IMG/VR virus record: IMGVR_UViG_3300044797_000098
Location: 1 to 64,000 of that record
Length of the DNA stretch: 64,000 bases
Source of the DNA: a virus
Direction: 5' to 3' (one strand)
The notes under the pieces: model-generated
Seen by the model: the letters and a program-made list of their open reading frames with translations, nothing else
The model's database searches: none
Told to the model about the DNA's origin: nothing
Made by a program: the position numbers and the translations under genes
Part shown: in pieces, positions 1-64,000 of the stretch
Position numbering within the stretch: position 1 is the stretch's first letter
How the letters are laid out: the number at the start of each line of letters is the position of its first letter

Positions 1-40
1 GTCAATTACCCCGACATAAATGTTCGGGGCTTGTTGCTCG
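1..40 (-). mobile_element. IS200/IS605-type right-end hairpin
   Basis: The minus strand reads CCCCGA-loop-TCGGGG (9-29) followed by TAATTGA. The third tnpB copy (37340-37361) ends in the same way, and the second (3817-3836) has a related hairpin. The last tnpB codons and the stop lie in this terminus, as is usual where the 3' end of tnpB overlaps the element's right end and guide-RNA scaffold. Confidence 0.75.
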
Positions 41-1190
41 TCCTGCGTTTAGCAGGATGTTGTTTTTGAACGGCAACAATAGGCTCATTGACAAGAGCCC
101 AAGATAGAACGGTTGTTATACCGTTCAAAAGATTGATTGCGGATACTGCACGGTTTTTGATATTGATTGAGGCATTGACGTCTGCGTTTGTGGCGAAGCC
201 ACATTGCAGGCAAAGAAAATCGCTCTGCGATTTTCGATTACCCTTTTCACAATGTCCGCAGTTGCTACACGTTCTGCTTGTATTACGAGGATCAACGAGT
301 GCTACTGGAACACCTGCTATCTGCGCCTTGTAAAGTATGAACTGCATCAGTTGATTGAATGCCCACTTACCGTGCTTGTCTCTATCCTTTTTTCTAACCG
401 TTTTCTTGAAAGATTGCAAATCTTCGATTGCAATTCCAACATTGTGCCTTTTCGCTTCCGAGACAACCCGTTTGCTTATGATATGATTCGTGTTTCTCTT
501 GAATTTTCCTTCCTTGTTAGATATTCGTTTGAGATGACGTTTTGCGGACTTCGTTCCGCGAGACTGTAATCGTTTGCGTAAATTATGATATCGTTGTCTG
601 ACTGTTTCTACTTCGTTGCCTACGAACTTGACACCGTTGTCCAGCGTGGCTAAATTGACAATACCAGAATCCATACCGATAAAATCGGTTGGCAGATATT
701 GTTCTGCTTCTGGAACTTCGACTACGGCTTGTAGAAAAAAATTACCATTATTGAAAACTAATGTAGCACCGTTTCTAATCTTTCTATTGTATAAGTTTGC
801 ATATGTTCCGAAAGCGATTGGTATCTTTTTCAATCTTCTATTGATAGAAGATATGGAAATCATATCAAGGTTCTTGCCGAAGGCAAGAACCCTTGCATCA
901 AAATCGATTGATGAGTGTTTTTGGAAACGATGTTGAACGGTCTTGTCGTTTTTATATGTTGCTGAAACGCGTGCTATTGCACGGATTACAAATTGAGATG
1001 GTAGAGATGGAAACTGTTTGCGAACTTGATGATAGATTGCCTTTTGCAGTTTGAATTTAGAAAAACAACGATTAGCAAAAGCATATTCCGAGATCGAATT
1101 ACAAGTAGAATTGAACACATACATCGTGTTCAATAACGATTGTTTTTCGTTTGCAGAAACTATTAGTTTGACTGGAACGGTTAGCAACAT
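6..1190 (-). CDS. tnpB: TnpB (IS200/IS605 OrfB) RNA-guided endonuclease
   Basis: The 394-residue protein has the TnpB layout: N-terminal WED/REC-like part, RuvC-I aspartate in FIGMDSG, RuvC-II glutamate in AIEDLQS, a zinc ribbon (CSNCG and CLQCG) and the RuvC-III aspartate in the NADVNAS motif. TnpB is an obligate RNA-guided DNA nuclease that helps its transposon persist. No tnpA Y1 transposase lies nearby, so any mobility would need TnpA in trans. It diverges clearly from the other two copies, which resemble each other. All expected catalytic residues are present, so it looks intact. Confidence 0.93.
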   Translation of the reverse strand: MLLTVPVKLIVSANEKQSLLNTMYVFNSTCNSISEYAFANRCFSKFKLQKAIYHQVRKQFPSLPSQFVIRAIARVSATYKNDKTVQHRFQKHSSIDFDARVLAFGKNLDMISISSINRRLKKIPIAFGTYANLYNRKIRNGATLVFNNGNFFLQAVVEVPEAEQYLPTDFIGMDSGIVNLATLDNGVKFVGNEVETVRQRYHNLRKRLQSRGTKSAKRHLKRISNKEGKFKRNTNHIISKRVVSEAKRHNVGIAIEDLQSFKKTVRKKDRDKHGKWAFNQLMQFILYKAQIAGVPVALVDPRNTSRTCSNCGHCEKGNRKSQSDFLCLQCGFATNADVNASINIKNRAVSAINLLNGITTVLSWALVNEPIVAVQKQHPAKRRTSNKPRTFMSG

Positions 1191-1198
1191 ATCCGTCT

Positions 1199-1226
1199 AA
1201 TATAACTCGGAATAATAAGTTGTCAA
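1199..1226 (-). promoter_or_regulatory. Promoter of tnpB copy 1
   Basis: On the minus strand, TTGACA and TATATT are separated by 16 nt. The -10 box ends 8 nt before the tnpB ATG, so the transcript should be leaderless or nearly so. The third copy has the same geometry. Confidence 0.7.
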
Positions 1227-1268
1227 GAACAGAAAAGAAAATGAATAAAAACGTATGCTATAAAAACA

Positions 1269-1307
1269 TTGACGCAGTTCCTCCCCGGGCTAAAAGCACC
1301 GGGGCTT
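1269..1307 (-). mobile_element. Orphan IS605-type end
   Basis: The minus strand reads AAGCCCCGG-loop-CCGGGGAGG followed by AACTGCGTCAA, a typical right-end hairpin of TnpB elements. No tnpB belongs to it: the one at 6-1190 has its own end at 1-40. It may be a remnant of another insertion, or the left boundary of copy 1. Confidence 0.5.
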
Positions 1308-1312
1308 CCCTG

Positions 1313-1459
1313 CTATAAGATCCGTGAAGGAACATCAATTTTGACTTTGAATATTTGCTGATTATACTGGTTCAGTGTTTCTCTAATTTGAACTGTTGCA
1401 TTAGTATCAAACTTACGCAATCTAACGAGCACATCTTGTAATACAGAACTCATCTTCAT
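1313..1459 (-). CDS. Small hypothetical protein (48 aa)
   Basis: An ORF starting MKMSSVLQDV after an AGAGA-type ribosome site. It ends a few bases from the orphan IS end, so its C-terminus may have been altered by that insertion. No family recognised. Confidence 0.5.
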   Translation of the reverse strand: MKMSSVLQDVLVRLRKFDTNATVQIRETLNQYNQQIFKVKIDVPSRIL

Positions 1460-1488
1460 ATCTCTTTTCTACTGTATTAGATACAGTG

Positions 1489-1562
1489 TGGAACCGGCGA
1501 GCAACGATCTCGCAACCTATCGGTTAAAAGCCGATTGCTACTGCCAATTGAGCTACGGTTCC
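1489..1562 (-). tRNA. tRNA-Lys (UUU)
   Basis: A 74-nt cloverleaf folds on the minus strand: acceptor GGAACCG/CGGTTCC, short D stem GCT/AGC, anticodon stem ATCGG/CCGAT with loop CTTTTAA (anticodon TTT), 5-nt variable loop and T stem GCGAG/CTCGC. CCA is not encoded. The T loop (ATCGTTG) departs from the usual TTCRANN, so it may be unusual or partly decayed. It lies between IS remnants and small genes. Confidence 0.8.
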
Positions 1563-1632
1563 ATTCCCCCGAATAAGGCATCGGGAGAACCGCCACATAA
1601 CAACACGTCATTGTGGAACGTGTTGATACGAC

Positions 1633-1812
1633 CTAATACTTATCCCTTCCCAACCAATACACCAGATTATCTTCCCTATGCAAACTCGTCCGCCACTTAA
1701 TCAATCTTGCAATCTGACCTTTGCTCATACCATCTCGGATGTGAAGTCCGAGATACTTTGCAAGACGGATTAGATTAGGAAGACTGGCTTTTTTGAGCGT
1801 GCTGACTTTCAC
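1633..1812 (-). CDS. Small protein, possible SAP/HeH-like helical fold
   Basis: About 59 residues from a GTG start, overlapping the end of the upstream gene by 38 nt. The stretch LPNLIRLAKYLGL..MSKGQIARLI resembles the helix-extended-helix pattern of Rho-N/SAP-like nucleic-acid-binding mini-domains. This is pattern resemblance only, and the start is uncertain. Confidence 0.5.
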   Translation of the reverse strand: MKVSTLKKASLPNLIRLAKYLGLHIRDGMSKGQIARLIKWRTSLHREDNLVYWLGRDKY

Positions 1813-2053
1813 TTGCTTCTTGTTTTGCTTCTGCTTTCCTTGCACCAACACAAGCATAGCATTCACACATACAACTTGCCGGACGCACGGCATAACAAGT
1901 GCAAAAATCTGCACCACAACCATAGAATTTGCGCTCCTTATCCGTGAGTTCATTCCAATCGAAACGTTCAAACACGAAGTCTTGAACGTATGCGTCGTAT
2001 GCAATCTCCGCAAGGGATTTTAGTTGCGGTTCTTTACTCACTGACTTCTTCAT
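1775..2053 (-). CDS. Cys-rich hypothetical protein (92 aa)
   Basis: ATG chosen after GGAAG; it overlaps the end of the upstream gene. The middle holds a cysteine cluster (CGADFCTCY, CMCECYAC) that could bind metal, followed by a charged tail. No family recognised. Part of a co-directional run with the genes on either side. Confidence 0.65.
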   Translation of the reverse strand: MKKSVSKEPQLKSLAEIAYDAYVQDFVFERFDWNELTDKERKFYGCGADFCTCYAVRPASCMCECYACVGARKAEAKQEASESQHAQKSQSS

Positions 2054-2360
2054 TGGTTTCTTCCGTTGCTTCCACGACAGCACTATCATCCTTCACGTGA
2101 ATGCTCTTCAAAAACTTGGTTTTCTCTGCGCCTTCGAAGGGCATCGGACGACCCATAAGTTTCCATGCAAGGTTCCTCGCATGATAGTTCGGATGCGAAG
2201 ATCGCAGATGAGGATTTTTCACGTCCGGAAACCTATACGGATTTTCCATATCCAAAAACTGCTCAGGCGGACACCCCCCATTCTTCATTGCTTTAATGGC
2301 TTGTGCTCGCGAGTATCGTTTCGCTGACTTCTCTTTGCTACCTTTGCTATGATTACCCAT
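2034..2360 (-). CDS. Hypothetical basic/acidic protein (108 aa)
   Basis: The internal ATG at 2360 is preferred because GGAGG lies 8 nt upstream. The N-terminus is lysine-rich, the middle has repeated Pro/Asn/His residues, and the tail is acidic. No family recognised. Confidence 0.6.
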   Translation of the reverse strand: MGNHSKGSKEKSAKRYSRAQAIKAMKNGGCPPEQFLDMENPYRFPDVKNPHLRSSHPNYHARNLAWKLMGRPMPFEGAEKTKFLKSIHVKDDSAVVEATEETNEEVSE

Positions 2361-2408
2361 TTGATCATCCTCCGGGCTTTTGCCCATTCTGAATTGACTT
2401 GATTTGAA

Positions 2409-2594
2409 TTACGACTTACGATTTGCTTTAATGATTAGCCTTACCCAATGAGTTGCTTGAACCGAACCCGCAACAATGAAAAACGCACCAAAACAATACC
2501 AAAACGGTGTTCGTGGCGGATACGCCATATCAAAAACACCAAGTGCGATTGTGCATAATGACAGGATCAAAAAGAACAACGGATTATTCATCAT
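2409..2594 (-). CDS. Small two-helix membrane protein (61 aa)
   Basis: Two hydrophobic segments (about residues 5-22 and 31-52) and a basic C-terminus suggest a small inner-membrane protein. The start abuts an IS-end hairpin at 2598-2639, so its original leader was probably displaced. Confidence 0.6.
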   Translation of the reverse strand: MMNNPLFFLILSLCTIALGVFDMAYPPRTPFWYCFGAFFIVAGSVQATHWVRLIIKANRKS

Positions 2595-2597
2595 CTT

Positions 2598-2639
2598 GAC
2601 GCAGGGATACCCTTGGCTTCAGTCAAGGGATGAACTGCG
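2598..2639 (+). mobile_element. IS605-type end hairpin before tnpB copy 2
   Basis: CCCTTG-loop-CAAGGG followed by GATGAACTGCG, closely similar to the orphan end at 1269-1307. It is either the left boundary of the 2.6-3.8 kb element or the right end of an older insertion. Confidence 0.5.
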
Positions 2640-2673
2640 CTCCGTGAATTATTTTTGTGTTGCATACGATTTT

Positions 2674-2702
2674 TCTCAACTTTCTACTACTAATGATATA
2701 TA
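2674..2702 (+). promoter_or_regulatory. Probable promoter of tnpB copy 2
   Basis: TATATA ends 8 nt before the ATG and is preceded by TTTCTACTACTA, which is also present before copy 3. The -35 (TCTCAA) is degenerate, so this promoter should be weaker than those of the other copies. Confidence 0.5.
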
Positions 2703-2710
2703 TACTTACG

Positions 2711-3829
2711 ATGCGAAGAACTTTTTCTTTCTATATGCTTGCTCCAAACGGATTTTTAGACTATCTAAAAACTTGTTCGGATATTTTTACTCGTCATGTG
2801 GAATGGGCATTTTCTAATAAATCTACTAATAAGGTTCAAGCACACAAAGACTTGTATCAAGTTATTCGTTCCGAATATCCAAACATACCTTCCAACATTT
2901 TACAAGCAACACGAGATCAAGCATTGGAAGCAGTTAGAAGATTGAAGTTCAAAATCAAACCTAAAAAGAAACCACATTCAGCGGTTAGATACGATGCCAG
3001 AACAATTACTCTTCGCGGTAATCTTTTGACTTTTTCGTGGTCAGGCAAACGAATTAGAACACTAATCAATTTACCACAACATTTTCAACAATACAAAAAT
3101 TGGAAGATGCAATCAGGAACTATTGGTTATGACAAGGTCAAAAAGCAACTAAAAATTAGCCTTATTTTTGAGGCACCAGATACGATACCTATTCAAAACT
3201 CAACAAGAATAGTAGGCGTAGATCGCGGATTATATAATATCGTCTCGTTGTCAGACGGTCAATTGTATAATGCGCGAACGGTAAGAAAAAAGAAACGCGA
3301 GTTTCTTTATACGAAACGACAACTCCAAGCAAAAGGCACTCGATCTGCTAAACGAAAACTAAAAGCAAGATCAGGTCGAGAAAAGCGGTTCAGCACGGAT
3401 ACCAATCATGTAATTAGTAAATGGTTAGTAAATCAGTCATATGATACATTCGTTTTTGAAGACTTGAAAAACATTAGCAAGCAACGCAAAGGCAAGGTAT
3501 TGAATGGATGGCTTTCTAACTGGACATTTTTTCAATTAGAACAATTCGTTTTGTATAAAGCATCAACATTAGGCAAACAGGTTGTCAAGGTAGATGCAAG
3601 ATATACAAGTCAAAAATGCTCTAATTGTGGAATTGTTGAAAAATCTAATCGCAATAAATCAAGATATTGTTGCAGTAAATGCGGATATATAGAACACGCT
3701 GATATCAATGCTGCAAAAAATATCAAGATGAATTATACTCTCTCGTTAGCAGTAATGAATAACGAGCAGGCACCAGTCAATGTGCCATATGTGTCGATAG
3801 CAATATTAGATACAAGCCCTTGCCTTTAG
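2711..3829 (+). CDS. tnpB: TnpB (IS200/IS605 OrfB), copy 2
   Basis: Start set at 2711 by alignment with copy 3 (MRRTFSF against MQRTISI); the reading frame is open further upstream. Of 372 residues, RuvC-I is in VGVDRG, RuvC-II in FEDLKN, the zinc ribbon is CSNCG/CSKCG, and RuvC-III is in HADINAAKN. The TAG stop lies inside the right-end hairpin. Closest relative here is the 36 kb copy, which carries an extra 24-residue insert. Confidence 0.93.
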   Translation: MRRTFSFYMLAPNGFLDYLKTCSDIFTRHVEWAFSNKSTNKVQAHKDLYQVIRSEYPNIPSNILQATRDQALEAVRRLKFKIKPKKKPHSAVRYDARTITLRGNLLTFSWSGKRIRTLINLPQHFQQYKNWKMQSGTIGYDKVKKQLKISLIFEAPDTIPIQNSTRIVGVDRGLYNIVSLSDGQLYNARTVRKKKREFLYTKRQLQAKGTRSAKRKLKARSGREKRFSTDTNHVISKWLVNQSYDTFVFEDLKNISKQRKGKVLNGWLSNWTFFQLEQFVLYKASTLGKQVVKVDARYTSQKCSNCGIVEKSNRNKSRYCCSKCGYIEHADINAAKNIKMNYTLSLAVMNNEQAPVNVPYVSIAILDTSPCL

Positions 3830-3846
3830 GCAAGGGTACTTGACAA
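3811..3846 (+). mobile_element. Right-end hairpin of tnpB element 2
   Basis: CCCTTGCC-TTTA-GGCAAGGG (3817-3836) followed by TACTTGA, equivalent to the ends at 1-40 and 37340-37368. Confidence 0.7.
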
Positions 3847-4980
3847 TCATCGAGCAAAAGGCTTGCACACGCGAGCCTTTATGTCCTGAAAACGAAGCCT
3901 AATGCTTTTGCGTTGAAGCGTTGCAACCGACAATGGCTTCTTATCATTCGAGCACAACAAGAGATCAACCTCTTCTTTGTCTTTATACCATTTCGTTGGA
4001 GGAGCAAGGAACTTATCCATTAGCGCATCGAACACTTCTCGGAAGGCGCCCGAAGCAAAAAACGCTACAATCAACAGAACCACTGCGATACATATAATCA
4101 TGGTCATAAGACCAACCATGATTACTGCAACTCTATGGTTCAAAACCATCATAACTATCAGTGTAAAAACGATTGGCATGAACGGAAGCAAGCATATCTT
4201 GCGAAGGACATACCAAGCAATCTCACCAGCAGAATACTCCTTAATGTGGTCTTTGTCTTCTGGCAACTTACGAATGAAGAATGTTCCCTCATCATATGTC
4301 AGTCTAACACTATCGCCAAGATCATATCCTGAAAATGGATTCAGGTATTCGAACTTGAAACCTCTCCAACCAAAAGCCAATGCACTAACACCGCACATAA
4401 CAAACCGAACAATGAAGCTCAACAAAACCATTGGAACTTGGATGGTATAAGCAAACAATCTACGCTTACGGAAGTCGCATTGATCAACTGCCTTATTGCT
4501 GAACATCCAATTCACATACGTCTTTTCCAACTCGGAAGGTTCCTTTGCGAAACATTCCTTTGGAATGTCAAGAGATAGAACTGGTGCTGCATTCGGTGGA
4601 GTATTCGTTTCCGACATTGATGATGGAATAGACCACTCATTGTTATCGACAACCGTAGTTTCGTATATACCGTTGTGGGTTGTTAGATATGTTGTCCTTG
4701 CTGACTTTCGATCTTGCGCAGAAACGAATGCAAAAACGTTATTCTTTCCGGGCTTCTTGAACGTGATGTATGTCATTAGTTCCGTAAGTGGAACAACATA
4801 TCGCGTTTCGTATAATGTATATTGCCCGCCAATATTTTCTGCTGCGACAACAATCACAACTTGCGGATCAACAACACCATTATCAGTGAGCGTTTTGATC
4901 AGGTCTTTATCTACGCACCAACTGATTGCAATGCTACCAGTTGATATATCTGCGTTAGGGTCAATATGAAGTTCAAACAT
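3847..4980 (-). CDS. Large membrane protein of unknown function
   Basis: 377 residues. A soluble N-terminal part (1-170) is followed by a strongly hydrophobic segment near 180-200 and a cluster of hydrophobic helices near 265-315, then a basic cytoplasmic-type tail. It ends right at the IS right end and lies downstream of two exported proteins, so a cell-envelope role is possible. No family recognised. Confidence 0.7.
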   Translation of the reverse strand: MFELHIDPNADISTGSIAISWCVDKDLIKTLTDNGVVDPQVVIVVAAENIGGQYTLYETRYVVPLTELMTYITFKKPGKNNVFAFVSAQDRKSARTTYLTTHNGIYETTVVDNNEWSIPSSMSETNTPPNAAPVLSLDIPKECFAKEPSELEKTYVNWMFSNKAVDQCDFRKRRLFAYTIQVPMVLLSFIVRFVMCGVSALAFGWRGFKFEYLNPFSGYDLGDSVRLTYDEGTFFIRKLPEDKDHIKEYSAGEIAWYVLRKICLLPFMPIVFTLIVMMVLNHRVAVIMVGLMTMIICIAVVLLIVAFFASGAFREVFDALMDKFLAPPTKWYKDKEEVDLLLCSNDKKPLSVATLQRKSIRLRFQDIKARVCKPFAR

Positions 4981-4986
4981 TGGTAT

Positions 4987-5514
4987 CTACTTTCTGACAG
5001 ACAACGACAAGTCTGCGCTCATCATATACTGAACGTTGATGGCGGATGCTGGAATGCAAGTGCTCAGATCAACCGTGATCGTAGCAACGCCAGCAGCCAA
5101 TATATCCACGAGTGTGGCGTTGTCAAGGAGGATCGGAAGAGGAATAACTCCATTGATTGGAGTAAAATCCGTTTCCGATAGGAGTTGTTCTGGTTGATTG
5201 TCATTGTTGATGAAGATGCGTGCATGCTTGAACGACGACAGATCACCCGACAAGTTATTGCCAATGAAGGAAACAGTAAGCGTTCCTTGCTTCTTCAACT
5301 GCGTTAGAGGATCATGAATATCAATCGTTGTGCTTTGCGTTGTGGTGAAAACCGGCGCATCGGTAGTCCCACAGATAGGAGGACTATAACCACCAAGTGA
5401 TGGTGCAACGAATGACATATCCTCATTGACATTGATAGTGTCGGAAAGAGTTCCAGAGACACACGCACACACGCATGTGCATGCGAGAATAGATAGGAGA
5501 GTTGAAGCCTTCAT
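4987..5514 (-). CDS. Exported protein, possible lipoprotein
   Basis: The ATG at 5514 follows AAAGGA. The N-terminus (MKASTLLSILAC, then a Cys-rich stretch) looks like a signal sequence with a possible lipobox. The rest is Thr/Ser/Ile-rich with a beta-sheet look. It sits between a membrane protein and a barrel-like protein in one minus-strand run. Confidence 0.65.
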   Translation of the reverse strand: MKASTLLSILACTCVCACVSGTLSDTINVNEDMSFVAPSLGGYSPPICGTTDAPVFTTTQSTTIDIHDPLTQLKKQGTLTVSFIGNNLSGDLSSFKHARIFINNDNQPEQLLSETDFTPINGVIPLPILLDNATLVDILAAGVATITVDLSTCIPASAINVQYMMSADLSLSVRK

Positions 5515-5528
5515 TGTTCGTTGTCCTT

Positions 5529-6179
5529 TCAAAACAGCCAATCAAAACCGATCTGACCCGATGGTGCGATCAGATTAACATTGGGCGAACCAATCGAAAC
5601 GCCAGCAGGAAGCGTGAATGCATTACCGAAGTTAGAAACGTTCGCATCAACGTGAGTAATGCCACCACGCAGGAAGAAACGAACATGACGACGAGAACCA
5701 AACTCTACGCCTAATAGGGCACTCTCATACGTATAAGAAACGGTTGGACTATTGTGGATTGATGGAATGGTTGATGGGAAAAAACCACCTGCTTCGCCAG
5801 TCAATGTAAGACCAACAGACGAGTTGAACGGATCAATTGTTGCATGTCCGCCAAGACCGGCACCAACATAATTCCAATTAGCATCCGCACCAAGTTTCAA
5901 CCAAGGCAACCAAGGAGAAACAAGAACACCAACCGATCCGCCAGTTGGAAACCCAATTGACGCGGATATACCTGCATGAAACTTGTATGGATTTGAACTG
6001 CTAATATCAGGATGATATTCCGTTCGATAGTTCGGTTGAACGGGTTCGGGAGCAACAGGAACCGTTGGAACAACAGGCTCCGGCGCGGGAACAACCAATG
6101 GTGCTTCTTGTGCAAACGCAGAGGAAGCAACACCAACAATGCACAACGCAATCAACGAACTAACGATCTTCCTATTCAT
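5529..6179 (-). CDS. Outer-membrane beta-barrel-like exported protein
   Basis: AAGGAG lies 8 nt before the ATG at 6179. A classical signal peptide (MNRKIVSSLIA..SSAFA-QE) is followed by a Pro/Val-rich linker and then alternating glycine-rich beta segments ending in an aromatic phenylalanine (DWLF), as in outer-membrane porin-like barrels. A phage-encoded barrel could change receptors or block superinfection; that role is inference. Confidence 0.7.
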   Translation of the reverse strand: MNRKIVSSLIALCIVGVASSAFAQEAPLVVPAPEPVVPTVPVAPEPVQPNYRTEYHPDISSSNPYKFHAGISASIGFPTGGSVGVLVSPWLPWLKLGADANWNYVGAGLGGHATIDPFNSSVGLTLTGEAGGFFPSTIPSIHNSPTVSYTYESALLGVEFGSRRHVRFFLRGGITHVDANVSNFGNAFTLPAGVSIGSPNVNLIAPSGQIGFDWLF

Positions 6180-6182
6180 CAC

Positions 6183-6374
6183 TCACTCCTTATTTACAAG
6201 ACGGTTGAGAAACAACACAAGCGACACAACGAAACACGCGTAGTAAATTGCAGTCATACCAATAACCCACCAAGCATTGTTAAGTCCAATACTGATGTAT
6301 GTCATTAGGCACGATCCAAGAAACCACGCAATCGTAGTGATCGCAAAATCTAACGCAGACATATGCTTCATCAT
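6183..6374 (-). CDS. Small two-helix membrane protein (63 aa)
   Basis: AAGGA lies 7 nt before the ATG. Two hydrophobic segments separated by a short loop. Directly upstream of the barrel-like protein gene. No family recognised. Confidence 0.65.
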   Translation of the reverse strand: MMKHMSALDFAITTIAWFLGSCLMTYISIGLNNAWWVIGMTAIYYACFVVSLVLFLNRLVNKE

Positions 6375-6387
6375 TGAATGATCCTTA

Positions 6388-6771
6388 TCATATTAGGATG
6401 AGGTATTTTTGAGCAACATCGAATGCTTTCTTATACTCGTTGTGGTAATTGTTCATCTCATCTATCAGGTAAGAGTAATCGCCCTCTTTATAGTCAGCAA
6501 CAATAATACCAAACGGATTAACTTCCATATCGTGTAATTGTTTTCCTGTAATAGGAATGGGCATCTTATTGATATCGAATCTAGTTATTGACAAGACACC
6601 GGTTAGCCATTTGCCGGGCTTATCGTGCCTATGGATGTAATCATTGCGTGTTCCATCGAAGTGCTGGCCGAGCAATAGGTAGAAACTGCTCCGCAGGAGC
6701 TTCGCTCTTCTACTTCCACTAAAATTGCCAAGGAAGATTGGCTCCCCAAACAATGGCTTTTCCATTGGCAT
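6388..6771 (-). CDS. Hypothetical protein with in-frame 24-nt repeat insert
   Basis: 127 residues from the ATG at 6771. A copy of the 24-nt palindromic repeat (6686-6711) lies in frame and encodes RRAKLLRSS near residue 21. The C-terminus ends QKYLILI, resembling the hydrophobic tails of many proteins at 48.6-54 kb. No family recognised. Confidence 0.6.
   Translation of the reverse strand: MPMEKPLFGEPIFLGNFSGSRRAKLLRSSFYLLLGQHFDGTRNDYIHRHDKPGKWLTGVLSITRFDINKMPIPITGKQLHDMEVNPFGIIVADYKEGDYSYLIDEMNNYHNEYKKAFDVAQKYLILI
6686..6711. repeat. 24-nt palindromic repeat, copy B
   Basis: GCTCCGCAGGAGC is followed by TTCGCTCTTCT, two overlapping palindromes (GCTCC/GGAGC and GAGC/GCTC). Identical units occur at 6782-6807, 7356-7381 and three in tandem at 36625-36698. 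Confidence 0.9.
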
Positions 6772-6773
6772 CT

Positions 6774-7088
6774 CTATGCTACTGCTCCGCAGGAGCTTCG
6801 CTCTTCTTCTTCGCAATCAATATCGATATACGGGATTACCAACTCACCAGCACTATCCAATTCAGAATGAAGGAAGATCGTTCCGACAACTTTCTTCTTC
6901 GTTTTATTGCCTTGATCACCAATCTCGTATTCAGCATTGAACATTGCAGTCATTCTCTTGTGTTGATTGCCAACTTCGTAGAATGTAATCGTTGGCTCAC
7001 GCTTGAATGTTGAATGCAATGCCTGCCTCAATGCTTGCTTCACACCGAAGTTAGGCGCAATGAATACATGAACGTTGGAGATGCGCAC
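6774..7088 (-). CDS. Hypothetical protein ending in the 24-nt repeat
   Basis: 104 residues from a GTG located 3 nt after the upstream stop. Its last residues (ERSSCGAVA) come from repeat copy A, so the original C-terminus was probably replaced by the insertion. No family recognised. Confidence 0.6.
   Translation of the reverse strand: MRISNVHVFIAPNFGVKQALRQALHSTFKREPTITFYEVGNQHKRMTAMFNAEYEIGDQGNKTKKKVVGTIFLHSELDSAGELVIPYIDIDCEEEERSSCGAVA
6782..6807. repeat. 24-nt palindromic repeat, copy A
   Basis: Identical to copy B. It supplies the C-terminus of the gene at 6774-7088 and sits just before the next start codon. Confidence 0.9.
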
Positions 7089-7091
7089 TTG

Positions 7092-7316
7092 TTATACCGA
7101 GTAATTCAATGGAACGATGTTCTCTTTGCCGGACTTGTCAATGAGAATAAGCGTTGGCGTTTCGACGTGAAGGATTGCGGTTGGGAACACATCTCCAGCA
7201 CGCAACTGATTGCTGATATCCTTCTTCAATGCAACGTTGTGGAAGACCCAATGAGTTTCTTCCTTGTTCGTTGGATTACCATCTTTCCAATTGATCAACT
7301 TGCTAATTGCTTTCAT
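7092..7316 (-). CDS. Hypothetical protein (74 aa)
   Basis: AAAGGA precedes the ATG. A compact, mixed alpha/beta sequence with no recognisable motif, followed almost immediately by the 6774-7088 gene. Confidence 0.65.
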   Translation of the reverse strand: MKAISKLINWKDGNPTNKEETHWVFHNVALKKDISNQLRAGDVFPTAILHVETPTLILIDKSGKENIVPLNYSV

Positions 7317-7329
7317 GTGTGATTTTCCT

Positions 7330-7425
7330 TTACAGTATTTTCAATAGGACAATTACTGCTCCGCAGGAGCTTCGCTCTTCTACGATTATTGTGCCACATA
7401 TGAGTTCAAGATTTGTGGTGCTCAT
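7330..7425 (-). CDS. Tiny ORF containing the 24-nt repeat
   Basis: 31 codons, overlapping the stop of the upstream gene (ATGA). The repeat at 7356-7381 is read as EERSSCGAV, the same frame as at the end of the 6774-7088 gene. It may be a gene remnant. Confidence 0.35.
   Translation of the reverse strand: MSTTNLELICGTIIVEERSSCGAVIVLLKIL
7356..7381. repeat. 24-nt palindromic repeat, copy C
   Basis: Identical to copies A and B. Confidence 0.9.
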
Positions 7426-7583
7426 TGGTTATGCTTTTCCTTCTTCGAACCAAACTTCTCTTTGAGTTCATGCACAGCCCAACGGGCAAGTTCGTTTCCA
7501 ATTGTTGTTAGAATTGCAGTTGCAGTCATAACAATGATGTAAGGGCGCCAACTATCTTTCCAGTCTTCTTGTGGATTGAACAT
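7422..7583 (-). CDS. Small single-helix membrane protein (53 aa)
   Basis: Overlaps the upstream stop by one base (TGATG). One hydrophobic helix (about 15-30) and a lysine-rich tail. Confidence 0.55.
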   Translation of the reverse strand: MFNPQEDWKDSWRPYIIVMTATAILTTIGNELARWAVHELKEKFGSKKEKHNQ

Positions 7584-7765
7584 CACTTATGTGATTCCAT
7601 TGTCTCTTTTGCCAATTCAATCAATCTAACTGGAACGCTTCCGTCCTCGGCATATAACCCGAGAAAATCACAAACTGCATCGGCAAGCAACTCTACATTA
7701 CCGTCAAAATTGTTGCAGTTAGCACGCAACCAACCCTTTGCTTTTCGTTCCTCAACTGGCTTCAT
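7583..7765 (-). CDS. Hypothetical protein (60 aa)
   Basis: Start overlaps the stop of the upstream gene (ATGA), so the two are translationally coupled. Helical, acidic; no family recognised. Confidence 0.6.
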   Translation of the reverse strand: MKPVEERKAKGWLRANCNNFDGNVELLADAVCDFLGLYAEDGSVPVRLIELAKETMESHK

Positions 7766-8793
7766 TGATTACCTTTCTCAATTCTAAACTCAACATCCTT
7801 ATCATAACTGGCTTTTATGATTTCTTTAAGAGTCTTCTCTGCTTGTTCAAGCACGAAGCGTTCGACTTCAAAAGTGGATTGAAACCGAGCCCGGCTGACG
7901 TCGATGGCGCGGTCGCTGCGCAAAATGTTTGCATCAAAATCAAACCAACCATGAGTAGTGAGAACTTCTTTTGCACCACCTAATGGGTTTTTCGTGATGA
8001 TGTAATTTTTTGAAGATTCAGTCTTATCGCATGGACAATTTACATGCCAGACCTTCTTATCACAGACAGGAATGTCCTTTACCTTCTTTGCTGGCTTTGC
8101 TTTCTTCGTTCGCTTTGCGATATGAACTCGCCCATCGCTTGGAGGATTACGAAGACTCTTTACTACTTCGATTGCTTCATGACGATAGAACAATGTTGCA
8201 TCACTCTTCTTGAGTTGCCAAGCACCAAGATACTCGTTCCAGTATTCGAGTTGCATTACATTCTTGTCGTCCATAATCTCTTGGCGGACAACATAATCGC
8301 AACCATCAACGTCCAACTTTTGAGTTGCAGAATTCTTCGCAGAATATTCACTGGTATCTTCCCACGTTTTAGCAGCAATGGACGGGATATCATACGTATG
8401 ATCTTGTGCAACCTTCTTGTATGTATTAGTGTACAAATCAGCCAGATAATACTCATATCCATAATCAACGATCGAATTACGCAAGTCTTTAATGATCTCC
8501 CTGCGTTCAGTTTCGTTAGTCTCATTATACCATAGATTACACAGATCATAAATGCCAGCATCCCTAAGCGCGAGTTCAATTACATCATCAATGAAGCCTT
8601 CACTTAGACCATTTTCTTGCATAGCACGTTCAACATCATATAGCATTCCATGCTGATGTTTGTTAGTCTTGAATGGAATCTCTTGCGCGACCTTCTTGTA
8701 TGTGTCTCCGCCCCACACAATGGTATCCGCATCGAGCATTTCAATGCGTGGAAAATCCATATGAACATCTGGAATCAACTTATACTTTGTCAT
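7762..8793 (-). CDS. Hypothetical protein (343 aa)
   Basis: Soluble, charged protein with the phrase TYKKVAQ occurring twice (about residues 31-37 and 123-129), suggesting an internal repeat. A basic patch (AKRTKKAKPAKKVK) and a CPC motif follow near 235-260. First gene of a four-gene coupled run. No family recognised. Confidence 0.7.
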   Translation of the reverse strand: MTKYKLIPDVHMDFPRIEMLDADTIVWGGDTYKKVAQEIPFKTNKHQHGMLYDVERAMQENGLSEGFIDDVIELALRDAGIYDLCNLWYNETNETERREIIKDLRNSIVDYGYEYYLADLYTNTYKKVAQDHTYDIPSIAAKTWEDTSEYSAKNSATQKLDVDGCDYVVRQEIMDDKNVMQLEYWNEYLGAWQLKKSDATLFYRHEAIEVVKSLRNPPSDGRVHIAKRTKKAKPAKKVKDIPVCDKKVWHVNCPCDKTESSKNYIITKNPLGGAKEVLTTHGWFDFDANILRSDRAIDVSRARFQSTFEVERFVLEQAEKTLKEIIKASYDKDVEFRIEKGNQ

Positions 8794-8891
8794 CTTCGTT
8801 CCTTTTTTTTGAATTCACGCTTACCAGTATAAGCACGCGCGCACGCACGCGCAAGTGTCCAGTGTAGGATACACTACTACATTAGTGTCAT

Positions 8892-9107
8892 TCACTTACC
8901 AATCCCATCAATCACCCTGGGAATCGTTCGCGTCAACCACTCCGCTTGCTCAACTGTTAGAACCATCGACTGAATCATCTTACCAACGTCATCATACGAA
9001 CGAACTTCGATCAAACCCAGTCCATCAAAATCTTCGCTGGCTTGAAGATACTCGCCAGTATTATTACGATACAATCGATACATAATCTCTTCGTTATACG
9101 TTGCCAT
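8892..9107 (-). CDS. Hypothetical protein (71 aa)
   Basis: The second ATG (9107) is better spaced from GGAG than the first. A YRLYRNNTGEYL pattern opens the protein. It overlaps slightly with the upstream gene. Confidence 0.6.
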   Translation of the reverse strand: MATYNEEIMYRLYRNNTGEYLQASEDFDGLGLIEVRSYDDVGKMIQSMVLTVEQAEWLTRTIPRVIDGIGK

Positions 9108-9109
9108 TG

Positions 9110-9283
9110 TCATTCTCCATCTACTGATTGTGGCTCATCATGGTAAGTGCCATCATCCCATCGATATACACCAGTGTATATAACGAGCTGTCCTTTGTTG
9201 TCTGTATCCAACTCGCATGGGGCTACACCACTAACCAGATCGATGATGCCGTCTTGAACTTCTGCTATGGTATATGTAGCCAT
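9110..9283 (-). CDS. Small acidic protein (57 aa)
   Basis: An ORF below 60 codons starting one base after the upstream stop, with GGAGAG upstream. The C-terminus is acidic. Its packing between two real genes supports it. Confidence 0.55.
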   Translation of the reverse strand: MATYTIAEVQDGIIDLVSGVAPCELDTDNKGQLVIYTGVYRWDDGTYHDEPQSVDGE

Positions 9284-9284
9284 G

Positions 9285-9560
9285 TTAATTCAACTCTCCA
9301 ACCATCACAACAACAGAAGTAATCGTAGTCGGAACAATTACATCACCAGCATCATATTGACCAAGCAATTGAACATCGTTCGTCCATACAATCAACACTG
9401 GTTGTCCGACAACAATCGGATTGCTGATCTCACGATACGTTTTCCAATTACCATCATTGCCAAGTCGTTCCGTGCCAGCACACAAACCTGACACTCGTCG
9501 AACTTGCTTATTAGTTTCATTGACTTCGTAGATACTACCTGACTTTGTTTCGAAACGCAT
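9285..9560 (-). CDS. Hypothetical protein (91 aa)
   Basis: Start set at the internal ATG preceded by GGAATAAATCAA; the longer frame overlaps the zinc-ribbon gene upstream. Val/Thr-rich, probably beta-structured. No family recognised. Confidence 0.6.
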   Translation of the reverse strand: MRFETKSGSIYEVNETNKQVRRVSGLCAGTERLGNDGNWKTYREISNPIVVGQPVLIVWTNDVQLLGQYDAGDVIVPTTITSVVVMVGELN

Positions 9561-9565
9561 TTGAT

Positions 9566-9908
9566 TTATTCCTGTGGATATGGGGTATTCTTGAATGGAA
9601 CAACTTCGTGATGACCTACATCCTTCGAAGGAAAGATATACGTCTTTGGGTATGATTCTGTGTGTCCACACGTAGGACATGGGTGATGGGCGCCAATCAG
9701 AACATACGTAGCAGGCTTTTCTTCCAACTCTACATAGCCATCAATGCGATTACCATCGTCATCATGACTGCCATTCGTTTCATCTACTTGATTCCACCAT
9801 ACTGCAATATTGGAACACACGTGGCAGATGATGTCAGAGTAGTCGTATGCATCTCTGGTGAAGTAATGACCTTTGGCACATAGGTATTGTGTTGCCTTCG
9901 AAACTCAA
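9566..9908 (-). CDS. Zinc-ribbon protein with start-proximal frame break
   Basis: CPTCG near the C-terminus and an upstream YLCAKGH..IICHVC stretch look like paired zinc knuckles. The upstream half is in the same frame but has no normal start before the GTG at 9820. A TTG at 9908 behind GGAGG would fit if one T of a TTT run were extra. Either the protein starts at 9820 (84 aa) or the frame is broken by one base. Confidence 0.55.
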
Positions 9909-10087
9909 TTAGCACCTCCAATAACATTCAATGCATACCCATACGTATCAAGTGCTTGTCTTGCTTTCCTTGCAACATCACGATCCCCATCGATGATGCT
10001 CTCATTGAGATATGTCTCACGATGACGACTGGAAAGAATGCGAATGGTCTGAACGAGAATGGCTTTGGATTGGATTGTCGAATACAT
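9905..10087 (-). CDS. Hypothetical protein (60 aa)
   Basis: AAAGGA lies 6-7 nt before the ATG. Helical, basic in the middle. No family recognised. Confidence 0.6.
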   Translation of the reverse strand: MYSTIQSKAILVQTIRILSSRHRETYLNESIIDGDRDVARKARQALDTYGYALNVIGGAN

Positions 10088-10097
10088 CGTTGATCCT

Positions 10098-10217
10098 TTA
10101 ATTGAAGGAGTTGTAGATTGCCAACAGACACATTGCGATCAGAACAAGGATTTCAAACGTTATGATTGCTTGGACTATTTTGTATGCCATGCGTATGTGC
10201 TCATTGATTGCTGGCAT
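10098..10217 (-). CDS. Tiny membrane protein (39 aa)
   Basis: A single hydrophobic helix (about residues 15-34). It overlaps the end of the upstream 35-codon ORF and lies 10 nt before the next gene. Confidence 0.45.
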   Translation of the reverse strand: MPAINEHIRMAYKIVQAIITFEILVLIAMCLLAIYNSFN

Positions 10218-10308
10218 TGAATGGATTGCATTTGACAATACCATTGTTAGCACACCAATCATTTGGTGCCACTATCACAGTGTATCCTGCTGGACACTTC
10301 TTTGCCAT
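10201..10308 (-). CDS. Tiny Cys-containing protein (35 aa)
   Basis: GGTGG precedes the ATG by 5 nt. Three cysteines in 35 residues (KKCPAGY, DWCANN, VKCNP). No family recognised. Confidence 0.4.
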   Translation of the reverse strand: MAKKCPAGYTVIVAPNDWCANNGIVKCNPFNASNQ

Positions 10309-10519
10309 ACAAGCCACCCAATCAGTTTCGGAACATCTATATCTAGTGCTCTACGATTGATTGTAATCTCACATAGAGCGTTGCTAACTTTTTCCGGTTA
10401 GCATCGGACACCACACTAATTTTCGTCAGGTGGATTACCCCACGACTTCTTCTATGAAGAATGGTCGAACAAGCAAGAGGGATGCTACTATTTCATCCCT
10501 CCTGCTCATTCATTGTCTT
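10309..10519. other. Intergenic region with two hairpins
   Basis: No convincing gene. GAGGGATG/CATCCCTC (8-bp stem, about 10478-10503) follows the 10520-10795 stop on the minus strand and may be a terminator, although its T run is weak. A second hairpin, GCTAAC/GTTAGC, lies near 10383-10403. Confidence 0.4.
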
Positions 10520-10795
10520 TCAGAGTTCAACCGTTTCCTTGGCCTTCGGTTCATTCTGCCCACGCAGAATCCAACGGGTCTTACCGTTGATCGGACGCGA
10601 CAGAATGGTGAGGGTCTTTCCGTTGCGAGACACCCGACGAACCTCGCCGAGTTCAGCAGCAATCTTCTCAATGAGAGCGCTCTTGCGATCGGTCAGTTCC
10701 GCAAGTTGCGCTTTGAGATCCGCTTCGAGAGCAACGGTCTCATTGTCGAGGTTGTCAATCTGAGAGAAAAGGGCACTAACTGCTTGCTTGTTCAT
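10520..10795 (-). CDS. Coiled-coil protein (91 aa)
   Basis: AAGGA precedes the ATG. Residues 1-50 form a heptad-rich acidic coiled coil; the C-terminal half is basic with GKTLT. The gene at 43520-43825 has a similar layout (coiled coil, GKTLT, then LRG), so the two may be distant paralogues. Confidence 0.65.
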   Translation of the reverse strand: MNKQAVSALFSQIDNLDNETVALEADLKAQLAELTDRKSALIEKIAAELGEVRRVSRNGKTLTILSRPINGKTRWILRGQNEPKAKETVEL

Positions 10796-10878
10796 TGTTG
10801 TTTTCCTTTGTTGTTGTGTGTCTTCGTGTCAGTTTCGTTGTTGTTTGTTGCGGGGCGTTATTGCCTCGCGATGGGTAG

Positions 10879-10906
10879 AATATAGCAACGGTTCGAAAAC
10901 CGTCAA
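10879..10906 (-). promoter_or_regulatory. Promoter with palindromic spacer (possible operator)
   Basis: TTGACG and TATATT, 16 nt apart, on the minus strand ahead of 10520-10795. Most of the spacer is the inverted repeat ACGGTT-TTCG-AACCGT (10888-10903), well placed to be a repressor operator. Confidence 0.6.
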
Positions 10907-10941
10907 GTGCGCAAGCGAAGAAAAGATCGGGACGGAAGGTT

Positions 10942-11208
10942 TCATAGGACTGGCGAGCACTTATGCGTGCCCGACTTGTTAGAGCGGAAGCAAGACGGAC
11001 AGCACGCATAGGGGAACCACGTTGCAATCGGAGTGTCGCACCGAGCGCAAGCGTTCGTCTCTCCTCTATTGTCGGGCTGGACGTTCTCGCCTACATCGCA
11101 CACCGGACAATACAGTTCCTCACAGATTTCCAGCAAGGGTGAATTACAAGCATCGCACATACCACTACGAATATGGTTGCGTGTGTGGATGTAAGATACA
11201 GTGCCCAT
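10942..11208 (-). CDS. Multi-zinc-ribbon protein (88 aa)
   Basis: AAGGA 7 nt before the ATG. CDAC, CPVC, CARC and CPSC knuckles make two probable zinc ribbons, like small phage proteins that bind nucleic acids or partner proteins. It overlaps the promoter-bearing gap only at its end. Confidence 0.7.
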   Translation of the reverse strand: MGTVSYIHTRNHIRSGMCDACNSPLLEICEELYCPVCDVGENVQPDNRGETNACARCDTPIATWFPYACCPSCFRSNKSGTHKCSPVL

Positions 11209-11210
11209 AA

Positions 11211-11429
11211 TTATTCCTTGCAGTGCTTAAGGCACAAGTTGTATTCTCTTTGAACAAACTCAACGCACTCTTGAACTTCTTTACAGTCTTGCAGTTTCGG
11301 GCTCCACGTTGAGATACACTTCTCTTGGCACGTCTGCTTGCCTGCTTCGACATTCGTAGATGCGAATGCAAACACGATGATACCAATGATCAATACGAAC
11401 GATGCGATGTTAGATTGTGTTTTAGTCAT
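11211..11429 (-). CDS. Secreted Cys-rich helical protein (72 aa)
   Basis: Signal peptide (hydrophobic residues 9-24, cleavage near VEA-GK) then six cysteines spaced CxxxC...C...C...CxxxC, the pattern of a disulphide-bonded helical hairpin. GGAG precedes the ATG, which overlaps the upstream stop. Probably periplasmic or secreted; function unknown. Confidence 0.65.
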   Translation of the reverse strand: MTKTQSNIASFVLIIGIIVFAFASTNVEAGKQTCQEKCISTWSPKLQDCKEVQECVEFVQREYNLCLKHCKE

Positions 11430-11631
11430 TGAATTGCTCCGAGGTCATCACCAAAATCAAGAGAGTTAGTGTCATCTGCTACTTCTGCAATCGTAGCATA
11501 ACCAGAATAGTATCCATTACTGGCATCTTATGTCCAACAAACTCGTTGAACATCTGATTATCGTTTTCACCATCACAAAAATCATCACGATCGAAGTCGG
11601 TGTATTTTGTGAAGTCAATTGGATTACTCAT
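11426..11631 (-). pseudogene. Small acidic gene with a -1 frame break
   Basis: From the ATG at 11631 the frame reads MSNPIDFTKY... and breaks after FVGHK near 11526. The -1 frame continues sensibly (SNGYYSGY...GDDLGAIQ) and ends by overlapping the next start (ATGA). A single missing base would give one 68-residue protein, so either an assembly deletion or a real frameshift. Confidence 0.5.
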
Positions 11632-11773
11632 TGCAATTCCTTTCGATTATACCAACAACCTCTTTGCTGACATCTTACATACGTTGATTTAGTTGTTAAG
11701 ATTGTATTGGGATTGATTATGAGAACGTATTCGCCACAGTATGATATGTGTTGAAGCAGTTCGCTATATCCCA

Positions 11774-12070
11774 TTATACATCAAACTCCAACAAACAAGC
11801 CAATGCACCAGTCGTCAATCGTTCCATCATCGGAACGGTCGGACGGGAATGAACTTCTTCCAATAGACTATGATCGACAAGCAGATCAAATCCATTGATC
11901 TTCTTCACGAGATCGAATGGAGTATGATCATCCAACGAGATCTCGTCTTCAATCAACTCATCATCATTGACATCGATGAACGGATCGCTTTCGATCTTCG
12001 CAACTGCCTTGAACTCTTGCGTTCGCTTTGCAGGACGAGGGGGTGTTTTTACTGATAGCAACGTTGTCAT
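11774..12070 (-). CDS. Acidic protein downstream of the CRISPR array
   Basis: About 98 residues (a longer start at 12079 is possible). Strongly acidic middle (VNDDELIEDEISLDD). Its transcript starts from a promoter at 12130-12158, and its leader contains the terminal degenerate CRISPR repeat. Position next to the array suggests a CRISPR-linked or anti-CRISPR-like role, but there is no recognisable domain. Confidence 0.65.
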   Translation of the reverse strand: MTTLLSVKTPPRPAKRTQEFKAVAKIESDPFIDVNDDELIEDEISLDDHTPFDLVKKINGFDLLVDHSLLEEVHSRPTVPMMERLTTGALACLLEFDV

Positions 12071-12090
12071 CTTAACCATTTCTCCATTTC

Positions 12091-12126
12091 GTCTCAATCT
12101 TTAGGGTGTTGAGCAACCGTTATACC
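12091..12126 (-). promoter_or_regulatory. Degenerate repeat R1 in the leader of the next gene
   Basis: The handle half matches the consensus exactly (GGTTGCTC...GATTGAGAC), but the first ten bases have decayed. A promoter directly upstream (12130-12158) would start transcription at about 12123, so R1 forms the 5' end of the mRNA for 11774-12070. The effector could bind or cut this leader. Confidence 0.6.
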
Positions 12127-12129
12127 TAC

Positions 12130-12158
12130 AATATACTCACACTATACAATTTTGTCAA
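12130..12158 (-). promoter_or_regulatory. Consensus promoter between repeats R2 and R1
   Basis: TTGACA and TATATT separated by 17 nt on the minus strand, inside the 62-nt interval between the two degenerate repeats. It drives R1 and the downstream gene. Confidence 0.75.
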
Positions 12159-12177
12159 GACTCACGTCATATAAACT

Positions 12178-12225
12178 TATGAGCCTGAGTTTCGATCTTA
12201 TAGGGCGTCGAACAACCATTACTAC
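12178..12225 (-). ncRNA. Candidate cas-regulating guide RNA (R2 plus seed)
   Basis: R2 keeps the handle by compensatory changes: consensus CTCAA/TTGAG is TTCGA/TCGAA here. The sequence right after it starts TCAGGCTCATA, an 11-nt exact match to the cas12 promoter (14465-14475). In known cas-regulating guides, a short seed match next to a PAM lets the effector repress its own promoter without cutting. Inferred, not demonstrated. Confidence 0.7.
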
Positions 12226-12549
12226 TCCTCTCAATCTTTAGGGTGTTGAGCAACCATTACTACATGATGGCATTCATCTTTTAGTTGATGGAGGATTGTC
12301 AGTCTCAATCTTTAGGGTGTTGAGCAACCATTACTACCTGATAGTTCTCACTGCATCGGAGCCGGATAATGCCGTCTCAATCTTTAGGGTGTTGAGCAAC
12401 CATTACTACCAACTTGATAACAAACGTATCTATGGAAAAGAACGATTAGTCTCAATCTTTAGGGTGTTGAGCAACCATTACTACCAGTGTCGAAAATTAC
12501 TTCGTGATTTCAACCACTTACGATAGCGTTTTCGAGCACCTCTTCCTGA

Positions 12550-12594
12550 CCCGTCTCTTGGCAACTATACTAACCCAAGAGACGGGTTTGTCAA
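12550..12594 (-). promoter_or_regulatory. Array leader promoter with 12-bp inverted repeat
   Basis: TTGACA (12589-12594) lies between the cas12 stop and the array, with a TATAGT-like -10 at 12564-12569 (19-nt spacing, longer than ideal). A perfect inverted repeat, CCCGTCTCTTGG/CCAAGAGACGGG with a 13-nt loop (12550-12586), covers the spacer and the start region. It could be an operator, or a terminator of cas12 lacking a T run. Confidence 0.55.
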
Positions 12595-12605
12595 GTGGCA
12601 CCTAA

Positions 12606-14402
12606 CTATGCGACTTCCATAAGGGTTTCCTCATTGCGAGCACCCTCGGGGGTTTTGGCGTCGCCTGACCGCTCGCGCTCAAGTCCGCGGTCAAGGATAT
12701 TGTTTGATGCATTCTCATCTCGATCATGTTCAACACCACAACCTTGACAAAAATACTTCAACATACCTTTGATATCATCATTGTAATAATGACATATTCC
12801 GCATTCTTTTGAAGTGCCACGAGCATCAACTTCGATATATCCTTCTGTCTTTCCTCTGCTACGCAATGCGTTCTTACACGCATTACGAAACTCACTTGGT
12901 GCAGTCAGTTGCCTATTAGTGCTTCCAGCATTACCTCGTGCAAGGTTAGACAGATTGATGTCCTCGAAAACAATCGAACCGTATTGATCAGCAAGTTTTG
13001 CTGCCAACTTACGATACTCTTCGTTTCGATATCCAACTCCGCGATTGCGTTGCGAAGAAGCCCACTGCCATAGATGGTGATCATGATATCTCCATCCCGC
13101 AATACCAGTTCCTTTTGTTAGTGTTTTCGTTTCTTTATTCCACGAACCACTAATACCATAAATCTCTTCATCTCCCGCAAAACGATTGGTTGACCATTGT
13201 TTCACCAATCTTGCAAGACGACCTTGCGATCTCCACTTATCCAAGTGTTCACATTCTTTCGTGAGCCATTCGGGCAAGTTTTCTTTTCCAGTCATCCATT
13301 CAACTAATGATTTACGAACAGCATCGAACTCCTTATCTCGAATGCTTTCGATTTCGTTAGCCTTTGATAGTGCTGCAATGACACTTGATGGGACACGAAT
13401 ATCCCATTCCTTATTATCAGTTCCTTTACCATATCCAATGCGAACCGATCCGTCTTGCATATCGCGCCAACCAAGATCAATACCAACGCACGATTGATTG
13501 TTGTGTGCAATTGTATTTTGATTGTCATTGAACGTAATAGACACCGTCCAATGTTCTCGTGCTCCAATCTTATTGCAACATACCTGTACAACCTGAATAA
13601 CGCTTCCAGTAGGAATATCACGATGATATACCATTGGAAACTCTGCCCAGATAGGCTTACGATCATTGTCGGTTCCAATACGGAGACGGAACAATCGCAA
13701 GTCTTTCTTACCAACCTTACGCATCGTTCCATCTACCTTTACAATTGGAGCAGGCATAGGAATGATCCGAACCATCTTGCTTGATGCTTCAATGCCAATG
13801 ACCTTATCAATAGGTTCATTGGGTTGAAACTGCTGAATACCAACACGACCTTCACCAAGATATGAACGGAAACGAGGATCATTCGGTTCAACACCATCAT
13901 ACAATGGCATCTTACGAGTTTTCTGAAACGCATCCTCAATCAACATATACGTTCCATACCACGGAGCAATATCACTCTTGCGAACCTCTGCAATCTTTAG
14001 GTTCGCTTGCTGATCAATAGCAGTTCGTTTTGCTTTGATATCCTCATTGCTACGAAGCAATCTGCGTGCTTCAATAAGTTTCGAGTTGATTTCTTTGCGA
14101 GCCTTCTTTGCATCCCTCAGTTCTTGCTTCATCTCATCGGTTGCAACGCGAGTGCGAGCATCCGCATTAGCTCGTTTGTTCCTCTTGTCGAACGCAATAA
14201 CCTTATCATCCGCTTCCTTTACTGCGACTTCCAGTTCAGGAATATCACCTGCTTGTCGTTCAATGGTTCGGATTTCATTTCTCCTCCATCGTTCAATCTC
14301 AATAAGTTTGTTTTGGTAATTGTGTCCCTTTCTAATCTGCTCCATAACAAGATCATGGTTCAGTGTGGGTGCCAGAAGTCCTAACTTGAAGGTGCGTGTC
14401 AT
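12606..14402 (-). CDS. cas12: Compact type V CRISPR effector (Cas12m/V-U-like)
   Basis: 598 residues. N-terminal WED/REC region with a long charged coiled coil (about 30-140), then a conserved-looking RF..YLGEGRVGIQ segment (178-190). The RuvC domain follows: D309 in GIDLG, E480 in FEDINL, a zinc ribbon (C534/C537, C552/C555) and D562 in the RDENAS motif. All three catalytic carboxylates are present, so the RuvC site looks intact. Length and layout fit Cas12m or other V-U effectors better than TnpB (about 400 aa) or the larger CasPhi; subtype is uncertain. It reads in the same direction as the array and has its own promoter. Confidence 0.88.
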   Translation of the reverse strand: MTRTFKLGLLAPTLNHDLVMEQIRKGHNYQNKLIEIERWRRNEIRTIERQAGDIPELEVAVKEADDKVIAFDKRNKRANADARTRVATDEMKQELRDAKKARKEINSKLIEARRLLRSNEDIKAKRTAIDQQANLKIAEVRKSDIAPWYGTYMLIEDAFQKTRKMPLYDGVEPNDPRFRSYLGEGRVGIQQFQPNEPIDKVIGIEASSKMVRIIPMPAPIVKVDGTMRKVGKKDLRLFRLRIGTDNDRKPIWAEFPMVYHRDIPTGSVIQVVQVCCNKIGAREHWTVSITFNDNQNTIAHNNQSCVGIDLGWRDMQDGSVRIGYGKGTDNKEWDIRVPSSVIAALSKANEIESIRDKEFDAVRKSLVEWMTGKENLPEWLTKECEHLDKWRSQGRLARLVKQWSTNRFAGDEEIYGISGSWNKETKTLTKGTGIAGWRYHDHHLWQWASSQRNRGVGYRNEEYRKLAAKLADQYGSIVFEDINLSNLARGNAGSTNRQLTAPSEFRNACKNALRSRGKTEGYIEVDARGTSKECGICHYYNDDIKGMLKYFCQGCGVEHDRDENASNNILDRGLERERSGDAKTPEGARNEETLMEVA

Positions 14403-14449
14403 TGGAGTTTTCTTTCGTAGTTGAGTGTTGTTGTCTCTTGCATACCACC

Positions 14450-14478
14450 AATATAATCACGCCCTATGAGCCTGACAA
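14450..14478 (-). promoter_or_regulatory. cas12 promoter and seed target site
   Basis: TTGTCA (14473-14478), 17 nt, TATATT (14450-14455) on the minus strand; the start falls about 35-40 nt before the cas12 ATG. The 11 bases TCAGGCTCATA (14465-14475) overlap the -35 box and spacer and match the sequence after repeat R2, with TTG on the PAM side. Confidence 0.8.
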
Positions 14479-14534
14479 GGGGTCGCATCAAAAAAAACTG
14501 ATTGTGGTAGCAGGTAGGAGATCATCGCACATCA

Positions 14535-14678
14535 TCATGCCCCCATCCTTACTTGCGCGCAGACTTCACAAAAGAGAACCGTTGCGACTTGACCACTAAC
14601 ATTAGTGGTATCGAGATCAATACAAGACAGATCAATGAATGAGTTTGAGATATCGTTTCCACAATGTTTGCAGTTCAT
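14535..14678 (-). CDS. Small zinc-finger protein (47 aa)
   Basis: The internal ATG at 14678 follows AAAGGA. CKHC and CEVC pairs about 33 residues apart form a likely zinc ribbon. It lies just upstream of cas12 on the same strand, with the cas12 promoter in between. Confidence 0.65.
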   Translation of the reverse strand: MNCKHCGNDISNSFIDLSCIDLDTTNVSGQVATVLFCEVCAQVRMGA

Positions 14679-14805
14679 AACTATATCCTTTGTTTGTTTT
14701 TGATTTTCCCGCCCTTGTGCCAGAATGAACGGACACAATCGTCGAGCACAACCGCAGTTTTATAGGCGTTCAAGTGAATATGAATGAACGTCTTGATTGC
14801 AGTGA

Positions 14806-14994
14806 TTATTGCGCTGAACATTTTGTGGGATTGATTGGTTGATGTTTTACGAACAACCTATCCGTGTTAGGATCGTAGAACGCCATCGCAATACCAGATA
14901 CAAGATTGCTATTGAGCATTTGATCTAATACCGCTTTCGCTTGCTTATCACCAGCGAGAATTAGGGCGTAGAGAGTGTTTTCTGAAAGACGCAT
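14806..14994 (-). CDS. Hypothetical protein (62 aa)
   Basis: Small helical protein starting MRLSENTLYAL, 5 nt after the upstream stop. No family recognised. Confidence 0.6.
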   Translation of the reverse strand: MRLSENTLYALILAGDKQAKAVLDQMLNSNLVSGIAMAFYDPNTDRLFVKHQPINPTKCSAQ

Positions 14995-14999
14995 TTGAA

Positions 15000-15752
15000 T
15001 TACCTATTGAGCATTCTCGAATTGCCAGCACCAAGACTGGCACCAAGATGCACGGATTTGCCTTGTTGTTGTCCCATGCCGAATGCATTACGATCTACTT
15101 GGCATTGCGAATTAGTCTTCGAGACACGAAGACCAGAATGCATCTTGAACATTGCATCCGTTGCTTCTTTCTCGCGCGCATTGATCTTGACAATCGCAGT
15201 GCTACTGGCTTGTTGCTGAACCTCTGCGCGACTTGCACTCAACTGCATACGCACACCGGACACGAAACCAATGCAGTATGATTGCACGAACACACGTCCC
15301 TTACCCTTGGCTTCAATGGCAGAGAGACGAGTGCATTCAGCAGAAAGATACGCGAACATATAACGCGTTATGCCGATGTCAGACCGTCGTCCAACAAGAC
15401 GATAGCGAGACACTTTGCGTCCATTAGAATACACAGCATTGGTGTCGAGATCAACCTTCATATCAACGGTCGTATCATTCCACACTGCGCATCCATAATG
15501 AGAAGCAAGAGCCATAATAAGAGACGATTTCCATTGTGTGATTTTCCCTGTCTCGTAGATATAGCCATCATCTTCTTCGATGGGCTCGGACACATTCCCA
15601 TCGGTTCCTTCCAACTCCGCAGTCGAAAGACGATATTGATCCATCAACTTGTTCGCCATTGCAGCAGCAACTGCTGCTTCATTGGCATTAGAACTCTGGC
15701 TCAATGCCAGCAGTTTCTTGACCTTCTCAATCACAGCATTGATATCAGACAT
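15000..15752 (-). CDS. DUF2786-like protein (250 aa)
   Basis: The N-terminus (VIEKVKKLLALSQSSNANEA, then a second helix with LMDQYRLS) matches the DUF2786 pattern, common in phages and plasmids. A longer middle domain contains WKSSLIMALASHYGC and RRSDIGITRYMF. Function of the family is unknown. Confidence 0.75.
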   Translation of the reverse strand: MSDINAVIEKVKKLLALSQSSNANEAAVAAAMANKLMDQYRLSTAELEGTDGNVSEPIEEDDGYIYETGKITQWKSSLIMALASHYGCAVWNDTTVDMKVDLDTNAVYSNGRKVSRYRLVGRRSDIGITRYMFAYLSAECTRLSAIEAKGKGRVFVQSYCIGFVSGVRMQLSASRAEVQQQASSTAIVKINAREKEATDAMFKMHSGLRVSKTNSQCQVDRNAFGMGQQQGKSVHLGASLGAGNSRMLNR

Positions 15753-15754
15753 TA

Positions 15755-15978
15755 TTAATCTCCTATTTCAATATCATCGATCATATCGGTATCGGCTTGA
15801 ATATCCCACTGATTAAAATCCTCAACATCAAGCGCCTTCAAACCATTAAAAAAGGTTGAAGCGATCGATGCACTTCCAAGTTATTCAATGAACGCTCAAC
15901 CAACGAGCGGAATTGTTCTATCGTTAGGTTCTTGTTATTGCACGATACAGAGAACACAATCGGAACAGTAATCCGCAT
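15755..15978 (-). CDS. Small gene with a -1 frameshift at U UUU UUA
   Basis: From the ATG at 15978 (TAATG overlap with the previous gene) frame 0 ends after 46 residues. The -1 frame continues QPFL-NGLKALDVEDF... to 15755, giving 74 residues. The shift point (15847-15853) is a canonical slippery heptamer, T TTT TTA. It could be programmed frameshifting or a missing T in the homopolymer. Confidence 0.55.
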
Positions 15979-16139
15979 TACACGATTGTGTTGCGCAGTA
16001 AACCTACCTCTTGACCATTGTCATTCTCCCTTTGAATATGACACGCACTATATCCAATCACAACTCCACCAAGCAACGCAATCGCACAAGCGCATAGTGC
16101 GGTGCCGAGAGTGATTAGAGTTTCAAGTTGATTATACAT
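15978..16139 (-). CDS. Small membrane protein (53 aa)
   Basis: One hydrophobic Ala/Gly/Cys-rich helix (about 8-30) and a polar tail. Overlaps the next start (TAATG). Too short for a normal ORF cutoff but well packed. Confidence 0.5.
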   Translation of the reverse strand: MYNQLETLITLGTALCACAIALLGGVVIGYSACHIQRENDNGQEVGLLRNTIV

Positions 16140-16141
16140 TG

Positions 16142-16336
16142 TTAGTTCTTAAAATCCGGGCGTTTAATGAACAACACAATCGTCTCTTTGTTTCCGTGTT
16201 GTTCAAGCAGACTTTTCAGCCAACTCGACTTGAATGTTAGCACATGGCCATGAGACACGGTCGAACAAGCAACACCATTGCGATTAACAAGTTCCATCAT
16301 AAAATCCACGGCATCATTCTTCTTATCGTCGGACAT
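16142..16336 (-). CDS. Hypothetical protein (64 aa)
   Basis: The second ATG is preferred after GGAG. Short alpha/beta protein; no family recognised. Confidence 0.6.
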   Translation of the reverse strand: MSDDKKNDAVDFMMELVNRNGVACSTVSHGHVLTFKSSWLKSLLEQHGNKETIVLFIKRPDFKN

Positions 16337-16348
16337 TGACATTCTCCG

Positions 16349-16531
16349 TTATGAGATATTATGATTGGTCTTGGTGTAATTATACGATCCAATGTTGGAT
16401 GCATTCTTGTCTGCAATCGCAACGATTACTGCACGCGCAATCACAACAGAAACGGTATCGTTTTCCTTCTCTGCTTTCATTAGGACATTGAATGCGAGAC
16501 CGTATAATTCCTGATCTTTTGCTGACATCAT
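16349..16531 (-). CDS. Hypothetical helical protein (60 aa)
   Basis: GGGAG precedes the ATG, which overlaps the upstream stop (ATGA), suggesting coupling with the membrane protein gene upstream. Confidence 0.6.
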   Translation of the reverse strand: MMSAKDQELYGLAFNVLMKAEKENDTVSVVIARAVIVAIADKNASNIGSYNYTKTNHNIS

Positions 16532-16863
16532 TGCGATTTCTCCCGAAGACATTCCTCAACCTCTTCATTGGCAACTTTAACAAGATCGTGATCAACTTCG
16601 CTTACATCAACTCTCTTTCGAGTTATTGCTTCTTTTCGTTCTATTCGTTTTAGACCAGCATTCATTAGTTGCTCGCTTAATCCATTAAGCAGTGATAGCA
16701 TACATATCACAAGCGATACGGGCCATATAAAACATACTAATGACCAAGATGGATATCTCCTGTTATCATACTTCTGAAAAGTCTTGGGGTAAAAATACGC
16801 AGTTCCATAAAACATGCTAACCGCAATGCCAATATATGCTTCAATGTAATTCGCAATGCTCAT
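16528..16863 (-). CDS. Membrane protein with charged tail (111 aa)
   Basis: AGGAG precedes the ATG at 16863. Two hydrophobic segments (about 3-24 and 41-62) and a highly charged C-terminal helix. No family recognised. Confidence 0.65.
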   Translation of the reverse strand: MSIANYIEAYIGIAVSMFYGTAYFYPKTFQKYDNRRYPSWSLVCFIWPVSLVICMLSLLNGLSEQLMNAGLKRIERKEAITRKRVDVSEVDHDLVKVANEEVEECLREKSQ

Positions 16864-16932
16864 AGCCATCTCCTACTGCTTTGCTCAATACGACACCATA
16901 TCTCTATGATGTCGGGAAGAACAAGTCAATTA

Positions 16933-17145
16933 CTATTTGGAATTGCTTGGCTTACGCGCGTTCGTAAGACCTTCATTCGCCTTCGCGAGACCCGTCTGCA
17001 CACCGTCAAGCGCAACCGTGCTGGCGGTATCAACCTGCGTTCCAACGGTCTTATTGACCGACGCTTCCGTCTTTGCGTCCATCTTGCTATGGACAACGAG
17101 AGTAATAACTGCACCAACAACAACACCTGCAACAAACCTTAGCAT
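16933..17145 (-). CDS. Small membrane-anchored protein (70 aa)
   Basis: An N-terminal hydrophobic anchor (residues 3-19) followed by a polar, Thr/Ala/Asn-rich helix. A plausible minor membrane or periplasm-facing protein. Confidence 0.6.
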   Translation of the reverse strand: MLRFVAGVVVGAVITLVVHSKMDAKTEASVNKTVGTQVDTASTVALDGVQTGLAKANEGLTNARKPSNSK

Positions 17146-17173
17146 TGTGATATTCCTTTGTTAGATTGTTTGA

Positions 17174-17485
17174 TTACAAGGCGAAACCAGACAAGAACAC
17201 ATTCGTGATAGGATCACGATCCGTGATTGCTTCGCTTTTGTCTTCCCACTTATACTCGGCGAAGCAACCCTTATACTCCTCAAAACCTTCCTCGGCAATC
17301 TCACCACTCTCGTCAAGAGCAGTGTTGAGAAAACGAAGTCCATCATTCATCTCATCTACATTGATGAACTTGTCCTGCGCCTGATGCAGATACTCGAATT
17401 GCTTCGCAGAGATTTTGTCATTCGGAATGTAATAGAGTTCAGTGCGCTCGGGAATACATTCGAAGATCAATAGCGTGTATGACAT
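17174..17485 (-). CDS. Acidic hypothetical protein (103 aa)
   Basis: Soluble protein with an acidic middle (DESGEIAEEGFEE). No family recognised. One base before the next upstream gene's stop, so in the same transcript. Confidence 0.65.
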   Translation of the reverse strand: MSYTLLIFECIPERTELYYIPNDKISAKQFEYLHQAQDKFINVDEMNDGLRFLNTALDESGEIAEEGFEEYKGCFAEYKWEDKSEAITDRDPITNVFLSGFAL

Positions 17486-17701
17486 TTAGTTGCTCTCTTT
17501 CTTTGCAGATCGATAGTATGCACGCTTCGCATCAGGATGATACGAAACCTTATAGCACTTCTCACCGCGACGAGTAATGTGGAAAGGAAGACACTCGTAG
17601 CATTCAAGAGACGAACAATCCATCGAAACGATCACACATCCGTAATCGCGTGTGATTAGTTCGTTGATGATGATTGTTGGTTGAGGAATGATTTGGTTCA
17701 T
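17486..17701 (-). CDS. Hypothetical protein (71 aa)
   Basis: GGAG precedes the ATG. Cysteines cluster in DCSSLECYEC; basic C-terminus. No family recognised. Confidence 0.6.
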   Translation of the reverse strand: MNQIIPQPTIIINELITRDYGCVIVSMDCSSLECYECLPFHITRRGEKCYKVSYHPDAKRAYYRSAKKESN

Positions 17702-17844
17702 TACGAACTCCGTTTTGCTTTTATCAGATATATCGCAAGACTACCGCACATTGCGGATATACACAACTCACACACCTGATTAAAACGAGACATTGGCACG
17801 AACAAGAAAAGCGCAAGTGCTTCAATGGAAGCGAACGCGTTCAA
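17701..17844 (-). CDS. Possible tiny membrane protein (47 aa)
   Basis: Two hydrophobic stretches in a frame ending by TAATG overlap with the next gene. The only usable start is a TTG; GAGGAG lies upstream near 17860 without a standard start codon behind it. Weak support. Confidence 0.35.
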   Translation of the reverse strand: MNAFASIEALALFLFVPMSRFNQVCELCISAMCGSLAIYLIKAKRSS

Positions 17845-17870
17845 GGCAATAACGATTTTGGCTCCTCGGC

Positions 17871-18098
17871 TCAGGATACATCTCCATTCGTCTTCGTAAT
17901 ATATGCACGAAGAGCGCTAACACCAGCATCATTCGTTGTTAACAATTCGCCTTCTGCATCGATTGTCTTTGTGATTAGACCATCAGCAATCAGATCATTA
18001 GCCCACATGTTTTCATTACTAGACAAGTCGCATTCAACCGAATGTTTGAGACATCGCAACAAGACAACGGCTTCTTGCTCATTGATATTACGTGGCAT
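17871..18098 (-). CDS. Hypothetical helical protein (75 aa)
   Basis: The ATG at 18098 follows AAGGA and overlaps the end of the upstream gene. Pattern of two helices and LITK/ALRAYI resembles a small winged-helix-like fold; not certain. Confidence 0.55.
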   Translation of the reverse strand: MPRNINEQEAVVLLRCLKHSVECDLSSNENMWANDLIADGLITKTIDAEGELLTTNDAGVSALRAYITKTNGDVS

Positions 18099-18384
18099 TG
18101 GTCGCATCCTTCTTCGCTCTGAATGCCTTAGCATCATCCGCAATCTTCGTCAAGCCACGAGCCTGAATGATCTTGCGAAGAGACTTTGCGGTGTCGGCAA
18201 CATCTTTGGCATACTTCACGAGCGTATCCATGTCTTCCATAAGGGAAGGAGTAGCATCAAGACCAGGTGCGCCAAGGATACCATTAACATCCTTAATACG
18301 CTCCAATGCTTTGTGCAACTTGGGGCGTTCGCCTTGGCATAAGGAAACGAACTCTTGTTTTTCGAGACGAGTTTGTGCTGGCAT
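18088..18384 (-). CDS. Hypothetical helical protein (98 aa)
   Basis: AGGAG precedes the ATG. Lysine-rich helices, no cysteines. First gene after the 18.4 kb promoter region and coupled to the next gene. Confidence 0.65.
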   Translation of the reverse strand: MPAQTRLEKQEFVSLCQGERPKLHKALERIKDVNGILGAPGLDATPSLMEDMDTLVKYAKDVADTAKSLRKIIQARGLTKIADDAKAFRAKKDATNAT

Positions 18385-18443
18385 TGTTTTTTGCTCCTAT
18401 TGAATTGTTATAGATTGGGTATGTGGGCTTGGTGCCCAGCATC

Positions 18444-18472
18444 GTTGTAGCAGTCGCGGGCGCAACGGTCAA
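18444..18472 (-). promoter_or_regulatory. Probable promoter upstream of 18088-18384
   Basis: TTGACC and TACAAC with 17-nt spacing on the minus strand, about 55 nt before the start codon. Confidence 0.45.
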
Positions 18473-18801
18473 GGACGTGAGCGCATTATGGTGGGACGGT
18501 GTAGGTCGGGAGGCAATGTTCCCGCTCCTATACAATTCTATAATTAGGCTTCACGCCATCTACCTTGTCGGAGGTCGTCCTACCGTGATTGAATTGTTAT
18601 AGAATGGATTGGAATATAACGCACCCAATCTTATTTATGATCTTATTCAGGGGGTTGCGCTATATTATTTCTATCAATAAGATTTCATCTGGGGAAAGGA
18701 AACCACGAGACCCAGAATGGGTATCGGGGAAGGATAGGGTCTTAACACTTGTTAACGTTAAGACAACGTTAAGTTAAAGACCATTCTTCCGACATAGAGT
18801 T
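18473..18801. other. Intergenic region between opposed genes
   Basis: No gene seen. It separates the minus-strand run from the plus-strand nuclease-like gene. ATTGAATTGTTATAGA is repeated near 18390 and 18589. Close to the plus-strand start, CTTAAC..GTTAAC and two direct AACGTTAAG copies (about 18749-18773) look like repressor sites. Confidence 0.4.
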
Positions 18802-19134
18802 ATGAGATACAATAAGCCTCCTATCCCTAAGGAAGCATTGGTAGTTTTCGAGTTATGTTATGCATTACGATCCAATAACATTCAATTCGATCTTGAATAC
18901 TCAGATCGAGTTGTTGATTGGAATGTAGGAAACCATAAGGTAAGATTTGATATCGTCATAATCAAAAACGATACAATCGTTTGCATAATTGAATGTAAGC
19001 GTATTAAACAACTCACATCAGGAAGAAACAATCAGATCGTTAAGTATTCAACCTTTGGTGTTCCGGTGTTGTTGTGTAGGGGGATGAATGACATTCCTGC
19101 TACGGTTGCGAAGGTTCAATCATACCTTCGTTAG
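18802..19134 (+). CDS. PD-(D/E)XK nuclease-like protein (110 aa)
   Basis: The core FDIVII..DTIVCIIECKRIK has the D-(x)n-ExK spacing of PD-(D/E)XK nucleases of the VRR-Nuc/recombination-endonuclease type, followed by a QIVKYSTFGVPVLLC strand-helix typical of the fold. It is one of the few plus-strand genes in the left half and has its own repeat-rich upstream region, so it is probably regulated separately. Function is inferred from the motif. Confidence 0.65.
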   Translation: MRYNKPPIPKEALVVFELCYALRSNNIQFDLEYSDRVVDWNVGNHKVRFDIVIIKNDTIVCIIECKRIKQLTSGRNNQIVKYSTFGVPVLLCRGMNDIPATVAKVQSYLR

Positions 19135-19220
19135 TCCATCTTTGCTGCCATTGCGTCTTCGGGGCTTTCATACACCCAGCCTCCAACCCAATCCTCATAC
19201 ACCAATCGAATTATACTCAT
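19131..19220 (-). CDS. Tiny hypothetical protein (29 aa)
   Basis: Aromatic, acidic peptide (EDWVGGWVYESPEDA) whose start lies within the previous gene. It converges on the end of the nuclease-like gene. Confidence 0.4.
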   Translation of the reverse strand: MSIIRLVYEDWVGGWVYESPEDAMAAKMD

Positions 19221-19368
19221 CACCGGAGTCAATTTGTTCCCCGTCAAGAACCCTATCAACCAGAGCATCAAGTTTGACTGCTACGCTTTGTAGGTCTTCG
19301 GACAATCTCATTGCTTGTTGCACTTTGACTTGCAAGTTGCATCCCTGTTCGTAAGTTAGTTCACTCAT
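19195..19368 (-). CDS. Small helical protein (57 aa)
   Basis: Starts MSELTYEQG, overlapping the upstream stop (ATGA). Helical, acidic; no family recognised. Confidence 0.5.
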   Translation of the reverse strand: MSELTYEQGCNLQVKVQQAMRLSEDLQSVAVKLDALVDRVLDGEQIDSGDEYNSIGV

Positions 19369-19583
19369 TCGTCGATTTCCTCACCTTCTGGCACGAGTTC
19401 AATCAATCCCATAATCAATGCTTGCTCTGCACCGACAACGGTATCGTTTTCGCATCCTTCACAATGGCATTCTTCGGCGTCCGGTTCAACCTCATGCATT
19501 GTAAAATCACAACACTCTGTGCAGAACCCCATATAGTTCTCGGTCGCATACACATACTCATCTTCGGTAATCTGCGTGGTCAT
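19365..19583 (-). CDS. Acidic zinc-ribbon protein (72 aa)
   Basis: CTECC and CHCEGC pairs and a strongly acidic composition. Overlaps both neighbours by an ATGA-type junction. Confidence 0.65.
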   Translation of the reverse strand: MTTQITEDEYVYATENYMGFCTECCDFTMHEVEPDAEECHCEGCENDTVVGAEQALIMGLIELVPEGEEIDE

Positions 19584-19870
19584 TATACCCTCTCCTGAAC
19601 CTCATAGTTCCATTGATGTGCAAGAGCCATAGCAGCCGTGCGTGCGCTTGCAATATCACAACACTTCTCAACCGTCAATCGTGTCGGGTTCAATCCAACA
19701 CCAATCGCTTTGGCATCGTGAAAGATTGACACGTAGTATGTGTGTCCGGTATTATTCTCTGGGAGCCAATTAACAACAATGCCCCCTCCGCTTCGCAATG
19801 AAACGGCATCCTTCACTCTGCTGGCAAAACGGATGATACCCTCGTTTTGCCTATCATTCGTCATCTTCAT
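19583..19870 (-). CDS. Hypothetical protein (95 aa)
   Basis: Start at the ATG behind GAGG; overlaps the acidic end of the upstream gene. GGGIVVNWLPEN suggests a beta core. No family recognised. Confidence 0.55.
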   Translation of the reverse strand: MKMTNDRQNEGIIRFASRVKDAVSLRSGGGIVVNWLPENNTGHTYYVSIFHDAKAIGVGLNPTRLTVEKCCDIASARTAAMALAHQWNYEVQERV

Positions 19871-20138
19871 TGTTGTCATCCTCAACGAACTCAACATCGG
19901 GGAAGTATGTGATGTCTCCTTTGCCGAGACTATCCGTCTTGGCGTTCAGGAAACAACTTGCAACCTCATCCGCTGCATTAATGTCGACATCATACGTCGA
20001 TGCAATTAGATCTGCTCCAATTTCTTGGAGAGAGCCTTCGATCATTAGGCAATACTGATTGCCCATTCCTCGTCCGCAATACGAACGACAATGGTATCCG
20101 GCGTCCTGCAAAATCTCTTGAATGATATGCTTATCCAT
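19854..20138 (-). CDS. Hypothetical protein with IEGSLQEIGADL repeat
   Basis: 94 residues. The segment encoded at about 20007-20043 (IEGSLQEIGADL) is also found, in the same frame, in the unrelated membrane protein at 20483-20704. Tail is very acidic. Confidence 0.6.
   Translation of the reverse strand: MDKHIIQEILQDAGYHCRSYCGRGMGNQYCLMIEGSLQEIGADLIASTYDVDINAADEVASCFLNAKTDSLGKGDITYFPDVEFVEDDNNEDDE
20007..20043. repeat. 37-nt hairpin repeat, copy 1
   Basis: Contains GCTCCAATTTCTTGGAG (CTCCAA/TTGGAG stem) and a CCTTCGAT tail. An identical stretch is at 20638-20674, in the same reading frame of another gene. Confidence 0.8.
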
Positions 20139-20141
20139 TGT

Positions 20142-20225
20142 TCATCCTAACCTTTCGAAGGTTTGACTATCATACTTCTCAACGAAGTTGTTTCCTCGTT
20201 CTGACTTGTCAATCAGTTGGTGCAT
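20142..20225 (-). CDS. Tiny hypothetical protein (27 aa)
   Basis: A charged peptide ORF between two small genes, starting right at the end of the previous one. Weakly supported. Confidence 0.35.
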   Translation of the reverse strand: MHQLIDKSERGNNFVEKYDSQTFERLG

Positions 20226-20226
20226 C

Positions 20227-20298
20227 TCAATCTTCGAAGTATTTGATTAGGAAGATTACATCAGCCACTACAACTGAGAAAACTGATTTCGGTTTCAT
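20227..20298 (-). CDS. Tiny hydrophobic protein (23 aa)
   Basis: Starts MKPKSVFSVV with a single hydrophobic segment and overlaps the upstream stop (ATGA). Weakly supported. Confidence 0.35.
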   Translation of the reverse strand: MKPKSVFSVVVADVIFLIKYFED

Positions 20299-20478
20299 CT
20301 CTTATCAATCACAACGAATGCTTTTCCGAAGCCATCAATGAACTCACCATCGTCATTGACACTTGTTTGCGTGTGATCATGCAATTGCCAATCAACGGCA
20401 TTGCACAAAAACTCATCTGCTTTCCCGCGTCCTTCTTGACGAACAAGTATAGTGCAACAAGACTTCGATGAGTGTCAT
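20295..20478 (-). pseudogene. Frame-broken small gene
   Basis: From the ATG at 20478 frame 0 stops early. The +1 frame gives a sensible protein (SCCTILVRQEGRGKADEFLCN...AFVVIDKR) ending at 20295 but without a start. Removing one base near 20465 joins them into about 60 residues. Confidence 0.45.
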
Positions 20479-20482
20479 TGTT

Positions 20483-20704
20483 TCAATCCTTCCACCCAAC
20501 AACGATCACATTGAACACCAATGTGATGACACCAATTGCAATGTAAAATCCTCCGAGGATATTCAAGTGCGTCGTGTGTGGAGGCGGGATGATAAAAATC
20601 AGCAGCCCAAACGTTATTGAGAGTAATCCCAATACCATTAGATCTGCTCCAATTTCTTGGAGAGAGCCTTCGATAATCATTGAAAACGCAATCCATTTAG
20701 TCAT
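20483..20704 (-). CDS. Small membrane protein with repeat insert (73 aa)
   Basis: Two or three hydrophobic segments, interrupted at residues 10-22 by the IEGSLQEIGADL repeat (20638-20674). Confidence 0.6.
   Translation of the reverse strand: MTKWIAFSMIIEGSLQEIGADLMVLGLLSITFGLLIFIIPPPHTTHLNILGGFYIAIGVITLVFNVIVVGWKD
20638..20674. repeat. 37-nt hairpin repeat, copy 2
   Basis: Same as 20007-20043. Confidence 0.8.
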
Positions 20705-20922
20705 TAGAAACTCCTATGGTAATCGTAATAGGTTCCGATACGCCCTTCCGTTGGCGTGTATTCGTGTGGGAGCACCACTGTATCACCTTCCTGCGAACGC
20801 GCAACAACAATCGCGTCGTCCTCGGAAGAAAACACAATGGCATGGTTTATGCTTCCCACCGCAAGTCCTTGGAAGTTAAGGAACTCATTGGTGAGTTTCA
20901 GTTGAACAACATAGCCCTTCAT
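20704..20922 (-). CDS. Hypothetical protein (72 aa), MKGYVV type
   Basis: The ATG at 20922 follows AAGGAG. It opens MKGYVVQLKL and has a beta-rich body; the 30544-30729 protein opens MKGFVIK, so the two may be related. Confidence 0.6.
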   Translation of the reverse strand: MKGYVVQLKLTNEFLNFQGLAVGSINHAIVFSSEDDAIVVARSQEGDTVVLPHEYTPTEGRIGTYYDYHRSF

Positions 20923-21097
20923 AGCAACTCCTTTTGAGTGGATGTGTGAGGATGAGAGCAAGACGAGCATAGCAATAACATAGGATTGCTATTAGGATAG
21001 TGGAAAACGCATTGCAGGTTGCTGTGTATAGCACATATATGATGACACATATCTTGGCGATACGATGCATCTGTATATAGCGTTGTAGGTCTGTCAT
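20885..21097 (-). CDS. Membrane protein (70 aa), low support
   Basis: A long hydrophobic Ile/Leu/Cys/Tyr-rich segment after MTDLQRYIQMH. It overlaps the next gene by 38 nt, and the start is uncertain. Confidence 0.4.
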   Translation of the reverse strand: MTDLQRYIQMHRIAKICVIIYVLYTATCNAFSTILIAILCYCYARLALILTHPLKRSCYEGLCCSTETHQ

Positions 21098-21708
21098 AGT
21101 TTGCTTTGACACCACCAGCAGTGGGTAATGGTAGGAGAGCAATCGTTCATCTTACCGCAAGTTGGATTTTTGCAAGGTGCTTCCAACGATCGCTTTGAGA
21201 TACCGTATTGCTTTTCTTGCTCCATCATCTCACCAAGTTTAAGCGTTTGATTGAGATTGTTTTGCGCGATTGCTTTATTGATATTATTGATTAGTGTGTT
21301 TTGCCAATTAGTTGGTGTCGGTGCAGCAACCGGAATTACTGGTTGCGTCGGTGCATTAGCAGCACCAGTGGCACCCATTGGCTGACTAACATGCACACAA
21401 GCAATCTCGATATTCCCATGCACCCAGCAATACCAGTCATAGTAATCAACATCCTTCGAGAATGAAGATTGAGCAAGTTGTGCTGCACCAACATACTTGT
21501 ATCCGGGCGATGAAAACATCTTGGATGGCGTAATCGTTCCTGTCCAAGCAAGCAACCAATCTGCATTCGTTCCCGTATGAACATACACTCCGACAACCTT
21601 GGATCGTAGAGTGAAGTTCTGAACCGTCATGCTGATATCACGATTGGCGTAGAGATAGATATCAATCTCGGAACCAAGCATCGGGCAATGAGAGTTTAGA
21701 GTTGCCAT
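21094..21708 (-). CDS. Hypothetical protein with C-terminal zinc ribbon (204 aa)
   Basis: Beta-rich N-terminal domain, Pro/Ala-rich linker (about 115-135), helical segment and a C-terminal CKNPTC...CWWC zinc ribbon. Such ribbons suit self-assembly or cargo targeting. No family recognised. Confidence 0.7.
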   Translation of the reverse strand: MATLNSHCPMLGSEIDIYLYANRDISMTVQNFTLRSKVVGVYVHTGTNADWLLAWTGTITPSKMFSSPGYKYVGAAQLAQSSFSKDVDYYDWYCWVHGNIEIACVHVSQPMGATGAANAPTQPVIPVAAPTPTNWQNTLINNINKAIAQNNLNQTLKLGEMMEQEKQYGISKRSLEAPCKNPTCGKMNDCSPTITHCWWCQSKL

Positions 21709-21723
21709 CGTTGTTATCCTTGT

Positions 21724-21897
21724 TTAGTTGAGATGATCGACGATCTGTTCAACCATATATCCGAATGGTTTGATCGGAAGGGTTTCGCACACCGCATCAT
21801 ACATCGCAAGAGCCTCTTGGAATGATTTCGCAGTGAAGACGTATTCCTTACCTTGGCAGACGCGAACGGTGAGTTTGTGAGTGTCTTTGGTGTTCAT
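21724..21897 (-). CDS. Small protein (57 aa)
   Basis: AAAGGA precedes the ATG at 21897. VTVR..GKEYVFTAKSFQEALAMYD suggests a small alpha/beta fold. Overlaps the end of the upstream peptidase gene. Confidence 0.6.
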   Translation of the reverse strand: MNTKDTHKLTVRVCQGKEYVFTAKSFQEALAMYDAVCETLPIKPFGYMVEQIVDHLN

Positions 21898-22277
21898 TTT
21901 CGTTCCTTTGTCTTTCCTGATCTTGTGTGAATAAAATCCGTGTAATTGTAATTGGAATACCAATGTGTATATGTATACGCTTTATACGTTCCACCGATTG
22001 AAACTACTGCGCGTCTCCATTCTTTTCCGTGATGATCAGCATTAGGATCAATTAGTAAGTGTGCTGCCTCATGGAGTAATGTGAGACGCTCTTTCAATAT
22101 GCCTTTGCGATCCAAGCATATCCATCCCTTGTATTCATCAGTATAAGTGTGAGCGTGTGCTGCACCATCAATCGTGTCAGTTTGATCTATACATCCACCT
22201 GCACATATACCAACAACCTCTTTGATATTGCGAAGACACGGAGGAAACTCCGATCTCCTTCTGATTATGAAACGCAT
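21894..22277 (-). CDS. SprT-like zinc metallopeptidase (127 aa)
   Basis: LLHEAAH (HExxH) followed 11 residues later by HHGKEW matches the SprT/WLM-type metallopeptidase site, with the second histidine as third zinc ligand. Phage homologues are common, but the target is unknown. Lies next to the lysis-like genes. Confidence 0.75.
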   Translation of the reverse strand: MRFIIRRRSEFPPCLRNIKEVVGICAGGCIDQTDTIDGAAHAHTYTDEYKGWICLDRKGILKERLTLLHEAAHLLIDPNADHHGKEWRRAVVSIGGTYKAYTYTHWYSNYNYTDFIHTRSGKTKERK

Positions 22278-22279
22278 TG

Positions 22280-22774
22280 TTAGTTGTAGATTGCCTTGCA
22301 GGTTTTGATATCATCATTGCCCGCTACAACATTAGCAAGGCAATTACGATATCGCTCTCTCAATGTTGACTTCTTTGTAGGTCGGCAGAACGATGCTTTA
22401 CTACCACACTGACCTAAATAACACGAACCGTATTCACTCATCGTCGGCTTACGTCCAAGATGCTTCTCGCACATTGAAACGACTCCCTTGATTACATGCG
22501 CGCCCGCTTGGATATTCACAACGGGATTGAATAGCCACTCTGCTTTCCCTTTGAAGTATCGAGCGCGCACTTGCATCAGCCCAAAATCCTCACGATCAAA
22601 AGACTTGACATAAGGTCTAAATCTGCTTTCGTGTTCGATGATTGCAACGAAGTCAAGAGGATTGACTCCGGCAACTACCGCTTGTTGATCAATGCTCTGA
22701 GCATATTGTTGCAGGGTTCCTGCCGACATATTTGGATGTGATAGCTGAATAGCAATCAATATCTCTTGAAGCAT
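22280..22774 (-). CDS. Lytic transglycosylase (SLT-like, 164 aa)
   Basis: IIEHESRFRPYV contains the catalytic glutamate context of SLT-type lytic transglycosylases; EDFGLMQV and NPVVNIQAGAHVI match their conserved motifs. It cleaves peptidoglycan glycan strands, either in lysis or in DNA injection. No signal peptide, so export would need a holin, or it is virion-bound. Confidence 0.85.
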   Translation of the reverse strand: MLQEILIAIQLSHPNMSAGTLQQYAQSIDQQAVVAGVNPLDFVAIIEHESRFRPYVKSFDREDFGLMQVRARYFKGKAEWLFNPVVNIQAGAHVIKGVVSMCEKHLGRKPTMSEYGSCYLGQCGSKASFCRPTKKSTLRERYRNCLANVVAGNDDIKTCKAIYN

Positions 22775-22829
22775 TGTCTTTCTCCTATTGGTTTATGTAA
22801 TGGTATCTAATACCTTAGACCGACTTCTA

Positions 22830-23063
22830 TCAGAGACCAGCAGGGTTATACGGCTTTACAAGAATCGAAGTGCCAGGTTTGTAATACGGACTCCAATTGT
22901 AGTGCGTCCGTCCCACGCGCAACTTATCATTGATCTCCTGCTTGTCAAGCGATTTCTCAATCGTCGCATTCAGATTGCTGTTATGAACGTCGCTTGCACG
23001 CATCGGCGTGGATGCGCAGCCAGTTGCGGACACGAGAATACACATAACGATGATGGTCTTCAT
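22830..23063 (-). CDS. Small lipoprotein, possible outer spanin (77 aa)
   Basis: A signal sequence ending VSATGC-AS looks like a lipobox. Short, polar, with a Pro/Tyr-rich tail, beside a transglycosylase and a membrane protein: an arrangement seen in lysis cassettes. Spanin role is inference. Confidence 0.55.
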   Translation of the reverse strand: MKTIIVMCILVSATGCASTPMRASDVHNSNLNATIEKSLDKQEINDKLRVGRTHYNWSPYYKPGTSILVKPYNPAGL

Positions 23064-23089
23064 TTGATTTGTCTTTCAGTATGAGAGGT

Positions 23090-23287
23090 TTAATCGCCCC
23101 ATGTATCGCGACGTGGGGGCTGAGGTTTATCACCAGCAAGATAGTATCCAATTATTGCGAATATCCCGAAGAAAAAGCCAAGCACTGCTGCAAGTAATGG
23201 GTTGCGTTTTTCGATGTTAGCAATGTGCCAGCAGGCACATGTGCAAAAGACGGTGTATAGTAATCCGAATACATGATATAGGTTCAT
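23090..23287 (-). CDS. Two-helix membrane protein, possible holin (65 aa)
   Basis: Two hydrophobic segments (about 5-21 and 30-50) with a short polar turn and a charged tail. Size and neighbours fit a holin, but small unrelated membrane proteins look the same. Confidence 0.45.
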   Translation of the reverse strand: MNLYHVFGLLYTVFCTCACWHIANIEKRNPLLAAVLGFFFGIFAIIGYYLAGDKPQPPRRDTWGD

Positions 23288-23320
23288 TTGAAACTCCTAC
23301 ATCAATGCAGGAATGTGCAT

Positions 23321-23704
23321 TCAATCAACGAATACCACTTCCACGCCAATCTCGGCGAAGAAGTCAATCAAGTCTCTCTCACGAATCGCTTCTGATAGAT
23401 TCTGATTGTCATTGATATCCATCAGGTTCATACAAGTCTCGCTAAGAGTCGAACAACCTTCATACTCGAAGAATAGTCCTTCTGCTTCGGAAGCAAAACG
23501 AGCCCATTCTTCTCGATGGGATGCATCATATCCAATCGGAATATCCTCGGGAGAGGCAACATCCTTAATCCGCTCAGGTTCAAGACCGCATGCAAGTCCG
23601 AAAAACCCAAGACAACACATCTTGTTGTCAGCGGATCGTAATAGATAGGACTCGTTCCATCCTTCGCCCCGCAACCACTTACTGCGTTCAATAACGAGGT
23701 TCAT
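23321..23704 (-). CDS. Hypothetical protein (127 aa)
   Basis: The ATG at 23704 follows AAAGGA. Contains KMCCLGFFGLACGL, a pattern seen in conserved phage proteins, then acidic helices. No function known. Confidence 0.65.
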   Translation of the reverse strand: MNLVIERSKWLRGEGWNESYLLRSADNKMCCLGFFGLACGLEPERIKDVASPEDIPIGYDASHREEWARFASEAEGLFFEYEGCSTLSETCMNLMDINDNQNLSEAIRERDLIDFFAEIGVEVVFVD

Positions 23705-23717
23705 TGTCTTTGTCCTT

Positions 23718-23921
23718 TCATCCATCCGAGTGAAAATCTTCACGGTAATAATGTCCACTATCTTCCAGTGCTTCGAACGGCTCATTGCAGTTCGGGCAAT
23801 CATCGGGGTAATCATATTCGAGATCAATCTCTTCGTAATTGAGACCTTCGGAACTGGTATTCAACACACTGACTTCAACTTCGTGATCGCATTCGATGCA
23901 CGTGAGAGTGATTGTTTTCAT
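23718..23921 (-). CDS. Acidic zinc-ribbon protein (67 aa)
   Basis: CIEC and CPNC pairs form a zinc ribbon in an acidic protein. Typical of small phage regulators or adaptors, but unassigned. Confidence 0.65.
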   Translation of the reverse strand: MKTITLTCIECDHEVEVSVLNTSSEGLNYEEIDLEYDYPDDCPNCNEPFEALEDSGHYYREDFHSDG

Positions 23922-23930
23922 TGTGATATC

Positions 23931-24083
23931 CTATGCTGCAATGTCATCTTGTTGATGCGGTTGAGTTTCCATCCAATTCCTGATGTAGTCAAGACGGACA
24001 GTCCATTCGTGTCGAATGCGGTCAAGGTTCCATTTGACGAAGGCTGTGATGTAGATATCAGGACAGCCTTCGGGATTGTTCAT
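23931..24083 (-). CDS. Small hypothetical protein (50 aa)
   Basis: Starts MNNPEGCPD; overlaps the upstream 36-residue ORF (ATGA). Confidence 0.5.
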   Translation of the reverse strand: MNNPEGCPDIYITAFVKWNLDRIRHEWTVRLDYIRNWMETQPHQQDDIAA

Positions 24084-24190
24084 CGGACGTCAATCCCATT
24101 CAATAGATTGGTTTCATACCAAGCAATCAATAGACACCCGTATATTAGATTGAATGACACGATGAAAGTGAGAATTGATTGAAGAATCAT
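24080..24190 (-). CDS. Tiny membrane protein (36 aa)
   Basis: AAAGGA precedes the ATG. One hydrophobic helix. Its leader carries the large hairpin at 24215-24277. Confidence 0.5.
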   Translation of the reverse strand: MILQSILTFIVSFNLIYGCLLIAWYETNLLNGIDVR

Positions 24191-24214
24191 TTGAGTTGTT
24201 CCTTTCAAGAGTTT

Positions 24215-24277
24215 GCTCTCTATGTCTCCTAACTCTCAAGGCGAGTTAGTTATCCCTCCAAGACCAGCATAGAGAGC
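24215..24277 (-). promoter_or_regulatory. Structured leader (nested hairpin)
   Basis: GCTCTCTATG pairs with CATAGAGAGC and encloses a second stem, CTAACTC/GAGTTAG. It lies just upstream of the ribosome site of the 24080-24190 gene. Confidence 0.65.
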
Positions 24278-24320
24278 CAGTTTAGTTTTGCATTTTCCTA
24301 ATGCTTTGATTTGCCCCGAC

Positions 24321-24354
24321 CTTACACCCGTGTGTTTGAATGCACGGATGTAAG
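24321..24354 (-). terminator. Strong intercistronic hairpin after the helicase gene
   Basis: CTTACA.CCGTG...GCACGG.TGTAAG just after the helicase stop on the minus strand. There is no long T run, so it may stop transcription weakly or protect mRNA ends. Confidence 0.45.
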
Positions 24355-24368
24355 AGCAGAGAGATCAA

Positions 24369-26732
24369 TTACTGACTGATCTTTCTTTGGTATTCCATAT
24401 GGTCTTGTTCTTCCAACGATCGGAAGCGCATAATACCTTGCGTAATTGCTTTCCGTTTCTCTGTGTTAGTTCCACTAAGGATCTTCTTCAAGCTACGTGC
24501 AGGTAATCCTGTTATAGTTCTGCACGCATGACTATTGTCCTGATCATCAAGTCCACTTACCAGACTATCAAAATCAACGTCTCCTGTCATTAGGAAGTAT
24601 AGTGGAACTGCTCTCAGCGCGATCTTTGCTCTCTCTTTCTTGGCTTCTAGTGATAGCTCTTCTTTGTCTTTGGCAGGGTCTTTATCTCCGCCATTGCTAT
24701 CGGTATTACCATCAGTATTACCATCAGCGCTATCATCTTCGTCATCACTATCATCGCTATTACCACTGTCATCTAGTCGCCTAGAGTTCTTGCCGTTCTT
24801 CACGTCGGACTTGTTTACTTCGATACCCTTGATCTTAGATCCATTCAGTTCGATATCATCAAGTCCTTCAACTAAGTCATCAAGGTTTATAGGAAGAAGA
24901 TCCTCGAACAATGATTGAAGTCCAACAAGACTGGTTGATCTGCCGAATCCCTCTTCCAGTTTAGCGATGAGTTCGTCGGCATTCATTGCTTTGAATTCCG
25001 TTCCCTCATAGCATAGAACGTTGAACACCTTCAACATCTCATTCAGAATTGGCTTCGGGTTAGCACCGTTAGCCGTAGCCTGAGCGAGCGTATACAAGTG
25101 TTCAAGCGTGCGATTGGGATTGAAGTCGAATACATAGCATTCGTGCTTCATTCCAACCCATGGTGTTTGTCCTCGGAATATAAGCTGAAAATACAACTGA
25201 GCGGATGTCATATCCGACAGAATAAATACCGATCCCCATTCGGGGATCGATACTCCGTGCCCTAGCTTTCCACATGAAAGAGTAATCGTTCCAATGTGTT
25301 TCTTGTTGCGACCACTCTCTACGTCTGCAATTCTGCTCTTGACGAGTTGAACAGTATCAGGTCCTTCATCACCATTAGCACCTGCTGCAATGATGATATC
25401 ATAATGCTTATAAACTCGGTGTTTTTTAAGCATAGCTGCGGTAAGTTCCACGGCTTTCACATTGCGAGGTAGATACCATAGAGCATGCCGAAGATTGATT
25501 TCGGAATACCTAGAGTGCTTTGAGTATGGCATCTCCAACTCATGAGACATCATATCAAGAAAAGATTTGACGGACTTTTCATTGATGAATGAGGGAACTC
25601 CTTTTACCTTTTCTTCAATCGAAAAGAGTTTTGTGAATGTGAAGCCCTCGTCTTCGGTGAAGACGTCGGCATCCTCATACAACTCTGGAGAGAGAAGAAT
25701 GGTATGTAATGTCATAGGGCAGAGCCAATAGTATTGCCCATCTTTCTCAGCATTAGCTTGTCCGAGTCGAGCAAGCTCTTCTGCGCGAACATATTGCTCG
25801 TTTAGATATGACCAAGAGAACATTGCGTCTGGTTCGAAACGCTCTTCCAATAGAGCACGGAAGGGCGTTCCACTAAGATTGAGAATGTGCTTACAGTTAA
25901 GCTTAGCAAGCGCCTCTTTCGTGTTCGGAGTATCGAATGCGAGATGACACTCATCTTTGATGAGAAGATCGAATACCATGTTTGGGAAGTTCTTGAACTT
26001 AGGCTTCAATAATCCTTCTTTGGTTAGACGAGCAAGATCCTGCAATGATGCGAATATGATTGTTCGCTTGTTAGGATCGACAACGATCGGATCACTAACC
26101 TTACTTGCATCAATGAAGTTATCCTTGCCGAAGTCAAAATCGACATGATCCATTGCGTCAATCCAAGATTGTTTCGTATCAGTAGGACGACCAGTCAAAA
26201 TAAGAACGAGACCGAAATCCATTCTCATAATGAGCTGGTATGCAGCGTGCGTCTTACCAAAACGCATCTTACAATCCCAGAGAAACTCTCTCGTAAGATT
26301 TTCATCCTTAGACATGAAGGCAATGGTAATCGCTAGGCATTCGTCTTGTTCAGAACGAAGAAGAAACGATAGCAACTTACGATTACCATGATTGGCTGCA
26401 TTGAAGTAGAGAGTGATCTGTTGGACAAGGAAGTTATAGTCAGACACTAGTAGAGAGATTACTTCTCTGCCCCTACCACGATTGGCTCCGAACTTCTTTG
26501 CGAACGTAGAACATAGATGCTTACGGACACCTGCATCACCAAGATTAGTAGGGAAGAAGCAATGTTCAATATCACCTGGACAATGACGCTGATGTTCTCC
26601 GAGACGTTGATCGCGAGCACCAGCATTGTTATCAGACAATCCAATCTTGAAGTTGACACGATCAGTTGGAAGAAGATTGGTTATGTTGGGCCCAGTAAGA
26701 TACACACCGCGAGTATGAATAGGAGCAGCCAT
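24369..26732 (-). CDS. Helicase with N-terminal GIY-YIG/T5orf172-like domain
   Basis: 787 residues. Residues 8-105 (YLTGP, FKIGLS, RLGEHQRH, GRGREV) have the order of the T5orf172/GIY-YIG nuclease fold. A superfamily 2 helicase core follows: Walker A MRFGKT (156-161), DECH (260-263), SGTP (287-290) and a motif V/VI region (GHGVSIPEWG, QLIFRGQTP). The C-terminal part is acidic with DDSDDED-type runs. It closes an operon with two methyltransferase-like genes, as in restriction-type or genome-protection systems. Substrate unknown. Confidence 0.8.
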   Translation of the reverse strand: MAAPIHTRGVYLTGPNITNLLPTDRVNFKIGLSDNNAGARDQRLGEHQRHCPGDIEHCFFPTNLGDAGVRKHLCSTFAKKFGANRGRGREVISLLVSDYNFLVQQITLYFNAANHGNRKLLSFLLRSEQDECLAITIAFMSKDENLTREFLWDCKMRFGKTHAAYQLIMRMDFGLVLILTGRPTDTKQSWIDAMDHVDFDFGKDNFIDASKVSDPIVVDPNKRTIIFASLQDLARLTKEGLLKPKFKNFPNMVFDLLIKDECHLAFDTPNTKEALAKLNCKHILNLSGTPFRALLEERFEPDAMFSWSYLNEQYVRAEELARLGQANAEKDGQYYWLCPMTLHTILLSPELYEDADVFTEDEGFTFTKLFSIEEKVKGVPSFINEKSVKSFLDMMSHELEMPYSKHSRYSEINLRHALWYLPRNVKAVELTAAMLKKHRVYKHYDIIIAAGANGDEGPDTVQLVKSRIADVESGRNKKHIGTITLSCGKLGHGVSIPEWGSVFILSDMTSAQLYFQLIFRGQTPWVGMKHECYVFDFNPNRTLEHLYTLAQATANGANPKPILNEMLKVFNVLCYEGTEFKAMNADELIAKLEEGFGRSTSLVGLQSLFEDLLPINLDDLVEGLDDIELNGSKIKGIEVNKSDVKNGKNSRRLDDSGNSDDSDDEDDSADGNTDGNTDSNGGDKDPAKDKEELSLEAKKERAKIALRAVPLYFLMTGDVDFDSLVSGLDDQDNSHACRTITGLPARSLKKILSGTNTEKRKAITQGIMRFRSLEEQDHMEYQRKISQ

Positions 26733-26750
26733 TGTGATTGTCTTTCGTTG

Positions 26751-28274
26751 TTATACGTCGTCTAGATTGATTACATTGGCAAGACGATCGAAGTCTCTCG
26801 ACGTCTTTGGTTGTCGTTGCTTCTTTTCTGCTTTGGCTTTGGGGGCTTTGGCAGGCTTGTTTCCCTTACTGCGAAACACGATATAATTTCGTGTAGTTTT
26901 TTCCACATGTTCAATCTCTTCCTTAGAGAGATCAAACATCGCATAGAGATCTTCGTTCGAATACGAACGAGTGAAGTCGAGATACGGAACGAATTTGAAT
27001 GTCTTGGATGAAGTATTCTTTACCTTCAGAAGTGAAACAAGATACTGTACGAGATAGGTATTGATGAATGCTTCCGCGTTCTTTACCTCTTCATTGGTAT
27101 CAAAAACACCAATCACGAGATACGTTTCACTAACGATGTTGCCAGGCTTCACAATGAATGTCTTGCCGGTCGAACCACGTTCCGCTCCATACGCCTTTGG
27201 AATACAGAGTTTCCACTTATCAATAGTATCTAAGTTTTTGGCGATATGTTTCTTGTTAACAAGCTTAGTCATCTCTCCACCGCCACTACCGCCTTTAACA
27301 TGGCATACATATGACGTTTCAAAATCGTCTGACCAATCCGAATAATTGCTTCGCAATCCATATGGATTGGAGAGTAGCATCTTAGATTCAAAAAACGTAT
27401 CGCACTTTGCTACCACCTTATCACGAATTGTTACTCCCACAACAAGAATAACCTCCTGTCCCTCAAGATTCATATCTTTACCATTGATCTTTACGACATG
27501 ATCGTTCTTGGAAGCTTCCCACATAAAATACATCACACCACCAGGAATAAGCACACCAGGAAACCAGTCTTCCGATTTTTCCGTAGAAACTATGTTCGTA
27601 AGCTTCTTACACGAGAGCATCATTTTCAAAAATGATGACGTGCTTTTTCCATTACCAGTCATCCACGGAGCAGGAATAACCATACTAAGATAGCTTGGAT
27701 TACACTCAGTTGCTTTTTGCACGAAGTCAGGATACAATGCACCAGCCGACGCACCTCCTCCACCAGCACCATCACTCAATTGGTAAGGCGGATTGCCAAC
27801 AATACAATCAAACTTCACATACGTTTCTTTCCCATTAGCTTCCTTCTTCACCATAACTTCTCCGTTCTTACCTAGTCTTGCTTTCAGGAAGTCTCGCGTC
27901 TGAACATTCCCTTTCAGCGTCAGAAACCCCCTCATATTATTCCACACTTTGCCTAGATAGTTCCTACGAACAATTAGCTCGCAAGCAGGCGTAGGAGCGA
28001 ATGAATAAATCATCTCATTGACAATCCAGTTTCGTCTCTCTTCGTAATCTGGAATAGCAACAATCAATCCCATCATCAATCGTCGAAACAACTCCAACTC
28101 AAACTCACCGTTCTTGCTAACAGGCACAAGCCACTTCAATCGAGGATTACTCCACACATCTTTAGGAAACGACTCACACATATTGAAAACCAACGGTGCG
28201 GGCGTCTTCACCATCTGATTCTCATTCTTCTTTTGAACGGGATTAGGAAGTCGGGCATGAAACGCAGCAGTCAT
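26751..28274 (-). CDS. N6-adenine methyltransferase-like subunit with degenerate motif I
   Basis: ATG at 28274 chosen (AAGGA upstream; an in-frame TTG lies at 28283). NPPY at 161-164 is the catalytic motif IV of amino-methyltransferases. The N-terminal part (PKDVW...WLVPVSKNGEFELELFRRL) aligns with the motif I region of the gene upstream, but the Gly-rich SAM loop is degraded. So SAM binding and catalysis may be divided between two proteins, or this subunit may be regulatory. It also resembles Eco57I-type enzymes. Confidence 0.75.
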   Translation of the reverse strand: MTAAFHARLPNPVQKKNENQMVKTPAPLVFNMCESFPKDVWSNPRLKWLVPVSKNGEFELELFRRLMMGLIVAIPDYEERRNWIVNEMIYSFAPTPACELIVRRNYLGKVWNNMRGFLTLKGNVQTRDFLKARLGKNGEVMVKKEANGKETYVKFDCIVGNPPYQLSDGAGGGGASAGALYPDFVQKATECNPSYLSMVIPAPWMTGNGKSTSSFLKMMLSCKKLTNIVSTEKSEDWFPGVLIPGGVMYFMWEASKNDHVVKINGKDMNLEGQEVILVVGVTIRDKVVAKCDTFFESKMLLSNPYGLRSNYSDWSDDFETSYVCHVKGGSGGGEMTKLVNKKHIAKNLDTIDKWKLCIPKAYGAERGSTGKTFIVKPGNIVSETYLVIGVFDTNEEVKNAEAFINTYLVQYLVSLLKVKNTSSKTFKFVPYLDFTRSYSNEDLYAMFDLSKEEIEHVEKTTRNYIVFRSKGNKPAKAPKAKAEKKQRQPKTSRDFDRLANVINLDDV

Positions 28275-28279
28275 TGTAG

Positions 28280-28849
28280 TCAATCCTTTTTCAGGTGCAG
28301 GAGTTCTTCATACAAACGCTTGTTAGTCCTACCGTTAGGACATTCTTCGTTGTTGTCTATGGCGGATAGTATCTTGTCGATCTTGGTTAGAGCTTCAGTC
28401 TTATTCCTATTAGGAAGACTATCGAAGTGCTTCCACTTTAGATTGTCTTTTAATGTATCCTTGGTCGGGCGTATATTGTTCTCGACAATACACGCAACAC
28501 GTTTTCTTATAGCGAACCAGGCAGCTCCTTTATACCCGTGTTGTATAGCATATGGAATAACAACGTTGGCATAGATACGCATATGACATTCACGAACATT
28601 GTCGATCATAATGTCGACACCGAACGTCGTATTGAGTGCAGCCATTAGATCATGCCCGTATGCCAACTTACGCCGTAAAATACCGAGAATGAATTGACCA
28701 TTACCGCACGTAGGTTCGAGCCAGTTTTTCTCCTCTTGCCATGCATCTTCTGGAAACTGATTGAGCATCTGCTCAACAAGGAAGTCTGGCGTAAATACTT
28801 CACCAACATCCTTTACTCGTTCCTTAGATTTGATTAGTGATACCGACAT
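28280..28849 (-). CDS. Methyltransferase N-terminal subunit (SAM-binding motif)
   Basis: 189 residues from the ATG at 28849 after AGGGAG. VFTPDFLVEQML (motif X) and EPTCGNGQFI (motif I, SAM loop) are typical of N6-adenine methyltransferases of type I/IIG restriction systems. No catalytic NPPY is present; it is in the following gene, 5 nt away. Confidence 0.78.
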   Translation of the reverse strand: MSVSLIKSKERVKDVGEVFTPDFLVEQMLNQFPEDAWQEEKNWLEPTCGNGQFILGILRRKLAYGHDLMAALNTTFGVDIMIDNVRECHMRIYANVVIPYAIQHGYKGAAWFAIRKRVACIVENNIRPTKDTLKDNLKWKHFDSLPNRNKTEALTKIDKILSAIDNNEECPNGRTNKRLYEELLHLKKD

Positions 28850-28865
28850 ATACAACTCCCTATAT

Positions 28866-28894
28866 ACTATATCATATGATTTTATTTATGGCAA
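28866..28894 (-). promoter_or_regulatory. Promoter of the methyltransferase-helicase operon
   Basis: TTGCCA and TATAGT with 17-nt spacing on the minus strand. It overlaps the start of the divergent plus-strand gene. Confidence 0.6.
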
Positions 28895-29181
28895 TGAAAA
28901 CGCATGATGGTATGAATACTTTTAACTTTTCACCAATGCCAGTCCCGCGCATACAACACGACTTTCAACAATCGTCATTAGTATGGGATTCAATTGCTTT
29001 ATCGCTTATTAGTTCCTTGAACGGACATACCTATACAAGGTGTATCAAGTGCGGATGTTATCGACGAGAAACCATTGTAAAATCATCATCTTACGGAAAC
29101 ATCTCTGTATCATACGGACAATCTACTTCAATAGTAAGTATGGTATCTGATTGGAATCAATCAGTTCCTAATTGTCTCTAA
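28876..29181 (+). CDS. Plus-strand small protein with zinc-knuckle motif
   Basis: About 101 residues from 28876, or 95 from 28894. CIKCGC is followed by a Ser-rich tail. It diverges from the methyltransferase operon, and the shared start region could give mutual control. No ribosome site is obvious. Confidence 0.45.
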   Translation: MILFMAMKTHDGMNTFNFSPMPVPRIQHDFQQSSLVWDSIALSLISSLNGHTYTRCIKCGCYRRETIVKSSSYGNISVSYGQSTSIVSMVSDWNQSVPNCL

Positions 29182-29242
29182 TCATACTTTGACTTCCCCA
29201 CCCTTACATTCGCTCGCACGAACGCAAGAGTAGAAACTTCAA

Positions 29243-29437
29243 TTATCGACAATCACCCGTGCAAGTAGTGGTGCAAGGAGCACACTTTCCTCCACACCCA
29301 TAACAATAAGTAGTGCACGTACAAAACGACGGATGAATGCCTTCCGACGCTTGCACGGTCGCCTCTGCACCGAAGATACAGAGACCGAAAAGACCAAGAC
29401 CAATAGCAGTAAGAACAACCGTTGCAACCTTCTTCAT
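29243..29437 (-). CDS. Secreted Cys-rich peptide (64 aa)
   Basis: GGAG precedes the ATG. Signal peptide (MKKVATVVLTAIG...) then a 28-residue tail with nine cysteines (CTC, CYGC, CAPC...). Looks like a small disulphide-rich or metal-binding secreted peptide; function unknown. Confidence 0.65.
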   Translation of the reverse strand: MKKVATVVLTAIGLGLFGLCIFGAEATVQASEGIHPSFCTCTTYCYGCGGKCAPCTTTCTGDCR

Positions 29438-29516
29438 GACCTATTCTCCTTCATGTCGGACTGAATTGTCCGCCACCACACCCATACACATATGCACGGA
29501 TGCGGTAGCAGAAACT

Positions 29517-29936
29517 TCAATTATTGAATGGATTGGCGTCCAGGATAGGACGTGATAGAATGGGAGAGGATGAGAGAGCAGTGGAGGAACTATGTTCAAT
29601 AGTGATAGTGAGATTCATTGTCTGATTGTTTTCTTTACATCTGAACATAATTGCTTCAGTAGAAGAAGTTGACGACTTCCAAGAACCGACGCCGTGAAAT
29701 GCGAAACCACGACTATCTGATACGGTATCTTTGTTATCGCTTGCGATCTCATATCCTCTTTCAGCGCAATAATCCCCCATCGCTACGAGACAACCAGCAT
29801 GATCATCATAGCATGTGGCAATGTGCCAACGTTTTCCGTCTGGTCCCATAATCCAATGTGGATTCTGCGCATTATTGATCTTGCCGGCACAACCCGTCAT
29901 CATTGACAGTCCAACAATAACCATTAGCATCTTCAT
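29517..29936 (-). CDS. Lipoprotein of unknown function (139 aa)
   Basis: Start at the second in-frame ATG with GAGAGG upstream. A clear signal sequence with lipobox (MMTGC-AG), then a soluble domain with three cysteines. Confidence 0.65.
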   Translation of the reverse strand: MKMLMVIVGLSMMTGCAGKINNAQNPHWIMGPDGKRWHIATCYDDHAGCLVAMGDYCAERGYEIASDNKDTVSDSRGFAFHGVGSWKSSTSSTEAIMFRCKENNQTMNLTITIEHSSSTALSSSPILSRPILDANPFNN

Positions 29937-29948
29937 TATCATTACCTC

Positions 29949-30257
29949 TCAGTTGCAGCACCAAGTGTCCCATTCCACACCCTTCACAACAACCGTCGGA
30001 CTCGGATGCACACATCCCGATTGAGGAGCAACACCACCATCCACAGGACTACTACATAGATACAATCCCTTCGCGCACACATAGATTTGATCACTCGTGG
30101 GCTGACCCTGATCCAATGTGCAACTGATATGAGCACTACCAGCGTCGGGAGTTTTTGCTTCTTGCACAACCATATCAACCGATTCACCAACAGTATCAAC
30201 TGGGCTCGAACAAGCAACAACCGAACCAAACAACACACTCATCACAATGAACTTCAT
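29949..30257 (-). CDS. Cys-rich lipoprotein (102 aa)
   Basis: AAGGAG precedes the ATG at 30257. Signal sequence ending GSVVAC-SS (lipobox), then eight cysteines including a terminal WCC. A neighbour of two other exported proteins. Confidence 0.65.
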   Translation of the reverse strand: MKFIVMSVLFGSVVACSSPVDTVGESVDMVVQEAKTPDAGSAHISCTLDQGQPTSDQIYVCAKGLYLCSSPVDGGVAPQSGCVHPSPTVVVKGVEWDTWCCN

Positions 30258-30268
30258 TTCGCTCTCCT

Positions 30269-30466
30269 TCAATTCACAAAACAGTAAATACAAAACAACA
30301 TAAGCCCAAACAAAAACGATACAATCATATCCTCCTTCAATGCAGGAGGAATTAGTGTATCATGCTCAGACTCATCTATCAATCTCTCAAACACAACCGT
30401 ATCAGTATTGGCTGGAATGCTAACCGCTTCCGTCAATGTCGCTGGGGGTAGAATTAGATTGCTCAT
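30269..30466 (-). CDS. C-terminally anchored membrane protein (65 aa)
   Basis: AAAGGA lies upstream. A polar acidic N-terminus and a single hydrophobic helix at the extreme C-terminus. Confidence 0.6.
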   Translation of the reverse strand: MSNLILPPATLTEAVSIPANTDTVVFERLIDESEHDTLIPPALKEDMIVSFLFGLMLFCIYCFVN

Positions 30467-30543
30467 TTACATTGTCCTTTCATGTGTGTGTATAATTGAA
30501 TTACATGCCATGACACCCAGTGAAGGATGCCATAGCATATACG

Positions 30544-30729
30544 TCAATCAATCTTGCTGAGATCAACAATCTCAGTCGAGAACCCAAGCAACTTATAATC
30601 GCTGGCTTGACTTTGTGCCAATTCAAGATAGTGCCATACGTAAGCCTTCTTGATGTCAAGAGTCCAAGTTATTTCACAACTGTCATTTCTTTCGTACTTA
30701 TTACCATGCTTGATGACAAAACCCTTCAT
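30544..30729 (-). CDS. Hypothetical protein (61 aa), MKGFVI type
   Basis: AGGAG 7 nt before the ATG. The same opening style as 20704-20922 (MKGYVV). Confidence 0.6.
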   Translation of the reverse strand: MKGFVIKHGNKYERNDSCEITWTLDIKKAYVWHYLELAQSQASDYKLLGFSTEIVDLSKID

Positions 30730-30742
30730 GAGTATCTCCTAA

Positions 30743-31681
30743 TCAGTTGTCATCCAAGTTGATTACAACCGCGTCCGTCTTCTCTTTCTTCGTTCGCTTG
30801 CCTTTGACAGTAGGCTCAACTACCAACGGCTTCCTATACTCCTCTTCACTTATCACGCGCGCCTTAGTTGGTCGCTTGAAGAATGCGAAGTGTGCTTCTC
30901 TTCCCGGCACCAACATCGCTTCGAATTGCACGAAGCATCCAATCAACACATCACCATTAGTAGCAGACAACTCATTAGGACAAGTTCCCCAGCACAACCA
31001 ATTACCAGCAGGCGTTTCTACCTTCACCGTCATACGAAGAACAATTCCGAAGTCGCTCTCTTGCACCTTGCGACTAATCATCCGACCTCTAATAACAACT
31101 CTGTCATTAGATACCGGCGCAGGAATCATAACCTCTGCCGGCATACTCGCACGCTCCAACACTTCCTTTGCAAGTTTCATTGCGAATGCTACTTGCTTCT
31201 CGCTCAATGCATGATATCGATTCAACTTGTCATTCATGTCTCTAAGGATATCATGATCAACTTCCAATGCTTCTGCTAAGCCCGGATTAGCAGCAAGGAA
31301 GTTCGCACGAATGATGCGATTGTGTTCCGCTTGAATGACTGCTGCACGCCTACGCTTGATTGACTCCAATGCAGCATTGAAGTCGTCTCTGTCTGCAAGC
31401 ATTGCATACTTGTCAGCACAATCATGACCGACATGGATCAGGTGCCCAGTGGGAATGTGTTGCCAGATATCACCGTATCTGTAATTAGCGCCACATATTC
31501 CACACTTGCCCATTGAGCCCCACATTTTTCCTTCTCGGTGCCAACCCACACCTTCACATAACTCCCGTGCTTCTTTGATACCGTAGCAATCATCGTAGCC
31601 ATTCGGCATAGCGTATGACATAACGTAATTGTAATCGACTGGAACAATTGCTCCGGGTCTATGTATATCTGTGCGCGCCAT
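30743..31681 (-). CDS. Zinc-binding phage protein (312 aa)
   Basis: CGICG (about residues 59-63) and VGHDCADKY form a zinc site of a kind seen in conserved phage proteins. A long helical middle (LESIKRRRAAVIQAEHN) and a beta C-terminal domain follow, then a lysine-rich tail ending in INLDDN; the methyltransferase subunit ends INLDDV. Function unknown. Confidence 0.7.
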   Translation of the reverse strand: MARTDIHRPGAIVPVDYNYVMSYAMPNGYDDCYGIKEARELCEGVGWHREGKMWGSMGKCGICGANYRYGDIWQHIPTGHLIHVGHDCADKYAMLADRDDFNAALESIKRRRAAVIQAEHNRIIRANFLAANPGLAEALEVDHDILRDMNDKLNRYHALSEKQVAFAMKLAKEVLERASMPAEVMIPAPVSNDRVVIRGRMISRKVQESDFGIVLRMTVKVETPAGNWLCWGTCPNELSATNGDVLIGCFVQFEAMLVPGREAHFAFFKRPTKARVISEEEYRKPLVVEPTVKGKRTKKEKTDAVVINLDDN

Positions 31682-31754
31682 TGTTTGTTTCCTTTGTTAT
31701 TGCACCACGCAAGCACGCGCATGTGCGTATGCTTGCATAGAACACTAACACATA

Positions 31755-32123
31755 TCAACCAGCGCGAATGAAATACCGAACACCCTGATATTCGATTTCG
31801 TTATAGTCGCTTTCACAATCATCACTCACAGCGCGCCAATCGATATTGCTTCTGATTACTTCGGGCAGGTGAGAAAGATCGGGATGCATCTCCTCCATCT
31901 GATCCTCAATGTAGTCCTCAAAATCACCTTCTTCGATCAAGCAATCATCGATATTTTTGCTATACACATGCAAGTCGCCAAGCGTATCCTCAATGGCAAT
32001 CAACTCGTTATACTTCGCTTCTTCGTCTTCGTCAAAAGATTGACCGTCAGTACCAAAACAACCTGCTTTCTCGCGCAAGTCATCCAATTCATTCGCAAGG
32101 TCTTTGAGAGATAGAGTATTCAT
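31755..32123 (-). CDS. Conserved phage-type acidic protein (122 aa)
   Basis: The pattern EEGDFEDYIEDQ...IDWRAV..DCESDYNEIEYQGVRYF follows a family frequent in large phages, in which a FExY region precedes IDW and a DYxxVxFxGxxY end. It is sometimes listed beside antirestriction genes, but no activity is certain. Confidence 0.65.
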   Translation of the reverse strand: MNTLSLKDLANELDDLREKAGCFGTDGQSFDEDEEAKYNELIAIEDTLGDLHVYSKNIDDCLIEEGDFEDYIEDQMEEMHPDLSHLPEVIRSNIDWRAVSDDCESDYNEIEYQGVRYFIRAG

Positions 32124-32132
32124 TGTGTCCTC

Positions 32133-32345
32133 CTAATAGAGACTGTCAGCGTTATCGTTGTTGCCCTTGTAATAGGACACGTCGCCGTCCTTGTCAAGTT
32201 TCACGCACATGGCAGACTGGAATATCCGACATACATTATGACCGGGCGTTTCCATCTTCGCAAGCCACTTCACCTTCTTCTTTACTGCATCGAGGTTCTT
32301 GCAATAGTAATACACTTGCGGATTGACGAATACGATGTAGTTCAT
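32133..32345 (-). CDS. Hypothetical protein (70 aa)
   Basis: Short beta-rich protein (MNYIVFVNPQVYYY). The start touches the next gene's stop. Confidence 0.6.
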   Translation of the reverse strand: MNYIVFVNPQVYYYCKNLDAVKKKVKWLAKMETPGHNVCRIFQSAMCVKLDKDGDVSYYKGNNDNADSLY

Positions 32346-32563
32346 TAGAGTCGTCCTTTCAGTGCGTCGTCAATAGCGTTCAACTTCTGCGCCATCACAT
32401 GGAGATCAAGATCACTATTCTCAATCTCATCAGCAATGGTATTGATTGCTTGTGCTTGCATACGAAACAAGTGAGCAAGCGCCTCTCGATTATACCTTGG
32501 GCATGAATGTTCTTGTGTGTTATCCATCATGCTAACACAACCCTGACACATTATGCGAAGCAT
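32345..32563 (-). CDS. Helical protein with Cys motif (72 aa)
   Basis: MCQGC near the start, then amphipathic acidic helices. Begins just after the upstream stop. Confidence 0.6.
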   Translation of the reverse strand: MLRIMCQGCVSMMDNTQEHSCPRYNREALAHLFRMQAQAINTIADEIENSDLDLHVMAQKLNAIDDALKGRL

Positions 32564-32564
32564 C

Positions 32565-32744
32565 TTACGCCTCTGCCATGTTGATCAATGCCAGCAAGTT
32601 CCCAGCATTCAACTTCTCAATCTGCTCCGCAATGTGTCCAGCATACTTATCTACCAACTGCTCTTCTCTACCGGACTGTGAGTGTTGATATGCAACTTCG
32701 TTCGCACGCCTGCGAAGCCACCAGTATGTATCATCGACGAGCAT
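32565..32744 (-). CDS. Hypothetical helical protein (59 aa)
   Basis: ATG at 32744 selected by the GGAAGG upstream; overlaps the previous gene by 14 nt. Confidence 0.55.
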   Translation of the reverse strand: MLVDDTYWWLRRRANEVAYQHSQSGREEQLVDKYAGHIAEQIEKLNAGNLLALINMAEA

Positions 32745-33105
32745 AGTATCCCCTTCCATAGACGGCAATCAACTTACCATTGTTCGTTAGCATCACGGTA
32801 TCATCACTACCGACATATGCTTCGTATTCTTTGCGTGCTTCGTTCTCATCATTGCCGAAGTTTATGTGATGGCTTTCTTCTATGCCCGGACAACATTCAT
32901 CATCCGACAATGCAACGAACACTTCCCACTTATCCATATCGGACGACTCGTCTTTATCCACATTGTCGGATGGGCAACATTGATTAGGGTTGTCTCGCAT
33001 GAATGACTTTCGCAAGTCATGAAGATTGAGTGATTGCTTCAAGATCGTCATACGATAGGCAATCGACTTAAAATAACTGGTCAGTTCTTTACGCATATGC
33101 TTCAT
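32731..33105 (-). CDS. Hypothetical protein (124 aa)
   Basis: ATG at 33105 (GGAAAG upstream). Basic N-terminus, acidic middle, and a C-terminal MLTNNGKLIAVYGRGYY strand. No family recognised. Confidence 0.6.
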   Translation of the reverse strand: MKHMRKELTSYFKSIAYRMTILKQSLNLHDLRKSFMRDNPNQCCPSDNVDKDESSDMDKWEVFVALSDDECCPGIEESHHINFGNDENEARKEYEAYVGSDDTVMLTNNGKLIAVYGRGYYARR

Positions 33106-33295
33106 TGTATTTGGTCTTTCCTGTATATGTCTGTTTGTATTTGATTTCCCCACCACCACACTCGCTTGCACGAATGTGGTAGTCGAGAGGTCAATCTCTA
33201 CTTACACACTACTAATTGATGTAGTTTTCGTTCCATTCCCAAGTCCATCACACCCAACAATCAAGTCAGATGTGATAGCAGAAACTTCAACCTAC
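33106..33295 (-). other. Double hairpin module without a gene
   Basis: Two copies of the recurring leader hairpin (about 33151-33178 and 33235-33262), each preceded on the minus strand by a TTGA...CT(G/C)CTA-like motif. Only a 16-codon ORF lies between them. Confidence 0.45.
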
Positions 33296-33634
33296 TTACA
33301 TCACCCACTCCACTTTACAATCCTCACACCGATATGTCTTACATGGAATACTCGTACCATCTAAGTATGCTTCATCCGGTATGCTATGACACTCCGGGCA
33401 ACGATGAGGCTTGTCAGTATTAGAATCTACCTTCTTGTATTCCACTGCATGGAATAGTCTGTTGCTCCACTGGAAGTCAAGTGATCCATCTTCCATGTCA
33501 TCCCACAACACCATCACAGATAGCGTATTGTCTTCCACGACTTTGATGGTGCCATATCGGAATGGCTCCTTATCGTGCGCTACTCTGTCGTTTACCTTCC
33601 AGCCTTCAAGCCCCGTTGCTACATTACCACGCAT
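33296..33634 (-). CDS. Zinc-ribbon protein (112 aa)
   Basis: AGGAG precedes the ATG. N-terminal SH3-like beta segment (RVAHDKEPFRYGTIKVV) and C-terminal CPEC...CEDC zinc ribbon. Confidence 0.65.
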   Translation of the reverse strand: MRGNVATGLEGWKVNDRVAHDKEPFRYGTIKVVEDNTLSVMVLWDDMEDGSLDFQWSNRLFHAVEYKKVDSNTDKPHRCPECHSIPDEAYLDGTSIPCKTYRCEDCKVEWVM

Positions 33635-33636
33635 TG

Positions 33637-33753
33637 TTATCTCCTACATAGGTAGAAACACACACGCAACCATACACTCCAAACCACAACGAGCGCTGTA
33701 AGGAATGCAATCGTCTTTCCTGCGATGTTATCAAACATATGATGTCTAAACAT
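33637..33753 (-). CDS. Tiny membrane protein (38 aa)
   Basis: Single hydrophobic helix; overlaps the upstream stop. Confidence 0.45.
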   Translation of the reverse strand: MFRHHMFDNIAGKTIAFLTALVVVWSVWLRVCFYLCRR

Positions 33754-34222
33754 AGTGTGATAGTTCCTTACCAACAATTGCTTTGATTAGTTGCAAGCGC
33801 TCAACCTCGTAGATATTCTCATAGTCTGGTTCAAATATACCTTCACCATTGCAGTTATCGCACTTGATCTCGTCGCCTTCGTCATTGACGATCATACCAG
33901 ACTTATCGCATACCGGGCAATCTTCATATTGCGGTTCTGAATCAGAATAGTCCTCGCACATGACATCGATATACAACTTCGATGGCAAGTCTTCCAATGC
34001 TTCTTTGATTGCAATACAGGCTTCCTCAAAACTAAACCCGCTCCACTCATTCTCATTGCCATGCTCGTCAGTCGCTGGCGCACAACAATCACTCGCACAT
34101 GGCGGACCGAAGTGTAAATCATAATTAGCAAGACGAACCGCTTTTGCAACTTCTGCATCGAAGTGCTGTTTGCGATAGTCTTTTGCGAATGTCTCCAATA
34201 CTCTGTCGTATGCTTTATTCAT
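33746..34222 (-). CDS. Protein with DnaJ-type zinc motif (158 aa)
   Basis: GGAGG precedes the ATG at 34222. CPVCDKSGM...CDNCNGEG is the CxxCxGxG repeat of DnaJ zinc domains. No J domain is present. Other cysteines (CASDCCAP) lie near residue 45. Confidence 0.65.
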   Translation of the reverse strand: MNKAYDRVLETFAKDYRKQHFDAEVAKAVRLANYDLHFGPPCASDCCAPATDEHGNENEWSGFSFEEACIAIKEALEDLPSKLYIDVMCEDYSDSEPQYEDCPVCDKSGMIVNDEGDEIKCDNCNGEGIFEPDYENIYEVERLQLIKAIVGKELSHYV

Positions 34223-34240
34223 TGTTCTAAAACCTCCAAT

Positions 34241-34266
34241 CCAGCACACACGTGTGTATGTGCTGG
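34241..34266 (-). promoter_or_regulatory. Recurrent leader hairpin
   Basis: CCAGCACA...TGTGCTGG, directly upstream of the GGAGG site of 33746-34222. One of at least ten similar structures between 24 and 46 kb. Confidence 0.55.
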
Positions 34267-34276
34267 CGCAGAGACG

Positions 34277-34648
34277 TTAGACTTCCGTATTCAATGCAAT
34301 ATCAAAACTCTCGTAGATGTAGTCTTTGATGCCGTTCCTGTTTCTACCAGAAACCGTCATATGAACACCGTGGAATGACGGAGATACTCTGACAACATGC
34401 TCTGTCCAACCATCATATGATCCGTTCTCATCCATATGATGATATGCCGTACAAAAGACAAGCCTGTTATTACTAACCTCTAAATCAATTTTAGTACCAC
34501 TATCAAAACCCGACCCCGAGGGAAGATGATTACGAACAAGTTCTTCAATCTTTTCCTCGAGCTTCAACTTCCACTCGGAATTGAACCCATCAATGCAATT
34601 CAATCTCGCCTGAACCAACATTGCAAGTTTAGCGTATAGTTTCATCAT
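34277..34648 (-). CDS. Conserved hypothetical protein (123 aa)
   Basis: LPSGSGFDSGTKID, FHGVHMTVSGRNRNGIKDYI and AYHHMDENGSYDGWTEH are strongly patterned like a widely conserved hypothetical family of bacteria and phages. Function not known. GGAAAGGAAG precedes the start. Confidence 0.7.
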   Translation of the reverse strand: MMKLYAKLAMLVQARLNCIDGFNSEWKLKLEEKIEELVRNHLPSGSGFDSGTKIDLEVSNNRLVFCTAYHHMDENGSYDGWTEHVVRVSPSFHGVHMTVSGRNRNGIKDYIYESFDIALNTEV

Positions 34649-34863
34649 TACTTCCTTTCCGGCTTGCATGCTTTGCGGAAACGATCCTCATCGAAGTTAG
34701 GATTGTCCGATTGAAAGAATAGAACGAATGCATTCTCAACGGCAATGGGCGCTCGACAATCATACACCGTTTCACCATCCTGATGCCTTATCGCGAATAC
34801 ATCAGTCATGTAGAGATCTTGCACCATCTTCGCTGCCTTATTGTAATTCTTCTTCATCATCAT
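34648..34863 (-). CDS. Hypothetical protein (71 aa)
   Basis: GGAG precedes the ATG. Basic start, acidic/aromatic end (FFQSDNPNFDEDRF). Confidence 0.6.
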   Translation of the reverse strand: MMMKKNYNKAAKMVQDLYMTDVFAIRHQDGETVYDCRAPIAVENAFVLFFQSDNPNFDEDRFRKACKPERK

Positions 34864-35030
34864 GATACTTTCTCCTTTGCCAACATAACGCTGAAACCAA
34901 TAGTGGTGATTATAACAATACCAACCCAGAACCCAGCGAATCCATATGAATGCTCGCTAATATCCAAGCCGGTATTGATACAGCCAATTAGAATCAATGT
35001 CATATCAACCGTGGCGAATAGATGCTTCAT
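34860..35030 (-). CDS. Two-helix membrane protein (56 aa)
   Basis: Two hydrophobic helices; overlaps the next start (ATGA junction). Confidence 0.5.
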   Translation of the reverse strand: MKHLFATVDMTLILIGCINTGLDISEHSYGFAGFWVGIVIITTIGFSVMLAKEKVS

Positions 35031-35032
35031 TG

Positions 35033-35188
35033 CTAATTCCTATTGATGATTGTAATATTATACTCCGCTGATCTCTTTGCCTTCTTGTATCTCACATTCA
35101 AGTAGAATGCAACTGATGCAACCTTGTCTCTACACATGTAGAGTGCGAACTTGCTTCTGTATTCTGGAAGAATCGTATATGTGTTCAT
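35033..35188 (-). CDS. Small basic protein (51 aa)
   Basis: Basic, Tyr-rich (MNTYTILPEYRSKF). Immediately precedes the small membrane protein gene. Confidence 0.5.
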   Translation of the reverse strand: MNTYTILPEYRSKFALYMCRDKVASVAFYLNVRYKKAKRSAEYNITIINRN

Positions 35189-35218
35189 AGCTCTTTCCTC
35201 GTTTCAGAATGCTCATTA

Positions 35219-35242
35219 CCGCCCATGCATATACACGGGCGG
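35219..35242 (-). promoter_or_regulatory. Recurrent leader hairpin
   Basis: CCGCCC...GGGCGG with a 12-nt loop upstream of 35033-35188. Confidence 0.5.
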
Positions 35243-35254
35243 GATATGAACACA

Positions 35255-35653
35255 CTAAATGTAGATCATTCCATTGTCGCCAACATAACAATCAACTTCA
35301 CCATACGCTTGTGCGTTAGTATGCAGGCGATCCCTAACATCTTCATCGATGTAGTCCCTATCTTGGAAGCCTACTCCGTGCCTGTTTCTCGTCAAAAACA
35401 AGTCGTGCCCACACTGCTCTTTCCCACTCCAATTACCATCATTCGTGCGCCGATACGGAATCGTTGCAATATCAGACGCATTCTCCTCTTGGAACTTCTT
35501 GCAGTCCGCAACGATCTTGATCATAGCAGACTCCGCAATGTCGTCAATCGAATAATTCTTGTCGAGGGGAACGTCATCGTCATCGCAGGATGCCCATAGC
35601 ATGGCGTCCACGTAGGCTTGTGTAAAACTGTCAATCTCATTCCATACGCTCAT
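35255..35653 (-). CDS. Conserved phage protein (132 aa)
   Basis: FTQAYVDAMLWAS, IVADCKKFQE, GHDLFLTRNRHGVGF and a terminal YVGDNGMIY match a conserved family of large phages and plasmids (GHDFWLTRNGHG type). Function unknown. Confidence 0.75.
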   Translation of the reverse strand: MSVWNEIDSFTQAYVDAMLWASCDDDDVPLDKNYSIDDIAESAMIKIVADCKKFQEENASDIATIPYRRTNDGNWSGKEQCGHDLFLTRNRHGVGFQDRDYIDEDVRDRLHTNAQAYGEVDCYVGDNGMIYI

Positions 35654-36042
35654 TGTTCCACCTTGTATTGGAAGTGTTGTTCTCCCCAACCATTGATGTC
35701 AGCATCATCCCACTTCAATATTAGGATGCCATTCTTGATAGCAAGAACCTCACCAACTCCATTGTATCTAATCATCAATCGATCGCCAACCTCTGCGGGG
35801 CTATCTTTGAACACAATGATCTTATGACCATTACCAGCAGTGTGCATCTCGCATCTAATCGTTTTTGCTTCTCTCTTCATGGGAGATTGCATGAGAAACT
35901 CAATGGCACGTTCAAGTTTTAGACATGCCTCTCTTGCGTCCTGAACATTCTTGACATCAATATCCAATTCTGGATACTTATTACAAGGATGCCCGTTATC
36001 ATCCAATACTTCAATTGGAATCTTAATTCTGAACGTTGCCAT
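35650..36042 (-). CDS. Hypothetical protein (130 aa)
   Basis: Overlaps the following start. Beta-rich C-terminal half (GVGEVLAIKNGILILKW). No family recognised. Confidence 0.6.
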   Translation of the reverse strand: MATFRIKIPIEVLDDNGHPCNKYPELDIDVKNVQDAREACLKLERAIEFLMQSPMKREAKTIRCEMHTAGNGHKIIVFKDSPAEVGDRLMIRYNGVGEVLAIKNGILILKWDDADINGWGEQHFQYKVEQ

Positions 36043-36118
36043 TGCAATCTCCCTTGTTATTAGAATTGTTGCTATTATAAGGCGTCCCAGAAAAAATCGA
36101 CATCTAACCGAAAAATAC

Positions 36119-36147
36119 TTGACATTTTCTACTACTATCGTTATATA
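36119..36147 (+). promoter_or_regulatory. Promoter of tnpB copy 3
   Basis: TTGACA, 17 nt, TATATA; the -10 box ends 8 nt before the ATG. Confidence 0.75.
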
Positions 36148-36155
36148 TAAGAGTA

Positions 36156-37364
36156 ATGCAACGAACGATCTCTATCAAAATTGACGCACCAGCAGAGTTT
36201 TTAGATTACCTAAAAGCTTGCAACGAGCTATACAGCAGGTATGTTGAATGGTGTTTCGAGACCAAGAGCTACAATAAGAATAAATCTCATACCGAGCTAT
36301 ATGAAAAGTTTCGTCAGGAGTTTCCAAGTATCAATTCTGCCACCATTCAGTGTATTAGAGATAATGCACTTGAAAGCGTCAAGGCATTGAAATTCAAATT
36401 CAAGCCGAAAAAGAAGCCACATTCTCATATTCGTTTTGATAAGAGAACGATCGCTCTTCGAGGTGATCAACTATCGTTTGCATGGTCAGGTGATCGTATC
36501 AAACAGATCATAAAGATACCAGAGTTTTTCAAAAAACGATATGGATCTTGGAAGTTTCAGGCAGCAACAATAGGCTATAATAAGCATAAGAAGCAATTCG
36601 TTGCTAATCTGATTTTTCAATCAACTGCTCCGCAGGAGCTTCGCTCTTCTGCTCCGCAGGAGCTTCGCTCTTCTGCTCCGCAGGAGCTTCGCTCTTCTTC
36701 ACCTGAAAAGAAAGGTGATCGTGTAGTTGGTATCGATCGTGGACTGTATAACATAGTGTCTCTATCTGATGGTTTCAAGTATGCTTCCAATCAGGTCAGA
36801 AAAGTGAAACGAGAAGTCTTGTTTCTCAAAAAGCAACTTCAAACAAAAGGCACCCATAGTGCTAAACGCAAATTGAAAGCGTTGTCTTGCTATGAGAAGC
36901 GGTTTAGTTTGAATGTCAATCATATCATCAGTAAATTGTTAGTTTCGTTGCCATACGATATTTTTGTTCTCGAAGACTTGAAAGGTATTCGTAAGCAAAA
37001 ATCAAAAGGCAAACGACTAAACAAGTGGCTTGCTAACTGGTCATTTTGGCAATTAGAGGCTCTTCTGGGATATAAGGCAGAGATATTTTGCAAGCAAATT
37101 GTCAAAGTCGATGCTCGATATACCAGTCAAAAGTGCTGCAATTGCGGTCAAGTAGAAAAAGCCAATCGTGATGGCTCACATTACCACTGTGAGCGTTGTG
37201 GATTTAGGTGTCATTCGGATACGAATGCTGCTAAAAATATCCGCAATAACTATCTCATCTCTGCTGCTGAAAAACAGAAGGCAGAGCAGGCTATGTGTCA
37301 ATTAGCCGAATGCTTCGTATCGAAAGATACAGAAACAAGCCCCGTTGCTTTTAGCACGGGGTAA
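36156..37364 (+). CDS. tnpB: TnpB (IS200/IS605 OrfB), copy 3, with repeat insert
   Basis: 402 residues, close to copy 2. RuvC-I in VGIDRG, RuvC-II in LEDLKG, zinc ribbon CCNCG/CERCG, RuvC-III in HSDTNAAKN. Three tandem units of the 24-nt repeat (36625-36698) add 24 in-frame residues, APQELRSS three times, just before RuvC-I; copy 2 has a short linker there. Catalytic residues are retained, so the insert may be tolerated. Confidence 0.93.
   Translation: MQRTISIKIDAPAEFLDYLKACNELYSRYVEWCFETKSYNKNKSHTELYEKFRQEFPSINSATIQCIRDNALESVKALKFKFKPKKKPHSHIRFDKRTIALRGDQLSFAWSGDRIKQIIKIPEFFKKRYGSWKFQAATIGYNKHKKQFVANLIFQSTAPQELRSSAPQELRSSAPQELRSSSPEKKGDRVVGIDRGLYNIVSLSDGFKYASNQVRKVKREVLFLKKQLQTKGTHSAKRKLKALSCYEKRFSLNVNHIISKLLVSLPYDIFVLEDLKGIRKQKSKGKRLNKWLANWSFWQLEALLGYKAEIFCKQIVKVDARYTSQKCCNCGQVEKANRDGSHYHCERCGFRCHSDTNAAKNIRNNYLISAAEKQKAEQAMCQLAECFVSKDTETSPVAFSTG
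36625..36698. repeat. 24-nt palindromic repeat, three tandem copies
   Basis: Units at 36627-36650, 36651-36674 and 36675-36698, identical to the copies at 6.7-7.4 kb. Confidence 0.92.
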
Positions 37365-37370
37365 TTGATT
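37340..37370 (+). mobile_element. Right-end hairpin of tnpB element 3
   Basis: CCCCG...CGGGG followed by TAATTGA; the stop codon is the TAA of this sequence. Confidence 0.7.
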
Positions 37371-37383
37371 AGAATGCTTTCTA

Positions 37384-37415
37384 CCGCACACATGCGTTTG
37401 CACATATGCATGCGG
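37384..37415 (-). promoter_or_regulatory. Recurrent intercistronic hairpin
   Basis: CCGCA...TGCGG with purine-pyrimidine alternation, between the 37427-37651 gene and the IS element. Confidence 0.45.
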
Positions 37416-37426
37416 AGGAAAGAATG

Positions 37427-37651
37427 CTAACGGTTATTACTTCCCCATCCATAGTCTTTATCAAGACCAAACGAACACTCTGCCTCTGCAACTGCGCCAT
37501 GCGCGATGCCAGCAATCTCCCTATAACTATATCCAAGTGCAGAATACTTCTTGATGACAGCGAGAACGGCATTGAATACTTCGCCAGAAACATTCAATGC
37601 GTCTTGTTCATACTTGTCATTCTTATTGAATAATGACTTACGTTCACTCAT
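37427..37651 (-). CDS. Hypothetical protein (74 aa)
   Basis: GGAG precedes the ATG. Helical (GEVFNAVLAVIKKYSALGYSYREI). Overlaps the end of 37644-38465. Confidence 0.6.
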   Translation of the reverse strand: MSERKSLFNKNDKYEQDALNVSGEVFNAVLAVIKKYSALGYSYREIAGIAHGAVAEAECSFGLDKDYGWGSNNR

Positions 37652-38465
37652 CTTCGTTCTCCTCATATTCATCTACGTTAACACCGCATTCAATACAGCA
37701 TGTACCGTTCGGCGTATCCTGTAAGTCTTTCGATCCGCAGTGAGGACAACTGCTACTATCTTCCTCTTGTTCGCCATTGAAGATTGGCATCTCCTCTTTC
37801 GCAATGAAGACACTCCACGTAGAATAGAACTGGCTATTCTCATCGAGATTGAATAGGAATCTCGTGATACCTTTCTCCTGCAATTCCTTTGCGATCTTCT
37901 TTGGATCCGCAGTCTGACCAGAATGCCAACCGCTCTCTAATCTCTCTTGCGCGCACACATACCCATGGTCAGCGGGATTGATTGATTCAATCGTATTACA
38001 CCTATTCGGATCTCCTTCAAGATCCTCCAAGTGTTTCTCGGGATCATTCGAGATACAAACACAACACAAGATCTCACCATCTCCCACAACGAAGTTCGGC
38101 TGCCACGAATAACTATCGGGCGACGTGCGAATCATCTTTCCGCAATCGCTGCAACTGCTAACTTCATCCGACCATTCCACATTGACGCCCATCTTCTCGA
38201 AGATATTACATAGACGGGAAGGAAGATCGGATATGACAACACGGCTATTACTCGCACGATCATACACGTCTACGTTATTCCAGTTCGCCACAATATATAT
38301 ACAGTCATCGTCGCCCGGCTCACTGCTTTCCGTGTAGATTTGAATACCGTCAATATGATCGCTAACTTGGTATGTGCCAAGTTCCTTGTCCTTCTTCTCT
38401 GCCATCACACGGGCAATCTCCAAGATACGTTCCACACGTGCAAACAACTTCTTGGTATCAGTCAT
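37644..38465 (-). CDS. Conserved phage zinc-ribbon protein (273 aa)
   Basis: Middle zinc module CSDCGKMIRTSPDSYSWQPNF...CCVC, a pattern found in proteins of many large phages, and a second ribbon at the C-terminus (CPHCG...CIECG). Acidic tail. Function unknown. Confidence 0.72.
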   Translation of the reverse strand: MTDTKKLFARVERILEIARVMAEKKDKELGTYQVSDHIDGIQIYTESSEPGDDDCIYIVANWNNVDVYDRASNSRVVISDLPSRLCNIFEKMGVNVEWSDEVSSCSDCGKMIRTSPDSYSWQPNFVVGDGEILCCVCISNDPEKHLEDLEGDPNRCNTIESINPADHGYVCAQERLESGWHSGQTADPKKIAKELQEKGITRFLFNLDENSQFYSTWSVFIAKEEMPIFNGEQEEDSSSCPHCGSKDLQDTPNGTCCIECGVNVDEYEENEDE

Positions 38466-38586
38466 TGTAGATCTCCTTCTTTCGTCTTGCGTCTTTCATA
38501 CGTCGCTCGCGCCTATCACGAAAGACTTGCTTCTTGCCGGTATTAGCAAGAATCATTCCACGTGCTACATTCGATTGCTTTTTCAT
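38458..38586 (-). CDS. Small basic protein (42 aa)
   Basis: Arg/Lys-rich C-terminal half (RRERRMKDARRKKE), likely to bind nucleic acid. Its end overlaps the next start. Confidence 0.5.
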   Translation of the reverse strand: MKKQSNVARGMILANTGKKQVFRDRRERRMKDARRKKEIYND

Positions 38587-38601
38587 GATTGTTTCCTTAT
38601 T

Positions 38602-38627
38602 CCTGCACACACTTGCATGTATGCAGG
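38602..38627 (-). promoter_or_regulatory. Recurrent leader hairpin
   Basis: CCTGCA...TGCAGG, between TTGATTCTTTCTAC and the AAGGA site of 38458-38586 on the minus strand. Confidence 0.5.
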
Positions 38628-38647
38628 GTAGAAAGAATCAATCCTTA

Positions 38648-38871
38648 TTAGTCTTCCAGTCCAAGTGCATCGCGCATCTTCCATTGCACTTCTTGCTTCC
38701 CAGCAGCATATCCTTTGCTATGTGCATCATCCACAATACGACTGATGAACTTCGTTGCAGACATATGGGAAAACTTTGCTTTCTCTTCCTCTGTTTCTCC
38801 ATCGGCAACGGCGTCTTGCTATCAACCCATACCAACGAAGACTTGCAAGCGGTTATTGAAGTGTGGCACAT
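38648..38871 (-). pseudogene. Frame-broken small gene
   Basis: A good start (AAGGA, then ATG at 38871) reads in one frame. The -1 frame from about 38816 gives a sensible C-terminus (ADGETEEEKAKFSHMSATKFI...ALGLED). One missing base would restore a 74-residue protein. Confidence 0.45.
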
Positions 38872-38880
38872 TATCCTTCC

Positions 38881-39036
38881 TTAAGCGAGCGGAGCGTATA
38901 TCCACACATTCCGCTGTTGTGTATTCCAGTGTGCGACCAAGTCGTAAAACTCTGACTTTGTCATATACACACGTGTCTCCTTATCGCCTCTCCTACCACT
39001 CGGTAGGTGCAACCACATGTATCGGAATGTATTCAT
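38881..39036 (-). CDS. Small protein (51 aa)
   Basis: Aromatic, basic (MNTFRYMWLHLPSGRRG), just upstream of the broken gene. Confidence 0.5.
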   Translation of the reverse strand: MNTFRYMWLHLPSGRRGDKETRVYMTKSEFYDLVAHWNTQQRNVWIYAPLA

Positions 39037-39045
39037 GGACTTACC

Positions 39046-39165
39046 TCAATGAATGATCTGATACGGATGCCCGTCGGGATTGTGTAGATTCGTTTGCTCA
39101 TCGGCTTCGATGTCATATTCGCCAGACACTTCCCACGTTGCAACAATCTTGAATATCTTGGTCAT
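39046..39165 (-). CDS. Tiny hypothetical protein (39 aa)
   Basis: GGAG before the ATG at 39165. Beta-type sequence (IFKIVATWEVSGEYDIEA). Confidence 0.5.
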   Translation of the reverse strand: MTKIFKIVATWEVSGEYDIEADEQTNLHNPDGHPYQIIH

Positions 39166-39203
39166 TGTTATTCTCCGATGTGTGTTGTGTTGAATGCTTA
39201 TTG

Positions 39204-39227
39204 CTGCACACGCATTACCATGTGCAG
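39204..39227 (-). promoter_or_regulatory. Recurrent leader hairpin
   Basis: CTGCAC...GTGCAG upstream of 39046-39165. Confidence 0.5.
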
Positions 39228-39246
39228 ACATAAGAATGCAACTAAC

Positions 39247-39420
39247 TTACTTACCGTATGCGACTTTCAGACTCAATGCCAGAAACACCAAACACAACAA
39301 CATCGTTCCATTGACATACATAACACTCGTATGAATGCCAACCGTGCTAAGGAACGGAAGGAAGATACAGGCAATCCAAGTCAAGGCGAACGCACATACA
39401 CATGCGAAGACGAACTTCAT
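39247..39420 (-). CDS. Two-helix membrane protein (57 aa)
   Basis: Hydrophobic segments at about 3-22 and 36-52. Confidence 0.5.
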   Translation of the reverse strand: MKFVFACVCAFALTWIACIFLPFLSTVGIHTSVMYVNGTMLLCLVFLALSLKVAYGK

Positions 39421-39422
39421 TG

Positions 39423-39635
39423 TCATACTCCTTCGATTGGATCAAGCCATGCAGCATGTTCAATCAGCAACATAGCAAGATGTCTCGCTTCGCTGGGAGA
39501 CATATGCACATGTGCTGCGTTTTGCAAGTAGTTGGAAGACGTGAATGTCGCTACAACATTCTTGGTCTCACGGCTTGTAGAAACAACATTATGTCCATGA
39601 CTAAGTGTCATCTCACCGAATGTAATCGTTCTCAT
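39423..39635 (-). CDS. Hypothetical protein (70 aa)
   Basis: ATG at 39635 overlaps the lipoprotein stop (TGATG). Compact sequence with SPSEARHLAMLL. Confidence 0.55.
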   Translation of the reverse strand: MRTITFGEMTLSHGHNVVSTSRETKNVVATFTSSNYLQNAAHVHMSPSEARHLAMLLIEHAAWLDPIEGV

Positions 39636-39961
39636 CAGTGTTCCAGTCCTTTCATTTCCTCCATACCTCGCCACACACAGATATGCTCATGTCGTGGCAT
39701 AAACTCATCTTCGCCACATGCATAGCCGTCTGCGCAGCAGTTGTATTCGCCGTTCTCACCAATCTTACCTTGTGGGTCTTTCTGATGACAACGATGCCAA
39801 CCGACAACGAATCCCGTTTGCTTGGCATTGGCGCAAGGGATCTCCGGTGCTTCCTCACGATCGCCAGCCGAATTGAACACCGGATGGCTTTGGCTCGCAC
39901 ATGCAAGCATGCACACCGGAATGATGACAGAAAGAATGGTCTTGATTGCTTTGGTATTCAT
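39635..39961 (-). CDS. Cys-rich lipoprotein (108 aa)
   Basis: Signal sequence with lipobox (CMLAC-AS), then six further cysteines (IPC, HRC, NCC, ACG, ICV). Secreted or envelope-anchored. Confidence 0.6.
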   Translation of the reverse strand: MNTKAIKTILSVIIPVCMLACASQSHPVFNSAGDREEAPEIPCANAKQTGFVVGWHRCHQKDPQGKIGENGEYNCCADGYACGEDEFMPRHEHICVWRGMEEMKGLEH

Positions 39962-40009
39962 TGTTATATCTCCTATGTTGTTATCTGTTGTTGCTTGGCG
40001 GATATGGCG

Positions 40010-40093
40010 CTAAGATGTATAGCGCACACATAATGGCAATTCCGTGTCCCCCACTTTGATGTAGGAGAGCGTAATACGCCACTCATCGCACAA
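40010..40093 (-). CDS. Tiny ORF (27 aa), low support
   Basis: TTG start behind GGTGGAG; the C-terminal part (EWRITLSYIKVGDTELPL) looks like real protein. It may be part of a longer frame extending upstream. Confidence 0.35.
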   Translation of the reverse strand: MCDEWRITLSYIKVGDTELPLCVRYTS

Positions 40094-40097
40094 CTGC

Positions 40098-40373
40098 CTA
40101 TTGTCTCCACCAGTATCCCATGTGGTCAAGCCAATATGCTTGCTTTGGCTTGTCGGGCGTTTCCATACTCGTGTTTTCCACACTCCACTTACCCACACGG
40201 TTTCCATTGACGTCTTGGATACCACGAGTAATCATCTCACCACACTCATCCTCACACGTCTCCACATACTCGTTGTCTTGAATACGTTGTGCGACCTTCC
40301 GCAATGCGGAAGCAAGATCATCACTTCCACACATACTAGAGTTTCCCAATTCGATTGTCAGTTTGAATATCAT
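40098..40373 (-). CDS. Conserved phage-like protein (91 aa)
   Basis: LASALRKVAQRIQ...GIQDVNGNRVGKW fits a common small phage family with the IxDxNGNxVG motif. Function unknown. Confidence 0.65.
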   Translation of the reverse strand: MIFKLTIELGNSSMCGSDDLASALRKVAQRIQDNEYVETCEDECGEMITRGIQDVNGNRVGKWSVENTSMETPDKPKQAYWLDHMGYWWRQ

Positions 40374-40374
40374 G

Positions 40375-40635
40375 TTATCCTACCTCTGCGTGGACTTCCT
40401 CACATTCACTCTTCGGCTCTCGCTTTGGCTTTGGCGACCATTCCTCATAGACAACACGTTTCGTCATAAGAGACATTGGATCACCGCAACAAGTGAATAC
40501 ATGCTCTTTCGGATATAGGAAGTAGTCTCCGCTATTCGCACTAAACGTACAACCACATTCACCCGTGCACATAAGGAATGGCTCAGGATAAATCCTATTA
40601 CTTGTAAGGTCAGGTAAGTCTTTGACTTTCACCAT
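40375..40635 (-). CDS. Zinc-finger protein (86 aa), paralogue of 41999-42451
   Basis: CTGECGCTFSANSGDYF and TCCGDPM form a zinc site; RVVYEEW follows. The protein at 41999-42451 is closely similar over this part, so a segment here has been duplicated. Confidence 0.7.
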   Translation of the reverse strand: MVKVKDLPDLTSNRIYPEPFLMCTGECGCTFSANSGDYFLYPKEHVFTCCGDPMSLMTKRVVYEEWSPKPKREPKSECEEVHAEVG

Positions 40636-40636
40636 A

Positions 40637-40801
40637 TTAGTATCCTTTCACATACTCGACCATATCTTGATCGGTTTTAGCGTTGTATGTACTGCCATTC
40701 GGAAGCATCACACACCATCCAATGGCTTGTGAGTTTTTGCGTACAGTCAAGTCTTTCGTGCGCGCTTGAATGATTGCAACCTTAATCCTTTTAGGATCCA
40801 T
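40637..40801 (-). CDS. Small hypothetical protein (54 aa)
   Basis: Starts MDPKRIKVAII; compact alpha/beta sequence. Confidence 0.5.
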   Translation of the reverse strand: MDPKRIKVAIIQARTKDLTVRKNSQAIGWCVMLPNGSTYNAKTDQDMVEYVKGY

Positions 40802-40805
40802 TGTC

Positions 40806-41036
40806 TTACTCCTCAATCGAGAAGGTGTAGATACTTACTTCCTCGCCATCATCCTTAAGGACGTCTACAACATCCCACGACCGGCTTCCTACTTCTTCTA
40901 GTAGAATGCCGGAGAATGCCGGATATGTAAGTCCTTTCCCGGGCTTGCTTGTGCGCGCTCTCACACTGACACGATAGAATCTTTCAAGGAACACGTAATC
41001 ATGATCATACTCATCATATTCATTGTGCTCAACCAT
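40806..41036 (-). CDS. Small protein (76 aa) with GLTYPAFSG motif
   Basis: GLTYPAFSGILLEEVG...WDV matches the second half of the 41999-42451 protein, where it is fused to the zinc-finger part. Confidence 0.6.
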   Translation of the reverse strand: MVEHNEYDEYDHDYVFLERFYRVSVRARTSKPGKGLTYPAFSGILLEEVGSRSWDVVDVLKDDGEEVSIYTFSIEE

Positions 41037-41037
41037 C

Positions 41038-41157
41038 TTACATACTCCTCTCGTGAACCTGCTGTACCATCATTGCATGCGCGTACATGTTAGCAAGCAA
41101 TGGCTCCAAGTACATACCAAGCGCAACACCACACACAAAAACGAGAAACGTCTTCAT
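41038..41157 (-). CDS. Tiny membrane protein (39 aa), paralogue of 42686-42811
   Basis: MKTFLVFVCGVALGMYLEP, a single hydrophobic helix. Nearly the same protein is encoded at 42686-42811. Confidence 0.6.
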   Translation of the reverse strand: MKTFLVFVCGVALGMYLEPLLANMYAHAMMVQQVHERSM

Positions 41158-41181
41158 TATATCCTCCTTGCTTTTCCAACA

Positions 41182-41207
41182 TTGCACACGTATCCCTACA
41201 TGTGCAA
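41182..41207 (-). promoter_or_regulatory. Recurrent leader hairpin
   Basis: TTGCACA...TGTGCAA upstream of 41038-41157. Confidence 0.5.
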
Positions 41208-41234
41208 TAGCAGAATATCAAGGCTCTTACAGTT

Positions 41235-41813
41235 TTAGAAAGCGATCATACACATTGGAGAACCCACGCTATTAGGGGTGTATGACTGATATGGGAACAC
41301 AAGTCCGTTCTTAGCGAAGTACTCATCACCAATACCGACACTGGTGGTAATGTAGTCAATGTTATCCTTTCCTTTCATACCACCTTTCCTGTTAGGACGG
41401 AAGAAGGTGAAGAAGATGGCTCCCTTGTACTTGTTAGCCTCACATGTGCTGAATACGTCTGCTAGAATCTCCGTACCTTTCTCCACACCAGCGCACAAGT
41501 CTACATTGATGCTTGCAATGTTCGCTTTGCCATACGTTTGGAACGCCCATCGTACCGTCTCTTCGATGGTATTCTTAGGTGAGAGAGTAGCACCGAGTCT
41601 ACTTGCCATAGCCCGCGCAACATAGTCCACGTCGCAAGCAATGATGTTAGAAGGTTTGATGCCGTGGTCAATTAGGTGCCTAATATCTCCGCACTTACGA
41701 CTTGCAATGACAATGTGTTTGCCAGTGAGAAACTGGCGCCGTTGTACTCGGCTGTATGCAAGTGCACGTGCAGCAGTCTTTTGAGGCGACATATCGGTTT
41801 TATATAATGCCAT
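41235..41813 (-). CDS. SAM-methyltransferase-like Rossmann protein (192 aa)
   Basis: AGGAGG lies 7 nt before the ATG at 41813; the longer frame would run through a hairpin repeat. HIVIASRKCGDIRHLIDHGI...IIACDVD has the motif I/acidic-strand layout of class I methyltransferases. Substrate unknown. Confidence 0.6.
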   Translation of the reverse strand: MALYKTDMSPQKTAARALAYSRVQRRQFLTGKHIVIASRKCGDIRHLIDHGIKPSNIIACDVDYVARAMASRLGATLSPKNTIEETVRWAFQTYGKANIASINVDLCAGVEKGTEILADVFSTCEANKYKGAIFFTFFRPNRKGGMKGKDNIDYITTSVGIGDEYFAKNGLVFPYQSYTPNSVGSPMCMIAF

Positions 41814-41830
41814 GTGCAATTCCTCCTGAG

Positions 41831-41884
41831 GTTTCAATCCCCACGACAATACCTCATGTGAGATATTGTCATAGACACGGAAAC
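41831..41884 (-). repeat. 54-nt intercistronic hairpin repeat, copy 1
   Basis: On the minus strand GTTTC...GAAAC flanks a long stem, GACAATATCTCA/TGAGGTATTGTC. It lies upstream of the methyltransferase-like gene. The second copy (44414-44467) differs at only a few positions. Confidence 0.75.
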
Positions 41885-41894
41885 AACGCAATGA

Positions 41895-42089
41895 TCAAGG
41901 CTTCCTAAGATATGCTCGTGCTTCCTTCAATGTATCAAAAGACTTCCACACATGCTTACCTTGTACGTCCAACCCCACCACATGGTACACACCATGCCTC
42001 ATTGAAAGAGTCTTGCCCCTATTCCTCTGTATATACCCACATGAGAACGCATACCGCGTGAGACTTGTATCAGCATTAAAGTACATACA
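41895..42089 (-). CDS. Hypothetical protein (64 aa)
   Basis: Starts MYFNADTSLTRY inside the end of the previous frame. C-terminus KSFDTLKEARAYL looks like a small beta-alpha domain. Confidence 0.55.
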   Translation of the reverse strand, partial: CMYFNADTSLTRYAFSCGYIQRNRGKTLSMRHGVYHVVGLDVQGKHVWKSFDTLKEARAYLRKP

Positions 42090-42451
42090 CTTACGTCCCA
42101 CCCCTCCGACGTTCCGGCATCTTCCAGCAGAACACCGGAGAATGACGGATATGTAAGACCTTCTCCAACACGAGGAGGAGTAGTTCCGAACTGTCTAACT
42201 TGCACACGATCGCCCTTGTGTAGTTCTTTGGGTTCCGGTGTAGTCTTCTTCGGTTCCCATTCCTCATACACAACACGTTTCGTCATAAGCACCATCGGTT
42301 CACTACAACACATGAATACATACTCATGTGGGTAATTGAAGTAATCTCCACTATTGGCAGAATACTCTGCACCACATTCACCGCATGATAGAAACGGTTG
42401 TGGGAAGATGTTCGTGCCAGTAAGGTCAGGTAGATTCTTTACTCGCACCAT
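41999..42451 (-). CDS. Zinc-finger plus GLTYPSFSG fusion protein (150 aa)
   Basis: N-terminal half is the paralogue of 40375-40635 (CGECG...CCSEPM, RVVYEEW); C-terminal half matches 40806-41036. After SEGWDV the sequence diverges and overlaps the next gene by 91 nt, so the end may have been changed by a frameshift. Confidence 0.6.
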   Translation of the reverse strand: MVRVKNLPDLTGTNIFPQPFLSCGECGAEYSANSGDYFNYPHEYVFMCCSEPMVLMTKRVVYEEWEPKKTTPEPKELHKGDRVQVRQFGTTPPRVGEGLTYPSFSGVLLEDAGTSEGWDVSVCTLMLIQVSRGMRSHVGIYRGIGARLFQ

Positions 42452-42452
42452 C

Positions 42453-42683
42453 TTACAGGCTCCTTGTCAGGTTCAATAATGCGAATGCTGCGCGCATTAT
42501 CTGACAGTTCGGGATAGTTTCACTTATTGGGAACACCTCATCCCCAACGTAGATCCTTGCGTCTTTTTGATTCTTACTCCAAGCGCTACCATCCCAATAC
42601 TGCCATGGCATACCTTGTGTCAGGATGACATACTCGGTAGTATTCGCTGGGCGTTTGCCTCTTGCAGTCTTACGGTTCGTCAT
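42453..42683 (-). CDS. Hypothetical protein (76 aa)
   Basis: AGGAG precedes the ATG at 42683. Basic N-terminus (TNRKTARGKRP), then WQYWDGSAW. Confidence 0.6.
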   Translation of the reverse strand: MTNRKTARGKRPANTTEYVILTQGMPWQYWDGSAWSKNQKDARIYVGDEVFPISETIPNCQIMRAAFALLNLTRSL

Positions 42684-42685
42684 CT

Positions 42686-42811
42686 TTATAGGCTCCTTTC
42701 GGTAATCTGCCCGACTTGTCCCATCATTGCATGCGCGTAGGCGTTCGCAAGTAGGGGTTCGAGATACATTCCAATAGCAATGCCACATACGAATACAATG
42801 AAGGTTTTCAC
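42686..42811 (-). CDS. Tiny membrane protein (41 aa)
   Basis: GTG start overlapping the upstream stop. VKTFIVFVCGIAIGMYLEP is near-identical to 41038-41157. Confidence 0.6.
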   Translation of the reverse strand: MKTFIVFVCGIAIGMYLEPLLANAYAHAMMGQVGQITERSL

Positions 42812-42909
42812 TTGATGATCCCCTTTGCCACGGAAAATGGTGCGTTGTAAGTGATTGTGCTGCACTTGTCGCAGTCGTGCGCATACTTGGGCTTACCAAC
42901 GCTTTTCAT
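42808..42909 (-). CDS. Tiny zinc-knuckle protein (33 aa)
   Basis: GGAGAGGGTAAG precedes the ATG. HDCDKC motif; its stop overlaps the next start. Confidence 0.5.
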   Translation of the reverse strand: MKSVGKPKYAHDCDKCSTITYNAPFSVAKGIIK

Positions 42910-42930
42910 CTTACCCTCTCCAACGTCATA

Positions 42931-43055
42931 TTACATTCCCCTTCTTTGGAGTGCCTCTCCCATCATTATGATTGCATGTAGGAGAATTGCGGTTTCTTGG
43001 ATACGTTGTCGGAGGTTATCAATCTCCGGATTAGTTGGAAGTGTCTGCGTTGCAT
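42931..43055 (-). CDS. Small helical protein (41 aa) with frame break at start
   Basis: GGGAG and the ATG at 43055 are well placed, but the ATG's frame ends quickly. With one extra base after the ATG, the frame reads ATQTLPTNPEIDNLRQ...RRGM to 42931. Confidence 0.45.
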
Positions 43056-43066
43056 TGTAGTTCTCC

Positions 43067-43414
43067 CTATTGAAACAACCTACCACCGATTCGACGTGGT
43101 GGGATGTGTGATGTTTGACGCACAATGAGATTGCTGCTGTCAATGTATGCGTCTTTTCCACCAGTACGCCTGTATGCGCCAACGGCAACGGGAGCGCCTC
43201 TTGAACGCTTATTGTTTCCGGCGGGGTTCAATCCTAATGCCGTTTGCTGAGCCGTAATTGGCTTGTGGCTCGTTTTTGACGCATCAAGGAAGTTTAGCGC
43301 CAAGTCAATGAAAGTCGTTTTATAGAGGCAATTAGACGCATCCGTTGGCGCGGTCTCGGAAAGAACAACATCACCCGTAGTCGTATCTTTGATTATGTAG
43401 AACCACATTGTCGT
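43067..43414 (-). CDS. Hypothetical protein (115 aa)
   Basis: AAAGG precedes the ATG at 43414. Opens MWFYIIKDTTTGDVVLSE; basic Arg/Gly-rich tail. No family recognised. Confidence 0.6.
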   Translation of the reverse strand, partial: TTMWFYIIKDTTTGDVVLSETAPTDASNCLYKTTFIDLALNFLDASKTSHKPITAQQTALGLNPAGNNKRSRGAPVAVGAYRRTGGKDAYIDSSNLIVRQTSHIPPRRIGGRLFQ

Positions 43415-43519
43415 ACCTTTGTGATATTGGGGAGATAGTTCCCCACCCCCGTATCCAAACACCTACATGCTTAGACACGGGAGTAGAACCTTATCTCTTT
43501 ACTTACAGAGACTTACTTT

Positions 43520-43825
43520 TCACGCATCGGAATCGAGGTCGAGCACTTCCACGGCCTTCTTGGCGGTCTTCTCCGACTTCGGAGCATACCCACGCAGGAA
43601 GTTGCTGTTTCCCGACTTGCCCCCACCAACTACGGGCGTTAAGGTTTTTCCTTCCGCCTTGAAGTTAGTGGTACCCTCGGGCAGACTTGACGACATCGTG
43701 GCGACAAGCTCGCCCATCTCCGTACCAATGGCGTCGATCTCCGACTCCAATTCAGCTCGGCGATCGGCAAGCGACTTGTAAGCATTGAACGCGGTCTTAA
43801 GGGCAATGACGTTGACAGTAGACAT
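43520..43825 (-). CDS. Coiled-coil protein (101 aa)
   Basis: ATG at 43825. Coiled coil (residues 15-50), GKTLTPVVGGGKSG, then LRGYAPKS and an acidic end (VLDLDSDA). Layout resembles 10520-10795. Confidence 0.6.
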   Translation of the reverse strand: MSTVNVIALKTAFNAYKSLADRRAELESEIDAIGTEMGELVATMSSSLPEGTTNFKAEGKTLTPVVGGGKSGNSNFLRGYAPKSEKTAKKAVEVLDLDSDA

Positions 43826-43899
43826 GTGTGTATCCAACTTTCTTGTATGACGTTTCAAGACAACTGGTCTCATCAGGACGTGAATTATTACACGTCTAC

Positions 43900-43920
43900 G
43901 CATATGCTTTTGACATATGC
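43900..43920 (-). promoter_or_regulatory. Leader hairpin
   Basis: GCATATG-loop-CATATGC in the gap upstream of 43520-43825. Confidence 0.5.
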
Positions 43921-43972
43921 GTTTCGACCTTGAAAGTGTTATAGCAAGCGTTTAGATTCGTGCAAGCAGTTT

Positions 43973-44374
43973 TTAGATGGCTCGCGAACGATACCGTCCG
44001 CACGCAACGTTATCCCACAACTTCTCCACCTTCACACCATAAGCGCCATTGCCGGTATTGTGTCTAGAAAGCAATGACACAATGTAGTTAGGCGAGTATC
44101 TTCCAGCGAAGTGTTTGATTAGATCTTGCGGAGTGGTATAACTGATACCCTGGCTTTCACGTGCACACATGAAAGCGTGCATCTCCTTCTCAACTGCCTT
44201 AGGAGGACTCATGTCAGAGACGTTCACATTCGGAAACGTTTCCTCCTGTTCTACCACATTAGCCACCGACACCTTACTCGTGCCAATACTCTGGATGAAG
44301 GTACGAGCAAGATCCTTATGCCCACCACTGAGGAGAAGAGTAAGAATCTGTAGGTTTGCGTCGTTGAGATTCAT
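43973..44374 (-). CDS. Hypothetical protein (133 aa)
   Basis: AAGGA precedes the start. Helical N-terminus, then ISYTTPQDLIKHFAGRYSPNYIVSLLSRH, reminiscent of a helix-turn-helix-type domain; unassigned. Confidence 0.6.
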   Translation of the reverse strand: MNLNDANLQILTLLLSGGHKDLARTFIQSIGTSKVSVANVVEQEETFPNVNVSDMSPPKAVEKEMHAFMCARESQGISYTTPQDLIKHFAGRYSPNYIVSLLSRHNTGNGAYGVKVEKLWDNVACGRYRSRAI

Positions 44375-44413
44375 TGGTATGTGTGTCCTTGTATGTTGTT
44401 CGTTGTATATTGG

Positions 44414-44467
44414 GTTTCAATACCCACGACAATACCTCACATGAGATATTGTCATAGAGACGGAAAC
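44414..44467 (-). repeat. 54-nt intercistronic hairpin repeat, copy 2
   Basis: Same structure as 41831-41884; located between 44475-44714 and 43973-44374. Confidence 0.75.
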
Positions 44468-44474
44468 CTTTCCC

Positions 44475-44714
44475 TTACAGCGTATGCGTATACCTTCCAA
44501 CATCCTTCACATACTCACTAATCGTATACGCACGCACATTGCTTTCGCCTAACTCCTTTGTCCAGAAACTGATTACCTTATCCAAGGTATGACCACTGTT
44601 GTCATGAACGGTGCTATTCAGCACCGAATGTGCTCCGTTCTCCTCAACATCACACACAAGCGTATGATGGCATCCGTTGAACCGATCCCAATATATCGTC
44701 GCTACTGTTCGCAT
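44475..44714 (-). CDS. Hypothetical protein (79 aa)
   Basis: GAGG precedes the ATG. DNSGHTLDKVISFW and a basic tail. Overlaps the upstream gene's end. Confidence 0.6.
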   Translation of the reverse strand: MRTVATIYWDRFNGCHHTLVCDVEENGAHSVLNSTVHDNSGHTLDKVISFWTKELGESNVRAYTISEYVKDVGRYTHTL

Positions 44715-45019
44715 ATGATATCCTCTTCTCCCACAATGTCGTATGACTCGATTATGTCGTTATCAGATAGAGCAAACGCAACGGCGTCTCTCCAATCTGC
44801 AACTACGGAATCCTCCTTCACTTTCGCATCTTGTAAGTTTAGGAGCCTAAGATGCAACAACATCATATCAGATGCTACATCCTGCGCTTTCTCCCACGCT
44901 TCCAACGTTCGCTTACAAGGGTTCTCCTTGTAGGTTTGCATGTATGCTTGCACGCGAAGCCTGCTTACTTCCAAGGCTTCAAGCGTCGTTTGACCCGTGT
45001 GTAGTGTGATAGCATTCAT
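44702..45019 (-). CDS. Helical hypothetical protein (105 aa)
   Basis: ATG at 45019 overlaps the tiny membrane gene (ATGA), with GGTGAG upstream. Long amphipathic helices, acidic end. Confidence 0.6.
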   Translation of the reverse strand: MNAITLHTGQTTLEALEVSRLRVQAYMQTYKENPCKRTLEAWEKAQDVASDMMLLHLRLLNLQDAKVKEDSVVADWRDAVAFALSDNDIIESYDIVGEEDIICEQ

Positions 45020-45102
45020 TGGCTCACCAGCCAATAGCAGAGAAACAACCAGCCACCCCATGCACACACATGAGGCGCGTAGTATGCAATCTTGGAATAC
45101 AT
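45016..45102 (-). CDS. Tiny membrane protein (28 aa)
   Basis: AAAGGA precedes the ATG. An aromatic hydrophobic helix (WGGWLFLCYWLV) coupled to the next gene. Confidence 0.45.
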   Translation of the reverse strand: MYSKIAYYAPHVCAWGGWLFLCYWLVSQ

Positions 45103-45140
45103 TGTGATCCTTTCGGGCAATGACTGAATTACCCAACAAT

Positions 45141-45166
45141 ATCCTACACATACGTATGCATAGGAT
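45141..45166 (-). promoter_or_regulatory. Recurrent leader hairpin
   Basis: ATCCTA...TAGGAT upstream of 45016-45102. Confidence 0.5.
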
Positions 45167-45190
45167 ATTAGTAGATACGTCAGTTCTTAC

Positions 45191-45508
45191 TTACACCGTC
45201 TCCCAGCGCACATCCTTGACCCTCTGTTGTAGGCTGGTATCGTACATGTACGCCTCTTCGTCTTGGCTCCAATCGGTCAATTGTAGGAGACGTGGAAGAG
45301 CTTTGCGCGCTTGTGCGAGCTTGGGATACTGCTTATCAATACTCCTACCCGACATGACGTGTGTGATGGCATACCCCGGCTTATTGAACGCGCGGGTTAT
45401 GATGAGATGTCGCATCTTGGAGTACCGTGTGGTCTTTTCCCACACGAATTCCCCGCTGTCGGACTTCTCGTTAGTGATCACGGTAAAGGTGAGAGGGCGT
45501 CGTTTCAT
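45191..45508 (-). CDS. Hypothetical basic protein (105 aa)
   Basis: GGAG before the ATG at 45508. Beta-rich, basic (RRPLTFTVI...RHLIITRAF). No family recognised. Confidence 0.6.
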   Translation of the reverse strand: MKRRPLTFTVITNEKSDSGEFVWEKTTRYSKMRHLIITRAFNKPGYAITHVMSGRSIDKQYPKLAQARKALPRLLQLTDWSQDEEAYMYDTSLQQRVKDVRWETV

Positions 45509-45662
45509 GTAGGTTTCTCCGTGTTGTGCATTCGTTGTGCATGGTCTCATCAAGCGAGACTTACAGTCTCGCCCAATGCCTACCTTTCGGTAGTCATCAG
45601 TTAGGGCATAACCCTAATACATACAGGGACTTACCTGTATGTTTCGACCTTGTCTTGTAGTA
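45509..45662 (-). other. Intergenic cluster of four hairpins
   Basis: GCGAGACT/AGTCTCGC, CTACC/GGTAG, TTAGGG/CCCTAA and CATACAGG/CCTGTATG follow each other within 100 nt. No gene. Confidence 0.5.
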
Positions 45663-46211
45663 TTAGAGCGTGACGGGGATGGTAATGTGCGACACCGCCT
45701 TCCGTGCGATTGACCGACCGTCAATCTTGAACCCTAGATCCTGTAGTTTTTTCACCTGCACGGCAGTATTGCTCGTTTCGAGAATACCTTGTAGGTCATT
45801 CACCGACACCTTGATACTCGAATCGAAGGCACCCATACGCGCCTTCAAGCTCGCAGAAAGACCGTCATACTCCGCCTTTTCCTTACGAAGTGCAATGATG
45901 TGGGTTTCGAGCACAACGTTGAGTGCTTGTCGCACCTTCTGCTCGGCTTCATTCTTCGCGCGTTGCTGTACCGTTGCAAGTGCGTTGATTGCCCGCACAC
46001 ACACCGTCCCGATGTCGTCGAATGTAAGCTTGTCGAACGATGGGTTAAGATTGCCACCTTTCCCCGCATCCCAGCACAAGGCATGCAATGCGCGGAAGTG
46101 TGCGGTAATCTCCGCGATCTGCTCACCGTTGAACTGTTTCGGCGCTTTCTTTTCTTCCTTTTCGGCAGAGGGAACGACAGTGGCAACCGTGGTGGTATTG
46201 TTCGTGGTCAT
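45663..46211 (-). CDS. Hypothetical protein (182 aa)
   Basis: ATG at 46211 (AGGAG upstream). Thr-rich N-terminus, lysine/glutamate-rich helices, possible coiled coil (about 85-125). No family recognised. Confidence 0.6.
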   Translation of the reverse strand: MTTNNTTTVATVVPSAEKEEKKAPKQFNGEQIAEITAHFRALHALCWDAGKGGNLNPSFDKLTFDDIGTVCVRAINALATVQQRAKNEAEQKVRQALNVVLETHIIALRKEKAEYDGLSASLKARMGAFDSSIKVSVNDLQGILETSNTAVQVKKLQDLGFKIDGRSIARKAVSHITIPVTL

Positions 46212-46311
46212 GTGAGTGTATCTCCTATGTTGTGTTGTTTGACTTTCGAGCTTATTGCCCGACAATGTATGCAAGACTATGATCTTACACACATTAGCAG
46301 ACACTCAAGCC

Positions 46312-46500
46312 TTACAGGATGAAGTTCTTTTCAGTGTATTCTTTCGTCTTAGCTCGTTTCCCGCTAAGTCTCTTGGTAGCCTTGCTGCTCATTCCTACCC
46401 TATGCGTCATATGGTAGCGGATATCCCGTATCTGCTTACTTGTGAGCGTTTTGCACTTATCGCATAGACAATTGCTTGATTGTAGGATTAGACACTTCAT
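46312..46500 (-). CDS. Small basic Cys protein (62 aa)
   Basis: CLCDKC near the N-terminus and a basic tail. The start overlaps the region of the upstream stop. Confidence 0.55.
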   Translation of the reverse strand: MKCLILQSSNCLCDKCKTLTSKQIRDIRYHMTHRVGMSSKATKRLSGKRAKTKEYTEKNFIL

Positions 46501-46629
46501 TCATCCACCCTTGTGCAGCCATCGGCTACTTGTAAACGTATGCCGTAGTTTCTTGCTCGGGCGCACACCACCTTTCCAGTGTGCTACATGTGCTCTCTTG
46601 AAGGTTAGCCGTTTCTTCTTTATCACCAT
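46501..46629 (-). CDS. Very basic small protein (42 aa)
   Basis: GAGGAG lies 7 nt before the ATG. MVIKKKRLTFKRAH...RPSKKLRHTF is rich in Lys/Arg/His, like a small ribosomal or RNA-binding protein. First gene downstream of the structured region. Confidence 0.5.
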   Translation of the reverse strand: MVIKKKRLTFKRAHVAHWKGGVRPSKKLRHTFTSSRWLHKGG

Positions 46630-46639
46630 TCCCGATCTC

Positions 46640-47340
46640 CTCAGTGTGCGCCTAACGCACATACCGCCCTAACAGTGTTAGGAGCGGTTTCGATCTTGCC
46701 GACATTGTTAGCGTCTAGCCGGTATAGGCTACTTGTGATAGCCGTATGGTATAGTATTAGATTGTGGTATTATCTGCTTTCTTTGCACTCGCGCCTAGCG
46801 TTTCTTACTTCCCTATCTCGTCGCGCTTTGGCTTACAATATCACTTTCCGCTATCAGAGCCGATAATGTAGTCTAGTTGCTTCCCTTGGGAATACAACGA
46901 CAACATTGTGGCATAAGCGGGGACCATGTAAGACAATCGCCGAACCGTAGAATTAACCTTCTAGGTGCGATATGTCGTATCGTTAGAATAGAGACTGTCT
47001 ACTAGGTACACTTCCGATATTAGCGACTTTGCCTTACCTATCTTACCTACAGCGACTAGACCTTACAAGGTCATACCCCAAGGGGTATTGGTCGGCACTG
47101 TAGCGGGATAAGGCTTTCAGACTGCTTGCCAGTCTTCGCCCTGCTAAAACGGGTATTCCGTCGTATGCTCTACCTTAGGCGACATGTGGCAGACCCACAC
47201 CGTTCTAAGGTTTCTAACGCTAGTGTAGGAGCTACCTACTTGTTCCGTTTCCCCACTAGCTACTGCGGGGTGCTATCTAGAGAGAACGGCGGGCGGTTGA
47301 ATTACTTTAGGCCTCGCGGGGCTTTTTTCTTCGCCCCTAC
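46640..47340. ncRNA. Candidate large structured RNA
   Basis: About 700 nt without a credible gene and full of perfect stems: ACCGC.CCTAAC/GTTAGG.GCGGT (46662-46687), GTTG.TTCCC/GGGAA.CAAC, CGATA/TATCG, CTACAG/CTGTAG enclosing CGAC/GTCG and two hairpins (GACCT/AGGTC, ATACCCC/GGGGTAT), AGACTG/CAGTCT, ACCTTAG/CTAAGGT and GCTAGTG/CACTAGC. Near 47308-47331 a GC-rich stem is followed by TTTTTT on the plus strand, a possible terminator. Strand not settled. Confidence 0.55.
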
Positions 47341-48480
47341 CGTTCCGCTCTCGACAGATAGACTATATTGCAGACGTTGTGCCATGGCATATGGATCGGA
47401 TAAGTATATGATATTATTGATGTAGGGAAAAGACTTAGTATGATCTTGCTGTCTCGGTTTTAAGAAAAACCAATGAGATCATAACGTTGGACGATCATAG
47501 GGTATGCAAAGATTGCGGTGTGATAATGTGGGATAGTGTTGCTTCGGTCTAGGAAGCGTTCGGAGCGCTCGGGATATCTCGGCAAGGGTAGCAGGGGGAA
47601 AACGCTTCCTAGCTGGCACCTAGCGCCAGCAAACGGCAATGCTCGAAGGCAGGGTGCGGGCGCTCGACGTTGGCTGGAATGTAGTTGCTGGTAGGGAGCT
47701 CCGTCAGGATGTAGTACAATGTAGGGAAAGGTGGGTGGTTCCGTTCTTGCAATGATGCACAAGTTATGCCAAGTCGACGGCTCGTTTCTTGCAATAGGTT
47801 CAGGTGGGATAACGGAATACATACGATACAGACTTCCCTACATACTGAACGGTTGGCACTGGCTGAACCGTTGAACGTATAGTGTAGGGTGAGCAGTGTC
47901 GTATGTAGGAGATCAGTGGATGATGTAGTATGATTGTTGCGAGGTCAAGTATAGGTCAAGTGCTTATCACGTATTGGTCAACAACAACTCACTGATAACG
48001 CAATGTAGGATAACAGGAGAGATGTAGCCGTCTCAACACCATTGGATTACCTGAACAAGATGTAGGAGAATAGGGAGAAAGGTAGGTAGAGGTAGGGAGG
48101 AATTACAGCGATACGGTTGGCACGGTTCTTGGGGGTTGGCGGGAAAGGTAGCCAGAGGTGGGATGAATGCTGACAGGGGAAAGGTGGGATGATGTGAGAT
48201 GTTCAGGTGGTGTGATGTAGGGGAGACGGGGAGATGTGGCAGCTTGGTGCCTAGTGTAGGGGGAACGCAGGGCGTATAGCCGGAGTAGCGGGTTGGAAGA
48301 CAATGTATGATATGTAGTGAAAAGAAAGGAAATGTAGTGGAATGTAGAATGATGTAATAGTTGTAAAGAAGTGGAATGAAATGGAGGGAAAGGTGGGAGA
48401 CGGTGGGAGGAATGGAGGGGATGTGGTGAGGTATCGCGTAAGGTGTGGCGGTGTGGGGTAATGTGGGCCTCGTTAAATAA
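47341..48480. other. Gene-free TGTAG(G)-rich region
   Basis: No believable gene: the minus-strand ORFs are Pro/His/Ser-rich translations of a G-rich plus strand. The plus strand has more than 15 TGTAG words, many as GATGTAGG or AATGTAGG. Possible origin, packaging or recombination site. Confidence 0.4.
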
Positions 48481-48617
48481 TAGAACGGTACCAAAACGAA
48501 TCAATACAATACTATCAAACGGTAGCAAACAATATAAAACAAAATAATCTGAATACAACATCAAACAATAGCAACAATTAATAATAACCAATAAAACGGT
48601 TGTAATAAATATAACAA
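48481..48617. other. AT-rich intergenic region
   Basis: Composition changes abruptly here from G-rich to A/T-rich. No gene seen. Confidence 0.4.
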
Positions 48618-48845
48618 CTACATCAATAACAATAGTTTATCTAATCGTTCCTCTGTTATATCCTCTGGCAATAAATAATCAAGAAATACACTAGGCTTGT
48701 CATCATCAGCATATTCAATAAGGGTTGATTTACTATCAATAAACGATGTAATGCAACTATCGAATTCAGCAACTGCGATTGAATCATTATATAATATATC
48801 CTGTACTATATGTAATGGTATATTAGTTAAATATATCTTTATCAA
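48618..48845 (-). CDS. Acidic protein with hydrophobic C-tail (75 aa)
   Basis: Ends in LDKLLLLM, one of several proteins in this region with such a tail. Otherwise unassigned. Confidence 0.6.
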   Translation of the reverse strand: MIKIYLTNIPLHIVQDILYNDSIAVAEFDSCITSFIDSKSTLIEYADDDKPSVFLDYLLPEDITEERLDKLLLLM

Positions 48846-49214
48846 TCATTTTGATGCCCAGTTCTTATATACCAAAATTACCCATTCTTTAAACTCTTTT
48901 ATTGTTTTATTATGTTTAGCATAATTACAAAACTTACAACAAGGAACAAGATTGCTCTTTGTATGTGGTAAATTGCTATCCACTCTATCTAATCCATTAT
49001 ATATAAATGTCCCATTAGATCTTGAATTTTCCGATGATTCTGAACTTGAAAGAAACTTGTTGTACTTTTGTTTTGGTTTAATTCCACAATAATAACATTG
49101 TTGTTGAGACAGAGTATAAAAATCATCAAAAGACAAATCATCATCTTTATATCTATCATAATAGATCTTTTTTGCACTAGAAATAATAGGTGAAAATACC
49201 TTTTTCTTTACCAT
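48846..49214 (-). CDS. HNH-type endonuclease (122 aa)
   Basis: CYYCG, then GLDRVDSN and NLVPCCKFCNYAKHNKT match phage HNH nucleases of the GLDRVD type with a zinc site. Possibly a homing endonuclease or packaging-associated HNH. Confidence 0.78.
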   Translation of the reverse strand: MVKKKVFSPIISSAKKIYYDRYKDDDLSFDDFYTLSQQQCYYCGIKPKQKYNKFLSSSESSENSRSNGTFIYNGLDRVDSNLPHTKSNLVPCCKFCNYAKHNKTIKEFKEWVILVYKNWASK

Positions 49215-49296
49215 AAATACCCTTAAATTGTTAAAATTATTAGAATGGTACCAAAATAATACGATTGGATCTCTATTATTCTTTAATATAAAAACC

Positions 49297-49953
49297 CTAT
49301 AATCCCACAGCCTTAGAAAACTCTGCCACAGCCTTACGATATTTATTGGGATTATATTGCTTTAATACATTAAACATATTCTTCATATTTAACATATCAG
49401 TTGCAGGACTAGATTGATCGATGATATTATCCCACTCCATAGCTTTCTGTTCTTTGGTTTTAAGAGATTTAGTTTTAATATTATTTTTAAAAATTGGTAT
49501 AATTTTTTGTTCCATTAAATCAAAAAACCTTTGCACCGGAACATGTCTTACCCAAGATAACATATAATCTCTATGAAGGGAAACCGGTATAAATTTTTTA
49601 TATCTATTAAAATCATTAACCGAATCCGTAAGATTAGTATAGAACTCATGATCATCAAGAACATGCGCTTCATTGGAAACTCCAACATTACTATAATTTT
49701 CTTGATCATATTCTAAATCACGAATTTTATTGGATGGTAATCCACCATGCTTACCAGTAATATGTTTTATGAATGATTGCATAAAATGTTGCAACTCATG
49801 TCTCGCAATATCTTTTATATTTTCAATCGTATATTGTAAAATTTCCAATGTTCTGGCTAACTGGAAGTTCTTTTTGATATCTGCCTTGATTATTATCCTG
49901 CCAATTACGAACTCATTCTTAGCATTGGTAACTCTTGGCCACTCCTGCCACAT
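49297..49953 (-). CDS. HExxH-containing protein (218 aa)
   Basis: IARHELQHFMQSF contains an HELQH zinc-peptidase-type motif in a helix (about residues 53-60). The rest is helical and lysine-rich. No clear family, and the third zinc ligand is not identified. Confidence 0.55.
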   Translation of the reverse strand: MWQEWPRVTNAKNEFVIGRIIIKADIKKNFQLARTLEILQYTIENIKDIARHELQHFMQSFIKHITGKHGGLPSNKIRDLEYDQENYSNVGVSNEAHVLDDHEFYTNLTDSVNDFNRYKKFIPVSLHRDYMLSWVRHVPVQRFFDLMEQKIIPIFKNNIKTKSLKTKEQKAMEWDNIIDQSSPATDMLNMKNMFNVLKQYNPNKYRKAVAEFSKAVGL

Positions 49954-49980
49954 CCCACCCCAATTGAGATCTTTTGTAAG

Positions 49981-50262
49981 TTAAATCAGTAACATAATTG
50001 TGTTATATAAATTAATATATTGGGGGAAATGATATAAAATTGCGATATGGCAGTATTCTATTTTATCATTATATTTAGAAGATAAGCATTTCATAATATA
50101 AGACTTAATTTGTGAATTGGAATGACAATAAGATATTTCATCCGTTGATAGAATAATATAACACGTTGCTGAATAGGGATTGTTATAGAGAGCAGTATTA
50201 GCGTCGTTGAGCCAGCATGAATTACAGGGTTTAGACGGACTGAAGTCCTTGCAAGTTTTCAT
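49981..50262 (-). CDS. Cys-rich protein with hydrophobic C-tail (93 aa)
   Basis: CKDFSPSKPCNSC near the N-terminus, then AILYHFPQYINLYNTIMLLI. The Pro-aromatic-x5-hydrophobic end is shared with neighbours. Confidence 0.6.
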   Translation of the reverse strand: MKTCKDFSPSKPCNSCWLNDANTALYNNPYSATCYIILSTDEISYCHSNSQIKSYIMKCLSSKYNDKIEYCHIAILYHFPQYINLYNTIMLLI

Positions 50263-50953
50263 TATTGTATTGGTTAAATACTTTAATGAATGCTAGACTA
50301 ATAGTAAGGAGTTTCTTTTTATTAGATTTGGATAACTTGAAATTGTTATCTTGGAGGAAAGGCATGCCTGTTGCGAGATAGGCTTGAATCTCATCTGTAT
50401 ATACTTTTGGCGTATAACCTTTGGTTTTTAACCAATGTGTGATTGATAATTTAATATCTTTTGGAATAGATTTTACGAGAGAAATCATAGCAGATTTATA
50501 GATCTTATTCGTATAGAAAAATCCGTGAGCCAACTCATGATTTATAGTTATATTATCTTTTTTTATGGAACCAATAAGATAAAAATCTTGGGAGGATTTT
50601 TTACAATGTTTATAGATATTAAGCAATTCATAATCATATATATTACGATCTGGAATCATAAGATTATGAACTTTTGGAATTATATCACCCGGAATATTAA
50701 ATCCATTCCAATCAGATGGATATGTAAATGATCCATTACCATATTTTTTTGAATACCAGCGCATAAAAGAAAGAATCGTGAAAGATTTATTGCGAAACTT
50801 CGGAGAGGACGATTCATAAAACTCTTGATAACGAAGAAAATACATGCAAAGATCATAACGATCTTGAAATGTTAAATGAAATATATTTGGTTTAATTTCT
50901 TTTAAGGTGTAATTTGCGGTTTTCATATCAGGACAATTACCTTTTCTAACCAT
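50231..50953 (-). CDS. HExxH-containing protein (240 aa)
   Basis: NHELAHGFFY gives an HELAH metallopeptidase-type motif (about residue 139). Overlaps the next gene by 32 nt. Family unknown. Confidence 0.55.
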   Translation of the reverse strand: MVRKGNCPDMKTANYTLKEIKPNIFHLTFQDRYDLCMYFLRYQEFYESSSPKFRNKSFTILSFMRWYSKKYGNGSFTYPSDWNGFNIPGDIIPKVHNLMIPDRNIYDYELLNIYKHCKKSSQDFYLIGSIKKDNITINHELAHGFFYTNKIYKSAMISLVKSIPKDIKLSITHWLKTKGYTPKVYTDEIQAYLATGMPFLQDNNFKLSKSNKKKLLTISLAFIKVFNQYNNENLQGLQSV

Positions 50954-51195
50954 TCTATGTATTCTGGATAATATAATTTTATTGCTTCTTTTAGATATAT
51001 GAAATAATCACCTTCGAATCCCTCGGTTTTTATTATGGTTTTAATATAACTTTTCATATTATTTTTATCTTTTAAATCGAACTCATCCTTCCACCATTCA
51101 ATCCAGCATTTAGATTGAACCAGAGTGGATATGTCATGGTTTTTTTGCCATGTACATACGAAACATAATGGTATATTTAAAGATTTACAAAACAT
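50923..51195 (-). CDS. Protein with hydrophobic C-tail (90 aa)
   Basis: Cysteines near the start (CKS, CFVC, KCW) and the end KLYYPEYIEWLEKVIVLI. Confidence 0.6.
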   Translation of the reverse strand: MFCKSLNIPLCFVCTWQKNHDISTLVQSKCWIEWWKDEFDLKDKNNMKSYIKTIIKTEGFEGDYFIYLKEAIKLYYPEYIEWLEKVIVLI

Positions 51196-51211
51196 TGTTA
51201 TATATTAGTGT

Positions 51212-51508
51212 ATGAGAAAAGTTGTTATTGAGTATGTGAAAAAAAGTTTGAGGAGAGTTTGGGGGCGGAGCAAGCAAAGGAATGGTGCATTGAAGAGCGC
51301 TAAGGTTGAGAGAGGAAAGTATAGATGCGCTTGCTGCGGGAAAGTGTTCAGGCGAAAAGATATCGAAGTTGATCATAAAATTGCCGTGGGGCGGTTTGTT
51401 GATTTCGATACGTACATTGAAAGGTTGTTCGTGGATACGAAAGGGCTCCAAGTATTATGCAAAGGATGCCATAAAATTAAAACTAAAAAAGATGTAAAAT
51501 CATTTTAG
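51212..51508 (+). CDS. HNH endonuclease (98 aa)
   Basis: CACCG, EVDHK, then LCKGCHKIKT make the HNH/zinc-finger core. It is the only plus-strand gene in this block, overlapping the end of 51500-51808, so it may be an inserted homing-type gene. Confidence 0.78.
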   Translation: MRKVVIEYVKKSLRRVWGRSKQRNGALKSAKVERGKYRCACCGKVFRRKDIEVDHKIAVGRFVDFDTYIERLFVDTKGLQVLCKGCHKIKTKKDVKSF

Positions 51509-51808
51509 GATTCTAAATTTATCCGCTTCCTCCTCCGTAATCATTGTGAATGTAATACCGGCGATTGAAAAATATGGCATATCATCTTTTGTCCTACCCG
51601 AAATTGCACATCGTATTATATTATTGGGACTTCTGGCATAAGCATCATTAACCAATCTAATATAATCTTTTGCTGGTAAAAGAAAGTCATATTCGCCAGT
51701 TGTTTCAGCATAATACATTATAACGTATAATGAATATCCATCATTCGTATATACTGATTTTGCCAGTAATGTTTTGGCAACAATATCTTCATCTATATAT
51801 TTTTTCAT
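51500..51808 (-). CDS. Hypothetical protein (102 aa)
   Basis: Beta-alpha protein with no known motif; ends EEADKFRILK. Confidence 0.6.
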   Translation of the reverse strand: MKKYIDEDIVAKTLLAKSVYTNDGYSLYVIMYYAETTGEYDFLLPAKDYIRLVNDAYARSPNNIIRCAISGRTKDDMPYFSIAGITFTMITEEEADKFRILK

Positions 51809-52041
51809 AGCAACACGAGTAATTTATCGAGATCGTTTTTTAGATGAGGAAAATCTCTGTTAATAACTTCAATCGCATATTCGATCATAGGAACGCCCTG
51901 CTCCTGACCAATCATATTGAATGTTGAGATCATTACATTCATTGCTTTTTTTTGTTCTTCAATACCTTCAACCTCATACATAATTTGACAAATTGATTTC
52001 TTAAAGTTTTTTACGAGCCTTTGGATTTTTTTGTTCGTCAT
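51805..52041 (-). CDS. Protein with hydrophobic C-tail (78 aa)
   Basis: Helical; ends FPHLKNDLDKLLVLL. Overlaps the next gene (ATGA-type). Confidence 0.62.
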   Translation of the reverse strand: MTNKKIQRLVKNFKKSICQIMYEVEGIEEQKKAMNVMISTFNMIGQEQGVPMIEYAIEVINRDFPHLKNDLDKLLVLL

Positions 52042-52087
52042 GTTAATATGATACTTTCCATTTAATTTATTCGTAGTAGGGCCAAAA

Positions 52088-52318
52088 TTATATTAATATA
52101 ATATATTTTCTAAAAGATTCTTCTAAATGTGGGTAATAGTAAATTGCGATAGATAGTAAATCATTTGAAATTAATGCATCATTGTAGATTTTGTTATAAT
52201 TTATGAAAGTTTTAATTCTATCCTTATCATCGATGCAATCGATTAAATCAGTAGCAAGTTTGTAGAAAATAACATTATTCCATTGACCAATAATTTTATT
52301 CATTGTAAATCGTTTCAT
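52088..52318 (-). CDS. Protein with hydrophobic C-tail (76 aa)
   Basis: Helical; ends YYPHLEESFRKYIILI. Closest in style to 51805-52041. Confidence 0.62.
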   Translation of the reverse strand: MKRFTMNKIIGQWNNVIFYKLATDLIDCIDDKDRIKTFINYNKIYNDALISNDLLSIAIYYYPHLEESFRKYIILI

Positions 52319-52857
52319 CTCAATAATAAGATTGAATTTATTTTAGAAAACAACTTATCTTTATCTTGGAAATTGAGTTTTTCAAATGGGATATATTGTA
52401 TATCTATTTTTTTGTCATCGCATACAATAAATGATGTTTTATTGGAAAAATTATTTACGACTGTATAATATTTATTATTGTAATAAAATTTAAAATATTC
52501 TAAAAGAGACTGTGTGTTGAATGCACTATAAGGTCTATCATAAAAAATATTAATAGATCTTGAAAATGTTTCGAGTGGTTGATTGCAGTTTTTACAAGTT
52601 TTTTCTAAAATGATATCTAATTCATACAGAGACGTAAATACATCGGTCGAACTATCATGCATTATACGGCCGTCAATAATAGAAATAGAAAACTGATGTA
52701 TATCGGTTTTTGAATCTATAAAATAATCAGTTTTATATCTGATAGTCAATTTATTATTTGATATTATGATTTTATCTGCTTGGGTGGATGTTATTAATAA
52801 ATCATTATCACACAATGGACAACGCTGATATTCATATATGAACTGTTTTAGATCCAT
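52315..52857 (-). CDS. CPLC zinc-motif family protein (180 aa)
   Basis: CPLC (about residues 13-16) and CKNC later; ends DKLFSKINSILLLR. First of three tandem proteins with this layout. Confidence 0.62.
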   Translation of the reverse strand: MDLKQFIYEYQRCPLCDNDLLITSTQADKIIISNNKLTIRYKTDYFIDSKTDIHQFSISIIDGRIMHDSSTDVFTSLYELDIILEKTCKNCNQPLETFSRSINIFYDRPYSAFNTQSLLEYFKFYYNNKYYTVVNNFSNKTSFIVCDDKKIDIQYIPFEKLNFQDKDKLFSKINSILLLR

Positions 52858-52862
52858 TTAAA

Positions 52863-53555
52863 TTATTTATCCATCAAAAGAAAAATTGAATCAATTCTAG
52901 AAAATATTTTTTTAGGATTTTCAAATTTAAAATAATCATCATCTACAAGATTAAGTCTTTTTTCTTTGTAAAAATTATGTGCATTGGAGCCATCGATACT
53001 CATTTCTGCAAGAGCAAATGATGTTTTAAATATGTTATAGTCATTTATAATTTTAATTTGCTTACCTATGCCTTTATCTATGGTATATAATTTATATATT
53101 TCGTGATAGATTTGGAGTTCAACTATACCAAAAACATAACTTCCATCATCATTTTTCCTTATATCTGAATCTGTTGCTATAAAATCGCCCTTTGCTTCGT
53201 ATTCGCAAATATTTGTGAGTTCATTAATACAAGAGATTTTTAAATTGAAGAAAGATAGACTACCATCAAAACTTGCAGTTAAACTATTATCGGCTATATT
53301 TATTTGAGTTTGCAATTTTTCTATATTGATTATTTGAGTTTCGCCCGGTTTGAATTTAACAGATATGGTTTCAGACATATTATCCAATCCATCAAAAATA
53401 TTATCAAATCGATTTTTTAATTTTGATGCTTCATTAGTTTTATGATCAATATAAATCGTGGTATATATATCGTATTCTAATACATTGGAACAAATAGGGC
53501 AAGTACTACGATATTCTATTAATTTTGGAAATGAATCGAACTCTCGTGCTGTCAT
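52863..53555 (-). CDS. CPIC zinc-motif family protein (230 aa)
   Basis: CPIC near residue 19 and a C-terminal end KIFSRIDSIFLLMDK like that of 52315-52857. Beta-rich middle. Confidence 0.62.
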   Translation of the reverse strand: MTAREFDSFPKLIEYRSTCPICSNVLEYDIYTTIYIDHKTNEASKLKNRFDNIFDGLDNMSETISVKFKPGETQIINIEKLQTQINIADNSLTASFDGSLSFFNLKISCINELTNICEYEAKGDFIATDSDIRKNDDGSYVFGIVELQIYHEIYKLYTIDKGIGKQIKIINDYNIFKTSFALAEMSIDGSNAHNFYKEKRLNLVDDDYFKFENPKKIFSRIDSIFLLMDK

Positions 53556-53556
53556 T

Positions 53557-54084
53557 TTAACCTAATAATTGAATAATTTTTAGTTTTTTGTCTATAAGTT
53601 TTTTTGACGAAAAATCAAAATCGATTAATGGCATTGTTATTGTTTTTGTCAAATAATTTGATGTTATATGAATTGTTGAAATAGAGTTATTAAAATCGTT
53701 ATTAACGATGAAATGAACCGAATCTGCTAGCATTCTTACGATATGATTTTTTTCCAGTATTATATTGTCTATAAGTAATTTATCTTTTAATAAATCACAA
53801 GTCCCAGAATAATAAAAATGATATTTATTACACTGACGGCCAATAATTAATTTAGGCACATCAGGACTAATAAATTGTAAATAATTTTCTATTATATTAT
53901 TATTGAATAGATCGATTAATATTTTTTTATTTGAGTCTTGTTGAAAAACTGTTAAATAACTATTGTTTAGCTCACAGCCAGACATTCCGGATAATGTTAT
54001 TATTGGTTCGGTTCTCTTTTTGCACAACGGGCAAAATTCAATAAAATTAAAAAAATCAAATAAATTATTAAATTGTTGAGCCAC
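53557..54084 (-). CDS. CPLC zinc-motif family protein (175 aa)
   Basis: CPLC near residue 18; ends DKKLKIIQLLG. Third member of the family. Confidence 0.62.
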   Translation of the reverse strand: MAQQFNNLFDFFNFIEFCPLCKKRTEPIITLSGMSGCELNNSYLTVFQQDSNKKILIDLFNNNIIENYLQFISPDVPKLIIGRQCNKYHFYYSGTCDLLKDKLLIDNIILEKNHIVRMLADSVHFIVNNDFNNSISTIHITSNYLTKTITMPLIDFDFSSKKLIDKKLKIIQLLG

Positions 54085-54108
54085 TACCTATTATATATCA
54101 ATTAAAAA

Positions 54109-54780
54109 TTATTTTGGTATTTCGTGCTCTCGAACTCTTTGGATAAGTTGTGGCAACGATGAATTTTCAAAATTATACTTAGCCTTAAATATATTTAATG
54201 CTTTTTGTGTTTCAGGCCCTAACGAACCATCTTCTTTAATTGGAAGCATATCGCCAAATGGAACTAAGATTTGGTTTAATTTAGTTTGAATATCTTTCGA
54301 TATCGATGGATATTTTGATGGCGTGATTTTAATTTCTGGAACCTTAACTGTGGATTCTTCCGAAGATATAGGAGATGCTGGTTGTTTAGCTACCTGTGAT
54401 TTTAATGAATCTATATACGGGAATAGATTTTTAGTAGCGAAATTTAAAGTGTTTTGATCTTTTGATTTCATTAGAGATTGATATATTTGCGTTGCAATAT
54501 TTGCTAAATCTTGAAAAGATAATTCGCCTTGTGGATATCTTAGTGAGCTGTATAAATTGCGTGCTTCAATGGGGAAATTAGCCTGATCGGCAGTCCAACG
54601 ATCAGTAAGGAGTTTTACCAACGCTTTTCTGGCTGGTTCTGTTGAGTGTGTAGCTTGAGCTGCTTTATTGAATTTTTTTTCAAATTTATTTGCTAATTCA
54701 ATGGACTTGGAAAAATCATATTTTTTATGACTAGAATTAACTAATTGTTCAAATTTTTTGACTTTATCAAATAAATCCAT
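54109..54780 (-). CDS. Peptidoglycan-binding-domain protein (223 aa)
   Basis: A lysine/glutamine-rich helical N-terminal half, a Ser/Pro linker, and a C-terminal module (LNQILVPFG..EDGSLGPETQKALNIFKAKY) matching the PG_binding_1 repeat. No catalytic domain, so perhaps a structural or injection protein. Confidence 0.7.
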   Translation of the reverse strand: MDLFDKVKKFEQLVNSSHKKYDFSKSIELANKFEKKFNKAAQATHSTEPARKALVKLLTDRWTADQANFPIEARNLYSSLRYPQGELSFQDLANIATQIYQSLMKSKDQNTLNFATKNLFPYIDSLKSQVAKQPASPISSEESTVKVPEIKITPSKYPSISKDIQTKLNQILVPFGDMLPIKEDGSLGPETQKALNIFKAKYNFENSSLPQLIQRVREHEIPK

Positions 54781-54907
54781 AATTTAGCTCCATTGACTTA
54801 ATATAAGTCTATTATTAAAATATTCCATTATTGCCAGCGGTAAATATAAATATTTTGTCTCATTGACTGTTATTATTGTGTGCTTAAATTTAAGCGAGAG
54901 GTAAGAA

Positions 54908-55888
54908 ATGAACAATTATTCGTTTGAAAATTATATAATGCAATGCTGTAAATCACGAGAATGGAACTTGCGTAAGTTTCTAAAAAAGAAACTAATTGAC
55001 GCCGGTTTTAGAATTATAGAAGATGATTATTCTTCATATAGAAAAGGAAAATATCAACAAGTACATAATATGTTGGCTATAAGGGGTACTCCAAGAATAT
55101 GTTTGGTGGCTCACACCGACGTGTGTAGAGATCATGGTGATGATATACCGGATGTTAATCCTACAATAAAAAATATGGAAATTGATGGAGAGTTTAAAAA
55201 AATTATACAAGATAAGAATTGTGAGGTACAAGTTGGCGGGGATGATAGACTCGGTGTAGCCATAAATAGCTGGATAGCATTAAATACTGGATACGATTTA
55301 GGTTTATTATTTACTACCGATGAGGAAGTAGGAGTCGTTAGCGCGGAATATGTTCATTTCCCTGAACTATTAGATTTTGATTTATTACTACAAGTAGACA
55401 GGGGAAATCGCTCTCATCAGTTAGTTAGCAGTATTGGTGGAGAATTATTATGCTCATATACAACGGCTAATAGATTGATACAGATATCCAAAAACATAGA
55501 TCATCCAAGATATATTGTTGATGGTATGTTAACAGATGTGCTGGCATTGAAAATAAATCATATGTGTAAAGAAGCGGTTAATATGACATGCGGATATCAT
55601 AACTCAATCGGAGCTCAAATGAATGAGTATATAGATATTCAGGAAGCAAAAGATACTATGCAGTATGTGTCCAGTATAATTCAATATTATGATTTAGAAG
55701 AAGATAAAAATGAACATAGTGAAGAAACTATCTGGCAAGAGTCATACGAGCGCACAAAGTTTCCATCTGGCAGAACATACTCAAATACATTGAGAGGTAG
55801 AGCTTCGGTGTCCCGAAGACGATATTACGATGATGATTTATTTAGCGATGATGAATACGAAAAAGATAAAAATAGCTGGGAATATTAA
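54908..55888 (+). CDS. M20/M28-like zinc peptidase (326 aa)
   Basis: VAHTDV, GGDDRLGVA, TTDEEVG and the CGYHNSIGAQMNEYIDI end correspond to metal-binding and catalytic positions of peptidase T/M20-type enzymes. Aminopeptidase activity is inferred. AGAGGTAAG precedes the ATG. Acidic C-terminus. Confidence 0.72.
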   Translation: MNNYSFENYIMQCCKSREWNLRKFLKKKLIDAGFRIIEDDYSSYRKGKYQQVHNMLAIRGTPRICLVAHTDVCRDHGDDIPDVNPTIKNMEIDGEFKKIIQDKNCEVQVGGDDRLGVAINSWIALNTGYDLGLLFTTDEEVGVVSAEYVHFPELLDFDLLLQVDRGNRSHQLVSSIGGELLCSYTTANRLIQISKNIDHPRYIVDGMLTDVLALKINHMCKEAVNMTCGYHNSIGAQMNEYIDIQEAKDTMQYVSSIIQYYDLEEDKNEHSEETIWQESYERTKFPSGRTYSNTLRGRASVSRRRYYDDDLFSDDEYEKDKNSWEY

Positions 55889-56364
55889 GGATTATTTGGC
55901 TCTACCTTACGAATCCATGGTGGATCCAAATGATATGGATTAAAATCATCAGTCACACATTCACCAACGAATTGATTTTCCCAATTTTTGGGTCTTCGAC
56001 AAGGATATGGCCTAGCACGTTGTAGATAAATTAACGCTGTAAGATACACTTGGTTAATTTGCAGAGTAATATTTGGAGGCCCAACCTTATTTTGTTCAAC
56101 TGAAACTAATCCATCTTTTGCAAATAATACAATATCTGCCAAATCTCGATTAGTTTGATCCCAAAGATCTCGTAGTACTAAAATACGATACCCATCATAT
56201 AACTGATCAGAAACCCAATATCCATCGGCTGCGACATAACCATCGAATTGTGCTGCGGTTAAAACTTCGGTAATAAATAATTGACGAACAAAAACACTTA
56301 ACACCTGACTTGACAAATCATTATTAATGAATATGATAGCTGGTGGAGAAGTGATAATTGCCAT
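55885..56364 (-). CDS. Minus-strand protein (159 aa), possible virion part
   Basis: Opposed to the surrounding plus-strand operon; its end overlaps the peptidase stop. Beta-rich, with WDQTNRDLADIVLFA. No family recognised. Confidence 0.6.
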   Translation of the reverse strand: MAIITSPPAIIFINNDLSSQVLSVFVRQLFITEVLTAAQFDGYVAADGYWVSDQLYDGYRILVLRDLWDQTNRDLADIVLFAKDGLVSVEQNKVGPPNITLQINQVYLTALIYLQRARPYPCRRPKNWENQFVGECVTDDFNPYHLDPPWIRKVEPNNP

Positions 56365-56412
56365 ATAAATATAACGTATAATGCCAACAAAACCAGAAAG
56401 GAATTAATAAAA

Positions 56413-56928
56413 ATGAACGAAATTAAAGATCCTCATCCAACATTTAAATTCGCATTGAGAGAAGATTTGAAAAATGACAAAAGATTTTTACCAACCAGAT
56501 CAACCCCGGTAAGTACCGGCTGGGATGTTTGTTGCGCGCAAGAAAATAGAAAACAAATTATTCTCAGACCCGGACAATTTGTAAAGATCCCATTGGGATT
56601 TAGAATGATAGCACCAGAAGGATGGTGGCTGCAACTAGCACCAAGGTCATCAACATTCGCTAAAAAATCATTACATTGTTTATATGGAGTATTAGACAAT
56701 GATTGGATGGGATACACCGCGCTAGCAGCACAATATATACCAGATGTTAATTCATTAGGTAAAGATCTAAAATTAGAGTTCGGGGAACCTATCGGACAAC
56801 TAATACCGTTCGAACTAAAAAATATGAATGTAGATCAAATTGATAACGAACAATTTGAGGAAATGATGAAAAATAAAAAAAGTGTGAGAGGGGTTCAGGG
56901 ATTTGGTGAAACACGAGGATTAAAATAA
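56413..56928 (+). CDS. dut: dUTPase
   Basis: Motifs: STGWD, PRSST, GVLDNDWMGY and a C-terminal GVQGFGETRG arm match trimeric dUTPases, which hydrolyse dUTP to dUMP. 171 residues is near usual length. AGGAA precedes the ATG. First gene of the nucleotide cassette. Confidence 0.9.
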   Translation: MNEIKDPHPTFKFALREDLKNDKRFLPTRSTPVSTGWDVCCAQENRKQIILRPGQFVKIPLGFRMIAPEGWWLQLAPRSSTFAKKSLHCLYGVLDNDWMGYTALAAQYIPDVNSLGKDLKLEFGEPIGQLIPFELKNMNVDQIDNEQFEEMMKNKKSVRGVQGFGETRGLK

Positions 56929-57474
56929 GTGTCGTATATAGATCCAACAGGATGGATTCAGACTTACACAGGAAAGAAGTTTTTTCCAATGAATCCAAAG
57001 CCAGAAGATATATGTATAGAGGATATTGCACATAGTCTTTCTATGATATGTAGATTTACTGGACATTCAAAAGAGTTTTATTCCGTGGCACAACATTCAA
57101 TATATGTTAGTGAATTATGCAGCGAAAAATGGGCACTACATGGGCTCTTACATGATGCAGAAGAAGCATATACAAATGATCTTGCTCGTCCAGTAAAACG
57201 ATTGAAAGAGTTTGAGTTTTTCAGAAGAGCTGGTGAAAACATACAATTAGTAATTCGTCAGAAATTTAAAATGTATTGGGTAGAGCCAGAAGAAATACAT
57301 ATGATAGATGCTAAAATGCTTGCAACGGAAGCAAGAGATTTAATGTCTCCATTGCATCCTGATTGGAAACAGCCAACTGAATCATATAGTTTCAATATTA
57401 AACCAGTACAACCAAAAGAAGCAGAAGAAATGTTTTTGAAAAGATTTTATGAATTAACTAAGGAAATCAAATAA
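56929..57474 (+). CDS. HD-domain phosphohydrolase (YfbR-like)
   Basis: GTG start just after the dUTPase stop (GAGG upstream). SVAQHSIYVS, LLHDAEEAY and D at about 130 (MIDAKMLATEA) form the HD metal site of YfbR-type 5'-nucleotidases. It probably works with dUTPase in dNMP/dUMP handling. Confidence 0.82.
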   Translation: MSYIDPTGWIQTYTGKKFFPMNPKPEDICIEDIAHSLSMICRFTGHSKEFYSVAQHSIYVSELCSEKWALHGLLHDAEEAYTNDLARPVKRLKEFEFFRRAGENIQLVIRQKFKMYWVEPEEIHMIDAKMLATEARDLMSPLHPDWKQPTESYSFNIKPVQPKEAEEMFLKRFYELTKEIK

Positions 57475-57812
57475 TGTCTAAAATAGTAGTTCAGGGACGT
57501 GAACCTCATGAAATAAAAGCCATGGAGGAAAAACATAAAAAAGAAGCAGAGGCAAAAAAGAAAACTGCTGCTCCAAAAATAAAATCATATTATGATGTTA
57601 AAGTGGAATGTTTGATTCCGACAACAATGATATATAGAGTATTCGCTGATGATGAACGCGAGGCTATGGAGTTATTTAATAAAATGTCAAAAGAATATAA
57701 AGCACCTACGCAAGTAAAGCCAAATTATTCATTAAAAAAAATAATCAAAGCAACTGTGTATGCGTCTGGTAGTAGTGTAATAAAACTAGTTAAAAACTAT
57801 ATGGTTAGATAA
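57474..57812 (+). CDS. Hypothetical protein (112 aa)
   Basis: TAATG overlap with the HD gene. Lysine-rich N-terminal helix, then an alpha/beta domain. No family recognised. Confidence 0.65.
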   Translation: MSKIVVQGREPHEIKAMEEKHKKEAEAKKKTAAPKIKSYYDVKVECLIPTTMIYRVFADDEREAMELFNKMSKEYKAPTQVKPNYSLKKIIKATVYASGSSVIKLVKNYMVR

Positions 57813-58405
57813 TGTCTGGTATAATATATTATATTTGTGATTTAGAAACTAACGGATTAGTTTATAGAAATAATTTCCACGAAATAACTGAACTATCTAT
57901 TCTACGGGCAGATGAACGAGTACAACTATCTAGAAAAATTAAAATCAATCATCCTGAAAATAGTTCCATTGATGCATTACGCATAACCGGAAAAACGATA
58001 GAAGATTTAAAAACAGGAATATCCACACCACAATTAATAAATGATGTTGAGATTTTTTTACATGAGGACGATGCAACGCCTGAACATAGATGTATTGTCG
58101 GGCATAATATTATTAATTTTGATAGGAACTTTTTATTTAGTACTTGGGAAAAGTATGGAAAATTATTTCCAGCTAATTTATGGTTAGATACTATGTTTAT
58201 GGTTAAAAGTATAAATAAAAAAAACGGTGATAAAAAAGCCAAATCAAATTTGAAGGACTCATTAACGAAGTTTGGTATATATAATAATTTTAAATTACAT
58301 TCTGCCAAAGGTGATTCTCAGGCAACATATTTTTTATGGCAAAAATTAATGCAAGAAACTGATCATCTTGAACATTTAAAACGTATTCCACACGAAGAAA
58401 AATAA
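57812..58405 (+). CDS. DnaQ-like DEDDh exonuclease (197 aa)
   Basis: CDLETNG (D, E), GHNIINFDRNF (D) and HSAKGDSQATYFLW (H, D) supply the DEDDh catalytic set. May serve as a proofreading or RNase T-like 3'-5' exonuclease. Confidence 0.82.
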   Translation: MSGIIYYICDLETNGLVYRNNFHEITELSILRADERVQLSRKIKINHPENSSIDALRITGKTIEDLKTGISTPQLINDVEIFLHEDDATPEHRCIVGHNIINFDRNFLFSTWEKYGKLFPANLWLDTMFMVKSINKKNGDKKAKSNLKDSLTKFGIYNNFKLHSAKGDSQATYFLWQKLMQETDHLEHLKRIPHEEK

Positions 58406-59022
58406 TGATCAAAAATACAGATATAGAAACGCTCTATAATAAAATAGATGGTCGTATAAATTTAATCGGTAGTTATATTGGTGATCCCGAATTGCTTCCA
58501 AAAATTATTAAAAGTTGCAGATTGAAACCATATTCTATATTTTCCGGGAATCATCAATCAAAAACGGTATTTGAGCACCATTGGGTTGATGAGTTTGGTA
58601 ATTCATTAAAAATAGAAGATAAAACTTTAAAAATCGTAATGAATGACATACAGATAAATAAAAATACTAAGATAAGCACGGATTTGTTTTTCGGTTATTC
58701 TATTGATAGGGTTGCAAAAAATAGTAAATGCGTATTAGTAATAAATGGTGAGTTTTTTGATGAACCGTGTTATTGTGCAGTATTTTATGGTAAGGACGAG
58801 TTTTTACGAAGTTTTTTCTGGTATAAAGAATTAACAAAGATTTCACCTCTCTTATTAGGAATAAATACATTACGAGAGTTTTTTAAAAATATTCATAATT
58901 TAATTAAATCTGATATTGATAAAAATAAAATAGACATGTCAATAAAATTTAATGTCTTAGATTGTATCGTATGCTGGGAACCAGCTGGCTGGAAAGATCA
59001 TATAAAAGGAGAATGCAAATAG
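58405..59022 (+). CDS. Hypothetical protein (205 aa)
   Basis: Overlaps both neighbours by one codon-type junction. Beta-rich, ending EPAGWKDHIKGECK. No family recognised. Confidence 0.6.
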   Translation: MIKNTDIETLYNKIDGRINLIGSYIGDPELLPKIIKSCRLKPYSIFSGNHQSKTVFEHHWVDEFGNSLKIEDKTLKIVMNDIQINKNTKISTDLFFGYSIDRVAKNSKCVLVINGEFFDEPCYCAVFYGKDEFLRSFFWYKELTKISPLLLGINTLREFFKNIHNLIKSDIDKNKIDMSIKFNVLDCIVCWEPAGWKDHIKGECK

Positions 59023-59241
59023 ATGGTAGATAAAGATGGCGTATTAGAGTTTGAGGGCACAGTGGAAAACTTAGTTAGAGATAAAGTGTTTGTAAAAATA
59101 AATGATAATTATACTGTTATATGTACCGTATCTGGTAAAATTAGACAAAGCGGAATTAAGTTATTGCCGGGTGATAGAGTACGCGCTGAGGTTAGCGTGT
59201 ATGACACAAGTAAAGGCCGAGTTGTTTATAGAATGAAATGA
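59023..59241 (+). CDS. infA: Translation initiation factor IF-1
   Basis: 72 residues, the normal IF-1 length. FEGTVENLVRDKVF.V, VSGKIRQSGIKLLPGDRV and DTSKGRVVYR match the S1/OB-fold IF-1 pattern (SGKxRxxxIxxLPGD, YDxxKGRIxYR). Binds the 30S A site in initiation. Start directly after the upstream stop, with AAAGGAG. Confidence 0.92.
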   Translation: MVDKDGVLEFEGTVENLVRDKVFVKINDNYTVICTVSGKIRQSGIKLLPGDRVRAEVSVYDTSKGRVVYRMK

Positions 59242-59248
59242 GGAACAC

Positions 59249-60271
59249 ATGAGATTTGAAGAAACGTTAACTTTTAATGATGTTCTAATAAAACCCTCCT
59301 ACAGTGAAATACGAAGTCGTTCAGAAATAGATTTATCCATAAATCTATCAAAAGGACTTAATTTTTCTATTCCGATATTTCCAGCAAATATGAAAACCAT
59401 AGTCAATCTGCAAGTTGCGGAAGAGTTTTACAAACTCGGTGGTATGTGTTTGCTACATAGATTTTGTTCGATAGATGAACAGATAAGTATATTGAAAACA
59501 TTAAATGGTAAATACAAAGATGTTTTTGATTATATTGGAGTATCTGTTGGAGTAAAAGAAGAAGATTATAAAAATATAAAAATATTTTATGATCTCGGCG
59601 TTAGAATAATTTGTATTGATGTAGCACACGGGCATTCAAAAAATTGTACTGATATGACAACATTTATTGCTAATAATTTTTCTGATGTATTTTTGATTGC
59701 AGGAAATGTTGCTACTGGACAGGGAGCGTTTGATTTATGGAACGCTGGAGCTGACGCATGTAAAATTAATGTTGGCGCTGGTAGCATTTGTACAACAAGG
59801 ATTCAAGCAGGTGTCGGAGTACCACAACTATCTGCTTTAATAGATGTATATGAGACACGAAATTATCATCCGATTTTTCATGATAAGTTTATAATTGCGG
59901 ATGGCGGTTGTTCAAAAGTTGGTGATTTGGTTAAAAGTTTATGTTTTTCCGATATGGTAATGACAGGCAATATGTTTGCTGGGGTTCCAGAATCATCAGG
60001 TGAAATAATTGAAATTGATGGTAAAAAATATAAACAGTACGACGGAAGCTCAACACATAAATCAGATTATATCGAAGGGGTTAAAGCAATGGTTCCATTA
60101 AAAGATAATATAAAAAATATAGTGAAAACTATGATGGAAGGTATATCAAGTGGTTGCTCATACGTTGGTGCTCGCTCACTAAATGAATTAAAAACAAATG
60201 CTGAGTTTATAAAAATAACGAACGCCAGTATTGTAGAGAGCCATGCACATGATGTGGTGATAAGATGTTAG
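59249..60271 (+). CDS. guaC: GMP reductase/IMP dehydrogenase family enzyme
   Basis: 340 residues, no CBS domains, so nearer to GMP reductase in length. LTFNDVLIKP at the start, NVATGQGA and GSICTTRIQAGVGVPQLSA with the catalytic cysteine. GMP reductase converts GMP to IMP with NADPH. IMP dehydrogenase without CBS is the alternative. Confidence 0.85.
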   Translation: MRFEETLTFNDVLIKPSYSEIRSRSEIDLSINLSKGLNFSIPIFPANMKTIVNLQVAEEFYKLGGMCLLHRFCSIDEQISILKTLNGKYKDVFDYIGVSVGVKEEDYKNIKIFYDLGVRIICIDVAHGHSKNCTDMTTFIANNFSDVFLIAGNVATGQGAFDLWNAGADACKINVGAGSICTTRIQAGVGVPQLSALIDVYETRNYHPIFHDKFIIADGGCSKVGDLVKSLCFSDMVMTGNMFAGVPESSGEIIEIDGKKYKQYDGSSTHKSDYIEGVKAMVPLKDNIKNIVKTMMEGISSGCSYVGARSLNELKTNAEFIKITNASIVESHAHDVVIRC

Positions 60272-60534
60272 AGTTTTTATTTGAAAATTATTTAGTTTGT
60301 TTTCCAGCGGATGTATCATATAAAACATATGACGATAAATATTGCTATGGTATAAAGTTTGCGGACAATAATGATAGTTATGAATTGATACATAACAGAG
60401 AAGTAAATTGGAGTAGGATTTATGTTACAAAAAATAATGTTATTAAAGATATTCCATTTAAAGAATCAGCATTTGGCGTGTTACCCGGCTTTATAATATT
60501 AACATCAATAGAGGAACAGAATGCACGAAAATAA
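60265..60534 (+). CDS. Hypothetical protein (89 aa)
   Basis: Overlaps both GMP reductase and ThyX. A short alpha/beta protein, no family recognised. Confidence 0.6.
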   Translation: MLEFLFENYLVCFPADVSYKTYDDKYCYGIKFADNNDSYELIHNREVNWSRIYVTKNNVIKDIPFKESAFGVLPGFIILTSIEEQNARK

Positions 60535-61141
60535 GGTAGAATTAATTGGAACATACGGCGGTGACGAGACGCATGCACTAAGTGCTTGGACTTCAACATC
60601 GAGAGATTTGACGGATGAGAAGCGCGGTAGGATGGGAAAATTGTTAAAGATGTTAGGAGATGATGGTCATGGAACTCCGTTCGAAAAGTCATCGTTGCAT
60701 TTCTTAGTTACTACCGAAATTGCCACACATATACAAATAATAAAACATAGGATTGGTGTTAGTTTCAATGGCGAGAGCGCGCGATACAAAGAATTAAAAG
60801 ATGACAAGTTCTACATACCAAGAGACTGGATGCCAGAGGAACAGGCATTATTAATTGAACATTGTGAGGAATCAATTCGTAGGTATCATGAATGTTTAGC
60901 TAGATTAGTATCAGCTGGCGTACCAAAAAAAAGAGCAAAAGAGAGTGCGCGTTTTTATTTACCTTACGCTAATCAAATAACAGCTGATGTAATGTTCAAT
61001 TTTAGAAGTTTCATGCATTTTATGCAATTAAGAAATAGCGAACATGCTCAATTAGAAATTAGAGAAATTGCACAAAAAATGTTAGAATTGATAAAAGAAA
61101 CAGGAAAATTTAATCTTTCATTAGAAGCATTTGGTTACTAA
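60521..61141 (+). CDS. thyX: Flavin-dependent thymidylate synthase
   Basis: The ThyX signature appears as KHRIGVSFNGESARY (usual RHRxxSxNExSxRY, with K for the first R and GVS spacing). PFEKSSLHFLVT, and RSFMHFMQLRNSEHAQ near the end, are also conserved. Makes dTMP from dUMP with FAD and methylene-THF. GAGGAA precedes the ATG. Confidence 0.88.
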   Translation: MHENKVELIGTYGGDETHALSAWTSTSRDLTDEKRGRMGKLLKMLGDDGHGTPFEKSSLHFLVTTEIATHIQIIKHRIGVSFNGESARYKELKDDKFYIPRDWMPEEQALLIEHCEESIRRYHECLARLVSAGVPKKRAKESARFYLPYANQITADVMFNFRSFMHFMQLRNSEHAQLEIREIAQKMLELIKETGKFNLSLEAFGY

Positions 61142-61168
61142 CTCATCGCAATAATTCGCTATTGTGTT

Positions 61169-64000
61169 ATGACGACACAATTTGTGATGCGCGCTTTTAA
61201 AACAACCGTTCCTACGGGTCATGTTTATTGGGCAGTTTTAAACACGCCAGATTACACTGGCGCTGAATCTGGCTACAATCCAGCAGATCTAACTAATATA
61301 GTAGTAGATTATTCATTCGAAGTTCCTATAAATGGTTCAGGTGGGGCAATACCACCCGGATTAGCAGGAGGAGATCTTACTGGCACATATCCAGATCCAA
61401 GTGTTGCAAAAATAGCAGGAACACCAGTATCGACAACTACACCAACCAACGGTCAAGTACTTACATATGTTTCCGCAGATGGAAAATGGGAACCACAACC
61501 ATCTGTTGCTGGTGGAGGTCCTGCCGGTGGTGATTTATCGGGGACCTATCCTGATCCAACCGTATCAAAAATACATGCAGCAACCGTTCCAGCAGCCGGA
61601 AGTCTTACACCTGGCAATGTACTTCAAGTAAGTGGCGCATCAGCATTATCCTATGGTCCAGTTAATTTAGCAGGCGGTCCAGCATTTGTGTCTGGACAAT
61701 TGCCGACAGGTAATCAAGTTCCGCAGACAGTAGGTGGAGACTTGTCTGGAACAACAGCAAGCGCTACCGTGGCAAAATTAGATGGATATGTGCTATCTGC
61801 ACCAAACCCTCAGATAGGACAGTTCTTAGAATTTAATGGAAGTACTTGGTCACCAACAACAATTTCGTCATCATTTCCGCCAAGCGGAGCTGCCGGTGGA
61901 GATCTTGGTGGAACGTATCCTAATCCAAATGTAGTGAAATTACAAGGCAGACCAGTAGCATCAACTACCCCACAAAACGGTTATGTTCTAACTTGGAATA
62001 CAACAAATAGTGATTGGGAACCAACGAGGACATTTGCTTTTGAGGTTCAACCAAATCCTTCATGGTCTCAGACAATTTGGTATATTGATCCACAGAGCAC
62101 ATTTGGCGGTAATGACGCTAATGATGGACTGACTGCCAGCACACCAGTAAAAACCTGGGCACAAGTTATTTTACGATTTGGAACTTATTCTCCGCTATTA
62201 AATCAAAATACCACATTTATATTTTTATCTAATCATACAGATAATAGTGATCCTGTTATATTTACGCCATATCTTGGTGGCAATGGAATCAATGTTGTAA
62301 TAACAGGTGTATTGAATTCATCTAATCAAGTTTCAACCGGTGCATTTTCTGGATTGATCGCAAAAAATCGTAATACTGGGACATTACTGACCACAACATT
62401 AACGAATGCGCCAGTTTCTGGATGGTTCGTGCATGACACAACTAATGATGGTTATTGCTGGGTATACAAAAACCCCAGTTCAAATGTTGCCGTTTTATCT
62501 CAACCAATGGAATCTTCGGTTAGTGCTATTGGAATTGGTAATGCTTTCCCGTCAGAAATTAATAATACCGATGGTTATGATATCTACATAGCTTATGAAC
62601 CTGTACACGTTAATATTACACAAATTACAACTCAATCTTCTGCTTCAGAAGAAAGTTATACTGCTGGTAGAGTAATCATACAAAATCTAGTTATTTTTGA
62701 TCCTGGTAGTGATGATAATGATAGTGTCATACTTGGAAATTATGTAGCCCTTGTAGAAACAAGAATAGATAGATATTCCGTAATATATCAAACTGAATTA
62801 TCAAGCGAGCTTCCAATTTTAAATTGTTTCATAGGAAATGCCGTAATAAGTGCGACAGCACTATTGCAAGGTGGTATCTTAGGAAGAGCATACGATGCAG
62901 TTGCAGTAGAAATAACTCAGGGGTTTTATCCACAACTTGATGCAGATATTATATTAGCATATGATTTAGTTGCACTTTGTAATCTATATGTAGGATATTA
63001 TTATATTGAGCAGGGCGCAAATCTATTTGCATACCCTACAAGTAAGATAGAATGTATTGATTCATATGTTGATGGCTATGGAGCTGTGTGGGGGCCAGGT
63101 AATATAAATGTTGAATCTATTTACAGATACAATAATCCAATAGATAATACAGCAGTAGGATATTTTAAAAATACCGGTGGTATTACAATAAACAGTAAAT
63201 CAACAGCATATTCTTTTGACCCAAGCGGCAATGGTATATGGCGAAACAGAATACCAATTACTCCAGCACAATTGGATGCGTCATTATCAAGTGGTGGCTT
63301 TGCTGGGACAGCATCGATACCTGGCGGCGGAATAATTACTGCTTTTGGTAATGATGCACACGGATATAACTATGCTCCAAACGATGCATTAATGGTATCC
63401 AATTGGTGCATAGATCCACAATTCGGTAATGATTCGAATGATGGCAAAACATCCTTAACTCCAATTCGTACTTGGGCAGAGTTAGTTAGACGATGGGGAA
63501 CATCATCTCCAGTATTCAATGTACCGGTTATAATTACTTTCTTATCTGATCAGCTAACCAATACCGATCCGGTATATCTTAATCCTGCTTTCGGTGTAAA
63601 TGGCAGTCTAACTTTAATAGGTACACTACAACATCAATTTAATGTCAACTTAACTGGCGTTATACCTAAAAATCCTTCTGCCACTGGACCTAATCCAGCC
63701 GGTTTATTGCAAGCTAATTTAACAACCGCTGCCGATGGTTATGCCGGGTATTTGCTAATCAATAATACTCAGGGCGGAGCCGTTTGCTGGATTGATAGTA
63801 TCTCAAGTGGAATGGCAGTGTTGACCAATCCATACGTTCCTAATTACCCAACATATAATGCTTTACCTAATCAGGTCAATACCTTTACCAATGGTGATGC
63901 GATTTCCATTTATCAGCCCACCAAGATTTATGTCAGCGGATTTACCCAAGGTATTGGCGCTGGAACTATTCTTTTCGTTCATTTGTGGTTAGTTGATCCA
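61169..64000 (+). CDS. Tail-fibre/spike-like structural protein, partial
   Basis: Open to the window end (944 codons). N-terminal part contains four repeats of the GGDLSGTYPDPTVAKI type (61366, 61522, 61730 and 61897 onward), well known in phage tail and fibre proteins. Then domains beginning WYIDPQ..GGNDANDGLTASTPVKTWA (62078) and WCIDPQFGNDSNDG (63404), each followed by beta-helix-like sequence; a third start (LVDP) is at the edge. Likely receptor binding. No clear ribosome site at the chosen ATG; it lies just after thyX, with only a stop upstream in frame. Confidence 0.8.
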   Translation, partial: MTTQFVMRAFKTTVPTGHVYWAVLNTPDYTGAESGYNPADLTNIVVDYSFEVPINGSGGAIPPGLAGGDLTGTYPDPSVAKIAGTPVSTTTPTNGQVLTYVSADGKWEPQPSVAGGGPAGGDLSGTYPDPTVSKIHAATVPAAGSLTPGNVLQVSGASALSYGPVNLAGGPAFVSGQLPTGNQVPQTVGGDLSGTTASATVAKLDGYVLSAPNPQIGQFLEFNGSTWSPTTISSSFPPSGAAGGDLGGTYPNPNVVKLQGRPVASTTPQNGYVLTWNTTNSDWEPTRTFAFEVQPNPSWSQTIWYIDPQSTFGGNDANDGLTASTPVKTWAQVILRFGTYSPLLNQNTTFIFLSNHTDNSDPVIFTPYLGGNGINVVITGVLNSSNQVSTGAFSGLIAKNRNTGTLLTTTLTNAPVSGWFVHDTTNDGYCWVYKNPSSNVAVLSQPMESSVSAIGIGNAFPSEINNTDGYDIYIAYEPVHVNITQITTQSSASEESYTAGRVIIQNLVIFDPGSDDNDSVILGNYVALVETRIDRYSVIYQTELSSELPILNCFIGNAVISATALLQGGILGRAYDAVAVEITQGFYPQLDADIILAYDLVALCNLYVGYYYIEQGANLFAYPTSKIECIDSYVDGYGAVWGPGNINVESIYRYNNPIDNTAVGYFKNTGGITINSKSTAYSFDPSGNGIWRNRIPITPAQLDASLSSGGFAGTASIPGGGIITAFGNDAHGYNYAPNDALMVSNWCIDPQFGNDSNDGKTSLTPIRTWAELVRRWGTSSPVFNVPVIITFLSDQLTNTDPVYLNPAFGVNGSLTLIGTLQHQFNVNLTGVIPKNPSATGPNPAGLLQANLTTAADGYAGYLLINNTQGGAVCWIDSISSGMAVLTNPYVPNYPTYNALPNQVNTFTNGDAISIYQPTKIYVSGFTQGIGAGTILFVHLWLVDP

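Follow-up and report, generated by a model that had tools for sequence, protein, structure and literature searches.

A candidate self-repressing guide at the end of a phage-borne type V-M CRISPR array

INTRODUCTION

CreR guides, which have partial complementarity to a promoter, are known in CRISPR types I and V-A (PMC13131331, PMC12737573). In type V arrays, extraneous crRNAs (ecrRNAs) stem from the last repeats, and terminal repeats are usually expected to bear disruptive changes that block these extra crRNAs (PMC13187072).

Cas12m, the effector of type V-M, processes pre-crRNA within the repeat (PMC11013384). Cas12m proteins that have been tested bind DNA in a PAM-dependent manner and silence from promoters (PMC11013384, PMC10442227), and those with H-D-D, N-D-D or D-E-D triads bound DNA and blocked transcription with no cutting (PMC11013384). 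Cas12m2 recognises TTN and forms a 12-bp R-loop intermediate and a full R-loop of 17 bp, the state to which robust binding is tied (PMC10442227). PAMs differ among Cas12m proteins, with both T-rich and C-rich motifs represented.

Here we analyze a Cas12m locus in a phage genome. The stretch studied, referred to as the window, comprises 64,000 nucleotides (positions 1 to 64,000) of virus record IMGVR_UViG_3300044797_000098, and all coordinates refer to it. An initial annotation, made from the sequence alone, had proposed that a divergent repeat of this locus carries a short guide to the promoter of the effector gene. We know of no CreR case in type V-M or in a phage-borne system, and the literature searched held no published one.

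RESULTS

The effector belongs to type V-M

The gene at the center of the locus is the following:

12606..14402, minus strand: cas12m, 598 aa, type V-M effector with RuvC residues D309, E480 and D562 (phmmer, PADLOC, AlphaFold)

A phmmer comparison with PDB sequences returned the Cas12m entries 23vw (1.1e-47), 23vu (3.6e-30) and 8hhl (1e-21). PDB Cas12m matches ranged from 1e-47 to 1e-14 and spanned the full length of the protein (residues 6-570). PADLOC called Cas12u1 (V-U1) at 2e-86. For the AlphaFold model of the 598-aa protein (pLDDT 84.7, pTM 0.59), the four best fold matches in the PDB were all Cas12m (8hhl, 8hio, 8pm4 and 8hhm). The catalytic triad is D-E-D, and D309, E480 and D562 are invariant or nearly so among phage relatives. 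By sequence, fold and array features, the effector is Cas12m of type V-M (formerly V-U1). The earlier proposal of a phage-borne type V system is borne out, with homology to Cas12m along the whole effector.

Cas12m genes with an array directly downstream are widespread in phage contigs (L005-L127; ∼60–70 distinct loci), and one contig (G004, locus L052) has two Cas12m genes. The window also contains three TnpB-like genes (∼390–400 aa), at 6-1190, 2657-3829 and 36156-37364.

The array ends in a divergent repeat that retains its structure

Behind cas12m, on the minus strand, lies an array of four 36-nt repeats and three spacers, followed after 2 nt by a divergent repeat, R2. The elements, all assigned from sequence, are:

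12567..12594, minus strand: likely array promoter, TTGACA-16-TAGTAT
12449..12484, minus strand: array repeat A1, the first repeat, 36 nt
12374..12409, minus strand: array repeat A2
12302..12337, minus strand: array repeat A3
12228..12263, minus strand: array repeat A4, with its last base changed from C to G and a 2-nt gap, no spacer, before R2
12189..12225, minus strand: R2, divergent last repeat, with five substitutions and one insertion relative to the consensus

Compared with phages and plasmids, the spacers of the window gave weak or off-seed matches only, and no convincing protospacer. In the likely promoter of the array, the -10 box is enclosed by a perfect 12-bp inverted repeat, CCCGTCTCTTGG/CCAAGAGACGGG (12550-12561 / 12575-12586). 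The sequence CAAGAGAC is present in the cas12m leader too, and the inverted repeat may be a protein operator.

The repeats share their architecture (pseudoknot partner, stem, loop, stem, AC) with the A. silvanus repeat GTAGCAACGCCTAGCTCAGGGGCTTGAAAACTGAGAC and with dozens of phage arrays. In R2, four of the substitutions make up two double compensatory pairs (C-G to U-A and A-U to G-C) that keep the stem, and the fifth converts a pseudoknot pair to G-U, with the pseudoknot kept. Given five random substitutions, the probability of at least two compensated pairs with the stem intact is 8e-5. Because the stem is kept by compensatory change, crRNA processing of R2 is plausible; R2 is a structurally competent last repeat, from which a crRNA is predicted. 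Stem-keeping divergence of trailer-end repeats was also seen in loci L009, L015, L036, L037, L048, L056 and L064. Since compensated divergence of this kind recurs in other phage arrays, it does not set R2 apart.

The sequence following R2 matches the cas12m promoter

Three further features define the match:

12178..12188, minus strand: positions 1-11 (seed) of the R2 guide, TCAGGCTCATA (from sequence)
14450..14478, minus strand: cas12m promoter, TTGTCA (14478-14473)-17-TATATT (14455-14450), 10/12 match to consensus
14465..14475, minus strand: candidate target, the same 11 nt as R2 guide positions 1-11, with 5' TTG at 14476-14478 (from sequence)

R2 (12189-12225, minus strand) ends in GAAAC and is adjoined, with a gap of 0, by TCAGGCTCATA at 12188-12178. 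With a slash at the repeat boundary (12189/12188-12178), the minus strand reads ...AAGATCGAAAC/TCAGGCTCATA AGTTTATATGACG... there. A second copy lies at 14475-14465 within the cas12m promoter, upstream of the cas12m ATG at 14402; here the minus strand (14478-14450) reads TTG/TCAGGCTCATA GGGCGTGATTATATT. The initial annotation was right on both points, the gapless junction at 12178-12188 and the recurrence of the same 11 bases at 14465-14475 in TTGTCA-17-TATATT. The base 5' of the two copies is C and G, respectively, and the 12th base is A and G. As the flanking bases differ at both ends, the match is exactly 11 nt long and runs from guide position 1.

In the whole virus record (406,470 bases), TCAGGCTCATA occurs three times. 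The third copy, at 251465, is flanked by CAT and lies in a coding region, and one-mismatch copies genome-wide likewise fall in coding sequence. The R2 guide and the cas12m promoter hold the only intergenic copies in 406 kb, so a wider protein regulon is not seen. A protein-operator regulon for TCAGGCTCATA was rejected, since the near matches are in coding sequence.

These observations are consistent with R2 acting as a one-repeat, CreR-like guide that represses its own cas12m promoter, the favored though tentative reading, to which we assign a probability of roughly 0.47. In its favor, the match starts exactly at guide position 1, the site is in the core promoter, and the chance expectation at the locus is low (7e-4 to 6e-5). 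Against it stand the predicted R-loop of 11 bp, shorter than the 17-bp state of robust binding by Cas12m2, and the fact that the match is seen at the window locus only (0/71 others).

Two features that had been read as support carry less weight. The TTG next to the target, taken as a type V PAM, is T-rich and lies where a PAM should, 5' of the match. But these three bases also begin the -35 hexamer TTGTCA, and the PAM-like motif and the position in the promoter are therefore not independent evidence. The stop after 11 nt had been interpreted as allowing repression without cleavage. While the length is exactly 11, Cas12m proteins that have been tested do not cut, so a short match is not required against self-cleavage; it would set a weak, reversible block. 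That the effector belongs to a family of natural transcription blockers makes repression more plausible than it would be without that knowledge. The R2 guide region can fold on itself (ACUCA...UGAGU), but no better than shuffled sequence.

The cas12m promoter resembles a second promoter next to R2

Beyond R2 lies another promoter:

12130..12158, minus strand: P_R1, TTGACA-17-TATATT, between R2 and the solitary repeat R1 (from sequence)

The -10 regions of P_R1 and the cas12m promoter have 16/20 bases in common (TGTGAGTATATTGTAGGTAT / CGTGATTATATTGGTGGTAT), and among 496 promoter-like pairs in the window these two have the closest -10 flanks (10/14 bases). Genome-wide (406 kb), the -10-region pattern is found with no mismatch at these two promoters only; no wider promoter class for the -10 block was found in the genome. 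This likeness, which the initial annotation had missed, suggests promoter duplication or co-regulation.

Because this second shared block at the -10 region is found nowhere else in 406 kb, duplication of a promoter piece has to be taken seriously as an alternative to the guide reading. Promoter DNA from one of the two places, the cas12m promoter and the R2-R1 gap, could have been copied to the other, or the two sites could share a locus-specific operator, the contact with R2 being incidental in either case. TCAGGCTCATA and GTGAnTATATTGnnGGTAT would then be two blocks common to both promoters, and they do occur in the same order and, in non-coding sequence of the genome, at no other place. Yet 3 nt separate the blocks in one case and 36 nt in the other, requiring a 33-nt indel, and TCAGGCTCATA overlaps the -35 box in one promoter, whereas in the other the box follows 20 nt further downstream. 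Moreover, further copies of such an operator are absent from 406 kb, and the start of the match exactly at the repeat end is not predicted. We regard duplication or a shared operator as somewhat unlikely.

The match is strong for the locus and moderate for the family

With a first-order background, six guides of the window are expected to produce 7.4e-4 matches of 11 nt in the 220 bp upstream of cas12m with any PAM, or 5.6e-5 with a TTN PAM. For R2 alone, with TTN and a 40-bp core promoter, the expectation is 1.3e-6. The numbers change when the family is considered. Across 635 guides from 46 related loci, 0.14 matches of at least 11 nt to the region upstream of the locus's own cas12m are expected, and across 1276 repeat-like units of 72 loci, 0.42 (∼0.08 with TTN); in both cases R2 was the only one seen. 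The significance of the match is thus strong locus-wise and only moderate family-wise. The earlier statement that the combination is unlikely by chance holds for the locus, but it is weakened by the family-wise count and by the PAM not being independent.

Other guides of the window were compared with its own genome. The R1 and A3 guide seeds with TTN had zero sites. The A1 seed had three sites, versus two for a reversed control, and was attributed to chance.

Alignment scans of viral contigs identified ∼90 phage Cas12m loci, the nearest 39% identical in protein. A match between a guide and its own cas12m promoter was found in 0/71 other phage and plasmid Cas12m loci, and nine plasmid-borne loci inspected separately had none. 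Covariation was sought among these relatives, which are at most 39% identical and have promoters that are not alignable, and no R2-seed/promoter match turned up in the 71 loci; at such a distance, this absence does not disprove the guide reading, nor does it make the guide a trait of the family. The exact repeat pattern had no match in viral contigs, and neither a single-protein scan nor a scan of genome contigs found close relatives. The terminal and solitary guides of L009 gave no promoter match within its own 13.6 kb.

The lack of conservation of the match in any relative is what would be expected of a chance match, in which case the R2 guide would be a neutral extraneous crRNA containing trailer sequence, or would never be made. 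R2 is a singleton, and the family-wide expectation of 0.14 (635 guides) to 0.42 (1276 repeat-like units) leaves room for one. Considered alone, however, the locus should yield only 7e-4 matches, and 1.3e-6 when R2, TTN and the core promoter are specified. On balance, chance appears unlikely.

Repeats also occur in message leaders

Downstream of P_R1 are a solitary repeat and a small gene:

12091..12126, minus strand: R1, solitary repeat with which the P_R1 transcript begins (from sequence)
11774..12073, minus strand: 99-aa gene with R1 in its leader (open reading frame)

R1 ends 11-20 nt ahead of the likely start of the 99-aa gene, and P_R1 is a strong promoter by sequence. The 99-aa protein appears acidic (by eye); it had no family match, and no relative was found. 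R1 could be a Cas12m-responsive leader, and the 99-aa protein could be a regulator or inhibitor of Cas12m.

Repeat units or arrays upstream of the cas12m start were observed in other phages, at 5929-5976 in L015/L016, 5944 in L053 and 5589-5929 in L054; the L053 leader copy has no clear pseudoknot partner. Locus L009 (IMGVR_UViG_3300032954_000043) has a second repeat class, AACGGTATCTCAATACCTT...TTGAGAC, with compensatory changes relative to the array repeat and copies at 5939-5969, 3073, 3504, 7047 and 8357. One solitary copy, in the leader of cas12m, directly follows a -10 box and is 29 nt from the ATG. Two others are solitary elsewhere, and related ones are found within the cas12m gene and at the end of the array, as its last repeat. 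Loci L015, L051, L067, L074 and L077 have solitary copies of the array repeat several kilobases away from the array, on the cas12m strand.

The leader repeats of L009, L015/L016, L053 and L054 suggest that the cas12m message may be regulated by its own repeat. Given that pre-crRNA is processed by Cas12m at a site in the repeat (PMC11013384), a plausible RNA-level feedback would be for Cas12m to bind or cut leaders of this kind. It is very improbable that this accounts for the window, with Cas12m binding or processing R1 as a hairpin in the leader of the 99-aa gene and R2 having no role: repeat units do end 20-45 nt upstream of the cas12m start in L009, L015/L016, L053 (degenerate) and L054, R1 is placed likewise ahead of the 99-aa gene, and processing within the repeat is documented (PMC11013384), but the cas12m leader of the window has no repeat, and in L015 and L054 the upstream repeats are part of arrays running into cas12m. 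A broader reading, that two modes exist, with the R2 guide silencing the cas12m promoter here and a leader hairpin letting Cas12m bind or cut its own mRNA in other phages, seems unlikely.

DISCUSSION

We propose that R2 serves as a guide for repression of cas12m. Transcription of the array would yield one extra crRNA from R2, its guide being the trailing TCAGGCTCATA... and not a real spacer. Cas12m loaded with this crRNA would recognise TTG plus TCAGGCTCATA in the -35/spacer region of the cas12m promoter and form a short R-loop of ∼11 bp, which would hinder RNA polymerase with no cutting. Negative feedback would follow: by analogy with CreR, free Cas12m would lower its own synthesis, and crRNAs of the array would compete it away from the promoter.

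If true, neither type V-M nor a phage-borne system would have had a cas-regulating guide described before, and the effector in this case would be one that blocks transcription by nature. It would mean that the 'waste' crRNA of a terminal repeat can be retained for regulation and that, within a virus, a CRISPR system that does not cut can be an autoregulated gene switch.

The system resembles the characterized type V-M systems of Allomeiothermus silvanus, Gordonia otitidis and Mycolicibacterium in having a single effector of ∼600 aa, a putative DNA-binding silencer, with the array directly downstream of its gene. The repeat is likewise tracr-less, ends in TGAGAC/GAGAC, and has a 3' stem and a pseudoknot partner. 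In contrast to those systems, this one is carried on a 406-kb phage genome and has only three spacers, and its effector is ∼30% identical to theirs.

Compared with CreR of types I and V-A, the likeness lies in a crRNA-like RNA (predicted here) whose repeat is not one of those serving the normal spacers, in its partial match to a cas gene promoter, and in predicted autorepression without cleavage. The sequence contains a crRNA-like unit, in that R2 is compatible with the effector and its guide has no further array repeat after it. It also contains seed-side complementarity to the promoter, 11 nt from position 1, with a putative PAM, the 5' TTG in the -35 box. The differences are that the effector is Cas12m (V-M), the system is phage-borne and the repeat stands at the end of the array; the match is present in the window phage, and conservation was not found among 71 other loci.

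CreA of CreTA is similar in that a crRNA-like guide with a partial promoter match is held by the effector, as predicted here. The target in this phage is, however, the cas gene itself, and no toxin was found: the matched promoter drives cas12m, and genome-wide this is the sole intergenic site for the R2 seed.

Finally, R2 resembles the source of an ecrRNA, as a last repeat whose crRNA would have a guide that is not a spacer. Whereas ecrRNAs are deemed wasteful and are usually blocked, the structure of R2 is kept, and its guide matches the promoter of the effector.

Follow-up and report, generated by a model that had tools for sequence, protein, structure and literature searches.

Does a stretch of about 700 nt without any credible gene encode a functional RNA and, if so, from which strand and for what use? 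The question was raised by an earlier note on this DNA, drawn from the letters alone, which proposed a large structured RNA at 46640-47340. To our knowledge, bacteria and their phages have yielded very few RNAs of such a size whose secondary structure is conserved. The window analysed here is a stretch of 64,000 nucleotides that corresponds to the first 64 kb of the IMG/VR record IMGVR_UViG_3300044797_000098 (G000; 406,470 bases). This record encodes a phage-type terminase large subunit and is apparently a very large phage. Unless stated otherwise, positions are those of the window.

Locus and coding potential

The locus is a gap without credible open frames, flanked by minus-strand genes that end at about 46.2 kb on one side and others that begin at about 48.6 kb on the other. 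From 46642 to 47300, every frame contains 10-17 stops in 219 codons (TAG 5-13 and TAA 1-7 per frame over the six frames), and the longest ORFs overlapping the region comprise 63-99 aa. The absence of coding potential claimed previously is therefore borne out. Coding under a recoded stop was ruled out, both TAG and TAA being present in all frames. The position proposed in the earlier note was accurate to a few bases, the conserved element extending from 46641 to 47344. No second copy of the RNA was found in the whole 406-kb record.

The word CTAG is common at about 40-200 kb of the G000 record and nearly absent from 0-20 kb and from 200-406 kb, and its highest density in the record lies within the RNA (9 in 700 nt). 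This distribution suggests a mosaic history or a different restriction pressure.

Homologues and probable exchange of the RNA block

IMG/VR was scanned with exact patterns from conserved stretches, with neighbour proteins, with the helicase and with the terminase. Two relatives carry the element at the equivalent position, namely IMGVR_UViG_3300031251_000004 (G001; 101,913 bases; loci L002/L003) and IMGVR_UViG_3300035696_000012 (G002; 133,216 bases; loci L005/L007). Besides chance matches, the exact patterns recovered only these two records, while one scan with a neighbour protein recovered G001 and another scan recovered both. The helicase gave no match in IMG/VR. The terminase recovered relatives at 43-88%, and the RNA was absent from those whose whole records were searched, most of these relatives being fragments. 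A scan of genome contigs gave 10 matches, none of them with the RNA. By BLASTN, the window element had no match in the INPHARED phages, the PLSDB plasmids or the complete E. coli genomes, and the G002 version (E up to 10, phages and plasmids) gave chance matches only. The comparison is based on three sequences, of which effectively two are independent, and all of them are of metagenomic origin (fragments or metagenomic assembly).

The RNA comprises 704 nt in the window, 702 nt in G001 and 706 nt in G002. Its identity to the window is 96.6% in G001 and 81.2% in G002, the latter being 77% identical over the wider region. The minus-strand ORF1 and ORF2 and the gene at 45663-46211, downstream of the RNA, are syntenic in the three phages, and upstream of the RNA both relatives contain a noncoding purine-rich stretch, as does the window. 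From about 46250 to 47300 (RNA, ORF1 and ORF2), the window hardly differs from G001, whereas the other genes of the two reach only about 74% identity, which suggests that the block formed by the RNA and the two ORFs was recently exchanged as a unit. As a consequence, G001 provides little independent evidence and the argument is carried by G002.

Conservation of the secondary structure

Folding of the single sequence in 200-nt windows is unremarkable against chance on both strands, and the 701-nt region folds with z-scores of -3.1 (plus) and -3.8 (minus), obtained from just 20 shuffles per strand. Such single-sequence folds are weak evidence, and the proof of structure is comparative. For the whole element, MAFFT alignment without tuning gave folding z-scores of -7.8 (minus) and -6.5 (plus) against column-shuffled alignments. 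In the core of the untouched alignment (47015-47180, 165 nt), all 51 pairs are kept in the three sequences, none being broken, and 14 of them are changed on both sides. Not one shuffle in 500 matched any of these values, and 0-1 double changes remained when the partner was slid by 1-3 columns. Over the whole RNA, in the minus reading, we observe 34 double-changed pairs distributed in 14 helices in which no pair is broken. These whole-RNA counts lean towards structure, because the variable hairpins of the 5' third were realigned by hand on the helices; neither the untouched core nor the whole-element MAFFT alignment is subject to that effect. The hand-edited alignment (z = -13.5), being structure-biased, was kept out of the testing.

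The comparison of the three phages shows a noncoding element of about 704 nt, of near-constant length, whose secondary structure has been maintained in evolution (Table 1). The large structured RNA proposed at the outset is thus confirmed by covariation in homologues, the very check that had been suggested for it, and its stems are conserved in both relatives. The four stems originally quoted (CTACAG/CTGTAG, CGAC/GTCG, GACCT/AGGTC and ATACCCC/GGGGTAT) were all found at 47046-47102. Two of them are changed on both sides in G002, where GACCU/AGGUC is replaced by UCCCU/AGGGA and AUACCC/GGGUAU by AGGAUC/GAUCCU.

Table 1. Positions of the RNA, its parts and the adjoining features in the window (sequences of G001 and G002 are given where they differ).
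Feature	Position	Strand	Remarks
Conserved structured RNA, about 704 nt	46641..47344	-	5' end at 47344; homologues and covariation
5' hairpin, A-rich loop (the 'U-rich GC hairpin' of the earlier note)	47318..47337	-	GGGGC(GAAGAAAAAA)GCCCC; GGAAG/CUUCC in G001, GAGGC/GCCUC in G002; 4 of 5 pairs double-changed
Second 5' hairpin with GCGA segment	47289..47317	-	Two pairs double-changed and no pair broken
Hairpin A, CCCCG/UGGGG, loop CAGUAGCUAG	47251..47270	-	Stem GGCGCG/CGCGCC in G002
Hairpin B, GUAGG/CCUAC, loop UAGCU (47230-47234)	47225..47239	-	Candidate kissing half
Two-part hairpin, ACCUUAG/CUAAGGU, inner UGUGG/CCACA	47172..47211	-	Covariation; nearly all re-sequenced in G002, still paired (GCUUGCCG/CGGUAAGC, inner CGCU/AGCG)
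Core domain, nested multi-branch	47020..47147	-	Includes the stems at 47046-47102 and hairpin 47119-47135; pair counts in text
Long-range helix CCGCU/AGCGG	46848..46920	-	2 double changes; CCACC/GGUGG in G002
Two 3' hairpins before ribosome-binding site	46641..46700	-	Strongly conserved; one stem rearranged in G002, pairing kept
Candidate promoter	47362..47390	-	Consensus scan; conservation by eye only
ORF1, 42 aa	46501..46629	-	ATG preceded by GAGGAG (46637-46642)
ORF2, 62 aa, basic, CxxC pair	46312..46500	-	Frame kept in relatives

A candidate kissing-loop contact

All pairs of unpaired stretches were scanned for a five-base complementarity kept in the window and in G002 through changes. The single match concerns the loops of the neighbouring hairpins A and B. 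The segment AGCUA of loop A (47257-47261) faces UAGCU of loop B in the window and in G001, and these become GACAG and CUGUC in G002, four of the five pairs being double-changed. When the G002 letters were shuffled within the loops, at least three double changes were obtained in 9 of 300 shuffles and at least four in 7 of 300. With one independent comparison and about 2-3% by shuffling, this contact is a good candidate for a kissing loop.

Genes behind the RNA and its possible role

On the minus strand, the 3' end of the element meets the Shine-Dalgarno sequence GAGGAG of ORF1 in all three phages, and the start codon of ORF1 is located 12 nt past the last base of the element. No terminator was found between the RNA and ORF1. 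The ORF1 product contains 13 K+R and no acidic residue; its frame is kept in G001 and G002, with 9 synonymous and 6 non-synonymous changes relative to G002 in the 38 codons compared. The ORF2 product contains 15 K+R and 4 D+E. The differences between ORF2 and its G002 counterpart, counted by codon position, are 14/13/34, and this concentration at third positions indicates a real gene. For neither ORF did Pfam, PHROGs or NCBIfam give a family above threshold, ORF2 having one sub-threshold Pfam match only, and ORF1 had no match in the PDB. The conserved 182-aa gene that follows on the minus strand (45663-46211) has no family above threshold either, and over its 5' leader (46225-46304) the window and G001 agree at every position. 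The candidate promoter reads ATGCCA-17-TATAGT in the window, where it is weaker, and TTGGCA-16/17-CCTAAT in G001 and G002, as judged by eye; matches of this kind do not in themselves indicate function. The transcript probably starts a few bases upstream of 47344, and a functional minus-strand transcript running from near 47344-47355 into ORF1 and ORF2 is strongly supported.

The explanation that we favour, and regard as reasonably probable, is a phage RNA of a new family that works as such. It would be the first element of a small, leftward-transcribed operon that includes ORF1 and ORF2, and would fold into a compact multi-domain object partly held by loop-loop (kissing) contacts. This object could be a scaffold, a homo-multimer like the cages of GOLLD and ROOL, or a ribonucleoprotein formed with the basic ORF1 and ORF2 products encoded behind it, and it would act during infection, beyond the mere regulation of these genes. 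An RNA working as such is favoured because nearly the whole 704 nt are kept in structure and length, because the loop-loop contact covaries and because the block was apparently exchanged as a unit. The structure is established by the comparison, whereas the function is what we infer from it.

Since no terminator precedes ORF1, the RNA may be only a leader, which is the alternative that survives best. A very long cis-acting 5' leader on the minus strand would act on the genes that follow. It could hide or uncover the ribosome-binding site of ORF1, mediate autoregulation through the basic ORF1 protein, or alter RNA polymerase in such a way that terminators are read through, as in put and EAR elements. 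The junction of the RNA with the Shine-Dalgarno sequence in all three phages is in line with such a role, as are the neighbouring genes, which mostly run in the same direction down to about 41 kb, and a conserved CUCUCU near the 5' end, whose complementarity to the conserved GAGA of the ribosome-binding site was noticed by eye and does not covary. However, put and EAR elements, like most leaders, are several times smaller than 704 nt. Furthermore, nearly the whole RNA is kept in structure and length, beyond what a switch region would cover, and no covariation of an alternative structure was seen. We consider a leader possible, although rather doubtful.

Strand of the RNA

An RNA working as such and a leader would both belong to the minus strand. 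As most helices fit either strand, this assignment rests on the G-U pairs, the loops and the context, which make the minus strand very probable. No pair of the covarying helices is broken on the minus strand, whereas three are broken on the plus strand, each of them being G-U on the minus. The hairpin at 47172-47211 is continuous on the minus strand only, where one pair is G-U. On the minus reading only, hairpin A is closed by G-U in the window and by G-C in G001. In the 47145-47160 region, the basal pair of GACGG/CCGUU passes from G-U to A-U by a one-sided change, which is also compatible with the minus strand only. The consensus energies are -57.2 (minus) against -55.9 (plus) for the untouched core and -233.6 against -226.7 for the hand-edited whole alignment. 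Finally, 45% of the unpaired bases are A on the minus strand, which corresponds to 45% U on the plus strand.

The first reading of this DNA, in which a U-rich GC hairpin closes the RNA, corresponds to a noncoding RNA of the plus strand that would end in an intrinsic terminator at 47309-47330. The dual fit of most helices, a plus fold that is nearly as good, a terminator-like match on the plus strand at 47309-47324 and a T-run present in the three phages are all consistent with it. The sequence of the supposed terminator is indeed present, but it is not a terminator: its T-run forms the loop of a covarying hairpin with conserved sequence on both sides, and terminator-like matches are no commoner than shuffling gives (2 against an expected 2.3). 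The three pairs broken on the plus strand, the energies, the A-rich loops of the minus reading and the position before ORF1 favour the minus strand, so that the plus-strand RNA is improbable.

Surroundings of the locus

The 1.2 kb upstream of the RNA (47345-48600) are noncoding and purine-rich, contain repeated words of the GTAGG/ATGTAG type and long imperfect inverted repeats (47818-47842/47883-47907 and 48028-48057/48200-48229), and are recognisably conserved in G001 and G002. At about 48.5 kb, the composition breaks sharply, with a GC content of 42-49% on the left and of 24-35% on the right for about 10 kb. An assembly chimera was ruled out, since the synteny across this break is kept in G001 and G002, and for the same reason the break is taken as a real mosaic border.

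A noncoding, repeat-containing and conserved neighbourhood (47.35-48.6 kb) next to a composition break would suit an element acting at the DNA level, such as a replication origin or a packaging site whose hairpins act in single-stranded DNA. Nevertheless, G-U pairs such as those on the minus strand imply an RNA, and the fold displays an RNA-like complexity with A-rich loops. A replication origin was rejected on GC skew, which has no minimum at the locus in the whole record. We regard a DNA element as very improbable. That no functional RNA exists at all, the stems arising by chance or from a degenerate or recoded gene, would agree with the ordinary 200-nt folding z-scores but is contradicted by the double-sided compensatory changes and by the stops in all six frames, and its probability is negligible.

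Other features were observed in the window. A repeat of 55 nt, 93% identical between its copies, is found at 41830-41884 and 44413-44467, each copy having an internal palindrome ACAATACCTCACATGAGATATTGT. The two copies are located directly upstream of, or overlap, small minus-strand genes and are possibly a shared regulatory hairpin. Four TnpB/Cas12f-like genes (PF07282) are present at 6-1190 (minus), 2657-3829 (plus), 12606-14402 (minus) and 36156-37364 (plus); one of them encodes 598 aa with no recognised OrfB_IS605 domain. Nucleotide-metabolism genes are found on the plus strand at 59249-60271, 60521-61141 and 56413-56928 (IMP dehydrogenase/GMP reductase domain, flavin-dependent thymidylate synthase, dUTPase). 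The closest thymidylate synthase in INPHARED (56%) belongs to a Caudoviricetes phage from Manatee Spring that is otherwise unclassified.

Comparison with known structured RNAs

GOLLD and ROOL form RNA cages, and their function is still unknown. OLE is found in the chromosomes of Gram-positive bacteria, and usual riboswitches are far smaller than 704 nt. The Rfam models were searched with cmscan on both strands, and no match was obtained with the window (gathering threshold), with the region 46200-48200 (E up to 5) or with the G002 homologue (E up to 10), the covariance models of GOLLD, ROOL, OLE and HEARO included. The earlier failure to match a family thus holds, and the search proposed at that time with these four models detected no relationship, a resemblance in kind remaining. 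The element shares the general traits of 'ornate' RNAs, being noncoding, longer than 400 nt and endowed with a covarying multi-branch structure. The association with tRNAs that had been evoked for such RNAs does not apply here, as the 406-kb record contains two tRNAs (1488-1562 in the window and about 372.8 kb in the record), both far from the RNA. A tRNA-like array was rejected on the same grounds.

GOLLD is a phage-encoded RNA of complex structure, often above 800 nt and of unknown function (PMC12286853). Both GOLLD and ROOL are built by kissing loops, with A-minor contacts in GOLLD (PMC12286853). The RNA described here resembles GOLLD in its large size, phage origin, complex structure and candidate kissing loops. 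It differs in having no Rfam match and in its location directly before two small genes and away from both tRNAs, whereas GOLLD is often near phage tRNA islands. ROOL (Rumen-Originating, Ornate, Large) is a multi-branch RNA of phages and prophages for which a purely RNA-based function has been proposed (PMC12286853). The likeness to ROOL is that of a large, multi-branch phage RNA, and the difference lies in the distinct helices, the lack of a tRNA island and the lack of an Rfam match. The covarying loop-loop pair of the present RNA, with 2-3% of shuffles being comparable, is a candidate that may or may not correspond to the contact of ROOL. OLE, an intricately folded RNA of about 600 nt, functions in a ribonucleoprotein together with small proteins (PMC9723947). 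The present RNA is likewise large and intricate, with small basic proteins encoded alongside; on the other hand, it has no Rfam match to OLE and its neighbours have no assigned OapA/B/C-like family. The lambdoid put RNA, the EAR RNA and the autoregulatory leaders of ribosomal-protein type are also structured RNAs heading an operon, but they are far smaller and have no sequence match with this RNA.

More tentatively, the element may represent a new RNA class unrelated in sequence to GOLLD and ROOL, which would assemble through kissing loops, during infection by large phages, into a particle of RNA alone or of RNA and protein. Its dedicated basic partners would be encoded just behind it, and phages would exchange the whole set as a cassette. 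An independent family, if such it is, could be used to test the roles of particle, of protein-partnered RNA and of controller of downstream genes against each other, the candidate partners being encoded next door. The RNA has no match among described families but recalls GOLLD and ROOL by its size, its origin in a phage and, probably, its kissing loops. It therefore probably represents a new family within the 'ornate large RNAs'.

Follow-up and report, generated by a model that had tools for sequence, protein, structure and literature searches.

Many small and otherwise dissimilar proteins encoded at one locus of an uncultured jumbo phage end in a similar short hydrophobic sequence. The question that this raises is whether these endings form a genuine common element and, if so, what such an element could be doing on so many different proteins. 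The locus lies within a stretch of 64,000 nucleotides (the window), itself part of a 406-kb phage record.

Tailed genes of the window

The original prediction cited nine C-termini, and all of them are present at the stop positions given; the three stop codons are all used among their genes. Each tail was scored with a position matrix trained solely on tails outside the window, against a background of 96,547 internal 10-mers from the same proteome. By this measure five of the nine are strong, three are marginal and one has no support, and the scores at 48618, 51805 and 6388 are reached by no internal 10-mer. One further strong tail, at 51500..51808, had been overlooked. The genes concerned and their tail-less neighbours are the following:

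6388..6816, minus strand: protein encoded where the record is GC-richer, C-terminus AFDVAQKYLILI, strong tail; start codon uncertain
48618..48845, minus strand: 75-aa protein, C-terminus TEERLDKLLLLM, strong tail (score 22.6; no internal 10-mer as high)
48846..49214, minus strand: tail-less neighbour, endonuclease VII-like HNH protein (phrog_1035, 1.5e-18)
49297..49953, minus strand: tail-less neighbour, no assigned function
49981..50262, minus strand: 93-aa Cys-rich protein MKTCKDFSPSKPCNSCW..., C-terminus FPQYINLYNTIMLLI, marginal tail (P 1.1e-3)
50231..50953, minus strand: tail-less neighbour, no assigned function
50923..51195, minus strand: 90-aa protein, C-terminus YPEYIEWLEKVIVLI, strong tail (P 4e-5)
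51500..51808, minus strand: 102-aa protein, C-terminus ITEEEADKFRILK, strong tail (P 2e-5)
51805..52041, minus strand: 78-aa helical protein, C-terminus FPHLKNDLDKLLVLL, strong tail (matrix score)
52088..52318, minus strand: 76-aa protein, C-terminus YPHLEESFRKYIILI, strong tail (P 2e-5)
52315..52857, minus strand: 180-aa protein with CPLC...CKNC zinc-type motifs, C-terminus SKINSILLLR, marginal tail (P 4e-3)
52863..53555, minus strand: 230-aa zinc-ribbon-family protein, C-terminus SRIDSIFLLMDK, marginal tail displaced from the stop by two residues (P 1.1e-3 at offset 2)
53557..54084, minus strand: 175-aa protein with a CPLC motif, C-terminus KLKIIQLLG, tail indistinguishable from chance (P 0.01-0.02)

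The protein at 52863..53555 matches the zinc family HMM (E 5.8e-6), and the body of that at 50923..51195 clusters with 329426 of the same record, G006_8785/9060 and G007_3207. The N-terminus of the 49981..50262 protein looks like that of a CKDLxIxLCxxC family. An aromatic-Pro pair had also been described as often preceding the tail. The prefix [aromatic]-Pro-[HEQ]-[LY] is real in one subset, of the PHL...IDKLMVLI type, and is found too on genes at 93303, 222294, 261402, 280481, 327791 and 329426, the residue preceding Pro varying between F, Y and R; it is not, however, general to the tail.

Abundance, distribution and constraint

A search of all the C-termini of the proteome, which had been proposed as a check, found the tail on 69 of 526 called genes versus 0.53 expected; the matrix had been trained on this same genome, a circularity that the training outside the window and the counts in two relatives answer only partly. 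The matrix describes the last ten residues, and its threshold was the score reached by 0.1% of internal 10-mers. About 17 additional tailed ORFs on the same strand had been missed by the gene caller over the whole record. The relatives G006 and G007 have 97 and 52 tailed ORFs, respectively (1.06 and 0.77 expected). This giant bacteriophage and its close relatives encode roughly a hundred small tailed proteins apiece. Two more distant relatives, the AT-rich G003 (376 ORFs) and G005 (1,263 ORFs), have none. When viral contigs were scanned with the pattern, clusters of tails appeared solely in G006 and G007; the same scan of 116 bacterial and archaeal stretches, 80 of them listed, gave one isolated match per contig, which resembles chance. 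An artefact of AT-rich coding composition is ruled out by the internal 10-mers, the non-gene ORFs and the tail-less relatives. Three candidates (235268, 35650 and G006_5220) were judged to be false tails. The tail genes also avoid the 102-222 kb segment of the record, which contains the terminase and many genes shared with the tail-less relatives; the tail is found in one clade only, and there in the half of the genome that is lineage-specific.

The tail has the consensus E-x-Φ-[ED]-K-[LY]-L-Φ-L-x-stop. When each of 56 body clusters is represented by one protein, Leu occupies position -2 in 55/56 representatives and Lys position -6 in 43/56, both partly by selection, and Glu is found at -10 in 27/56. 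Because conservation within the last ten positions peaks at -2 and -6 and is weakest at -1, which has the lowest information (I 69, K 44, L 30, V 26, Q 23, M 20 and others among 241 tails), it is not the carboxy-terminal residue that is recognised. In ortholog pairs with bodies that are ~45% identical, tail identity is 83-89%, a value inflated by the requirement that both members exceed the threshold; synonymous sites are saturated and the codons of the tail vary freely. The constraint acts on amino acids. Ortholog pairs of which just one member is tailed are few (8, several of them spurious).

Diverse bodies with a transferable end

After 14 residues had been trimmed, clustering by BLAST and HMM divided the 241 tailed proteins into 60 sequence clusters, some of which may still be very distantly homologous. 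The carriers are not all homologous along their length, and the proposal that otherwise unrelated small proteins have a common C-terminal element is strongly supported. Their bodies include zinc-ribbon sheets, DTDF α/β domains, DGPA repeats, LSPW, LEWK and helical domains. The tail was kept in every HMM match to the DTDF (39/39) and LEWK (15/15) families. The DGPA proteins of G006, by contrast, are in part tailed and in four cases tail-less, with divergent ends after the same repeats, and the homologous DGPA proteins of Pseudomonas phage MIJ3, Agrobacterium phage Atu_ph07 and Celeribacter phage P12053L, which are 39-59% identical where they match, have other C-terminal sequences and no tail. 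Since DGPA proteins without the tail occur in other phages and also beside tailed ones in one genome, the tail is a transplantable module. The view that it is merely part of a normal domain of homologous proteins is contradicted by these tail-less homologs of a tailed family and by the recurrence of Leu at -2 and Lys at -6 across the body clusters. Tail subtypes (KYLMLI, KLLLLK, RHYKLLILQ) follow body families; there may therefore be more than one reader, or the subtypes may simply reflect descent within families.

Representative tailed bodies had no significant match in Pfam, only weak ones among PDB sequences and none at E<=0.001 in fold searches; two aligned families gave just single weak matches to PHROGs, and a literature search produced nothing matching the tail system. 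For the sequence system as such, neither family, fold, phage precedent nor paper was found, although placing one terminal module on many bodies is a general logic with analogues elsewhere.

A putative docking helix and its alternatives

AlphaFold models of two unrelated folds place a terminal helix over the tail, with pLDDT ~93 (DTDF) and ~96 (zinc). None of the 241 tailed proteins has a transmembrane-like C-terminus (19-residue window, Kyte-Doolittle >1.6, last 24 residues) or an -AA ending, and just three have an N-terminal hydrophobic stretch, which does not amount to a signal-peptide pattern. The variable last residue and the lack of a transmembrane stretch argue against ssrA/PDZ-like or sortase-like signals. 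Among the functions that had been offered, a common interaction helix fits best, given the confident terminal helix of both models, whereas a targeting, cargo or degradation tag found no positive evidence and some against it (the variable last residue, no membrane segment, absence from the conserved terminase block). That the tail genes avoid this block also weakens the suggestion of modelling the tails with the major structural proteins.

We put at about one in two the probability that the tail is an encoded transplantable docking helix which couples fast-evolving accessory proteins to one common partner. The uncultured lineage would have fixed onto many small, lineage-specific accessory proteins a helix of ~10-14 residues, in which an N-cap T/D is followed by E-x-Φ-[ED]-K-[LY]-L-Φ-L-x-COOH. 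The face presumed from the helical wheel to be exposed (E-10, E/D-7, K-6, Φ-3, L-2), which is conserved and otherwise unexplained, would be what a single partner in the infected cell recognises, while the N-terminal bodies evolve quickly and would give each protein its own target specificity. The result would be a plug-in set of many target binders with a single common connector, and its outcome could be recruitment, degradation or assembly.

Conservation of this kind might also arise if the tail were only the final helix in the core of every small domain, capping it internally in distant paralogs or by convergence, with no common partner. We regard this as unlikely, although the subtypes that follow body families are compatible with it, the -8/-5/-4 face, a packing face, probably does pack on the body of its own protein, and the very confident helix in both models means that folding may account for part of the conservation. 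But the bodies, in 60 clusters, belong to different classes, among them a four-stranded zinc sheet, an arrangement of three strands with helices and the DGPA repeats; some DGPA domains have no tail, and a solvent-type Lys recurs at -6 in 43/56 clusters. A C-terminal degron, by which a host protease would take the tailed proteins and leave them short-lived, their dose set by synthesis, seems distinctly improbable. Hydrophobic C-termini are indeed classic protease signals (ssrA/ClpXP, Tsp, FtsH), and the carriers are all small and of kinds possibly used transiently; yet of the ten positions the last is the least conserved, no tail ends in AA, the tail is predicted to be ordered and helical rather than extended, no ClpP was found in the record, and no recognisable enzyme is tailed. 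Slightly less probable again is an assembly tag, with tails binding each other or a scaffold to form a mixed complex or to load internal proteins into the capsid: self-pairing is conceivable for a short hydrophobic helix and several internal proteins of phage T4 bear a capsid-targeting sequence, but T4-type capsid signals are N-terminal and cleaved, and the tail genes avoid the terminase segment. A DNA- or RNA-level element that incidentally encodes hydrophobic residues, such as translational coupling to an overlapping next gene, is very improbable: overlap or abutment with the next start is seen in 30/75 tail genes versus 73/361, TGA stops are commoner in tail genes and the ATGA overlap accounts for part of the -1 residue, but TAA and TAG also follow tails without overlap, and the dN/dS contrast (free codon variation and saturated synonymous sites, with the amino acids kept) largely refutes it.

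To return to the docking helix, no gene was proven to co-occur with it as a reader. The phage trigger factor and DnaJ do not track the tail because both genes also occur in the tail-less G003 and G005. A MoxR-like AAA ATPase and a VWA protein (307082, 303254), present in G000 and G007, absent from the partial contigs G003 and G005 and not in the G006 contig, are suggestive candidates only.

Elsewhere, C-terminal homology regions on many unrelated proteins serve one cognate machine per genome in the PEP-CTERM, LPXTG and type IX secretion systems. The first two depend on a signal peptide, a transmembrane segment and a basic end, and the tails lack the second of these; the type IX signal, carried by secreted proteins, is a longer domain. 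The ssrA-like degrons and PDZ ligands differ in having a conserved terminal residue. Further likenesses are the C-terminal ClpX-binding tail (XB) of SspB, a short adaptor peptide that attaches to a single AAA+ machine and is transferable to other proteins (PMC12373786), and the poxvirus ankyrin/F-box (PRANC) proteins, in which a single virus combines a common C-terminal recruiting module with variable N-terminal target binders (PMC9414399). In the manner of such docking modules, the phage tail is common to differing N-terminal bodies and is separable and transferable. XB, however, is found on one host adaptor and the phage tail on about a hundred proteins; PRANC, to which Skp1 binds, is a larger F-box-like domain of eukaryotic type and occurs with a single type of body, the ankyrin repeats, whereas the phage tail has ~10-14 residues and dozens of body types, and the analogy is at most one of working principle. 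A prokaryotic counterpart of the poxvirus arsenal, in which one helix would couple ~100 small, fast-evolving target binders in each genome to a single machine of the host or the phage (for example a protease, a chaperone or the transcription apparatus), is a tentative and rather doubtful extension.

The small accessory genes of jumbo phages are mostly orphans that have been studied singly. A common connector, if true, would place about a hundred of them in a single pathway in one step, and it would identify the cellular machine that this phage lineage plugs into. Position-fixed C-terminal motifs, counted against an internal background, offer a cheap search criterion for tag systems in uncultured phages.

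The tail and the proteins that carry it

Many proteins of this uncultured jumbo phage (record G000) end in a similar predicted helix of about ten residues, E-x-Φ-[ED]-K-[LY]-L-Φ-L-x-stop, called here the tail, with positions counted back from the stop. A position matrix over the last ten residues, iterated from a strict seed, finds it in 69 of the 526 G000 genes (called in this analysis by a simple codon model) versus 0.53 expected, at a score threshold attained by 1 in 1000 of these proteins' internal 10-mers. About 17 more minus-strand ORFs outside the gene set pass this threshold, and very few plus-strand ones. The original prediction, that small proteins encoded at 48618-54084, and one at 6388, end alike, quoted nine C-termini, all of which were found at their stops. 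When the window was excluded from matrix training, those at 48618, 50923, 51805, 52088 and 6388 were strong, those at 49981, 52315 and 52863 proved marginal, and that at 53557 was unsupported; the tail at 51500 was individually strong. The rest of the record was also read, piecewise, and holds further clusters at 289-296, 313-334, 355-366 and 371-372 kb. Given these and the individual scores, 48618-54084 is just one of numerous small groups of tail genes, and others are larger.

Removal of the last 14 residues from the 241 tailed proteins of three metagenomic records (G000 and its relatives G006 and G007; two of the three are fragments) left bodies that formed 60 clusters by BLAST with HMM extension; since this clustering used sequence alone, some clusters may be distant homologs of each other. 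The main families, named by motif, have different predicted folds or repeat types.

Table. Main body families of the tailed proteins; the remaining clusters are six- and five-member groups, many pairs and singletons
Zinc-ribbon: 51 members
MFxK..DTDF: 39 members
DGPA-repeat: 26 members
LSPW: 22 members
LEWK: 15 members

The tailed proteins are short (median 93 aa, maximum 301; 212 of 241 are ≤130 aa). Pfam gave no match of weight for ten representatives and the tested window proteins, an HNH neighbour excepted, and PHROGs gave just single weak matches for the two largest families. Counted with one representative per cluster (56 once doubtful ones were removed), information peaks at -2 (Leu, 55/56), -6 (Lys, 43/56), -5 (Leu/Tyr), -3 (L/V/I/M) and -4 (Leu/Met), exact fractions that are inflated because members were selected by the same matrix, which does not hold for their excess over background. 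Glu/Asp accompanies these peaks at -10 and -7, and conservation is lowest at -1.

Distribution and genomic setting

A DNA-level scan of IMG/VR for the pattern [DE]xΦ[DE]KYLΦLΦ-stop yielded two records with several matches:
G006: IMGVR_UViG_3300031595_000166, 157 kb, 97 tail ORFs versus 1.06 expected
G007: IMGVR_UViG_3300035696_000016, 120 kb, 52 tail ORFs versus 0.77 expected

In G015, a fourth contig and a partial one, five ORFs exceed the threshold, four of them convincing. Because two terminase relatives at a greater distance, G003 (85 kb) and G005 (194 kb), have no tails and the bacterial and archaeal genomes scanned gave only isolated single matches, the tail appears confined to one phage clade within the collections searched.

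The G000 record (IMG/VR, 406,470 bp, the window being its first 64,000 bases) belongs to a tailed phage, encoding a terminase, only distantly similar to those of cultured phages (~25% identity), and an endonuclease VII. Gene content places G007 in synteny with G000 217-330 kb. For G006 the syntenic part is 330-406 kb, continuing into parts of 0-28 kb, so the phage genome is probably circular. A stretch of ~50 kb seems to be missing from G000; it lies in G006 at about 87-140 kb, where (about 87000-140000) a large tandem array encodes dozens of small zinc-ribbon proteins (CPxC...H, tail LDEERIEKLLLLK). This array, seemingly absent from G000, was perhaps lost at the ends of its assembly. Positions 1-47000 of the window have a GC content of 0.39-0.48, versus ~0.25-0.38 over the remainder, and are a true part of the genome that differs in composition, since their genes are syntenic with G006 140-157 kb.

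In G000, genes that have homologs in the tail-less relatives, among them those for the terminase, DnaJ, trigger factor and DNA topoisomerase, are concentrated at ~160-260 kb. The tail genes lie mainly at 250-390 kb and 48-56 kb, both lineage-specific. Two of the shared genes, outside the window, were considered as possible readers of the tail:
237107-238348, minus: trigger factor (PF05697)
222927-223898, minus: DnaJ with C-terminal domain (PF01556)

It seems unusual for a phage to encode a trigger factor. Both genes also occur in G003, G005 and G007, and were rejected as tail-specific because tail-less relatives have them too. A MoxR-like ATPase paired with a VWA-type protein, present in G000 and G007 and absent from the partial contigs G003 and G005, is only a lead as a tail-linked candidate.

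Three other genes were observed in passing:
G000 12606-14402, minus: 598-aa protein, its C-terminal part resembling a transposase (phrog_506, 1.8e-21)
G000 322622-325162, minus: UvrD-type helicase, apparently interrupted by an intein (CVDENTILQIEDG...GNDILSHN)
G006 96351-96794, minus: fused double zinc-ribbon protein whose first copy ends LDKERIEKLLFITMNKMNCE, which suggests that a stop was lost, leaving an internal decaying tail

Conservation and modularity

Reciprocal-best ortholog pairs were binned by overall identity. In the 0-60% class (bodies ~45%), tail amino-acid identity is 83% for G000-G006 (9 pairs) and 89% for G000-G007 (5 pairs), and synonymous sites are saturated; conservation thus acts on the amino-acid sequence of the tail, and in diverged pairs more strongly than on the body that carries it. 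In the 60-85% class, tail identity exceeds body identity in 15 of 16 G000-G007 pairs (Wilcoxon 6e-5), and G000-G006 pairs show no difference. Among control small genes the effect was weaker in the most diverged class and absent from the middle class. Few pairs had just one member scoring as tailed, and several of these were spurious ORFs.

The tail is present in 39/39 DTDF and 15/15 LEWK HMM hits. The clearest case of modularity is the DGPA-repeat family, in which four tail-less G006 members end ...DPCDGKEVEIDGKKYKLTAI and tailed ones end ...YWINGNYIPQLDNKHIYGKENLQKYLILI, the HREDGPAxEYANG repeat that precedes these ends being shared. No tail is present on the homologs from Celeribacter phage P12053L, Agrobacterium phage Atu_ph07 and Pseudomonas phage MIJ3, and the end of the Celeribacter protein resembles the tail-less type.

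Possible functions of the tail

The best supported mechanism, with a probability of about 0.5, makes the tail a docking helix common to its carriers, whose bodies would diversify, presumably toward different targets. The tail would connect every one of them to the same partner. Poxvirus ankyrin/F-box proteins (PMC9414399) and the ClpX-binding tail of SspB (PMC12373786) are precedents in logic, not in sequence; searches of an open-access library turned up no such motif in phages.

AlphaFold models built with family alignments place the tail as the last of four helices (86-95), with three strands, in the DTDF family and as the one terminal helix (59-68), with four strands, in the zinc family. 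Mean pLDDT of the final block is 93 and 96, respectively, so the tail is predicted to be ordered, probably resting on its own body. Neither model had a significant relative in the PDB, nor the DTDF model among predicted viral structures. In a helical-wheel projection, -8, -5 and -4 fall on a common face, apart from the conserved -10, -7, -6 and -3 and from -2, which is nearly invariant. If the helix only capped the domain it belongs to, identical Lys and Glu residues across unrelated folds would probably not be required. Intramolecular capping ranks second among the mechanisms, and is unlikely.

A degron is improbable. The ssrA tag and PDZ ligands are read at the last residue, whereas -1 of the tail is variable and 0 of the 241 proteins end in -AA, which argues against recognition of that kind. 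An assembly or capsid-cargo tag, likewise improbable, ranks just behind. A sortase-like signal is also disfavoured: none of the 241 proteins has a transmembrane stretch within its final 24 residues, and almost none has a signal-peptide-like start. A nucleic-acid element is very improbable.

The LSPW family offers a natural variant of the tail: eight members in G000 and G007 (among them the entries at G000 260894, 261160, 313968, 314231 and 314478) have a tail about four residues shorter, TEEQMLLI or TEETMLLL, still ending LLI or LLL, which is useful to define the minimal motif.
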